A stretch of DNA of 36,369 bases from an uncultured Clostridium sp. (lineage in GTDB: Bacteria; Bacillota; Clostridia; Lachnospirales; Lachnospiraceae). The notes under the pieces were generated by a model. It had not been told where the DNA came from. It worked only from the letters and a program-made list of their open reading frames with translations, and did not search any database. The stretch is from the NCBI GenBank assembly GCA_945917985.1, contig CAMEIH010000025.1, forward strand, positions 1 through 36,369, read 5' to 3'. This document shows positions 1 to 36,369 of this stretch, one piece after another (the first letter of the stretch is position 1; each line of letters starts with the position of its first letter). Made by a program: the position numbers and the translations under genes.

Positions 1-58
1 AAAGGCCGGGGCTAATGTTTCAATTATTTTAGGACATTTTCAAAAATGCTTGACAAGA

Positions 59-86
59 AAATGTGCGGGAAATCTCCCGCACATTT
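59..86 (-). terminator. Rho-independent terminator of the Cys-rich gene
   Basis: A perfect 12-bp stem (AAATGTGCGGGA against its complement) with a 4-nt loop lies 12 bp past the stop codon of the Cys-rich gene. Read on the minus strand, the right arm ends in TTT and runs into TCTT, giving a short U-rich tail. Confidence 0.85.
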
Positions 87-98
87 CATCAAATTCCG

Positions 99-443
99 TC
101 AGTCATTACTCTGTGAACCTTCACAGCCGCAGGTTCCCTGACTTGAAAAAGAAATAAAGGGGCGGGAATCCATCCTTGATTCACTGCGCTCTGATCTACA
201 GCCGCAATCCTTATCCCTGTCTCTCCCGTCACGACGGTCACAGTCGTTGTCTCTGTCTCTTCTGTCACGACGGTCACAGTCATTATCTCTGTCTCTTCTG
301 TCTCTGCATCCGCAATCCTTATCCCTGTCCCTGTTTTCTCTGCATCCGCAGTCATCGTTTCTTTCTCTTCTTTCCATGCAGCCACAGCATCCGCTGTTAT
401 TGCCACAACAGCAAAGTAAAAGTAATAAAATCAGACAATTCAT
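99..443 (-). CDS. Cys-rich, Arg/Asp 12-residue-repeat protein
   Basis: A 114-residue low-complexity protein that I cannot assign to a named family. It starts with a short hydrophobic run (about residues 3-13) that merges into a Cys cluster (CCC, then CC and C near 19-22). Five 12-residue units follow at residues 24-83, of the type DRRDRDNDCDRR or ENRDRDKDCGCR, and the tail is Ser/Gly rich with a CGC motif. I count 17 Cys. The start is supported by AAGGAG about 9 nt before the ATG, and a strong terminator follows. Similar small Cys-rich proteins are common in Lachnospiraceae and unassigned. A structural spore-surface or metal-binding role is inference from composition and from a possible mother-cell promoter. 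The reverse frame through the same repeats is also open, so coding rests on the ribosome site, terminator and in-frame repeat. Confidence 0.7.
   Translation of the reverse strand: MNCLILLLLLCCCGNNSGCCGCMERRERNDDCGCRENRDRDKDCGCRDRRDRDNDCDRRDRRDRDNDCDRRDGRDRDKDCGCRSERSESRMDSRPFISFSSQGTCGCEGSQSND
195..374 (-). repeat. Five 36-bp in-frame tandem repeats
   Basis: Five consecutive 36-bp units encode residues 24-83 of the Cys-rich protein. Units 3 and 4 (residues 48-59 and 60-71) are identical at protein level and nearly so in DNA; the outer units have diverged. The 36-bp period preserves the frame, so copy-number slippage would lengthen or shorten the protein by 12 residues. Confidence 0.85.
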
Positions 444-471
444 AGTATTATCACTCCTTATTTATATGCTT

Positions 472-498
472 TATCATATGCAGGAATGACAAAAAGGT
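472..498 (-). promoter_or_regulatory. Possible mother-cell sigma (SigK-like) promoter
   Basis: On the minus strand CATATGATA (472-480) fits the SigK -10 pattern CATAnnnTA, and AC (497-498) lies 16 bp upstream, close to the expected spacing. It sits in the short gap before the Cys-rich gene. The -35 part carries little information and the region is AT-rich, so a chance match is possible. Confidence 0.33.
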
Positions 499-504
499 TA
501 ATTA

Positions 505-1044
505 TCAATGCTTTCTGTGAAGTATGTTTTGTCTGATATAGGCGAAAGTTTCCTCTTCTCCTTCTTCTGCCAGCATGGTAAGAAGACATTCCAAAAGAGC
601 TTTTGTCTCAGGATGAATCGGTGCATTCTCTTTGCCCTTCAGGTAATAAATGAGAGGATCTTTCTGGGTATAATTGGAACCATTATATGTTTTGCAGGCT
701 GCAATTCTGTCCATCAGCATTTCAACCACATATTTCTCGGGCATTTGGGCCGGAGCCATACCTCCCTTTATTTCCTTTGTACTGTAATCAATCCAATATT
801 CGTAATGATGCTTATTACGCCCCTTGTGATGAAGCCATGCACTGGAATAACCGATTGCCTCTCTTTCGGCATTGTTGGGACTTCTGTTTCCCTGATAATA
901 TTTTGCACCCACCATAAATTCTGTTGGGCTGAATTTTGAAAGATCATGCAGCAGGCCCTGTCTGTACAATCCCACTTTAAAGCAACCCTCCATAACAAGT
1001 CTTTTATGATGAGTGATGGTCTTAAAGTGTTTCCATGCTTTCAT
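505..1044 (-). CDS. DUF5662 family protein
   Basis: A 179-residue soluble protein matching the clostridial DUF5662 family as I remember it. An N-terminal HHK stretch is followed by LLHDLSKFSPTEF, which resembles an HD-type metal-binding segment, then WLHHKGRNKHHYEYW, which is rich in His. Together they suggest a metal-dependent hydrolase-like fold, but no reaction is known to me. The start codon overlaps the end of the GH13-like gene by 23 nt and has no strong ribosome site, so translation is probably coupled to that gene. The downstream neighbour, 61 bp away, is the Cys-rich protein, which seems to have its own promoter. Confidence 0.8.
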   Translation of the reverse strand: MKAWKHFKTITHHKRLVMEGCFKVGLYRQGLLHDLSKFSPTEFMVGAKYYQGNRSPNNAEREAIGYSSAWLHHKGRNKHHYEYWIDYSTKEIKGGMAPAQMPEKYVVEMLMDRIAACKTYNGSNYTQKDPLIYYLKGKENAPIHPETKALLECLLTMLAEEGEEETFAYIRQNILHRKH

Positions 1045-2935
1045 TCTTTTTTACTGTCTTTCTTTTTCCTTTTCTCACCTTTTCCCGGTATCCCTCATCT
1101 TTTTCAGAAATGAATACCACCACGCTTCTTCCTTCCGCAAAAGCTTTATTCTCATCTGCAGCAATCGATTCTTTATTTTCTATTGAAGTAGAGAATATCT
1201 TCTGCCATTTCATTCCTTTGGGGAGCTTCGGAAGCGCAAGGGCATGTGATTGCCAGTGCATATTATAGGCAATGTACAGGGAAGCATCTTCCCTGTCTTT
1301 TACATATTTACCGCAGAGCATAATTCCAACCATTCTGCTGATATAGCTTGTGTCAGGTCTCCAGGCTTCCATTCCATGATAAGAAATATCCGGGAATCCA
1401 CAGCCTAAAGAATCCATGATTTTCAATTGTTCTCCAAGATGAAGAATCGGATGACTTTTTCTGAAACCGATAATCTTTCGGGTGAAATTGAATATTTCAT
1501 CAGAAAATTTATTTGTTTTCCATTTTATATTCCAGGTATCATTATCCTGGCAATAGGCATTATTATTTCCATACCTGGTATTTGCCAGTTCGTCCCCACT
1601 GAATAAGTAGGGTACACCCTGAGACAGGAATAAGAAAGATAGCGCATTCTTTATCTGCCTGCACCGCAGCTCCATAATGGATTTCTTACGGCTTTCGCCT
1701 TCTGTGCCACAATTCCAGGTAAAATTATTGTCAGTTCCATCCCTGTTAGCTTCACCGTTTTCTTCATTATGCTTCCGCTCATAAGCAACGCAATCGAACA
1801 AAGAAAAACCATCATAATCAGCCAAAGAATTGATAACGGCATGATCTGCAGGATTATTCCTCTGGTAGAAAATAACCTGACTTATCAGATTTTCATCTCC
1901 TTTCAGGAAACGACGCATATCATTTCTGAAATTTCCGTTTTCAAAAGCAATATTTTTATATCCGGGCCCCTTATCCTTGTAAAGCTTTTCAACAGGGAAA
2001 TAATCACTTCTGACCTTGGTTTCTTTCAGCAGTGGATCCTTCGCAATTGTCTCAAAAGGAATATTGAACCCGCAAAGTTTTACCCCGTCAATGTGATATT
2101 CAATTACCCAGTATCTCAGAATATCCAAAATATAGGTCTGCTTTAAATCCGGCGGAAAATAAAACTGCATCATAATTTCTATTCCGTTTTTATGCAGCGC
2201 TTTTACCAGCTTCTTAAAGGAGATGGCAGGGTCCTCCGCGCTGTAGGATGCCTTTGGCGCAAAATAAAATCCCTCCTGGTATCCCCAACAGTTGATTCTC
2301 TTTTCACCGTCTTTTTGAATATTGCATTTTTGGGTTGCTTCCTCCATACTGCCTGGCTTTCCTACAGACAGATACATACACTCGTCAAACTCGTAAGCCG
2401 GCATCAATTCTACCGCTGTAATGCCAAGCTCTTTCAGATAGTCGATTTTTTCAATGATTCCTTCAAAAGTTCCTTTATGCTTCACTCCTGAACTTTTGTG
2501 CATCGTAAAAGCTCGAACATTTAAGCCGTAAATGATCGTGTCCTGATAAGGAATCGCGAGCGGAGAATCCCCCTCCCAATCGAATTCATTTTTTTCAAGG
2601 ACACCCCTTGTCTTTCTTTTTTTCTCCCCAAATGCGCCGAAGCTTTCCAGTCCGGAAATCCTTTTTGCATAAGGATCCGTATACACTTCCTCATCCGTAT
2701 AATAATTATATTCTGTAAAAGGAAGTTTTTCTCCCTCTATTCTAATACCATACAAGGTACCTCTTTTTCCCTCTTTTGAAAAAGGAATACGGGTAGTCTT
2801 CCCGGTCTGATCATAAAGGAGTAATCCGCTTTTTTCCGCTGTTTCCGATTCCGTACAAAAATCATAGCCATTATTCAAAGGATAAACGCCCTGTTTTTCC
2901 GGTTTAAAGTAAGTAATCTGTATATTCTGTTCCAT
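1022..2935 (-). CDS. GH13 debranching-enzyme homologue, catalytic motifs lost
   Basis: A 637-residue protein with the full architecture of GlgX/isoamylase-type debranching enzymes: an N-terminal CBM48-like part (residues 1-125, including TDPYAKR), then a GH13 barrel starting near IIYGLNVRAFT (135-144), with GITAVELMPAYEFDE, KHNEENGEANRDG, SQGVPYLFSGDE and GNNNAYCQDND all conserved. The four catalytic regions are degenerate. Region I (normally DVVYNH) reads QFYFPP (257-262). Region II (GFRFD) reads GVKLC, putting Cys288 at the nucleophile. The acid Glu is apparently Asp311. The HD pair reads YD (374-375). It is probably not a working glycosidase and may bind glycogen or act as a regulator; that is inference. 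The ATG at 2935 is chosen over one 18 nt upstream because AGGAGG lies 4 nt before it. Confidence 0.85.
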   Translation of the reverse strand: MEQNIQITYFKPEKQGVYPLNNGYDFCTESETAEKSGLLLYDQTGKTTRIPFSKEGKRGTLYGIRIEGEKLPFTEYNYYTDEEVYTDPYAKRISGLESFGAFGEKKRKTRGVLEKNEFDWEGDSPLAIPYQDTIIYGLNVRAFTMHKSSGVKHKGTFEGIIEKIDYLKELGITAVELMPAYEFDECMYLSVGKPGSMEEATQKCNIQKDGEKRINCWGYQEGFYFAPKASYSAEDPAISFKKLVKALHKNGIEIMMQFYFPPDLKQTYILDILRYWVIEYHIDGVKLCGFNIPFETIAKDPLLKETKVRSDYFPVEKLYKDKGPGYKNIAFENGNFRNDMRRFLKGDENLISQVIFYQRNNPADHAVINSLADYDGFSLFDCVAYERKHNEENGEANRDGTDNNFTWNCGTEGESRKKSIMELRCRQIKNALSFLFLSQGVPYLFSGDELANTRYGNNNAYCQDNDTWNIKWKTNKFSDEIFNFTRKIIGFRKSHPILHLGEQLKIMDSLGCGFPDISYHGMEAWRPDTSYISRMVGIMLCGKYVKDREDASLYIAYNMHWQSHALALPKLPKGMKWQKIFSTSIENKESIAADENKAFAEGRSVVVFISEKDEGYREKVRKGKRKTVKKNESMETL

Positions 2936-2957
2936 GCGTCCTCCTGAAATCATAATT

Positions 2958-2971
2958 TGTAACCGTTTGTA
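2958..2971 (+). promoter_or_regulatory. cre-like (CcpA) operator
   Basis: TGTAACCGTTTGTA agrees with the cre consensus TGWNANCGNTNWCA at 12 of 14 positions; the mismatches are both in the right half. It lies just downstream of the -10 of the GH13-like gene, overlapping the expected transcription start. That position would suit carbon catabolite repression. Family knowledge plus an eye-made match only. Confidence 0.45.
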
Positions 2972-2974
2972 TCT

Positions 2975-3003
2975 ATCTTATCACAATTCTTTTTCCCTGT
3001 GTA
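2975..3003 (-). promoter_or_regulatory. Candidate SigA promoter of the GH13-like gene
   Basis: On the minus strand: TACACA (2998-3003, 4 of 6), a 17-bp spacer, and TAAGAT (2975-2980, 4 of 6) preceded by an extended -10 TGn. The divergent DUF1292 promoter begins 11 bp away, so the two promoters lie back to back. Confidence 0.45.
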
Positions 3004-3013
3004 AAAAATATTG

Positions 3014-3042
3014 TTGATTAATGGGGAAAGGCTTAGTACAAT
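3014..3042 (+). promoter_or_regulatory. Candidate SigA promoter of the DUF1292 gene
   Basis: TTGATT (3014-3019, 4 of 6), a 17-bp spacer, and TACAAT (3037-3042, 5 of 6). The expected transcription start leaves a 5-prime leader of roughly 36 nt that carries the ribosome site TAAGGAG. Confidence 0.55.
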
Positions 3043-3084
3043 AAAGGCAGTACCAATCAAATCTATCTCTTGTAAGGAGCAATT

Positions 3085-3426
3085 ATGGGAAAACAAAACA
3101 ATTATGAAACACCGGAAGAAAATGATGAAGAAATGACAGTAACACTTGATCTTGATGACGGAACCAGTGTCACCTGTGCCATTGTTACTATTTTAACTGT
3201 CAGGGATCAGGATTACATTGTACTTCTTCCTCTTGATGAAAACGGAGAAAATCAGGATGGGGAGGTATGGTTCTACCGATATCACGAAGACGAAAATGAT
3301 CCAAATGCCGAGCCGGAGCTTGGCTATATCGATGACGATGAGGAGTATGAAATCGTTGCCGATGCCTTCGATGAATACCTCGACAGCGCTGAGTTCGATG
3401 AGATCGTCAGCACTGATGGACAGTAA
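3085..3426 (+). CDS. DUF1292 domain protein
   Basis: A 113-residue, very acidic cytoplasmic protein of the DUF1292 (YrzB-like) family. Typical features are the N-terminal TVTLDLDDGTSV, the central DYIVLLPLDE, EVWFYRYHED and the acidic EPELGYIDDDEEYE. The family is widespread in Firmicutes and its role is unknown to me. The start is supported by TAAGGAG 6 nt upstream and by its own promoter. The last 20 nt overlap the 3-prime end of the convergent helicase gene, so no separate terminator fits between them. The Asp/Glu-rich tail (about residues 85-113) may be a flexible acidic surface. Confidence 0.9.
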   Translation: MGKQNNYETPEENDEEMTVTLDLDDGTSVTCAIVTILTVRDQDYIVLLPLDENGENQDGEVWFYRYHEDENDPNAEPELGYIDDDEEYEIVADAFDEYLDSAEFDEIVSTDGQ

Positions 3427-5227
3427 TTCCCCTAAGAAATCTTGTTATTTTTCGATTTCTCTCATTTGTATAATACAGATACAGCAAATTTTGGGCTCTT
3501 GTTATGGCAACATACAGGAGCCTTCTTTCTTCCTCTACTTCTTCCTCTGTTTTACAGTTTTTCCCCGGTATCACTCCCTCATTCAGATCCGGTAGAAAAA
3601 CACAGTCAAATTCAAGGCCTTTTGCTCCATGCATGGTGATTACCGAAATTCCCTCTGTCAGAGAAAGCTTCTCATTCTCATGACTATTTTGCATTCTATT
3701 GAAAAACTCTGCTGTCGTCTCTCCTGTTTTCATCTGTTTCAGGTCATTCGTCAGCCTCTCGGCCATTCCAAGAAAACTTTCCCTGTTTTCCGAAATACTT
3801 TTTTGTACAAGATACTCATCATATCCCATTACTTTTCTGAAATATCTGACAGCCAGAAAAGGAGAAAGTGTTGACGCTACCGCAAAATGATGAAAAAGAA
3901 GTTTTACTTTCTGACACATTTCCCTGTTATTTCTGTAGTATTCCAGAATATCATTCTCTGTTATGACCTCTCCTGTTAACGACTGTCTCGACAAAAAAAG
4001 ATTCGGTTTGTTCATGATCATCAAAAAATCGCTTCTCCTGTTTCCCTCCCTGGCGAATCGCAAAAAAGCCTGAAAATCTCGGGCTACAAAGCTCTGAAAC
4101 CGATCTTCTTTCTGTTTAACCTGTTCATGAACGTTAATTCCATCATGTTTGAGCAGTTCGAAATAACGGTATGCCTCTGCATTTGTCCTGACAATCAGTG
4201 CGCTGTTTTTTTGTTGTTCTATCGAAAGCATTTTGATATCTTTCAAAATCCTTCGTTCCTCTTCCTGTCTGGTCGAAAGAAAGCAAAGGCTGACCTTACC
4301 ACCTTTTTTCATAGGAACCGGCGACTTCAAAAATCTGTTTTTGTTACTTTTGATTACCCGATCGGCAAAGTGCACAATCTCACTTCCGCTTCTGTAGTTT
4401 TCCGTAAGAAACAATTCTTTTACATTTTCCAAGTCTTTTGAAAATTTTTGCATGATTCCCGGTGCGGAACCGCGAAATCCGTAAATTGACTGATCGTCAT
4501 CTCCCACAACAAATAAATTGCCATACCCCGCAGCAAGTATTTTTACAACCTGATACTGTACCTCATTGATATCCTGAAATTCGTCAACCTGAATATGTGT
4601 AAATCTGTGTTGCCACTTTTCTCTCAATTTCCCATGATTCTGCAACTGTCGCAGGCATAAAAGAATCATATCATCAAAATCAAGAAATTTTTGTTGATTC
4701 ATCATATCATCATAATCCAAACATATTTCTTCAAATACTTCCCCGGACAGGCCGGGAGGCAATTGACTGATTTCACAAAAATTCTTTTTGCGGCTGATCA
4801 TATCAAGCACACCGGAAGAAATATCATATTCTTCTGCGCCGGTGACACCTTTATTCTTTAAAATAGTTTCAATTATCTTTCTTTTATCTGTTTCTTTTAC
4901 CAGGGTAAATTTACTGAACAAGCCTGATTCCTTAAGAATAGTATAACAAATACCATGAAAGGTTCCAAAATGGACTGATTCTTTTTTTCTACTTATGATG
5001 GGATTATCTTTTGATTCTTTCAAATACCTGCTCTGCATTTCAAGGGCAGCTGCCTTTGTAAAGGTGATGGTAAGAATCTGATCCGGATTTACATGATGGT
5101 TGACAATTAAGTTTATGATTCTTTGGACGATGGTGAATGTCTTACCTGATCCGGGACCCGCAATCACCCTTGCAGGTCCTTTCACATGGTTAATCGCATT
5201 TAACTGCATCTTACTCGCTTTACGCAT
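3407..5227 (-). CDS. UvrD/PcrA-like superfamily 1 DNA helicase
   Basis: An ATP-dependent 3-prime to 5-prime DNA helicase of superfamily 1, with a full motif set in order: Q-motif Gln (Q8), Walker A GPGSGKT (24-30), Walker B in VDEFQDIN, motif [16 protein letters not shown], motif IV LTENYRS, motif [14 protein letters not shown] and motif [14 protein letters not shown]. At 606 residues it is about 100 shorter than PcrA or UvrD and lacks the usual C-terminal extension. Three starts are possible: TTG at 5242, ATG at 5227, ATG at 5209. I choose 5227 because it gives an ATGCGTAA overlap with the gltX stop and keeps residues before the Q motif. It is third in the chain hydrogenase - gltX - helicase. 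A role in repair or replication is family knowledge; the exact subfamily is uncertain. Confidence 0.9.
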
Positions 5228-6677
5228 TCTGAAGCAGTTCAATTCCTTTTCTGATTCTTTTCAGAGTCTCCTCTTTCCCGAGAATTTCCATGATTTCCGT
5301 AGCACCGGCAGGTGTCATCTGTTTGCCGGAAACCGCTGTTCTCACCGGCCACATCACATAGCCGTTCTTGCATCCTTTCTTCTCAACAAAGGAAAGCAGT
5401 AACTGATACAGCGCATCATTGGAATAATCCTCTGCTTTTTCAAGCTCAGGAAGAATTTCCTCCAAAACTTCCAGAGATGATTCCTTTGTCGTCTTCATTT
5501 TCTTATGCTCGTACATAGAAGGATCATATTCCGGCAGTTCTTCAAAGAAATCTACCAGTCCGCTGATATCCGGGAAGATTTCGATTCTGGTCTTTACCAT
5601 TGCGGCAATTTTTCTGAAGTCAAAATCCTTTGTCAGAGCCTTCTTTAAGTAAGGTTCTGCCATTTCATAGAATTTCTCATCATCCATTGCCTTAATATAT
5701 TCACCATTCATCCATTTTAATTTTGTATAGTCAAACACAGCAGGAGATTTTGACATATGATGATAATCAAATATCTTGACAAGCTCCTCAAGGGAGAAAA
5801 TTTCTTCCGTACTTCCTTCAGGGCTCCATCCGAGAAGGGCTACAAAATTCACAACAGCCTCTGTCAAAAATCCCTGTTCAATCAGATCTTCATAGGAGGA
5901 GTGACCACATCTTTTACTCAGTTTATGATGTTCCTCATCTGTGATCAAAGGACAGTGCACATAAACCGGCACCTCCCAGCCAAAGGCCTCATACAAACGG
6001 TTATATTTAGGGGAGGATGATAAATACTCGTTTCCTCTGACCACATGAGTAATTCCCATCAGGTGATCATCCACCACATTGGCAAAATTATAAGTGGGAT
6101 AACCGTCTGATTTGATCAGGATCATGTCATCCAGCTCCGCATTATCTACTGTAATATCTCCGTAGATCTCATCATGGAACGTTGTGGTTCCTTCTGTGGG
6201 GTTATTCTGCCTGATCACATAGGGAACACCGGCAGACAACTTTTCTTCCACCTCTTCTTTGGATAAAGATAAGCAATGCTTGTCATACACATTGATTTCT
6301 TTTCCGGCAACAACTCTGTTCAGGGTAGCAAGTCTTTCCTTGTCACAAAAACAGTAATATGCCTCCCCTTTTTCAATCAATTCTTTCGCATACTTCAGGT
6401 AAATGCCCTTTGCCTGTCTTTCAGACTGCACATAAGGCCCTACTCCTTTGTCCTTATCAGGACCTTCATCATGAACAAGACCTGTTTTTGCAAGGGTTCT
6501 GTATATGATATCTACCGCACCTTCTACATAACGCTCCTGATCGGTATCTTCTATTCTGAGAATAAAATCGCCGCCTTCATGCTTCGCAATCAGATAGGCA
6601 TATAATGCTGTTCTCAAATTGCCTACATGCATTCTGCCTGTAGGGCTGGGTGCAAATCTTGTTCTTATTTTAGTCAT
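5220..6677 (-). CDS. gltX: Glutamate-tRNA ligase
   Basis: Class I aminoacyl-tRNA synthetase of 485 residues, the usual length, charging tRNA-Glu. The N-terminus [20 protein letters not shown] holds the HIGH-type signature (HVGN), followed by [11 protein letters not shown]. The KMSKS-type loop reads KLSKR near residue 245. A CFC pair and a later HC around residues 105-130 resemble the zinc-binding insert. In many Firmicutes this enzyme also charges tRNA-Gln for transamidation; the sequence alone does not settle that. The ribosome site GAGG is 9 nt before the ATG, and the start overlaps the hydrogenase stop as ATGACTAA. The 3-prime end overlaps the helicase start in the same manner, so the three genes are probably translated from one mRNA. 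Confidence 0.97.
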
Positions 6678-8169
6678 TTTTATTTTCCTCCATATCCGGA
6701 ATCTTTTTATCTGCCGATGCCTTAAATCCTGCCACTTCTTTCATCGCTTGAGGAATCGGTATATTGGTTCCCGCGCCGGCGATACAGCCTCCGGGACATG
6801 CCATTCCCTCGATCAGACATCCGTTTTTCTTACCTGCCTTGGCAAGCATCAGCATTTTCTTACATTCTGCAAGACTTTCAGCATGCTCTATATTCACTTC
6901 CACATCCGGATAGTATTCTCTGATACATTCCTCAATGGCATTTGCGACACCGCCTGCCACACCGTAGCCCCTTCCGGCTCCTGTGGCATCATTCATGGGC
7001 ACATCCGGGCTGACCTTACTAAGATCAATTCCTTTCGCCTCAAACATGCCTGCCAGTTCTTCAAACGTAATGACAAAATCCACATCAGAACGCACTGTTC
7101 TTCTGGACGCCTCCAGTTTTTTGGAAGCACAGGGCCCTATAAACACCACACTGGCATCGGGATGTTCCTTCTTGATCTCTCTGGCTGTTGCCACCATAGG
7201 GGTCAGCGCATTGGAAATCTTATCGATAGTTTCCGGGAAAAATTTCTTTGCCAGCATAGCCCATGAAGGACAGCAGGAGGTAAGAAGAAACGGCACTTCT
7301 CCTGTCGCCACTTCCTTTGCATAGTGCTCCGCCTCGGTTATAGCTCCGATATCTGCACCGATAGCTGTTTCATAGACGTCAAAAAAGCCCAGTTCCTTCA
7401 ACGCTTCCTTCAGCATATCAGGTGTCACATTGCTTCCAAACTGACCCACAAAAGCGGGTGCTACCTGGGCAATGATCTTTCTTCCTGACTGAATGGCACG
7501 AATCAGCTGAAATATCTGGGATTTATCGGCAATTGCCCCAAAAGGACAGCTTACCATACACTGGCCGCAGGATACACAGATATCCGGATCAATGTATGCT
7601 CTTCCCTTCTTGTCGCTCTTAATAGCATTCACGCCGCAGTTTGCAAGACAGGGTCTTACCTGATGGGAAATCGCATCGTAAGGGCAGACCGATTTGCATT
7701 TACCGCATTTAATGCATTTTTCCTGGTCGATCACAGATCTGCCGTTCTTCATGGAAATTGCACCTTTCGGACAAACTTCCCTGCAGGGATGTGCTACACA
7801 GCCCATACATTTGTCGGTAACCTCATATCTGTTTTCAGGACAGGCGTTACAGGCAGAAGGAATCACCTGCATTAACGGAGGTTCATAATATTTTTCGTCA
7901 ATATTACTCTCTTCAAGTCCCTGCGTTACATGAACCGGTAAATTTTCGGGACGCAGAGAAAGTCCCATGGCAAGGCGAATGCTCTCTCTGGTAATTGCAC
8001 GCTCCCTGTATATATTTTCATATTCTGATTCTTCATAATCTACTATTTTATAAGGCAGTGCTTCCATATCATCCTTCAGGTTTTCTGAGGTATATGCAAG
8101 ATTGGCAACTTCCTTGAAAATACGTCTTCTCTTTTTACGAACCTGGGTATCAATTCCACGCATGCTCAT
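6670..8169 (-). CDS. Monomeric [FeFe] hydrogenase, group B type
   Basis: An [FeFe] hydrogenase catalysing reversible proton reduction, 499 residues. Cys-rich segments before the catalytic domain bind several [4Fe-4S] clusters: CNAC (107-110), CMGC and C129/C133, [11 protein letters not shown] (152-162) and [11 protein letters not shown] (198-208). The H-domain has all three loops: TSCCPSW (297-303), GPCASKKLE (345-353) and [11 protein letters not shown] (455-465), so the H-cluster ligands are present. The arrangement and N-terminal [13 protein letters not shown] fit the group B1 family rather than the classic CpI enzyme; this is from memory. GTG at 8199 would also open the frame, but ATG at 8169 has AAAGGA upstream and fits the family start better. 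No maturases are in the window. It lies downstream of feoAB and overlaps gltX. Confidence 0.92.
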
Positions 8170-8291
8170 AATCTGCTGATCCTTTCTTTTGCTCACCAAA
8201 TACCGACAACTTTTATAAGTCTCTTACCAGTCAATATTTCCTCGCAGGCTTCTATCTATTTTTACACAATCCTGCAAGGAAATCAAGGATT

Positions 8292-10295
8292 TTATAAGAA
8301 TAAACTGCCGATCTGAAATACCAGTGTAGCCATCAGCCATGCAAAGAAAATCTGAAAAAGAGCAAGCTTTAAAGTAAATTTGCCTGAACCGCTTTCTTTC
8401 CGTATGGTTGCCATGGCAGCTGCACATGGTACATACAGAAGACAGAATATCATCATACAATAAGCATTTAAGGGTCCAAAGGAAGGATCTGCCAGTCTTA
8501 GATTATAAATTATGGTATCCATTCCCGCCGCTGAACTTGCATTACTGATTCCGAACAGGACAGAGAAGCTGGAAACAACTACTTCCTTTGCAGAGATACC
8601 AGCAATCAGTGATACGATGATCTGCCACATACCAAGACCTGCAGGTCTCATAACCGGCTCTAACCATCTACCGATCATAGCTCCGAAGCTGTCTGCCGGA
8701 TTTTCCACTTTGCCTGTAAGACCGAAATTGAGCACCGCCCAGACTACAATGGATGCGATAAAGATTGTAGTTCCCGCCTTTGAAAGATAATCCTTCAATT
8801 TATTCCAGACATAAATTCTGATGGTTCTTCCGTTGGGACGTTTGTACTCCGGCAGTTCGATCAGAAGGCTGTCATTACTTTTTTCTTTTTCCGCTACATG
8901 AAGCACTCTTGCAATCAAAATTCCGCATACCATTCCGATCACATACATGGAAAAAGCTGCAAGGCCTGCATATTTTCCAAAAAACATTCCCGAAAACAAC
9001 ACATAAACAGGAAGCCTTGCCGAACAGGACATAAAAGGGGTAACGATCATAGTCCGTCTTCTGTCCTTTTCCGTTTCCAATGCCCTTGATGCCATAATTG
9101 CAGGAACTGTACAGCCAAATCCCAGGATCATCGGCAAAAATGCTTTCCCGGAAAGCCCTATTTTCCCCATAATGCCATCCATGACATAGGCGACTCTTGA
9201 CATATAACCGCTATCCTCAAGAATGGCAAGAGCCAGAAAAAGAATCGCAATATTGGGAATGAAGGTAAGAATGCCACCAACACCCGCTATGATTCCGTCC
9301 ACAATCAAAGCCTTTAACCAGTCTGCCGTATGAATTGAGGTAAGAAAAGAAGAGACTCCTCCCGAAAAATAATCCAAAAAGATTTCAAAGTATCCTTTCA
9401 GCCAGTCTCCTATGGTAAAAGTCAGGAAAAAAACAAAAGCCATAATACACAGAAAAATAGGCACTCCGAGTACAGGATGCGTCAACCATTTATCTATTTT
9501 ATCCGTACTGTCTTTGTTTTTTTTGCTGTAGATCAGTACCTCCTTTATGATACTTTCAATGAAAGCATATTTGGTCTGTATGATCTCTTTTTCATAGCTT
9601 TTATCTACAATATCTGTTGTTTTAATAGGATGTTCCAGCCTTACATCCTCATCATCTTCAAGGAGTTTAATGGCATGCCATCTGACAGAAGAATGAGTTG
9701 GGTAATGGGCTTCCATCATGACCGACAATTTAGCTATTTTATCTTCAATCTGATCACTGTAATGAAGAACATCCGGTTTGGAGCCCTCTTCATAGTGATG
9801 AATTGCTGCATGGAGGAGAATATCAAGTCCTTTTCTCTTGGCGGCAGATACAGGGACAACCGGAATGTCCCCCAACATTTCCGGAAGACGATGCAGGTCG
9901 ATCTCCATTCCTCTCTCTTCCACGATATCCATCATGTTCAGTGCAAGCACAACCGGCTTTCCCAGTTCCAGAAGCTGCAGTGTAAGATATAGATTTCTCT
10001 CCAGAGAAGAAGCATCCACCACATTCACAATGACCTCAATATCATCATCCATAACACAGCTTCTCGTCACTTTCTCTTCTATTGTATAGCAGGTCAGGGA
10101 ATAGATACCGGGTGTGTCTACAAGCGTCATGTGCACATCTTCATACTTGGCTTCTCCTTCTATCTTTTCAACCGTAACCCCCGGCCAGTTGGCCACCTTC
10201 AGCTTGGATCCTGTAATGGCATTAAAAAGTGTTGTCTTTCCGCAGTTTGGGTTCCCCACAAAAGCAACATGAACGGTTTCATTATTCTTCATCAT
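8292..10295 (-). CDS. feoB: Ferrous iron transporter FeoB
   Basis: Inner-membrane Fe(II) transporter with a cytosolic G-protein domain, 667 residues, shorter than the 773 of E. coli. G1 is GNPNCGKTT (14-22), G3 DTPG (60-63), G4 NMMD (about 120-123). Two long hydrophobic gate regions follow (about residues 270-460 and 500-667), with the conserved MILGFGCTVPAI and GISAKEVVVSS signatures of the permease part. The start overlaps the feoA stop as ATGA, with GAGGAGG just upstream; ATG 10295 and ATG 10292 are both usable. The 122-bp gap downstream before the hydrogenase shows no clear terminator, so some read-through is possible. Confidence 0.97.
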   Translation of the reverse strand: MMKNNETVHVAFVGNPNCGKTTLFNAITGSKLKVANWPGVTVEKIEGEAKYEDVHMTLVDTPGIYSLTCYTIEEKVTRSCVMDDDIEVIVNVVDASSLERNLYLTLQLLELGKPVVLALNMMDIVEERGMEIDLHRLPEMLGDIPVVPVSAAKRKGLDILLHAAIHHYEEGSKPDVLHYSDQIEDKIAKLSVMMEAHYPTHSSVRWHAIKLLEDDEDVRLEHPIKTTDIVDKSYEKEIIQTKYAFIESIIKEVLIYSKKNKDSTDKIDKWLTHPVLGVPIFLCIMAFVFFLTFTIGDWLKGYFEIFLDYFSGGVSSFLTSIHTADWLKALIVDGIIAGVGGILTFIPNIAILFLALAILEDSGYMSRVAYVMDGIMGKIGLSGKAFLPMILGFGCTVPAIMASRALETEKDRRRTMIVTPFMSCSARLPVYVLFSGMFFGKYAGLAAFSMYVIGMVCGILIARVLHVAEKEKSNDSLLIELPEYKRPNGRTIRIYVWNKLKDYLSKAGTTIFIASIVVWAVLNFGLTGKVENPADSFGAMIGRWLEPVMRPAGLGMWQIIVSLIAGISAKEVVVSSFSVLFGISNASSAAGMDTIIYNLRLADPSFGPLNAYCMMIFCLLYVPCAAAMATIRKESGSGKFTLKLALFQIFFAWLMATLVFQIGSLFL

Positions 10296-10516
10296 GCCAC
10301 CTCCTCAACTTCGATACCGGAGCTGATATGTTTTCCAATTGCAAGTCTGGTGCCTCTCACTCTTATGATGAGCGCACCGTTTTTCTTTCTGTTAAGGACG
10401 GTAATGATCGTCCCATCATTCAAACCAAGGGCCTGTAGCCTCCGGGTAATTCCCTCTTCGACATACAGACCCTTTATTTCATAATTTTTATTCTTTTTTC
10501 CTTCAAACAGTGACAT
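10292..10516 (-). CDS. feoA: FeoA domain protein
   Basis: A 74-residue cytosolic SH3-like protein that accompanies FeoB and is thought to modulate it. Seen: ITRRLQALGLNDGTIITVLNRKKNGALIIRVRGTRLAIGKHIS, split here only as description of the typical FeoA core at about residues 24-65. The family normally has 70-85 residues. Ribosome site GAGGG lies 6 nt before the ATG. It is first in the feoAB operon, behind its own promoter and a Fur-like site. Confidence 0.95.
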   Translation of the reverse strand: MSLFEGKKNKNYEIKGLYVEEGITRRLQALGLNDGTIITVLNRKKNGALIIRVRGTRLAIGKHISSGIEVEEVA

Positions 10517-10537
10517 TTCTGTTCCCTCTTTTGTCTT

Positions 10538-10552
10538 AGAAATTCATTTTCA
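10538..10552 (-). promoter_or_regulatory. Fur-like box in front of feoA
   Basis: On the minus strand TGAAAATGAATTTCT matches the 7-1-7 Fur consensus TGATAATnATTATCA at 11 of 14 defined positions. It lies 6 bp downstream of the -10 element, over the expected transcription start, where a repressor would block. Fur control of feoAB is the common arrangement in Firmicutes; the site itself is an eye-made match. Confidence 0.42.
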
Positions 10553-10557
10553 AAAAC

Positions 10558-10586
10558 ATTAAAGCACAAAGTTTCACTGATTGCAA
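10558..10586 (-). promoter_or_regulatory. feoAB promoter (SigA, extended -10)
   Basis: On the minus strand: TTGCAA (10581-10586, 4 of 6), a 17-bp spacer ending in TGc, and TTTAAT (10558-10563, 5 of 6). It lies in the 73-bp gap behind the DUF4340 gene and gives a leader of about 35 nt before feoA. Confidence 0.6.
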
Positions 10587-10589
10587 GTG

Positions 10590-11180
10590 CTACTCATCGG
10601 CAGAATCCGATTCCTCTTCTGCTGTCTCCGTCTCCTCCTCTGCCGCAAAATCCTCCTTTGTCTTGTTCAGCATATTATATTTGTAATTTTCTATGGTATA
10701 AACCGTATCTTCATCATTTATTTTCAGATAATACACACCGCCTGCTACCGTATTCTGGTCACCGATATAAATCGTATAAAGGTTACTGTCCCATTGAAGG
10801 GAAATGCTAAGAGATGGATGATCAAGACCATACTGACTCATATCCGTGACATCTTCTATTTTTAACTTTGAAGTAATCTTTCCGGCCGCATCCAGAAATG
10901 TCTGTAATTTGTTTTTGTCAATGACAAAAGTATCATCCTCCACACATCTCCAGGTATCTCCATCCTTTTGCATGTTTATGTTTTCCTCTCCACCTGTGAT
11001 ACCGATTTCTGTGACAAGTGAAGTGTCAATATCCAGAACGGATATTATATCTTCCTCATCCTCCGCATTCTCCGTGAGATGATTCATGTGATACCTAAAT
11101 CCAAGATATGCTGTGAGGATTACGACAAAGCAGACGCAAACGAAAATAAGCTGTTTTTTCTTTTTTTGATTCACGTGCAT
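10590..11180 (-). CDS. DUF4340 domain protein of a Gld-type ABC exporter
   Basis: A 196-residue membrane-anchored protein. One N-terminal helix (about residues 9-26, LIFVCVCFVVILTAYLGF) follows a KKKK stretch, giving an N-in, C-out topology. The external part has the DUF4340 pattern VTEIGITGGEENINMQKDGDTW, described in pieces: a short hydrophobic beta unit, then WRCVEDDTFVIDKNKLQTFLDA, then YGLDHPSLSISLQ and the IYIGDQNTVAGGVYYL repeat. The tail is Glu/Asp rich. DUF4340 proteins regularly follow GldG-like ABC subunits, as here (7-bp gap). ATG 11180 is very close to AGGAGG; GTG 11174 has better spacing and may be the true start. The function of the complex is not established; export or gliding-type roles are known only for distant Bacteroidetes homologues. 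Confidence 0.82.
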   Translation of the reverse strand: MHVNQKKKKQLIFVCVCFVVILTAYLGFRYHMNHLTENAEDEEDIISVLDIDTSLVTEIGITGGEENINMQKDGDTWRCVEDDTFVIDKNKLQTFLDAAGKITSKLKIEDVTDMSQYGLDHPSLSISLQWDSNLYTIYIGDQNTVAGGVYYLKINDEDTVYTIENYKYNMLNKTKEDFAAEEETETAEEESDSADE

Positions 11181-11187
11181 ACACCTC

Positions 11188-13296
11188 CTACCGTTTTCTT
11201 CTCCTGAACCAGATAGCAAATCCTCCTATCATAATTGAAAAAGGAATAATAACAGCCGTCAACAGTGCAAGGATCAGCATCGTACTCTGGGGAATAGTCA
11301 GATATGCAATCTCCAGGCTCTTTACGGGAATGGAAACACTGCCCTCATGGGCGGCGAAAGTACTGAGTGAAGCCGTAAACAGCCTCATATTTGTTCCCGA
11401 TACAATTTCATCTGCAGACTGGGTAAACAGGCTTTCACTGGAATAAATAAATGCAGAGGACTCCGCCTCTTCTGTAGCCTTCACACATTTAAGCCCGATG
11501 TCAAAAGGTCCGTCCTGATCATCCTCCTGCTTCTCATAGCTATTACTGCTCTCAATATTATCTCTGACATAGCTTTTCTCCGACGAAGATAAAAGTACCG
11601 TCACTTCCACATTCTCGTTTTCATTTACAATGAGTCCCTGCGCATATGGTGCAAAAACATAACTTCCGCTTCCATAGATGCCTTCCGTCACATCGTCATA
11701 ACCTATGGTCGGCAGCAGGTAGAAAGGATCCGTGTAATAATTTGACTTATCCGCTTCAATGATGAGTCCTTTTGTTACAGATACCCCGTAAAAATCAAGA
11801 AGTTTTTCAAAGTTTACAAGTTCTCCTCCCGTATAGGTGGATACCAGAAAAACATCCCCGCCTTTTTCCATATAGGCAAGCATTTTTTCCGTATCATCCA
11901 CGGACAAGTCAGATGTAGGCGCATTGATGATTACACAGCTTGCATCCTCAGGTATCTCATCGTAGTTCATCAGATTGATGGTCTCGTAATCAACATTCTC
12001 TTTTTCAATTGCTGCTGTAAAGGAATTATCAAAAGCAAGCTCTCCATGTCCTTCCGTTATATAAACCTTAGGCATTTCATCACTTGTGACATAGGAAAGT
12101 GCACTTGTGATCTGTCCTTCTCCGTCATAGCCGGTAGCATAGGAGGAATAGCTGGTATAATCAAATTGATACTCATAAATATTGCCGTAATCTATTACTT
12201 TGCTTCTCTTACTGCTCTCCACAATCAGGCTGCCCTGACTGATATCCGTGTCCGTATAATTCTGATAAAATCTGGGATTCACCGCCGGATCCACATAGGA
12301 TACTTTAATGTGGGAATTTAAGCCCTCATAGTTTTCCAGTGTTTCCTTAAGTGTGGTATCCGCTTTTTTCTCATTTGTAAGGACATAGATCACTATATCT
12401 TCGGAGATGTTCTCCGCCACTTTTTTTGTTTCATCCGACAGAGAATACAGTTTATCTGCTGTCACATCAAACACGGTATACTTCGCCGGTATCTCCGACA
12501 CAAAAACATTCAAAACAACCACAGCAGCAGTTACCACAACAATGACTGCCGTGTTGTATGTTCCGAGGCTGATCGTCTTTTTTGACAGATGATATCTTCT
12601 CTTCTGAATGGATTGCACCGTAAAGATCAGAGATAGAATGATCACGGACAAATAATAAACAACACTGGTCAGATGGAAGGAACCGTTTAACAGATCATCA
12701 AAACGTCCTACCATATCAAAAGCACTGAGGATTTTTGTCAAAAGATTCCCGGTAGATGAAATCATGCTGCAAAGAGCCGACATGATGTAACCGAGGAACA
12801 AAAAACCAAAGGAAAGCACTGCCGCGATCACCTGACTTTCCGTCAGGGATGAAACGAAAACACAAATGGCTATACAGGCAAGTCCATACAGGAAAAATCC
12901 CAGAATAGCAAGATAGGATTTTCCAAAATCAACCGTTCCAAAAAGACTCATGATAACAGGATAAAGCGATATGATCAGCACCGGTATTGCAAAAATAGTA
13001 GAAAGTGCAAAAAATTTTCCCATTACAATGCTTCCTACACTGACCGGTGAAGTAAGTATCAGCTGATCCGTTTTCTGATGTCTCTCCTCCGCCAGTATTT
13101 TCATGCAGAGAACAGGAATGCTGATAAGGAATAAAAAAACAACAGAAGACAATGCATATCCGATATAAGGATATCCCATAAACAGATTATATACCGAAAA
13201 ATAAATTCCGATCAGCATCAATGTTGCGCCAATGAACAACGCTCCCAGAAAGGAGTGAAAATAAGATTGTAATTCTCTTTTATAAATTGCCTTCAT
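11188..13296 (-). CDS. Fused ABC permease (GldF-like) and GldG-like subunit
   Basis: A 702-residue protein joining two usual subunits. Residues 1-235 form an ABC-2 permease with six hydrophobic helices, starting MKAIYKRELQSYFHSFLGAL. A further helix near 250-270 leads to an extracytoplasmic ABC_transp_aux/GldG domain (about 275-660; VTADKLYSLSDETKK, VYITEGHGELAF, EKGGDVFLVSTYTGG), and a last helix and basic RRRKR tail close it. The start at 13296 has GGAGAGG 6 nt upstream and lies inside the end of the ATPase gene (17-nt overlap). It therefore forms a transporter with the preceding ATPase and the DUF4340 protein. In Bacteroidetes GldF and GldG are separate; fusion is frequent in clostridia as far as I recall. 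Substrate unknown. Confidence 0.85.
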   Translation of the reverse strand: MKAIYKRELQSYFHSFLGALFIGATLMLIGIYFSVYNLFMGYPYIGYALSSVVFLFLISIPVLCMKILAEERHQKTDQLILTSPVSVGSIVMGKFFALSTIFAIPVLIISLYPVIMSLFGTVDFGKSYLAILGFFLYGLACIAICVFVSSLTESQVIAAVLSFGFLFLGYIMSALCSMISSTGNLLTKILSAFDMVGRFDDLLNGSFHLTSVVYYLSVIILSLIFTVQSIQKRRYHLSKKTISLGTYNTAVIVVVTAAVVVLNVFVSEIPAKYTVFDVTADKLYSLSDETKKVAENISEDIVIYVLTNEKKADTTLKETLENYEGLNSHIKVSYVDPAVNPRFYQNYTDTDISQGSLIVESSKRSKVIDYGNIYEYQFDYTSYSSYATGYDGEGQITSALSYVTSDEMPKVYITEGHGELAFDNSFTAAIEKENVDYETINLMNYDEIPEDASCVIINAPTSDLSVDDTEKMLAYMEKGGDVFLVSTYTGGELVNFEKLLDFYGVSVTKGLIIEADKSNYYTDPFYLLPTIGYDDVTEGIYGSGSYVFAPYAQGLIVNENENVEVTVLLSSSEKSYVRDNIESSNSYEKQEDDQDGPFDIGLKCVKATEEAESSAFIYSSESLFTQSADEIVSGTNMRLFTASLSTFAAHEGSVSIPVKSLEIAYLTIPQSTMLILALLTAVIIPFSIMIGGFAIWFRRRKR

Positions 13297-14269
13297 TGTT
13301 ATCCTCTCCTCCCTGCACATTTCTTTCTGTCTGTTTCTCGTCTCCGGTCAGTTCAAGGAAAATGTCCTCCAGAGATTTTTCAAGACGATTCAGTGAAAGA
13401 ACCGGCATCTTCTCATTTGCAAGAGCATAGAACAGGTCTACCCGGATATCTTCCTTCACATCGGTTTCAATCACAGCCTTTACACAGCCCTTTTCATGAC
13501 TTTGGCTTATTGTATAATGTAATACTCCCGGAATAGCGCGGATGACTTTCTCCGCCTTTTCCGTTTCACCCAGTATGTGCACTTCCAGAGTGGCGCTACC
13601 GTTCATAAGAGAGGTGAGACCTTCCGGGGTATCACAAGCAACAAGTTTTCCCTTTGAAATGATCATGATCTCATCACAGACAGCCTGCACTTCGGAAAGA
13701 ATATGAGAACTCAGAATAATAGTATGTTTTATTGCAAGCTTTTTGATCAATTCACGGATCTCAATAATCTGTTTCGGATCAAGACCGACCGTCGGCTCAT
13801 CGAGAATGATTACTTCGGGATATCCAAGGATTGCCTGGGCAAGACCCACCCTCTGTTTATAACCTTTGGAAAGATTTCTGATCAGTCGCTCTGCCATATC
13901 CGTGATCATGGTCATATTCATCACTTCCTGGATTTGAGCTTCTTTTTCCTCTCCTTTTATTTTTTTCAGTTCGGCAACAAACTTCAAATATTCTTTGACT
14001 GTCATTTCCTGATAAAGCGGCGGAATTTCCGGAAGGTAGCCAATACATTTTTTTGCTTCCTCCGGCTCTTTTACAATATCGTGTCCGTTTATTGTTACTG
14101 TTCCCTCCGTAGGTGCTATGTAACCTGTCATGATATTCATGGTGGTGCTCTTTCCCGCCCCATTAGGTCCGAGGAAACCGTATATTTTCCCCGGCTTTAC
14201 CTGAAAGGAAAGATGGTCCACTGCGAGGTGACTGCCATATCTCTTTACAAGATTGTTTACTTCTATCAA
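13280..14269 (-). CDS. ABC transporter ATP-binding protein, TTG start
   Basis: The nucleotide-binding subunit of the Gld-type ABC transporter, 329 residues. Walker A GPNGAGKS (34-41), Q-loop region YLPEIPPLY, signature LSKGYKQ (133-139), Walker B VIILDEP (153-159) and H-loop His189 are all intact, so it should hydrolyse ATP. The C-terminal 100 residues form the extension typical of the NatA/GldA-like group. The start codon is TTG; AAAGGAGGAG ends 7 nt upstream and no better ATG fits. The gene overlaps the permease by 17 nt. The 193-bp region upstream is divergent with cotJA; I saw no convincing SigA promoter for this operon there. Confidence 0.93.
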   Translation of the reverse strand: MIEVNNLVKRYGSHLAVDHLSFQVKPGKIYGFLGPNGAGKSTTMNIMTGYIAPTEGTVTINGHDIVKEPEEAKKCIGYLPEIPPLYQEMTVKEYLKFVAELKKIKGEEKEAQIQEVMNMTMITDMAERLIRNLSKGYKQRVGLAQAILGYPEVIILDEPTVGLDPKQIIEIRELIKKLAIKHTIILSSHILSEVQAVCDEIMIISKGKLVACDTPEGLTSLMNGSATLEVHILGETEKAEKVIRAIPGVLHYTISQSHEKGCVKAVIETDVKEDIRVDLFYALANEKMPVLSLNRLEKSLEDIFLELTGDEKQTERNVQGGEDNNEGNL

Positions 14270-14387
14270 AGCAAAACTCCTCCTTTATATTTATTCTGTC
14301 AGCGCAACTGTTTTGCACCAGCATGGTACTTTTAACAAGTTACACTTTAATTGTGATGGAAAATGTATGAAACTGTGAAAATTTTGT

Positions 14388-14410
14388 GTTTTCCGGGGAA
14401 CGCGGAAAAC
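14388..14410. repeat. Inverted repeat in the cotJ/ABC divergent region
   Basis: GTTTTCCG and its exact complement CGGAAAAC flank a 7-nt centre. The repeat ends just before the -10 candidate of cotJA and overlaps its -35 area. It has no following T run, so an operator is more likely than a terminator. No regulator is indicated. Confidence 0.5.
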
Positions 14411-14426
14411 GCCTTATCATATTATA
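14400..14426 (+). promoter_or_regulatory. Possible mother-cell sigma promoter of cotJABC
   Basis: CATATTATA (14418-14426) fits the SigK -10 form CATAnnnTA with AC (14400-14401) 16 bp upstream. CotJ operons are mother-cell expressed (SigE in B. subtilis), so a SigE- or SigK-type element is expected; which one cannot be told. The same AC-N16-CATAnnnTA geometry appears before the Cys-rich gene at 0.4 kb. Confidence 0.35.
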
Positions 14427-14462
14427 TTATTAAACATGACTATATTTTATGAGAGGAAATTT

Positions 14463-14633
14463 ATGCAGGATTACAGCTTTAACGAATATTTTGACCGCTT
14501 TCCCATTGCCATGGCATATGTTCCCTGGCAGCATCTGACAAATATTTTTGAAAATCTTGATCAGGCATACAAAACAGGCACCATCTTCCCCGAGCTTGAA
14601 AAACCTTTCACAGGAAGGAGATGCGTGGAATGA
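14463..14633 (+). CDS. cotJA: Spore coat associated protein CotJA
   Basis: A 56-residue protein with the CotJA signature FPIAMAYVPWQHLTNIFENLDQAY and FPELEKPFTG (residues 11-51, given here in parts). Known role: small inner-coat component required with CotJC; made in the mother cell. The ATG at 14463 has AGAGGAAATTT before it; an upstream in-frame ATG at 14436 lacks a ribosome site. The stop overlaps the cotJB start. Confidence 0.93.
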   Translation: MQDYSFNEYFDRFPIAMAYVPWQHLTNIFENLDQAYKTGTIFPELEKPFTGRRCVE

Positions 14634-14911
14634 TGAATGAGAAAAGGAAAATGTCTTCTGAACAGAGACAGCTTTATCACGATATCGGTGTCATCAGTTT
14701 TGTCATTGTAGAAATGACTGAATATCTTGACACGCATCCCACCGACAGAGATGCCATGGACTATTTAAATCATTATGTCCGTATGAAAAATCAAGCCATG
14801 CGGGAATATGCAATGAAATACGGTCCCCTTCGTATCTCCGATGCAGACGGATGCAACCAGAATGAATGGAAATGGGCCTCGCAGCCCTGGCCCTGGGAAG
14901 GAGGATGTTGA
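14630..14911 (+). CDS. cotJB: Spore coat protein CotJB
   Basis: A 93-residue protein of the CotJB family. Seen: LYHDIGVISFVIVEMTEYLDTHP, then a conserved MDYLNHY, and a C-terminal stretch rich in Trp and Pro (WKWASQPWPWEGG), all typical. Three in-frame ATGs exist at 14621, 14630 and 14633. The ribosome site AAGGAG ends at 14620, so 14630 (9-nt spacing, ATGA overlap with cotJA) or 14633 is right and 14621 is not. Middle gene of cotJABC. Confidence 0.93.
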   Translation: MMNEKRKMSSEQRQLYHDIGVISFVIVEMTEYLDTHPTDRDAMDYLNHYVRMKNQAMREYAMKYGPLRISDADGCNQNEWKWASQPWPWEGGC

Positions 14912-14914
14912 CTT

Positions 14915-15523
14915 ATGTGGAGTTATGAGAAACGATTACAATTTCCGGTAAATATCAAAGAGCCTAATGCAAAACTTGCCCAGGTCATCCTGACCCAGTA
15001 CGGCGGACCGGACGGAGAACTGGGTGCCTCTATGCGCTATATTTCCCAGCGTTATTCCATGCCCTATAACGAAGTCGCTGCCGTCCTGACCGACATTGGA
15101 ACGGAAGAACTTGCACATCTCGAGATGGTGTCCACCATCGTACACCAGCTGACACGAAACTTAACTATGGAGGAAATTGAAGAATCCGGTTTTGCCAACT
15201 ATTATGTTGATCATACTGTAGGCATCTGGCCCATGGCGGCAGGTGGCATTCCTTTTTCCAGTACCGAATTCCAGTCAAAGGGCGACGCCATTACCGATCT
15301 CCATGAAGATATGGCTGCAGAGCAGAAAGCCCGCTCCACTTACGACAATATTTTAAGACTTGTCCGTGACTATCCCGATGTCTATGAACCGATCAAATTT
15401 TTGAGAGCCCGTGAAATCGTACATTACCAGAGATTCGGAGAAGCATTAAGAATTGTTCAGGATAAGCTGGATTCCAGAAACTTCTATGCATTCAATCCCG
15501 AGTTTGACAGGTGTAAGGACTAA
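14915..15523 (+). CDS. cotJC: Manganese-catalase-like coat protein CotJC
   Basis: A 202-residue member of the manganese catalase family found in the spore coat, expected to break down hydrogen peroxide or at least to keep the di-manganese four-helix fold. The metal-site pattern is present: GELGASMRYISQRY (Glu of helix 1), TEELAHLEMV (Glu and His of helix 2), HEDMAAEQKARSTY (Glu of helix 3) and AREIVHYQRFGEAL (Glu and His of helix 4). It is shorter than secreted Mn-catalases, as all CotJC are. GGAAGGAGG lies 10 nt upstream of the ATG, three bases after the cotJB stop. A strong hairpin terminator follows 34 bp downstream. Confidence 0.95.
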   Translation: MWSYEKRLQFPVNIKEPNAKLAQVILTQYGGPDGELGASMRYISQRYSMPYNEVAAVLTDIGTEELAHLEMVSTIVHQLTRNLTMEEIEESGFANYYVDHTVGIWPMAAGGIPFSSTEFQSKGDAITDLHEDMAAEQKARSTYDNILRLVRDYPDVYEPIKFLRAREIVHYQRFGEALRIVQDKLDSRNFYAFNPEFDRCKD

Positions 15524-15557
15524 TAGTTAACTATTTTATAAGATATCTGTTTTATAA

Positions 15558-15587
15558 AAAGGAGTCCGTTTTGGAACGGACTCCTTT
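15558..15587 (+). terminator. Terminator after cotJABC
   Basis: A perfect 13-bp stem (AAAGGAGTCCGTT with its complement) and the 4-nt loop TTGG. The right arm ends in TTT but the following bases are CAGG, so the U tract is short. It separates cotJC from the DUF6512 gene. Confidence 0.8.
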
Positions 15588-15692
15588 CAGGTTGTAGACA
15601 AAGTCTATTGTAATGTTCCCTCATATCTATCCATTTTAAATTAACATGCATAATTGTTTCTACAAAAAATATATACTAATAAGGGTGATAAC

Positions 15693-16208
15693 ATGAAATC
15701 TTTAAAACAATATACTCTGGTGGGAATCATATTTGTTATAATCGTTGGCAGCATATGCCATTTTGTCTATGAATGGTCAGGCAATAACTTTTTTGTCGGC
15801 TTTTTCTTCCCTGTGAATGAATCAACCTGGGAACATATGAAGCTTCTCTTTTTTCCAATGTTGATCTATTCCTTCTATATGAGAGCTAAGCTAAAGGAAA
15901 CATACCCCTGTATCACTTCTGCACTATCCTTTGGCATTTTGCTTGGCACAGTTTCGATTCCAATACTCTTCTATACCTATACCGGGGTTTTAGGCTTTCA
16001 TACTACTGTATTTGATATTGCTACTTTTATTGTGTCTGTACTCATCGCATTTTACGTTACTTACACCTTCACTTTGACCAGTAGACTTAATTTCTGCTAT
16101 CCCTTCCTTACTTTCGGCATTATTGCTTTTGCAGTATGCTTTCTTATGTTTACTTATTTTCCTCCCGAACTGGGCATTTTTACACAATACAGTCACTCAT
16201 ATCCTTAA
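15693..16208 (+). CDS. DUF6512 family membrane protein
   Basis: A 171-residue integral membrane protein with about five helices (residues 7-28, 49-65, 73-95, 104-125, 133-152). Between helices 1 and 2 sits FFPVNESTWEHMKLLFFP, which is the conserved part of the DUF6512 family as I know it. Function unknown. The start at 15693 is chosen for AAGGGTGATAAC directly upstream; the open frame extends 13 codons further without a ribosome site. The C-terminus (FTQYSHSYP) looks unlike what I expect for the family, so a late frameshift is possible, but I could not find the continuation in another frame. The 64-bp gap to the next gene suggests cotranscription. Confidence 0.72.
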   Translation: MKSLKQYTLVGIIFVIIVGSICHFVYEWSGNNFFVGFFFPVNESTWEHMKLLFFPMLIYSFYMRAKLKETYPCITSALSFGILLGTVSIPILFYTYTGVLGFHTTVFDIATFIVSVLIAFYVTYTFTLTSRLNFCYPFLTFGIIAFAVCFLMFTYFPPELGIFTQYSHSYP

Positions 16209-16272
16209 ACAAGACCACTTTGTGTATAAATCACCCAAAAGTGTCTATCCTCTTTTATGAGGTGAAAAAGAA

Positions 16273-16455
16273 ATGATCGATAATAATGAACTCCCACTTG
16301 GCTTTACCATGGAACTTGCACAGCATTCCGATATCCTGAATCAATTTGCAAGACTTTCAAAGGAAGAACAGGCTTCTATTGTAAGTGGTGCAAAGCAGGT
16401 CAGATCCCGTGGTGAGATGCGCAGCTATGTGGAAAATCTATTTAAAGATTGTTAA
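16273..16455 (+). CDS. Conserved small protein, 60 residues
   Basis: A 60-residue soluble protein beginning MIDNNELPLGFTMELAQHS and ending YVENLFKDC. I recall closely similar small proteins (with the pattern LPLGFxMxLAQ, then a helix with SRxEMRxYV) across clostridia, all unnamed. It is predicted all-helical with no membrane segment or metal motif. GAGGTG lies 9 nt before the ATG, and the terminator stem begins with the base after its stop codon. Function unknown; a regulatory or adaptor role is only a guess. Confidence 0.75.
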   Translation: MIDNNELPLGFTMELAQHSDILNQFARLSKEEQASIVSGAKQVRSRGEMRSYVENLFKDC

Positions 16456-16489
16456 GTTAAGGGATAAATCTTCGGATTTATCCCTTAAC
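16456..16489. terminator. Bidirectional terminator with UUCG loop
   Basis: A perfect 15-bp stem (left arm GTTAAGGGATAAATC) capped by TTCG, exactly filling the 36-bp space between the stop codons of the convergent small gene and the MATE gene. On the minus strand the loop is CGAA, so the tetraloop is UUCG only for the plus-strand transcript. U-tracts are short on both sides. Confidence 0.85.
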
Positions 16490-16491
16490 TA

Positions 16492-17874
16492 TTACGCTGT
16501 AAGATTCTTGAGCCATCGCTCCTTTTTCAATAAAATACCTGCCACAACAATTCTTATGAAATCTACGCATCTGCATATCATATACATGGCGACCGGACCA
16601 AGCTGTGTATATTTGGTGGTGAACAAAATACCGACTAAAATAAGCAAAATTGTTGTCATTCCATCTACAAACATTAGTGACTTCGTATCTCCCCCTGCTC
16701 TTGAAACTGCATATTGCGCATTTACATATACCATTATCGGCATAAAAAGTGCAATTCCGGATACCATCTCCTTACAAATTGTCTGAGCACTATTGCTCAG
16801 GCTTCCGAAAACCAGAGGGATCAGGAAAATCGTCATCATTCCTACGAAACCCATGATCACGCCAAAGAGCAAGGCGGCCATAAGGAGTCTGTTTTTCTCT
16901 TCCAAAGCCTGCTGAAGATCTCCGTGTCCAAGAGTTTTGCCAAGTAATACCCCTATTGCGGTGCTGACTCCTGAAAACGCAGCAAAGAAAAGATTTGCTA
17001 TCGCAAAGCTGGAAGCCATACCTGATACCACATCTGCTCCTCCCCGGCTGTTAAACAGTGCTGTCATATAGGTTCCCGAAACCACCAGAATCATTTCCGA
17101 GAAAATTGTCATAAGACATCTGCGGAGCATTCTGATAAACAAAGACCCATCTACAAAAATATCTTCTTTTCTGCAAATCATAAATGGCGGCTTTCTCTTA
17201 ACAATATAAATAATAAATGCAAGCATTTGGATAGACATGGCAATAAACGTAGCAATTGCCGCTCCCCGAACCTCCATAGCCGGCAAACCAAATTTGCCAT
17301 AAATAAATACCCAGTCAAGAAATGTATTCAAAAAAGTCGCACAAACGGAGATTACAAGGAGCGGCTTCACATCACCTATCTCACGAAGCGCAGAAGAAAG
17401 GACGGCGCAAATTGTCGACGGAATCCCTGCAAATCCCATAATGAACATATATTGCGTACCGACTGCAAGGATTGCACCGGCATCCCTGTTATTCTTTACC
17501 ATAAGAGAAAGAATCTGATATGGAATTCCCATACAACAGAACATATAGATTCCAATTCCCATAAAAGCAAGGATAAACTTAAACAGAAGCGACTGCTTCA
17601 TTCCCCTCTCATTTTCTGCTCCAAAAAACTGTGACATGAATATACCGCCGGCGGTGCAAATGGAATTGATCAGCACCTGGAATAAATATAAAATCTGTCC
17701 CGCAACATTAACGCCTGACATTTTCACATCTCCAAGCCCCGCGACCATAAAATTATCTACTAAAGAAACCAGGCTTTGAATCAACATCTGTGCCATAACA
17801 GGTAAAGCGATTGCAAGTACGCTTTTATAAAATGATCTTGAACCAAAATATTTTTTTCTGAATATTTGTGTCAT
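16492..17874 (-). CDS. MATE family efflux transporter
   Basis: A 460-residue integral membrane antiporter of the MATE family, expected to expel cationic drugs or metabolites with Na+ or H+. Twelve hydrophobic segments are visible in two six-helix halves. The N-terminal half opens with ALPVMAQMLIQSLVSLVDNFMV (helix 1, seen in parts), a typical MATE signature, and the second half repeats the pattern near residue 240-260. AGGAAGAGGG lies 7 nt before the ATG. A 9-bp inverted repeat 51 bp upstream may be the operator for a drug-responsive repressor. No regulator gene adjoins it. Substrate cannot be told. Confidence 0.93.
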   Translation of the reverse strand: MTQIFRKKYFGSRSFYKSVLAIALPVMAQMLIQSLVSLVDNFMVAGLGDVKMSGVNVAGQILYLFQVLINSICTAGGIFMSQFFGAENERGMKQSLLFKFILAFMGIGIYMFCCMGIPYQILSLMVKNNRDAGAILAVGTQYMFIMGFAGIPSTICAVLSSALREIGDVKPLLVISVCATFLNTFLDWVFIYGKFGLPAMEVRGAAIATFIAMSIQMLAFIIYIVKRKPPFMICRKEDIFVDGSLFIRMLRRCLMTIFSEMILVVSGTYMTALFNSRGGADVVSGMASSFAIANLFFAAFSGVSTAIGVLLGKTLGHGDLQQALEEKNRLLMAALLFGVIMGFVGMMTIFLIPLVFGSLSNSAQTICKEMVSGIALFMPIMVYVNAQYAVSRAGGDTKSLMFVDGMTTILLILVGILFTTKYTQLGPVAMYMICRCVDFIRIVVAGILLKKERWLKNLTA

Positions 17875-17924
17875 AAATTGTCCCTCTTCCTATAAGACCT
17901 TTTTATATGCATCTTAACAGACAA

Positions 17925-17948
17925 AATATGACACCAGCATGTCATATT
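17925..17948. promoter_or_regulatory. Operator-like inverted repeat before the MATE gene
   Basis: AATATGACA and its exact complement TGTCATATT are separated by 6 nt (24 bp in all). Length and symmetry fit a dimeric repressor of the MarR or TetR kind, which commonly controls MATE exporters. No following U-run, so not a terminator. No clear promoter could be placed around it. Confidence 0.55.
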
Positions 17949-18044
17949 AAAAGAAATAATTTATCTTTTCTTTATCCTTTCTTTCTTTTTCAGAAACATT
18001 TTAGACACATTTTTCCAATATAATGATTCATATCAAATGAGGCC

Positions 18045-18108
18045 GCCGGTGCCGATAGCCTATCGGATGCTGACCGGCTTCGACAAACCATCACAGGAGC
18101 CCTCCTGT
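18045..18108. other. Two GC-rich hairpins, possible structured element
   Basis: In the 271-bp gap between the MATE and SpoVAF-like genes. Hairpin 1 (18045-18078): outer stem GCCGGT/ACCGGC, inner near-palindrome CCGATAG-C-CTATCGG, asymmetric internal loop. Hairpin 2 (18093-18108): ACAGGAG-CC-CTCCTGT. A third hairpin (18118-18138) follows. The AT-rich part at 17949-18040 holds nothing I recognise. It could be a terminator array, a small RNA or a dispersed palindromic repeat; strand unknown. Confidence 0.45.
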
Positions 18109-18117
18109 TTACATACA

Positions 18118-18138
18118 GAGCCGGCATTTTGCCGGCTC
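18118..18138 (-). terminator. Likely terminator after the SpoVAF-like gene
   Basis: A perfect 9-bp GC-rich stem GAGCCGGCA/TGCCGGCTC with a 3-nt loop, 7 bp past the stop codon of the SpoVAF-like gene. On the minus strand it is followed by TGTATGT rather than a proper U run, so efficiency is uncertain. Confidence 0.6.
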
Positions 18139-18145
18139 AAATTAT

Positions 18146-19594
18146 TTAATCTTTCGCTCCCGGCAGCCTGTAACGTATAAACCGCTTCGAAAGCTGCTTC
18201 AAATTAAAGGGAATCAGAGGATAAATATAACTCTTTCCTGATACTGTTTTATTGGATATAACCGCAACGATCATAAGAATGAATGCCGCTATATAGCCCC
18301 ACACACCAAACATGGCTGTCAGGATCAGATTAATGATCCTCATGAATTTAATGGCATAGCCAAGCTCATAGCTTGCCTGGGTATAGTTGGCAATGGCTAC
18401 AAAAGCCATATAGAGCATCACCTCGGAGTTAAACCATCCGCTGTTTACGGAAAATTCCCCCAAAACCAGAGCCGCCATAACACTCAGCGGTGTACTAAGC
18501 ATATTGGGTGTATTGACTGCCGCAAGTCGAAGACCGTCTATGGCAAGTTCCAAGAGCAAAAACTGCCATACAAGAGGAATATTGGTTGGATCCTCAATCC
18601 GAATAAATTCGAAGCCACTCGGAATCCATTCCGGTCTCTGCATCAGCAGAAGAAATGTGGGCGTTAATAGATAAGTGAGCACAGCAATCAAAAATCTTGA
18701 CAGTCTTAAATAGGTTCCCGTGATAGGCGGGAAATAATAATCGTCCGCTTCCTCCACTACATCAAACACTGAAGTCGGTGTGATCATGGCCGAAGGAGAA
18801 TTGTCTACCAGTATCACAATATCGCCCTCCAGTATCTGAGCCGATGCCGTGTCAGGGCGCTCCGTAAACTTAAACTTAGGGAAAGGATTGTACCATTTCT
18901 TCTTATATAGGCACTCCGCCAGACTTTCCTGATTCATGGTAAGTGCATCCACTTTGATATTCTGGATCCTTTCTCTTAGCTTCTCCAGAAAATCATGGTC
19001 TACTCTGCTGTCCATATAGCAGAGCACAATATCCGTCTGGGAACTGTTTCCCGCATGAAATAACTCCATTCGAAGCTCGGTACTTCTGATCCTTCTCCTG
19101 ATCAGCGCAGTGTTAAATACGATTGTCTCCACAAAGCCGTCCTTGGATCCGCGAAGTGCCTTGTCCTTCTCCGGTTCCGAAACATTCCTTGCCGGATAGG
19201 TTCTGGAATCAATCAAAAGACATTTGTCATATCCGTCAATAAACAGTGCAAACACACCGGACATGATAAAATAGATGATCTGCTTCCAGTCATCCTGAAG
19301 ATCCACCTCCACATATGGAATATATTTTTTTGACATTTCATGGGCATCCTTTGGCAGTTCATCTTCCTTAATATCCATGAAATACTGCAACATCTTCTGC
19401 ATCAATTCATCCTTGCAGAAACCGTCTATAAAGTACATACAGGCATCTCTTCCGCCCACTTTAATCACCCGATAGACCAGGTCAAAATTTTTATCCACAT
19501 CCAGCGTTTTATTTAAATATGCCATTGTCTCTGGCAGGGAGGATGTCATTTTCTCCGTATGATCCCTGAGGTTATCGATTCCGTTGATATCCAT
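18146..19594 (-). CDS. spoVAF: GerA-family spore germination protein, SpoVAF-like
   Basis: A 482-residue GerA-type A subunit. The soluble N-terminal domain (1-280) carries the SpoVAF-typical segment around residues 140-175: TYPARNVSEPEK, RGSKDGFVETIVFNTALIRRRIR. The membrane part (about 295-460) has five helices with PTFLLLMQ and NTPNMLSTPLSV, then a basic tail. Known role: with SpoVA proteins it forms part of the germinant-response channel of the inner spore membrane, releasing dipicolinate. The start at 19594 is set by GAAGGAG 7 nt upstream; the frame is open 13 codons further. It stands alone: no spoVA genes or GerB/C partners adjoin. A near-consensus SigG promoter lies 37 bp upstream of the start. 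SpoVAF versus another GerA A subunit is the main uncertainty. Confidence 0.85.
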   Translation of the reverse strand: MDINGIDNLRDHTEKMTSSLPETMAYLNKTLDVDKNFDLVYRVIKVGGRDACMYFIDGFCKDELMQKMLQYFMDIKEDELPKDAHEMSKKYIPYVEVDLQDDWKQIIYFIMSGVFALFIDGYDKCLLIDSRTYPARNVSEPEKDKALRGSKDGFVETIVFNTALIRRRIRSTELRMELFHAGNSSQTDIVLCYMDSRVDHDFLEKLRERIQNIKVDALTMNQESLAECLYKKKWYNPFPKFKFTERPDTASAQILEGDIVILVDNSPSAMITPTSVFDVVEEADDYYFPPITGTYLRLSRFLIAVLTYLLTPTFLLLMQRPEWIPSGFEFIRIEDPTNIPLVWQFLLLELAIDGLRLAAVNTPNMLSTPLSVMAALVLGEFSVNSGWFNSEVMLYMAFVAIANYTQASYELGYAIKFMRIINLILTAMFGVWGYIAAFILMIVAVISNKTVSGKSYIYPLIPFNLKQLSKRFIRYRLPGAKD

Positions 19595-19630
19595 AAAAAA
19601 ACTCCTTCCACTCACATGTAGGTTTATCAC

Positions 19631-19660
19631 CATTATGTGGTAAAAGGAGTTATTTTATAC
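19631..19660 (-). promoter_or_regulatory. Forespore (SigG-type) promoter of the SpoVAF-like gene
   Basis: On the minus strand: GTATA (19656-19660) fits the SigG -35 GHATR; an 18-bp spacer; CATAATG (19631-19637) fits the -10 CATWHTA at 6 of 7. Expected start near 19624, 30 nt before the start codon. SpoVA and SpoVAF genes are SigG-dependent in Bacillus, which supports the call. Confidence 0.6.
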
Positions 19661-19676
19661 AAAACACAGAATATAA

Positions 19677-20111
19677 TTACTGCTTGCCGGTACTTCCAAA
19701 TCCTCCTCTGTCGGCTCCCTCAAGGTTTTTTACTTCCTCAAAAGAAATCTTCGGCTGATTTTCCATGATACGGAACTGGCAGATTCGGTCGTTACACTCA
19801 ATATGCGTATCTCTTACAGCGTAAACCGGCATAAACCACTGGTCATTATCACCGCAATAAGAGCAATCTACAACGCCCTGGTGATTTGTCTGGATGATAC
19901 CAAAATTTTTGAACGTGGAGCTTCTCGGAACAATATGGGCTTCATATCCTTTTGGCAGCTCCATGGCAACTCCTAAAGGAATCAGTTTAAATTCCCCTTT
20001 TTTTAAATCAACAGACTCTGCGGCGCGAAGATCGATCCAGTCAGATTTCCCGTCAATATAAGTCAACTTATCAATTTTGTCTGTAAAATACTTAATTCTG
20101 ATTGTCTCCAT
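19677..20111 (-). CDS. dut: dUTP diphosphatase
   Basis: Trimeric dUTPase, 144 residues, hydrolysing dUTP to dUMP and pyrophosphate; this prevents uracil in DNA and supplies dUMP for thymidylate. The five motifs are visible: DLRAAES (1), [11 protein letters not shown] (2), [11 protein letters not shown] (3), RICQFRI (4) and RGGFGSTGK (5). Motif 2 reads PRSST rather than the common GRSGL, a variant known to me from related clostridia. AGGAGTG lies 5 nt upstream. Only 9 bp separate it from nrdG, so it is the third gene of an nrdD-nrdG-dut operon, fitting a dNTP supply unit. Confidence 0.95.
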
Positions 20112-20120
20112 ACTTCACTC

Positions 20121-20630
20121 CTATGCATAGTCACCACAATGTAAAATCGGAACTGTAGGATCTGTCTGCTTCAGGCTCGCCTGCACATCAATCACTCTCT
20201 GATTACTGCTCCCCTTCCAAAGCAGCTTTACATCCTTTTTGTCTACCTGAAATTCTCCATCTACCAGAACATCAATATACTGCATGGCAGCGTAGTGAAG
20301 AATATTTTCCCATGAATCCCCGGTATAAAGCCAGATTGTCTTGTCAGGATATTTCTGCTTGATCTCTGCCATCAGATTTCTGACTTCTACTCTGTTTGCA
20401 GAATGAAGCGGATCCCCTCCGGAAAAGGTAATACCGGAAATATAAGGTTTTTCAAGCTGTTCAAAGATTTCCTGCTTGGCAGCATCGTCAAAAGGGAGCC
20501 CTCCGTTAGGGTCCCAGGTAATCGGATTCTGACACTCTTTACAGCAATGAGAGCATCCTGCTACCCACAGCACCACGCGCAGTCCGTCTCCGTTTAACAT
20601 ATCATCTTTCGTTATATTGTGATATCTCAT
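20121..20630 (-). CDS. nrdG: Anaerobic ribonucleotide reductase activating protein
   Basis: Radical SAM activase of 169 residues that makes the glycyl radical on NrdD. The [4Fe-4S] motif is GCSHCCKECQNP near residue 30 (CxxxCxxC pattern: the first, fifth and eighth positions of CSHCCKEC). ITFSGGDPLH is the SAM-binding GGD stretch. The start codon lies 4 nt after the nrdD stop, with GGAAGAG and AGGGG upstream, so it is translated from the nrdD message. Confidence 0.96.
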   Translation of the reverse strand: MRYHNITKDDMLNGDGLRVVLWVAGCSHCCKECQNPITWDPNGGLPFDDAAKQEIFEQLEKPYISGITFSGGDPLHSANRVEVRNLMAEIKQKYPDKTIWLYTGDSWENILHYAAMQYIDVLVDGEFQVDKKDVKLLWKGSSNQRVIDVQASLKQTDPTVPILHCGDYA

Positions 20631-20633
20631 CCC

Positions 20634-22823
20634 CTACATGCTCTTCCTTTCCGCAATTTCTGCCATTTTTGCTTCATTCAGTCTGGTATCACCATGTACA
20701 CGCGAATAGGAAAGATATCCGTTCATACGCTCAATCTTGGTCAGGTTTTTGCTGCCGCATACAGGACAGACATCCATCTCAAGCTCCTGATGACCACAAT
20801 CATCGCAGTACGCAAGAGAAAGATTAACTCCCTCATAAAATCCCATATCCATTGCTCTTCTGATCAGAGTCTTGATTGCCTCGATATTATAATCGATCGG
20901 ATATTTAACATACTGAATCTTGCCACCGTTACTAAGCTCCCAGAAACGATACTCGAGATCCTGCTTCTGGATCGGTGTGATATCCTCTGTTACATGACAG
21001 TGGAAACTGTTGGAAACATATTCTCTGTCTGAGACACCCTCAATAATGCCGTATTTGGCACGGAACTGCTTTACCTGAAGACCGCATAAGCTCTCGGCAG
21101 GTGTTCCGTAGATTGCATAGAGGTTTCCATCCTCCTCCTTAAACTCATTTACCTTCTCATTGATATGCTCAAGCACCTCCAAAGCAAAGGCACCGTCTTC
21201 CACGAGAGACTTTCCGTTATAGAGTTCCTGGAGTTCATTAAAGGCGGTAATACCAAAGCTTGCTGTGGCACTCTTCAAAATAGGTTTTATCTTATCAGTG
21301 AGTGCGAGATGTCCGCCAAGGAAGCCACCCTCGCAATATGCCAAAGGATTGGTGGATGCACGCATTTCCCCAAGATAAGCATAGGTTCTGATATGAAGCT
21401 GACGGATCAGGTTTAAATAATAGTCAAGGACCTCATAAAAGTCACGGTTCTCCTGTCTGGCTTTTGCAAGAATCATAGGCAGGTGAAGAGATACCGCACC
21501 AATATTAAAACGTCCTACAAAAATCGGTGTATCTTTATCATCCGCAGGATGCATGCCGCCTCTCTCATACCATGGGGAAAGGAAGGCTCTGCAGCCCATA
21601 GGGGAAACTACCTTACCGTATTGCTTATACATGCTGGCAATATAACCCTTTCCGGTAAGAGAAAGCCAGTCGGGATACATAGTCTTTGCAGAACACTTAA
21701 CTCCCGCTTCAAATACATCCTCAAGTTCCTTGCCGGGTCCGTGAAGATTTTCATCATATAAAAATACAATTTTAGGGAATAATACAGGCTTCTTGCAATC
21801 CTTCTTTCCCTGTCCTTTCCTGCGGACATTTAAAAGAGAAATAGTCGCAAGCTTTGCAAATCTTCCTGTTCCGATACCTGCAGTCACTGTGATAAAAGGA
21901 TAGTCACCGCGGCTGCTGGCTACAGTATTAAACTTATATTCCCAACCCTGGAATCCCTGCTCAAATTCTCTCTTTACATCGGCATAAGCCTCTGCTTCCG
22001 CTGTCTCACGATCTATTCCAAGTTTAGTATATTTTTCAATGCTTCTCTTATACGTCTTTTCTGCATAAGGTTCCAGAATCTTATCCACCTCAGGCACCGT
22101 AAAGCCACCATACTGCTGGCTTGCTGCACTTAAGACAATATCACCGATCACATCGAAAGCAACATCCAGTGTCTTGGGTTCATTGTACCAGATATTACCC
22201 ATTTCGAAACCACCGGTGAGAACACTTGCCACATCAAACAGACAGCAGTTCATGGTGTCACGCCTTGCTGACATATCATGCACGTAAATATATCCGTCAC
22301 GGCATGCCTGAATTTCTTCCGTGGTCATAAAGAATTTTTGATATAATTCTTTGTTAAACTGATTAAAGATCAGACTTCTCTTGGTGGATACAAGAGCACT
22401 GTCCGTGTTTGCATTTTCCTTGTCACCTACATACATGATGGACTGGCTCTTTTTATAGACATCATCCATCATTCTCACGAAATCCTGCTTGTAGTTTCTA
22501 TAATCGCGATAGCTTTTTGCTACGATAGGCTTTACATCTTCCAGTGCACTCTCCACAATATTGTGCATAATGGGAATCGGTATTTTGTCCTCATCCAATT
22601 CATCTACCTTTTCTACTACATACTGGCAGATATGCTTCTTTTCCTCATCCGTAAATTTAGTCAGAGCTCTGTAAGCACTTTTTCCCACAGCATCAATGAC
22701 TTTCTGCACATTAAAGGCCTCCAGACTTCCGTCTTTCTTGATCACCTTTACATTTCTTGCAGGCTTATACAACTCACCAAACGCAATAGCCTCTTCCTTG
22801 TCCTGTACTGCTACACTGCTCAT
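20634..22823 (-). CDS. nrdD: Anaerobic ribonucleoside-triphosphate reductase
   Basis: Class III ribonucleotide reductase large subunit, 729 residues, reducing NTPs to dNTPs without oxygen. An N-terminal ATP-cone (about residues 24-115, VKVIKKDGSLEAFNVQKV) senses ATP/dATP. The catalytic barrel follows, with conserved MNCCLFDVASVL and FNIGAVSLHLP. A four-Cys zinc site (CDDCGH...CPVCG) sits just before the C-terminal RMNGYLS, whose Gly is the radical site. The start at 22823 is set by GGAGGAAAAGG; the frame is open 12 codons upstream. Two NrdR boxes lie in the leader. The leader is about 127 nt long. Confidence 0.97.
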   Translation of the reverse strand: MSSVAVQDKEEAIAFGELYKPARNVKVIKKDGSLEAFNVQKVIDAVGKSAYRALTKFTDEEKKHICQYVVEKVDELDEDKIPIPIMHNIVESALEDVKPIVAKSYRDYRNYKQDFVRMMDDVYKKSQSIMYVGDKENANTDSALVSTKRSLIFNQFNKELYQKFFMTTEEIQACRDGYIYVHDMSARRDTMNCCLFDVASVLTGGFEMGNIWYNEPKTLDVAFDVIGDIVLSAASQQYGGFTVPEVDKILEPYAEKTYKRSIEKYTKLGIDRETAEAEAYADVKREFEQGFQGWEYKFNTVASSRGDYPFITVTAGIGTGRFAKLATISLLNVRRKGQGKKDCKKPVLFPKIVFLYDENLHGPGKELEDVFEAGVKCSAKTMYPDWLSLTGKGYIASMYKQYGKVVSPMGCRAFLSPWYERGGMHPADDKDTPIFVGRFNIGAVSLHLPMILAKARQENRDFYEVLDYYLNLIRQLHIRTYAYLGEMRASTNPLAYCEGGFLGGHLALTDKIKPILKSATASFGITAFNELQELYNGKSLVEDGAFALEVLEHINEKVNEFKEEDGNLYAIYGTPAESLCGLQVKQFRAKYGIIEGVSDREYVSNSFHCHVTEDITPIQKQDLEYRFWELSNGGKIQYVKYPIDYNIEAIKTLIRRAMDMGFYEGVNLSLAYCDDCGHQELEMDVCPVCGSKNLTKIERMNGYLSYSRVHGDTRLNEAKMAEIAERKSM

Positions 22824-22901
22824 TCCTTTTCCTCCATCTTGCTTCCATAACTTCCACAAAAGCTGAATTTACAGAAGAAATTTCCCCTCACGTTTATCCA
22901 A

Positions 22902-22948
22902 ATACAAAATCTAGTGATTTATCCGTTCGTCAATTCAACATATAGTGG
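22902..22948 (-). promoter_or_regulatory. Pair of NrdR boxes
   Basis: Two related 16-bp sites, 22933-22948 (minus strand CCACTATATGTTGAAT) and 22902-22917 (TCACTAGATTTTGTAT), separated by 15 bp, so 31 bp or three helical turns between centres. They match an NrdR consensus of the ACACTATATATAGTGT type at 10 and 11 of 16. Both lie downstream of the -10, over and behind the transcription start. NrdR is the usual repressor of nrd operons and binds such pairs. Confidence 0.7.
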
Positions 22949-22956
22949 TAATTTAT

Positions 22957-22985
22957 AGTATAATAAATGAATTTATTGCTGTCAA
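22957..22985 (-). promoter_or_regulatory. nrdD-nrdG-dut promoter (SigA)
   Basis: On the minus strand: TTGACA (22980-22985, perfect), a 17-bp spacer, TATACT (22957-22962, 5 of 6). The strongest housekeeping promoter in the window by eye. Confidence 0.8.
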
Positions 22986-23056
22986 TGAAATCAAGATGTA
23001 AAAAATAGCCAAAAAGCAGGTAATAAATTTGGTGTTATTTTTAGTTTAACTAAAAC

Positions 23057-24226
23057 TTAACTTAGAATACCTGATTCCTTGATGGCCTTTACTGCCTCCT
23101 GAATCATTTCTACAGGCATGGTAAGGGCAAAACGGACGTGCCCCTTACCAAGTTCTCCAAAACTGCTTCCCGGAGTACATAGCACACCTGATTTTTCCAG
23201 AAGTTCCATGACAAAAGCTACATCATCCTTATATCTCTCCGGAATTTTTGCCCATGCAAACATGGTTCCCTCACTGTCTTCGATTTCCCATCCAATGGAA
23301 CGAAGACCGCCACACAGTGCATCCCTCCTTCTCTGATATTCCGCGCACTGCGCTTTTACCATATCATCCGGTCCTGTCAACGCTGCTACCGCACCATATT
23401 GGACCGGAAGGAACGCACCATAATCGATCTGTGACCTTAACTTTTTAAAATTCTGCACCAGAAATTCATTGCCCACAAGAAATCCCATTCTTGCCCCGGT
23501 ATAGTTGAAGCTCTTGGAAAGAGAATAAAATTCCACACAGATATCCTTTGCCCCATCAAAAGCTAAAATGGATTTTCCAACATGACCATCATAAATAATA
23601 TCCGAATAAGCGTTGTCATGAACAATAATAATATTATTCTCCTTTGCCCAGGGAATTAATTCCTCATAAAAACTGTCAGGCGCAATTTTACATATGGGAT
23701 TTAATGGGTAAGATACAATCATAAATTTCGCTTTTTTTCTGATCTCTTCATCCATTCCTTTAAGATCCGGCAGATAATGATTTTCCTTCAGCAAAGGATA
23801 TGTTACGATCTGTGCCATGGCAAGGGATGGACCTATGGAAAAAATGGGATACCCCGGATCAGGCACCAATACCACATCTCCCGGATTGCACAGTGACAAA
23901 CCAATATGGGCAATTCCCTCCTGGGAACCGTAAACAGCAGTCAGCTCCGTAGGCTTTAAGGCAACCTGATATCTCTTCTCATAACGTTCTATCACCGCCT
24001 GTACAAGCTCGGGAATCTCTTTTAAAGAGTATTTGTAATTCTCCGGCTTCCCAGATGCTTCCACCACCGCGTCCATAATATGCTGTGCTGGCTTAAAATC
24101 AGGCGTCCCGACGGACAGGTTATAAACCTTTTTTCCTTTCTTTTCCACTTCCTCTTTCTTTTCGTCAAGAAGCTGAAAAATCCCTTCTTCATAATTTTTC
24201 ATTCTTTCTGCAACCTGTAAATCCAT
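23057..24226 (-). CDS. PLP-dependent class I/II aminotransferase
   Basis: A 389-residue fold-type I aminotransferase. SLSKSFNYTGARMGF holds the PLP lysine (K238); D204 (HDNAYSD) pairs with the pyridine nitrogen; N176 lies in YPLNPICK, where the usual NPTG reads NPIC. Overall it resembles the LL-diaminopimelate/aspartate-type group (DapL-like and alanine aminotransferases), but substrate cannot be read from the sequence. AGAGGTAG lies before the ATG, which is 4 nt past the stop of the HAD gene, so the two are cotranscribed. The 230-bp space behind it holds the nrd promoter; only a weak AT-rich palindrome near 23040-23057 could act as a terminator. Confidence 0.88.
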   Translation of the reverse strand: MDLQVAERMKNYEEGIFQLLDEKKEEVEKKGKKVYNLSVGTPDFKPAQHIMDAVVEASGKPENYKYSLKEIPELVQAVIERYEKRYQVALKPTELTAVYGSQEGIAHIGLSLCNPGDVVLVPDPGYPIFSIGPSLAMAQIVTYPLLKENHYLPDLKGMDEEIRKKAKFMIVSYPLNPICKIAPDSFYEELIPWAKENNIIIVHDNAYSDIIYDGHVGKSILAFDGAKDICVEFYSLSKSFNYTGARMGFLVGNEFLVQNFKKLRSQIDYGAFLPVQYGAVAALTGPDDMVKAQCAEYQRRRDALCGGLRSIGWEIEDSEGTMFAWAKIPERYKDDVAFVMELLEKSGVLCTPGSSFGELGKGHVRFALTMPVEMIQEAVKAIKESGILS

Positions 24227-24230
24227 GTAG

Positions 24231-24926
24231 CTACCTCTTTTCTAAAATTTTCTTTATCTCCCACAAATTTTTAATCTGAAAATCTATATTCAATTCATCT
24301 GTTCTTACTTTTCCTTCCGGATTGTACCAGCAGCAGCTGATTTTCGCCCTGTTACCTCCCAGCATATCACTTGTAAGGGAATCTCCTACAATGATCGTCT
24401 TTTCCCTGTCAAAATCAGGGATTCTATTAAAGCATTTCTCAAAAAATTCAAGATAAGGCTTGGGGCTTCCGATTTCTTCCGAAATAAAAATATCATCCAT
24501 AATTTTATCGAATCCTGAAAGCCTCAGTTTGTTTCTCTGTGTCCATGTCACACCGTTGGTCACCACATACTGTCTGTAATCCTTCTTTAATTCAAGACAT
24601 AGTCTGTAAGAGTCATCTCTGTAAAAATAGACAGAACCGAGTGCCTTCTGATAGGCAGAGGCAAACTCCCGCACATCAATATCCTCTATGGAAAGACGCT
24701 CGAACAGAGTGTAAAATCTTCCGAGTAACACTTCCTGTTTCGTAACCTCTCCTCTTTCCAGCCTTTTCCAATAAGAATCATTGATCCCCGAATACAGAGC
24801 AACCGTTTCCGAATCGATTTGTCTTCCAAACTGTTCAAAGGTATTTCTCAGCGCATAATCCTCTGACCTTGTAAAATCAAGCAGTGTCTGATCCACATCC
24901 CACAAAATGATCTCATATCTTTGCAT
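24231..24926 (-). CDS. HAD hydrolase, YjjG-type nucleotidase
   Basis: A 231-residue haloacid dehalogenase-type phosphatase. Motif I is WDVDQTLLDF (nucleophile D10, acid D12); motif II the Thr of VVTNGVTWT; motif III Lys in GSPKPYLEFF; motif IV GDSLTSDMLGG. The helical C1 cap lies between motifs I and II. Length and the N-terminal motif fit YjjG-like noncanonical pyrimidine nucleotidases, which clean up nucleotide pools, though other phosphatase substrates are possible. The ribosome site is weak (GGAAAG). First gene of a pair with the aminotransferase; a shared terminator lies upstream, closing the 25-31 kb gene run. Confidence 0.88.
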   Translation of the reverse strand: MQRYEIILWDVDQTLLDFTRSEDYALRNTFEQFGRQIDSETVALYSGINDSYWKRLERGEVTKQEVLLGRFYTLFERLSIEDIDVREFASAYQKALGSVYFYRDDSYRLCLELKKDYRQYVVTNGVTWTQRNKLRLSGFDKIMDDIFISEEIGSPKPYLEFFEKCFNRIPDFDREKTIIVGDSLTSDMLGGNRAKISCCWYNPEGKVRTDELNIDFQIKNLWEIKKILEKR

Positions 24927-24973
24927 CTTATTCTTTCCATATCCTGTCTCTGTTTTGAAAATTCAATGAAGCG

Positions 24974-25001
24974 AAAAAGTGTTCATCACTGAACACTTTT
25001 T
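24974..25001 (-). terminator. Terminator of the 25-31 kb gene run
   Basis: A perfect 12-bp stem AAAAAGTGTTCA/TGAACACTTTTT with a 4-nt loop, 8 bp past the stop of the 51-residue gene. On the minus strand the stem ends in five T. A-runs on the other side make it bidirectional in principle. Confidence 0.85.
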
Positions 25002-25009
25002 ACCATGAA

Positions 25010-25165
25010 TCATTCTAAGTTTTTTGTTTCTTTCTCATTTTGAGCATTCTTGTTCTTTCTTGCTTTAATACCGATAAAAATCGCCACTCCTGCAATGACG
25101 GCAATGATAGCCATCAATAATAAGTAGGATAAAAATGAATTCACAAATAAAACCACATTCTGCAT
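25010..25165 (-). CDS. Small membrane protein, 51 residues
   Basis: A 51-residue frame starting MQNVVLFVNSFLSYLLLM. One long hydrophobic stretch (residues 4-33) is followed by a strongly charged tail (KARKNKNAQNEKETKNLE), typical of a single-pass or hairpin membrane peptide with the tail in the cytoplasm. AGGGTGAT, which pairs with the extended anti-Shine-Dalgarno region, lies 6 nt before the ATG. It begins 35 bp behind the MutS-like gene and is closed by a strong terminator, so it is the last gene of that run. I believe similar short proteins occur widely in Lachnospiraceae without a name. Function unknown. Confidence 0.7.
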   Translation of the reverse strand: MQNVVLFVNSFLSYLLLMAIIAVIAGVAIFIGIKARKNKNAQNEKETKNLE

Positions 25166-25200
25166 CTGCCAATCACCCTGCCTTTCCATTAACGTTTATT

Positions 25201-26880
25201 TTAGCATGTCCAGTTACCTTTTTCAAGGAAATCAAATGCCATCTTTTCCGCTTCCAAAACAATTTTCTGATCGTATCCCATAATACCGAGTAGTTTAATG
25301 GCATTTCTGGTAGTAGCACGTCCTTTCATAATCTTATAGCTGAAAAAGATATCATCTTCCTCTATCTCTTCTTCAAAGTGATAGTTCGCATAGAAATCCT
25401 CCAGAATATGAGTCAGCTCAATATCATGAGTTGCCGCAAAGCAAAGACTGGTTCCGGTACAAAGGCTTTTCAGAATCTGTGCTGAAGCTGCAATTCTCTC
25501 CACTGTGTTAGTTCCACGAAGCACCTCATCCACAAAGCACAGCACAGGGATGCCTTCCTTTTGCTGCGCATCCAGAATACGTTTCAAAGCCTTGATCTCC
25601 ACCATGTAATAACTGTCACCACCCTGTATGTCATCCCTGAGGGTCATGGAGGAAAGAATGCGGAACAGTCCCGTCTCATAAGAATCTGCCATGCAGGTAT
25701 GAATGGTCTGTGCGAGAATGGCATTCACTGCAACTGTCTTTAAGAAGGTAGACTTTCCTGAAGCATTGGAGCCTGTGATCAGTATACTTCTGTTTTCATC
25801 AATATCATTTTTTACAGGCTTCTCAATCAGCGGATGATACAGCTTCTTTGACCTGATCATAATCTGTTCCCCAATTTGGGGAATACAATGATCGGGATTT
25901 CCCTGCCTGAAAGCACCGATTGCAATCACTGCATCTACTTTTCCAATAATGGAAAGTATTGTGTCTATTTCCCGTGTATGATTTCTGACAATTCGGAGCA
26001 TTCTGTTAAACTGAATCAGATCCAGATGAAAAATCATACGCAGATAATCAAGAAATAAATCTATCAGGTTAGCGGAAGCCGACATTCTTCCCGGAGACAT
26101 GAGCAAGAAGGAACCTCTTTTAAATCCCGAGAATTTATTCACCGCTTCCTTAAGGATTCTGTTTTCCTCTGAAAGAATCTCAATCTTCCTGTCTGTCAGC
26201 TTATCTGCCATATCCAGAAGACGGAATATATAAGTAAAGCTGGTAATATAGGGATCGATCTCATTCTTTACCTTGAAGTAAGAAATAATGTTGCCTATGA
26301 AAGCAAAAGCGAGGAGGCATAGCCCCAGCGGTAAATTGATAAAAATCACTGCAATACTTACAGCGATCAGAAGCAGTGCCATATAGTGCTTTCCGTTGTT
26401 GCGTTCACCCAGATCGTCAAGATAATCCAGATAATCATAAATGGAAAATTTTCCTGTACCGCCCAGTTTTTTTAAAAGTACCTGACAGGCAACTCTGTCA
26501 TCCTCATGTTCTTTAAAATATGCAATCAGTTCCTCCAGGCGATCAAGCTCTTTAATCTCATAAACAGGTGTCCGAAGAAGATAATACAGATATTCTTCCC
26601 CGGCCGCTGACATGGTGCCATCCATTTTCCGATAGATTTCGTCCATATTCAGATCATTCCACGTAATGTCATCAATACCAAAATCCTGTTTATGCTTTTC
26701 ATAGTAATGAGATATGCTTTCAAATCGTTCCGGCTTATACTGCTTTTCGGATATGACACCATAATCACTTCGGAGCTTTCTGATAAACTCCTTTTCTTCT
26801 TTTCTGTTGTCAAAGTATCCTTTTAGCATAAGTATTAAAAGGAATAGCAACATCACTGCTGCAAAAACAATATATTCCAT
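25201..26880 (-). CDS. Membrane-anchored MutS-like ATPase
   Basis: A 559-residue protein with the MutS ATPase domain at its C-terminus but no mismatch-recognition or connector domain. A hydrophobic helix opens the protein (3-19), and two more lie at about 166-201. Between them and after them are helical segments resembling the MutS lever (domain III). The ATPase has Walker A GSNASGKS (370-377), the MutS-typical SMTLRDDIQGGDSYY (411-425), Walker B FVDEVLRGTNTVER (449-462) and H485. ATP use is likely; mismatch repair is not. Family members of this type are known in Firmicutes as MutS-related proteins of unknown role. CGGAG lies before the ATG; 29 bp separate it from the chemoreceptor gene upstream. 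Confidence 0.87.
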   Translation of the reverse strand: MEYIVFAAVMLLFLLILMLKGYFDNRKEEKEFIRKLRSDYGVISEKQYKPERFESISHYYEKHKQDFGIDDITWNDLNMDEIYRKMDGTMSAAGEEYLYYLLRTPVYEIKELDRLEELIAYFKEHEDDRVACQVLLKKLGGTGKFSIYDYLDYLDDLGERNNGKHYMALLLIAVSIAVIFINLPLGLCLLAFAFIGNIISYFKVKNEIDPYITSFTYIFRLLDMADKLTDRKIEILSEENRILKEAVNKFSGFKRGSFLLMSPGRMSASANLIDLFLDYLRMIFHLDLIQFNRMLRIVRNHTREIDTILSIIGKVDAVIAIGAFRQGNPDHCIPQIGEQIMIRSKKLYHPLIEKPVKNDIDENRSILITGSNASGKSTFLKTVAVNAILAQTIHTCMADSYETGLFRILSSMTLRDDIQGGDSYYMVEIKALKRILDAQQKEGIPVLCFVDEVLRGTNTVERIAASAQILKSLCTGTSLCFAATHDIELTHILEDFYANYHFEEEIEEDDIFFSYKIMKGRATTRNAIKLLGIMGYDQKIVLEAEKMAFDFLEKGNWTC

Positions 26881-26909
26881 ATTCGCTCCGAAAATAATAT
26901 ATTTTTCGC

Positions 26910-28616
26910 TTACTCAACCACAAACTGATTAACACTTTCCTCCAGCTTTACAGCAATCTGATGCAAATGCTCTGCGTTATCAGCAATATTGCTCATAATC
27001 GAACCTACTTCCGATGCGGAAGCACAGGTTTCTTCCGTGCTTGCTGCATTTTCCTGTGCAATTGCAGTCAGGTTTTGAACGACATCTACCACCTTCACTC
27101 TTGCTTCGTCAAGTTTTGCAGTCTTTCCTGCAATGGTTCTGATACCGTCAATGGAGCAATCAATACCATTTTTCACATTTTCAAATGCATGCTGGGTGTT
27201 TTGTACGTTTGTATTCTGTCTCTCAATAACGCTTCTGACATCTTCCATTGTCTTCACGGATTTCTGAGATTCTTCAATCAGAATATTTGTAATTTCTTCA
27301 ATCTGTCTTGCCGATTCATTGGACTGTTCTGCCAGCTTTTGAATCTGACCGGCAACAACGGCAAAACCTCTTCCCTGCTCACCTGCTCTTGCTGCCTCTA
27401 TGGAAGCATTCAAGGATAAGAGATTGGTTTCTTCCGCAATATCTGAAATAATATTGGTTACTTCCTTAATCTTTAAAGCAGATTCATTCGTCACATTTGT
27501 CTGCTCAAAGATTTCATACATCGCTTCCTTTGTCTTTTGATTCACTGAATTTAATTCCAGCAAAATATCCATTGCCGTATTTCCTGCATCACGCATGGCT
27601 CTTGCATTGGTACGCAGTTTTTCTACTTCGGTATTGGTCTCCTCAATCATATTGCCCATAATAATGACATTTTCTGTTGCCGTCTGTGTTTCACTTGCCT
27701 GGGAAGATGCACCATCTGCAATTTCAGACATTGCCTTTTCTACCTGCTCTACGGACTGTGCGGTTTCCGATGCACTTACATCCAAAACCGAGGAGGTCTC
27801 ATGAAGAGCTTTTGTTTCAGTGGATATTGTATTCACTGCACTGATCAATTCTTTGCGCAAGCCGTCAATAGAACGGCCTATCATACCGGTTTCGTCTTTT
27901 CTCTTACTGAGCTTATTCTGATTTGCATCCTCTCTGAAATCAAGGGTGGAAATTTTCTCGATCAACTCAATTGATTTCCGAATCGGTTTCACAATCATGA
28001 ATGCACATGCCAAAGCAATGATCATGCATAAAGCACCGCAGATAAGTACATTTGTGATACATGTTTTTGCAATTGCATTGACATCGGAGAAAATTTCTTT
28101 TTCATCTGCTGTCACAACAAGAATATAGGAGCAATCTTTTCCGACATAATAGGATGCATACTTATTCTCACCCTTATAATCATAGGTAATGACATCAGTT
28201 TCCGGCCGGTTTCCCTTCGCTATCTCACCGACCAGCATTTTCACTGCCGCATTTTCCACGGGCTGTCCGATTTTTTCCGCTGTGGGATGATATAGCATGG
28301 TGCCATCAGCAGACACAACATAGGCATAGCTGGATTCCATATTTCTGATTGCAATATCTCCTACTGCTTTTTCCAGTTCTTCTGCCGTCAGTACTGTCTC
28401 AGCACCAAGCGCTGAGATCTCGTTCTCCAGATTGTTACCGGCTATCGCAGTAACATCATTCATGTAATATTGGATCGTATTGCTCATACATTTCTTCATC
28501 AACGGAATCATTGTCCACAAGCTGAATATAATAGTCCATATAATTCCCCAGAAAACAAGTGATCCAATTTTCATTTTGATGGAATTCACTTTTGAATATT
28601 TGCCTTCTCCGCTCAT
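26910..28616 (-). CDS. Methyl-accepting chemotaxis protein
   Basis: A 568-residue chemoreceptor. TM1 about residues 19-40; an extracytoplasmic sensor of roughly 145 residues (42-186) with a Cache-like pattern ([22 protein letters not shown]); TM2 187-209; HAMP about 210-265; then a long cytoplasmic coiled coil with the conserved tip [20 protein letters not shown] near residue 395 and methylation helices on both sides. Ligand unknown. AAGGAGAGG lies 12 nt before the ATG. It starts 39 bp behind the amidohydrolase gene and no terminator lies between, so it may share a transcript with nucleoside-salvage genes. Its presence implies a motile cell or a signalling use; no flagellar or che genes are in the window. 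Confidence 0.93.
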
Positions 28617-28655
28617 AAGTTTATCTAACCTCTCCTTCTTATCTTACGTAATTTG

Positions 28656-29954
28656 CTATTTTATCCCTGCAATAATCTCATTTGCTTTTTCGTAAATATC
28701 TTCCGGTTTTTCATCTGTCAGAAAACTTTCGTTCTCATACAGAATCCTGCCGCCTATCATAGTCATCTTCACATTTATCTTGCTGCCGCTGTACACAATA
28801 TTTTTTGCTATATTATTGAGAGGCTGCATATTCGGTGTCTTAAGGTCTATCATAATCAGATCGGCAAGCTTTCCTTCCGCAATCACATCCGCTTCCCCAA
28901 GACCCATAGCATGAGCACCATTCACCGTCGCCATTTTGAGGACCTCCATGGCATCCACCGCCGCTGCATCCTCCTCCTTCAGTTTAGCAAGTCCCGTCAC
29001 AAGGAACATTTCCCGGAACATATCAAGACAGTTATTGCTTGCAGGTCCGTCAGTGCCAAGTGCAACAGGAACACCCGCCTTAAGGAACTGTGTGATGGGA
29101 GCGATCCCGCTTGCCAGCTTGGTGTTGGAGCCGGGATTGGAAACAGCATACATTCCTCTCTTTTTCATAATGGCGATATCTTCTTCTGTCACATGTACGC
29201 AGTGATAGCCTCCGCCGCCATAATCAAACATTCCAAGGGAATCCAGAAATGCCACAGGTGTCATGCCGTATCTCTCCCTGCAGCCTTCCACTTCCGCTTT
29301 TGTTTCCGACAGATGTGTAAACACAGGAGCTTTATACTTGTGAGCGATTTCGGATATCTTCATTAATAGTTCCCTGGAACAGGTATATTCCGCATGAAAT
29401 CCAAGCATAAAAGACTGTAAAGGACTTTTTCCATTCAGGTTCAGATAATACTCTTCCAAAAGTTCAGGAGACTGACTGAAATTATTTACACCGCCAACCT
29501 GCACTCCTCTCATGCCCATCTCATCAAAAGCTTTATAGATCGAGTACGGAGTCAGATACATATCAAACACTGCTGTGATACCGCTTGTCAGATATTCCAA
29601 CACTGCGAGCTTTGTCAATTCATAAATATCTTCATCCGTAAGCTTTGCCTCTACCGGAAAGACCTGCTGATTCAGCCAGTCATTTAACGGAAGATCATCT
29701 GCATAGGACCTGAGCAGTGTCATACCTGAGTGGGTATGTGCATCCTTAAATCCCGGCATCAGAAGATTTCCTTCACAGTCTATCTCCCTGTCCCAGATCA
29801 TACAGGGAATCTGAAGCTTCTGATAGATGGAATCCGTATCTGCACCATCACCTGCATAGACGATCCTGTCTTTTTTCACCCAGACTTCTCCAAAAAAGAT
29901 ATCTCTGTTTTCTTCCATCGAAAGAATTCTTGCATTATATAATCTGATATTCAT
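28656..29954 (-). CDS. Amidohydrolase, MtaD/SAH-deaminase-like
   Basis: A 432-residue metal-dependent hydrolase of the amidohydrolase superfamily. Metal and catalytic residues: HTH (73-75, DAHTHSG), H187 (GFHAEYTC), H214 and E217 (THLSE), H254 region and D302 (LGTDGPASNN). The pattern is that of 5-methylthioadenosine/S-adenosylhomocysteine deaminases and related chlorohydrolase-like enzymes; substrate is unproven. Position right behind punA and cdd supports a purine nucleoside or base deaminase. The start at 29954 is chosen over 29966 because GGAGGAAAAC directly precedes it, with the upstream ATG inside that ribosome site region. Confidence 0.88.
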   Translation of the reverse strand: MNIRLYNARILSMEENRDIFFGEVWVKKDRIVYAGDGADTDSIYQKLQIPCMIWDREIDCEGNLLMPGFKDAHTHSGMTLLRSYADDLPLNDWLNQQVFPVEAKLTDEDIYELTKLAVLEYLTSGITAVFDMYLTPYSIYKAFDEMGMRGVQVGGVNNFSQSPELLEEYYLNLNGKSPLQSFMLGFHAEYTCSRELLMKISEIAHKYKAPVFTHLSETKAEVEGCRERYGMTPVAFLDSLGMFDYGGGGYHCVHVTEEDIAIMKKRGMYAVSNPGSNTKLASGIAPITQFLKAGVPVALGTDGPASNNCLDMFREMFLVTGLAKLKEEDAAAVDAMEVLKMATVNGAHAMGLGEADVIAEGKLADLIMIDLKTPNMQPLNNIAKNIVYSGSKINVKMTMIGGRILYENESFLTDEKPEDIYEKANEIIAGIK

Positions 29955-29977
29955 GTTTTCCTCCATACGCAGCTTTC

Positions 29978-30418
29978 TTATGCCAGATTTTCCGGTCCAA
30001 AGCCTTCCGGTAAAAGTTCACACAGCTTGTATATTTTGTACTCTTCCGTATTTTTGGCCACAATCACCACAAATTCATCAGGGTTCACAAACTCCCTCAT
30101 AACCTGTCTGCAGACACCACAGGGGAACGCAAATTGTCGGATTTCCTCCCCCTCCGGACCTCCTGCAATGGCAATCGCTTTCCATTTTCGCCAGCCTTCA
30201 CTGACGGCCTTTACAATCGCCACTCTTTCCGCACAGATACCGGGACTGTATGCCGCATTTTCAACATTGCACCCCGTGTAAATTCGGAGTTCTCTTGTAA
30301 GAAGGGCTGCTCCCACCTGATAATGGGAATAGGGCGTGTATGCTTTTTTTCTTGCCTCCAGTGCCGCACGAATCATTTCCTTGACGGGGATCTCCTCGAA
30401 ATTGATCATTTCGCTCAT
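29978..30418 (-). CDS. cdd: Cytidine deaminase
   Basis: Homotetrameric-type cytidine/deoxycytidine deaminase, 146 residues, converting cytidine to uridine. Zinc motif C62-A-E64 (GICAERVAIVKA) with proton-shuttle Glu64, and C100/C103 in FPCGVCRQVMREF; three Cys ligands mark the small tetrameric class. TPYSHYQVGAAL and GCNVENAAYSPG bind nucleoside. AGGAGTTATGCT precedes the ATG; a second in-frame ATG follows three codons later. The gene is 14 bp behind punA and 23 bp before the amidohydrolase, forming a nucleoside-salvage unit. Confidence 0.95.
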   Translation of the reverse strand: MSEMINFEEIPVKEMIRAALEARKKAYTPYSHYQVGAALLTRELRIYTGCNVENAAYSPGICAERVAIVKAVSEGWRKWKAIAIAGGPEGEEIRQFAFPCGVCRQVMREFVNPDEFVVIVAKNTEEYKIYKLCELLPEGFGPENLA

Positions 30419-30432
30419 AGCATAACTCCTGT

Positions 30433-31254
30433 TTAAAAAGATTTGATTGATTCTGTGATCAGCTGCTTAAATAAGGGTGCTGCTTTATTTGCTGCCTCCT
30501 GAACTTCCTCATGGGTAAGCGGATGCTCCACCATACCTGCAGCCAGATTGGCAACACAGGATATCCCACAGATTTTCATTCCCATATGATTCGCTGCAAT
30601 CGCTTCCACAACGGTACTCATTCCCACAGCATCTGCTCCAAGGGTTCTGAGCATTCTAATTTCCGCAGGGGATTCAAAGGAAGGACCTGTAAGCTGCACA
30701 TAAATCCCCTCCTTTAAAGGAATATCATTATCCTTTGCCGCTTTTCTGATCTTGTCCTGAAGCTCTCTGTCATATACCGTACTCATATCAGGGAATCGAA
30801 GTCCCAGTTCTTCTATATTCTGGCCGATCAGCGGATTTGGTGCAAAACAGGAAATGTGATCCGTGATCAGCATAAAATCTCCCGCACCGAAAGATGGATT
30901 GATTCCTCCTGATGCATTGGTGAGAAACAGTATCTCTGCTCCCATCAGTTTCATCAGCCTGGCAGGGAGAACTACATCTGTAATGGGGTATCCTTCATAA
31001 TAATGAACCCTTCCCTTCATGCAGACTACAGGAACCTGTCCCACATATCCGAAAATGAATTTTCCGGCATGTCCCGGTACCGTAGATACAGGGAAATCTT
31101 TAATCTCACTATAATCAATTTCAGCCTTTACCTCCATACTGTCTGCATAGTTACCAAGTCCTGAACCAAGCACCAGGGCTACCTTAGGAGAAAAGGGAAT
31201 TCTGTCCTTAATACTTTCATAGCAGTCAAGCAGTTTCTGATAAGTCTGATTCAT
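30433..31254 (-). CDS. punA: Purine-nucleoside phosphorylase
   Basis: Trimeric-type purine-nucleoside phosphorylase, 273 residues, cleaving (deoxy)inosine and guanosine with phosphate to base and (deoxy)ribose-1-phosphate. Typical segments: VALVLGSGLG (phosphate site), STVPGHAGKF, GRVHYYEGY, LTNASGGINPSF, YVQLTGPSFESPAEIRM and GADAVGMSTV with the base-binding region near NLAAGM. GGAGG lies 7 nt before the ATG. First gene of the run; upstream is the spoIVA terminator. A TATAAT occurs at about 31286-31291 on the minus strand but lacks a good -35, so the promoter is not firmly placed. Confidence 0.95.
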   Translation of the reverse strand: MNQTYQKLLDCYESIKDRIPFSPKVALVLGSGLGNYADSMEVKAEIDYSEIKDFPVSTVPGHAGKFIFGYVGQVPVVCMKGRVHYYEGYPITDVVLPARLMKLMGAEILFLTNASGGINPSFGAGDFMLITDHISCFAPNPLIGQNIEELGLRFPDMSTVYDRELQDKIRKAAKDNDIPLKEGIYVQLTGPSFESPAEIRMLRTLGADAVGMSTVVEAIAANHMGMKICGISCVANLAAGMVEHPLTHEEVQEAANKAAPLFKQLITESIKSF

Positions 31255-31324
31255 GTTAAAACCTCCAGTTTGTTATTTCAATACATTATAGTTAATACTA
31301 CCATATTCCCATATTGACTGCAAG

Positions 31325-31361
31325 AAAAAGGAGTCTGTTACTGCCTTCACAGACTCCTCTT
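31325..31361 (-). terminator. spoIVA terminator
   Basis: On the minus strand a 10-bp stem AGGAGTCTGT/ACAGACTCCT with a 10-nt loop, followed directly by TTTTCTT. It lies a few bases after the spoIVA stop codon and insulates punA. Confidence 0.85.
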
Positions 31362-31363
31362 TT

Positions 31364-32851
31364 TCAGATGATGATGCACACCATCCCACCATTGCTGTCA
31401 TTTACAATCTTCTGCATGGTCTCCTGCAGTTTCAGCTGGCTCTCTTCCCCTATCATAGTAAGTTTTCCCGTGATTCCGTCATTCACAAGCTGCTCTACCG
31501 TCTTTCCGAAAATATTGGTTTCCCAGATGCCCTTTTCTCCTGTATCCGAATCGGAAATATACCGGATCAGATCTTTTGCCTGATCTTCACTTCCCACAAT
31601 CGGTGATATTTCCGTCTCGATATTAGCCCGTATCATGTGAATACTGGGACTTTCTGCTTTGATCTTTACACCGAATTTATTGCCGTGTTTGATCAGTTCC
31701 GGTTTATCCAGTGTGATTTCATCCCTGTCAGGTGTCACCACACCGTATCCCTTTTGCCTCACTGCCTCTATCGCATGAAGAACTCTCACATATTCCTTTT
31801 TCATCTTTGCCATTTCCTTCAGGATATGAAGAAGCTGATATTCATTGTGAATGTTTTCTCCTACAAGATCGCTCAGCATCTGATAATAATAAGAGTCATC
31901 CATTTCCAGCCAGACTCTGATACAACCGTCCGCCATGCTGACACTGTCCATCTTGCATTTTTTAATATAGTCACTGACAAGCTCAATAGGATGATCTGCC
32001 ACATCCCGAATGCAGTTGTACTGCTTCATCAGTTCCCTGACCTTTGTTATGATATCCGCTTTCATAGGATGGGAAGCAGGAAGCATTTCCACCCATTTCG
32101 GCATATAAAACTCGATCATTGTAAGCGGAAATTCATACAATATCTTTTCCAGAATATGATTGATATCTTCCTTCTTCAGCTGCTCACAGTTAACCGGCAT
32201 AGCCGCAACATGATATTTATCACTGATTTCCTTTGCCTGCTTTATCGCATCCTCACTGTAAGGTTTGACAGTGTTTAAAAGAACGATAAAAGGCTTATTC
32301 ATCTTCTTTAGCTCTCTTATTGTGCGTTCTTCTGCCGGAAAATAATTTTCCCTGCTGATCTCCCCAAAGCTTCCATCACAAGTCACCACAATTCCGATGG
32401 TGGAATGGTCGGTGATCACCTTCCTTGTACCCATTTCGGCCGCCATGGTAAAAGGGATTTCCTCGGTGGACCAGGGTGTCTTCACCATGCGCTCTTCGCC
32501 GTTCTCCATATGGCCTCCGGCTCCTTCAACCATATAACCGACACAGTCGATCAGCCGTACCTTTGCCTCAATTCCTTCTCCCATAGAAACAAGAGCAGCT
32601 TCCTTTGGTATAAATTTAGGCTCAGTCGTAGTAATGGTCTTACCGCCCGCACTTTGTGGCAGTTCATCCGTTACCCGCTCCTTCTCATAGCCATCCTCCA
32701 TATTAGGAAGAACCATGAGATCCATAAAACGCTTGATAAAGGTGGATTTACCGGTTCTTACCGGTCCTACCACTCCTATGTAAATCTCCCCGCCGCATCT
32801 TATCTGTATATCCTTGTATAAATCATACTCTCTCTTATTATTAAAATCCAT
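31364..32851 (-). CDS. spoIVA: Stage IV sporulation protein A (coat basement ATPase)
   Basis: A 495-residue coat morphogenetic ATPase, almost the same length as the 492 of B. subtilis. It polymerises at the forespore surface to form the platform for the coat. Walker A GPVRTGKS (29-36), sensor Thr cluster TTTEPKF (75-80), Walker B RLIDCVGY (99-106), and the conserved C-terminus GGMVCIII, needed for binding the forespore surface, are all there. ATG 32854 and 32851 are adjacent; AAGGGG has proper spacing (7 nt) to the second. A SigE-type promoter lies just upstream and a strong terminator follows. Confidence 0.97.
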   Translation of the reverse strand: MDFNNKREYDLYKDIQIRCGGEIYIGVVGPVRTGKSTFIKRFMDLMVLPNMEDGYEKERVTDELPQSAGGKTITTTEPKFIPKEAALVSMGEGIEAKVRLIDCVGYMVEGAGGHMENGEERMVKTPWSTEEIPFTMAAEMGTRKVITDHSTIGIVVTCDGSFGEISRENYFPAEERTIRELKKMNKPFIVLLNTVKPYSEDAIKQAKEISDKYHVAAMPVNCEQLKKEDINHILEKILYEFPLTMIEFYMPKWVEMLPASHPMKADIITKVRELMKQYNCIRDVADHPIELVSDYIKKCKMDSVSMADGCIRVWLEMDDSYYYQMLSDLVGENIHNEYQLLHILKEMAKMKKEYVRVLHAIEAVRQKGYGVVTPDRDEITLDKPELIKHGNKFGVKIKAESPSIHMIRANIETEISPIVGSEDQAKDLIRYISDSDTGEKGIWETNIFGKTVEQLVNDGITGKLTMIGEESQLKLQETMQKIVNDSNGGMVCIII

Positions 32852-32856
32852 CATAA

Positions 32857-32895
32857 TACCCCTTCCATACTTAGTTAAATGTATGAAAAGGGGTA
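32857..32895. repeat. Imperfect palindrome over spoIVA start region
   Basis: TACCCCTTCCATAC (32857-32870) and GTATGAAAAGGGGTA (32881-32895) pair over 13 bp (8+5, with a small 1x2 internal loop) around a 10-nt centre. One arm covers the spoIVA ribosome site (AAGGGG), the other overlaps the -10 element. Operator, or a hairpin in read-through RNA. Confidence 0.55.
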
Positions 32896-32906
32896 CTTGT
32901 TTATTC
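32878..32906 (-). promoter_or_regulatory. SigE-type promoter of spoIVA
   Basis: On the minus strand: GAATAAA (32900-32906) resembles the SigE -35 KMATATT at 5 of 7, a 14-bp spacer, and CATACATT (32878-32885) is a very good SigE -10. spoIVA is a classic SigE gene in Bacillus. The expected start is near 32871, about 20 nt before the start codon. Confidence 0.68.
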
Positions 32907-32911
32907 CATCT

Positions 32912-33469
32912 TTATCTGTTTTTTTCTCTCTGAGACTTCATCCAATCAAAATAAGCCGCATCACAGCGGTCAAAGGTGCCGTCCTCCTGAAACTTTCTTT
33001 CATATTCTTCAAAAATAGAACTCAATATTTTCTGATACGGCTTCCAATCCTCACGCATCATTTCTCTTGTGTAGTGTTGGACACACTGCATTTTTTCATT
33101 GCTCTCAAGGAAACGACCGCCCATTGGTCTTCTCTCTTCCGGAAGCGCACATCCCTCTTCCGTCAATGCAACACATTCCCCAATTGCGTCGATCCCCACA
33201 AACGTATAACATTTATGACGCATCCGCAGATAAAAGAAAGGACCGCTTTCTGTGGAGAAATGATCAATGGCATACAAACCTTCCGGGTCCTTCAGCATGA
33301 CAAGAATTCTTTCAGAAAGCTCATTTTCAGAAAGGCAGGCAATATCTTTCTGCCCAATACTTTTCTTCAGTTCCTTCTTCATATCCTCAGGTGACAAACT
33401 GCAACCTTTTTCTCTGCAGCATCTCCCTCTGCAGAGGACACATTCCTTTCCGGGCTTATATCCTTCCAT
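32912..33469 (-). CDS. YkgJ-like cysteine-cluster protein
   Basis: A 185-residue soluble protein. The N-terminus has a Cys cluster: C10, C13, C17, C18 and C23 (CVLCRGRCCREKGC), followed by further Cys in RHKCYTF, GECVALTEEGCALPEERRP and MQCVQHYT. The pattern CxxCxxxCC plus a downstream Cys-x-RP-like element recalls the YkgJ (CxxCxxCC) family, thought to bind zinc or an Fe-S cluster; the match is distant. The start at 33469 has GGGAGAT upstream; the frame is open 23 codons further without a ribosome site. Lies 29 bp behind the metalloprotease gene. The last bases abut the spoIVA promoter. Function unknown. Confidence 0.75.
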   Translation of the reverse strand: MEGYKPGKECVLCRGRCCREKGCSLSPEDMKKELKKSIGQKDIACLSENELSERILVMLKDPEGLYAIDHFSTESGPFFYLRMRHKCYTFVGIDAIGECVALTEEGCALPEERRPMGGRFLESNEKMQCVQHYTREMMREDWKPYQKILSSIFEEYERKFQEDGTFDRCDAAYFDWMKSQREKNR

Positions 33470-33498
33470 TTTATCTCCCTTTCTCCTGCGTTCCGTGT

Positions 33499-34188
33499 TC
33501 AAAACAGATACAGGCTCTCTCCGTGTTCCTTCAGCCATTTCCTGTACTGCTTATATGCCGGACAGAATTCGGCTACGAGATTCCAGAAATGCTCTGAATG
33601 ATCCATATATCTCAAATGACAAAGCTCATGTATAACCACATAGTCAAGCACAGGTTCCGGTGCCATAACAAGTCTCCAGTTAAAGTTCAGATTTCCTTTA
33701 CCGCTGCAACTTCCCCACCTGCTTTTGGTATCCTTGATATGAATATCCTGAAAGCTGACGCTAAGCCGCACGGCATATTCGGAGGCCTTTTCCTCTATGA
33801 TATCCGAAGCTTCCTTTCTGTACCATTTTTCAAGTGCATTTCTTCGATATTCATAATCAGCTTCATAGGGAACCACAAGGAGAATTCGTTCCATGGCAGA
33901 GCTCACTTTGGCACGTTTCCTGTCCTCTCTGACCACAGACAGTACTCTCTGCTCTCCGAGATACGGCAGAGTATCTCCGTTTTCGAGTTTTAAACGTGAT
34001 GCCTCCTGTCTTTCCTTTTCCCTTGCAAGCCTGATTGCAGTGGCCTCAATCCATTCTGCCTTTGACTGTACAAAAGCATCTATTTCATAATTCCTTAAAA
34101 AATAGGGTGCCTTTACTACAAGATTGCCATCTCTGTCAAAAGAGATGGCAATGGTTTTTCTTTTACTTCTGATCAACTGATACTGCAT
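33499..34188 (-). CDS. YgjP-type (M48-like, DUF45) metallopeptidase
   Basis: A 229-residue putative zinc peptidase. The HExxH motif is HELCHLRYMDHSEHFW near residue 190, with the following His-Ser and Phe typical of YgjP-like (DUF45) domains. KDTKSRWGSCSGKGNLNFNWRL upstream is the other family signature (seen as RWGSCS and LNFNWRL). No membrane helix or signal peptide, so cytoplasmic. Substrate unknown; the family is widespread and often near restriction or repair genes, which is not the case here. Start at 34188 or 34191 (adjacent ATGs); AAAGGA has better spacing to 34188. It starts 16-20 bp behind the GH74-like gene. Confidence 0.88.
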   Translation of the reverse strand: MQYQLIRSKRKTIAISFDRDGNLVVKAPYFLRNYEIDAFVQSKAEWIEATAIRLAREKERQEASRLKLENGDTLPYLGEQRVLSVVREDRKRAKVSSAMERILLVVPYEADYEYRRNALEKWYRKEASDIIEEKASEYAVRLSVSFQDIHIKDTKSRWGSCSGKGNLNFNWRLVMAPEPVLDYVVIHELCHLRYMDHSEHFWNLVAEFCPAYKQYRKWLKEHGESLYLF

Positions 34189-34207
34189 CATTTTTCCTTT
34201 ACATCAT

Positions 34208-36369
34208 CTACGAAACAGACGGTTCCCCATATTTGACACCAAAGGAGCCTGTGGCGATCAAAAATCTTCCCACCTTGCGGCTGTCACCGTCAATACTGTT
34301 GATATCCCCGAATTTCTGCATGTCATCATTGATTTTTTCCCATGTCTTTCCCTCGTCAAAAGAGCGAAAAAATCCATAAGTATTCTGAATCACACCACAG
34401 ATATAAAGTGCTTTGTCATCTTCCCTGTAATCCACATCCTGATGCAGCAGACCAAGTCCCATACGAAAGGCCGAATCCCCTTCCCCTGTGATTCTCTGCC
34501 CTTTCACAGTACACTTATCACCATCAAAGGAAAGCTTCCACAAACCGAACGCTCCGGCAGCAAGGTAAAAAATCCCCTCCTTGCCGGCTTCCCCGCGGAT
34601 TTCCGTCTTATTGGCGCAGTCTATCAAACCAAAATTCATTTTACCGCACGGAATACCTTCCGTCTTTGCGGGATAAAAAGTATTTCCCTGATCTTTGCTG
34701 ATATACATACTGAAATCATCACCAAATCCGTAAAACAGCTGCGGATTTACTCTGTCTGAGAAAACCTTCATATGGCAGTCTGTATCAGAAAGCTCTGCTC
34801 CTTCTTTATCGAATATCTTTACTTTCTGAAAACTTTTGCCCTGATCATGACTGACAATGATCCCTTTCATAAAAAGATCGATTCCCTCAGCCACACAGTA
34901 GACAATGGTCTTTGCATCTGCCGAAAGAGAAACCCAGCCGGAATTTACATTGGGGCATTCGATTTCATGAAATCTCACATCCAGATAATCGGAAATTCCA
35001 AAGGGAAGCGGAATCCTCTCGAAGGTAAGTCCATAATCCTTTGAAAAAATGAGGCCGCCTTTGGTTTTTCCTTTCCAGTTTCCTCTGGGTGTCACCACCA
35101 CATTCTCCGGATAGCTGTCTGAAAAGTCCGCATTAATGCAGGTGATATATCTGTTTCCTTCCTCGTCCGAGAAAGAATTACTGCAGGGCTGATCCATCTG
35201 TGTAAAGGCAAATCCGCCCAAATCTCCCACGATATCAATTACCTTCACAGGACCATCCACAGGACTGTAAACGTTTAGATGAACTGTCTCTTCGATTCCT
35301 CTGCAGCAGTCCGCAAAACTCCTGTCCTTTGAAGTAAAATCGTTACTCCTGAACACACCGGTTCCGCTGTTAAACCACACTTCATCCGGGTTAAAAGGAT
35401 TGATCTTTACATCACTGAGCCAGTGGATCAGATTATGACCGCCGTTATATTCAGGCTTCATATAGGAAGTCTCAAACCGTATATTTCCCACATTCAAGTC
35501 ATACAGGGCAGGCTCCCAGTTTTCCCCATAATCAAAAGAGACAAACATCATATCCCCATCATCCTTGCAGATTGTACTTGCAGCAAGAAGTCCAGGCCTC
35601 GCTTTACAGCTACTGATTCCTCCGAATCCAAAGGGATAAACACTGTTTCTGTCAACGGTATAAGCCCCCTGTTCTCCATAAAGGCAGGTAGGGGTAATAT
35701 CCTGATAGCTGCTCACTTTTCCATCCTCATCAAAGGCATATCGGATGATTCTTCCGCCAAGACTGTCACCACTGTCACAGCTGTAACCCATTTCCGTCAC
35801 ATAAGAATGCTCCCCGGTATTTGTGAGAGTAACATACAGATATTTTCCGTCAAAATCAATCCTGTGAGCCACATATCCGCTCCATTTTGAACCCTCTACA
35901 GCAATGTTATCCGGCATGAGCATAGGCTCAAAATTTCTGCCTTTATCATAGGAAATGTACAGACTATGTCCCCTCACATCCTCCGTGCCGGTAACAACAC
36001 CTGCCGTTCCCGCCACAACAGTATCTCCATCAGGCGAACACCAGACAAGCGTCATATAGGTTTCTGAGCCGGTATCCAGCTTCTTCCAGGAATCACCCAG
36101 ATCAGGCGAATAGAAAAGACCATCTTTCTGACTGGCAAAATAGATCCCATTCTCATTCACAGGATCCACAACAAGGCGGGGCCCTGTCCCTCTGCCGTTC
36201 CTGTTTCCATGAACATAACAGGGTATCTCCTTATGAAAAAATGTATTTCCGAAATCATCCGAAATGCTAAGCTTTCCATTTGTCTCTTTTCCGTCTCTCC
36301 CATTGACACCGCTTGCCACAAGGAGACGTGCCGGCTTATTTTGATCCACTGCGAGCGCTATGGGATAGG
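34208..36369 (-). CDS. GH74 xyloglucanase-like protein, N-terminus cut by window edge
   Basis: At least 719 residues are visible; the frame stays open to the window end, and GTG at 36349 is only an internal codon (Tyr-Pro-Ile-Ala-Leu-Ala precede it). It has repeated BNR/sialidase-like blades (SISDDFGNTF, YSPDLGDSW, VSFDYGENW, FSKDYGLTF, VSHDQGKSF, ISKDQGNTF, RSFDEGKTW), as in GH74 two-propeller enzymes. GH74 markers: GNRNGRGTGPRLVVDP (normally GNxxGRGMGERLAVDP) and GDLGGF, whose Asp should be the catalytic acid. The first catalytic Asp (DxGG near the N-terminus) would be off the window. GH74 enzymes cut xyloglucan or related beta-glucan chains. No signal peptide can be judged. It precedes the metallopeptidase and Cys-cluster genes. 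Confidence 0.82.
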   Translation of the reverse strand, partial: YPIALAVDQNKPARLLVASGVNGRDGKETNGKLSISDDFGNTFFHKEIPCYVHGNRNGRGTGPRLVVDPVNENGIYFASQKDGLFYSPDLGDSWKKLDTGSETYMTLVWCSPDGDTVVAGTAGVVTGTEDVRGHSLYISYDKGRNFEPMLMPDNIAVEGSKWSGYVAHRIDFDGKYLYVTLTNTGEHSYVTEMGYSCDSGDSLGGRIIRYAFDEDGKVSSYQDITPTCLYGEQGAYTVDRNSVYPFGFGGISSCKARPGLLAASTICKDDGDMMFVSFDYGENWEPALYDLNVGNIRFETSYMKPEYNGGHNLIHWLSDVKINPFNPDEVWFNSGTGVFRSNDFTSKDRSFADCCRGIEETVHLNVYSPVDGPVKVIDIVGDLGGFAFTQMDQPCSNSFSDEEGNRYITCINADFSDSYPENVVVTPRGNWKGKTKGGLIFSKDYGLTFERIPLPFGISDYLDVRFHEIECPNVNSGWVSLSADAKTIVYCVAEGIDLFMKGIIVSHDQGKSFQKVKIFDKEGAELSDTDCHMKVFSDRVNPQLFYGFGDDFSMYISKDQGNTFYPAKTEGIPCGKMNFGLIDCANKTEIRGEAGKEGIFYLAAGAFGLWKLSFDGDKCTVKGQRITGEGDSAFRMGLGLLHQDVDYREDDKALYICGVIQNTYGFFRSFDEGKTWEKINDDMQKFGDINSIDGDSRKVGRFLIATGSFGVKYGEPSVS

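Follow-up and report, generated by a model that had tools for sequence, protein, structure and literature searches.

ISA2, which occurs in green plants and algae, is described in a published account as a GH13_11 paralogue without the catalytic nucleophile that serves as a non-catalytic subunit bound to the isoamylase ISA1 (PMC12510319). A further mark of the plant protein is a glucan site, SBS1, with two Trp. The same account places four spontaneous missense variants of maize ISA1, all without detectable activity, in a 'border lobe' remote from the active site; one of the four variant sites, W578, touches glucan at secondary site 2, and ISA2 is reported there without the site-2 sequence (PMC12510319). 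GlgX and TreX (TIGR02100, GH13_11) retain the catalytic triad, region I, two active-site loops and the sugar ligands at the point of cleavage. GlgD is a relative (paralogue) of GlgC and not of GlgX. As the regulatory subunit of a catalytic one, it sets a precedent in the same pathway (PMC10395257).

Here we describe dead GlgX, a GlgX/isoamylase-like protein encoded in a 36,369-nucleotide stretch of DNA from an uncultured Clostridium sp. of the Lachnospiraceae (contig CAMEIH010000025.1; the window). A search confined to open-licence literature found no published description of this family. The frame (1022-2953, reverse strand) is open without interruption, and the ATG at 2935 is preceded by an AGGAGG ribosome-binding site; counted from this ATG, the protein is probably 637 residues long.

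1022 to 2935, reverse strand: catalytically dead GlgX/isoamylase-like gene, probably 637 aa, with an N-terminal beta domain (CBM48-like), a barrel and a C-terminal beta domain

The CBM48-like domain, the (beta/alpha)8 barrel and the C-terminal beta domain are all present in the predicted structure and its structural matches, and the model matches GlgX, TreX, ISA1 and ISA2 over nearly its whole length; the prediction is of a preserved fold. The TIGR02100 score is 317.2 bits, below the curated cut-off of 640.9. A 97%-identical copy of the gene is present in another named record, the 80 orthologues first fetched are 41-97% identical to the window protein, and Kineothrix alysoides is among the carriers (locus L021). 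The cre-like site pointed out by the sequence-only reading differs from one consensus at 2 of 14 positions and from a looser one at 1 of 15, but its conservation finds no support: at most two mismatches to the first consensus were found in 11 of 81 upstream regions, compared with about 9.1 in simple shuffles.

The genome does hold a second, intact GlgX (a 716-aa frame on a separate contig, C48), which served as the reference for residue calls; family-wide counts come from an alignment of 97 dead members with 39 intact GlgX rows. Set against this reference, the altered catalytic regions of the sequence-only reading were borne out.

2150 to 2167, reverse strand: region I, QFYFPP (residues 257-262) where GlgX has DVVxNH (DVVFNH), by alignment
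2090 to 2149, reverse strand: shortened stretch from region I to region II, 21 residues compared with 65-67 in GlgX, about 44 deleted
2072 to 2074, reverse strand: Cys288 at the position of the nucleophile Asp, by alignment
2003 to 2005, reverse strand: Asp311 at the position of the acid/base Glu, by alignment
1811 to 1816, reverse strand: Tyr374-Asp375 at the HD pair, with the third catalytic Asp kept and the His lost, by alignment

Region II of the window protein reads GVKLC (K286, C288) in place of GFRFD, and region III reads SDYFP (D311) in place of AEAWD. Reading the HD pair as YD was correct at the level of residues, but region IV is only partly a lost site, since its His is gone and D375 is retained. 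Two deletions had been overlooked: regions I and II have moved closer by about 44 residues, and regions II and III by about 14.

The losses in regions I and II are no chance event in this copy: DVVxNH and GFRFD are absent in all 80 orthologues first fetched. Regions III and IV are variable among these orthologues, and the HD pair or an acidic residue survives in a few of them (SHDGF in L068). In the family alignment, the nucleophile Asp is found in 1 of 97 dead rows versus 39 of 39 GlgX rows, the acid Glu is kept in 26 of 97 and the third Asp in 17 of 97; 53 dead rows have no triad residue, 44 have one, and two never occur together. The sugar ligands of the cut site have fared similarly, with the region I His in 0/97 dead rows, the region II Arg in 12/97 and the region IV His in 25/97. 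Spacing from region I to II is 20-21 residues in the dead family versus 65-67 in GlgX, spacing from region II to III is 24-25 versus 37-39, and both loop deletions are found in 97/97 dead rows. What the family has lost, then, is its catalytic residues, its cut-site sugar-binding residues and two active-site loops.

A single branch with a support of 100 parts the 97 dead rows from the 39 GlgX rows, E. coli GlgX among the latter, so one origin suffices. This tree was made by a quick method from a set without 11 orthologues that were near-duplicates or close relatives and without a second copy of the window locus; its placement of the long rows L156, L157 and L158 is unsure. The dN/dS ratio of the dead family is 0.02-0.18 in 15/15 pairs, rough values in the 8 pairs with dS > 1, and 0.08-0.18 in the 7 pairs with dS < 1; for GlgX, 3 of the 6 pairs tried were computable and gave 0.05-0.11. 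By these ratios, purifying selection on dead GlgX in Lachnospiraceae is strong.

Our survey took a single genome per genus from 150 Lachnospiraceae genera, among them that of the window; some of the genomes are incomplete. The family profile matched in 128/150, and three of these (G063, G107 and G112) were taken as carrying intact GlgX only, by score and for G063 also by place, which leaves about 125 carriers; 2 of the 22 genomes without a match were identified by elimination. Carrier status in this survey is a profile score, with catalytic motifs examined in fetched loci: the motifs searched for were absent in 20 divergent fetched loci and in G106, G154 and G189, the last being the weakest carrier by score. 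Many matching rows list a stop within the matched stretch. In 32/32 fetched loci checked, flagged loci included, a single frame without stops runs as far as profile position 601-640 out of 641, and the flagged stops therefore look like reading past the natural end. We found no carrier outside Lachnospiraceae in 196 genomes of the order (E <= 1e-100) or 291 of the class (E <= 1e-60), thresholds that would miss weaker relatives. The matches obtained there (2 genomes in the order sample and 6 in the class sample, with frames of 676-752 aa) do not extend the family: the motifs are intact in the six of these eight genomes that were fetched, as they are in a second gene of G371; for G625 and G629, the judgement used frame length only.

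The suggestion of selection for a non-enzymatic role is thus well supported, by the single origin, the presence in about 125 of 150 genera, the dN/dS of 0.02-0.18 and the deletions shared by every dead row. Judged from these comparisons, it is close to certain that catalysis was lost and that selection acts for another role, and this other role is probably a non-enzymatic job in the handling of stored sugar.

We next consider what dead GlgX has kept. Three elements correspond to the border lobe of maize ISA1.

1913 to 1915, reverse strand: Arg341, equivalent of maize ISA1 border-lobe R504
1697 to 1783, reverse strand: conserved loop 385-413 (..KHNExNG..WNCG), in which N390 and W407 correspond to maize N561 and W578
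1541 to 1570, reverse strand: conserved loop 456-465 (GNNNAYCQDN), in which N457 corresponds to maize N628

The correspondence is putative: it was made by spacing on a stretch of rice ISA1, where a single register fits. The distance from region IV to the GNNN motif is exactly 82 residues in 136/136 rows. R341, N390 and N457 are each kept in 97/97 dead rows and W407 in 96/97; the same residues are kept in 37-39 of the 39 GlgX rows, so folding or structural conservation alone could explain their retention. In a domain-by-domain comparison of sets that differ in breadth, the two loops of the region IV-GNNN segment were the most conserved blocks (0.79, 0.73), and the N-terminal domain was the least conserved part of the dead family (0.44). 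The predicted structure has low confidence in loops 387-412 and 456-465, and the model thus does not establish a preformed site.

Retention of the border lobe is the main sequence evidence for a putative glucan-binding role, and it makes glycogen binding or scaffolding, both proposed in the sequence-only reading, plausible. Our best inference is a protein that binds glucan and has a scaffolding or regulatory function. The loops that follow strands 7 and 8 form the retained lobe, by which dead GlgX would attach to alpha-glucan (glycogen); like ISA2 in plants, it would then contribute to glycogen handling as a scaffold or non-catalytic subunit. We give a probability of about 0.6 to this reading, in which dead GlgX is a pseudoenzyme specific to its lineage and descended from a GlgX-type (GH13_11) debranching enzyme. 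Because most carriers are without GlgX, its role would not be solely that of a GlgX partner.

The best candidate partner is the product of the adjoining gene.

505 to 1044, reverse strand: DUF5662 gene, a possible HD-type metal-dependent phosphohydrolase, sharing 23 bases with the end of the dead GlgX gene

DUF5662 adjoins dead GlgX on the same strand in 87/108 loci (near-duplicates included), and 6 of the 26 genomes without DUF5662 were identified by elimination. H13, H33, D34 and D112 are invariant in 43 rows of DUF5662, and we take them to be the H...HD...D metal ligands of the HD superfamily. Evidence on the fold is weak, a comparison of the DUF5662 profile with solved structures returned no relative and one chance-level match, and HD-type phosphohydrolase activity is a possible assignment from the conserved residues. 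Under the boldest reading still standing, dead GlgX would be a glycogen-targeting subunit that brings the DUF5662 phosphohydrolase to glycogen, or would be controlled by a nucleotide signal that DUF5662 hydrolyses. The pair might then form a two-protein glucan-bound phosphatase, to which laforin-type proteins offer a functional likeness, or a nucleotide-signal switch on carbon storage in gut Lachnospiraceae, with death of the isoamylase convergent with that of plant ISA2. We regard both the targeting role and the full switch as unlikely.

Among the recurrent neighbours in the 81 loci compared, none was recognisable as a glycogen gene; GlgX is close to dead GlgX in locus L079. A DUF1292 gene (3085-3426, forward strand) lies beside dead GlgX in the window, divergent from it, and is near it in 60/81 loci; a UvrD-like helicase and a GltX-like gene, both labelled by eye, are near it in 55/81 and 48/81. 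After DUF5662 the window has a short repetitive frame rich in Cys, Arg and Asp (99-443, reverse strand; CCG and RDRDNDCDRRD repeats), which has no Pfam match, and a related frame stands at a similar place in 26/81 loci. In five loci a frame for a TraX-like membrane protein, named by eye, lies between the dead GlgX and DUF5662 genes.

TraX-like frames, each in the coordinates of its locus: L139 4489-5163; L140 5059-5700; L145 4759-5487; L148 2209-2865; L153 4490-5167

Farther along the window, a Mn-catalase-like protein of 202 aa (14915-15523, forward strand) covers positions 1-197 of a 284-position Pfam profile and is thus shorter than the profile.

Dead GlgX could also be an obligate partner of the intact GlgX of the same cell, forming a hetero-oligomer that tunes GlgX activity as ISA2 is bound to ISA1. 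At E <= 1e-90, GlgX was found in 46/150 genera and type I pullulanase in 36/150; GDE_C was found in 27/150. GlgX is commoner in carriers (43/125) than in non-carriers (3/25; OR 3.85, p 0.03, without correction for kinship). The window's own genome has an intact GlgX, and in Lactonifactor a single locus contains both genes. Against this, GlgX is missing in 82/125 carrier genera and in four genomes of the window's genus judged 97-99% complete (G014, G018, G020 and G026). An obligate GlgX partnership is rejected as a general role, and we consider it quite unlikely as the explanation of the family. The related proposal that dead GlgX regulates a true debranching enzyme is possible in its own genome, where GlgX is present, but fits poorly with the many carriers without GlgX, 57 of which are also without type I pullulanase and GDE_C at the thresholds used.

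Those 57 genera would suit a real enzyme in which another residue took over catalysis, as would the fixation of new residues such as E395 in the 97 dead rows. N, K, M, L, S, V and other residues occupy the nucleophile position, a diversity that argues against a substitute nucleophile at that site. The sugar-binding residues and the loops of the cleft have for the most part been lost. Non-carriers are no richer in the three known debranchers (7/25, versus 68/125 carriers with any of them), and since carriers have them more often, not less, a replacement debrancher role is also rejected. A changed mechanism is very unlikely. A decaying pseudogene or assembly artefact, which the lost catalytic residues and flagged stops might suggest, is refuted by the intact frames and low dN/dS, and the 97%-identical copy in another record also speaks against it.

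GlgC was found in 147/150 genera, and because it is nearly universal, co-occurrence cannot test a glycogen role. At strict thresholds, 75/150 genera are without GlgX, type I pullulanase and GDE_C, yet 147 have GlgC. Homology-based counts of GlgX may score dead GlgX as a debranching enzyme and so overstate debranching capacity. Two glgX homologues are reported for Blautia obeum in a review (PMC10395257), and one of them may belong to the dead family.

Dead GlgX shares with GlgX and TreX its domain order, fold and the loops after strands 7 and 8, but has lost the triad, region I, cut-site ligands and two loops that they keep. Like ISA2, it is a GH13_11 paralogue without the nucleophile, as the definition in PMC12510319 has it. 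Plant and green-algal ISA2 has an extra N-terminal beta (beta-sandwich) domain that dead GlgX lacks: residues 7-611 of the model align to ISA2 145-796, and only 6 residues precede them. Dead GlgX keeps border-lobe residues, whereas the site-2 sequence is reported missing from ISA2 in that account (PMC12510319), and ISA2 pairs with ISA1, whereas dead GlgX mostly has no active partner of its own family (82/125 carriers), although one is present in its own genome. Dead GlgX was seen only in Lachnospiraceae and ISA2 in green plants and algae, from which we infer two independent origins; the tree covered dead GlgX and intact GlgX rows. Of the known cases ISA2 comes nearest, and dead GlgX resembles it in kind and not in membership. 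A pseudoenzyme kept in about five-sixths of the sampled Lachnospiraceae genera would give bacteria a counterpart of plant ISA2. The reason for which plants keep ISA2 is still under study, and such a protein would make the question testable in bacteria.
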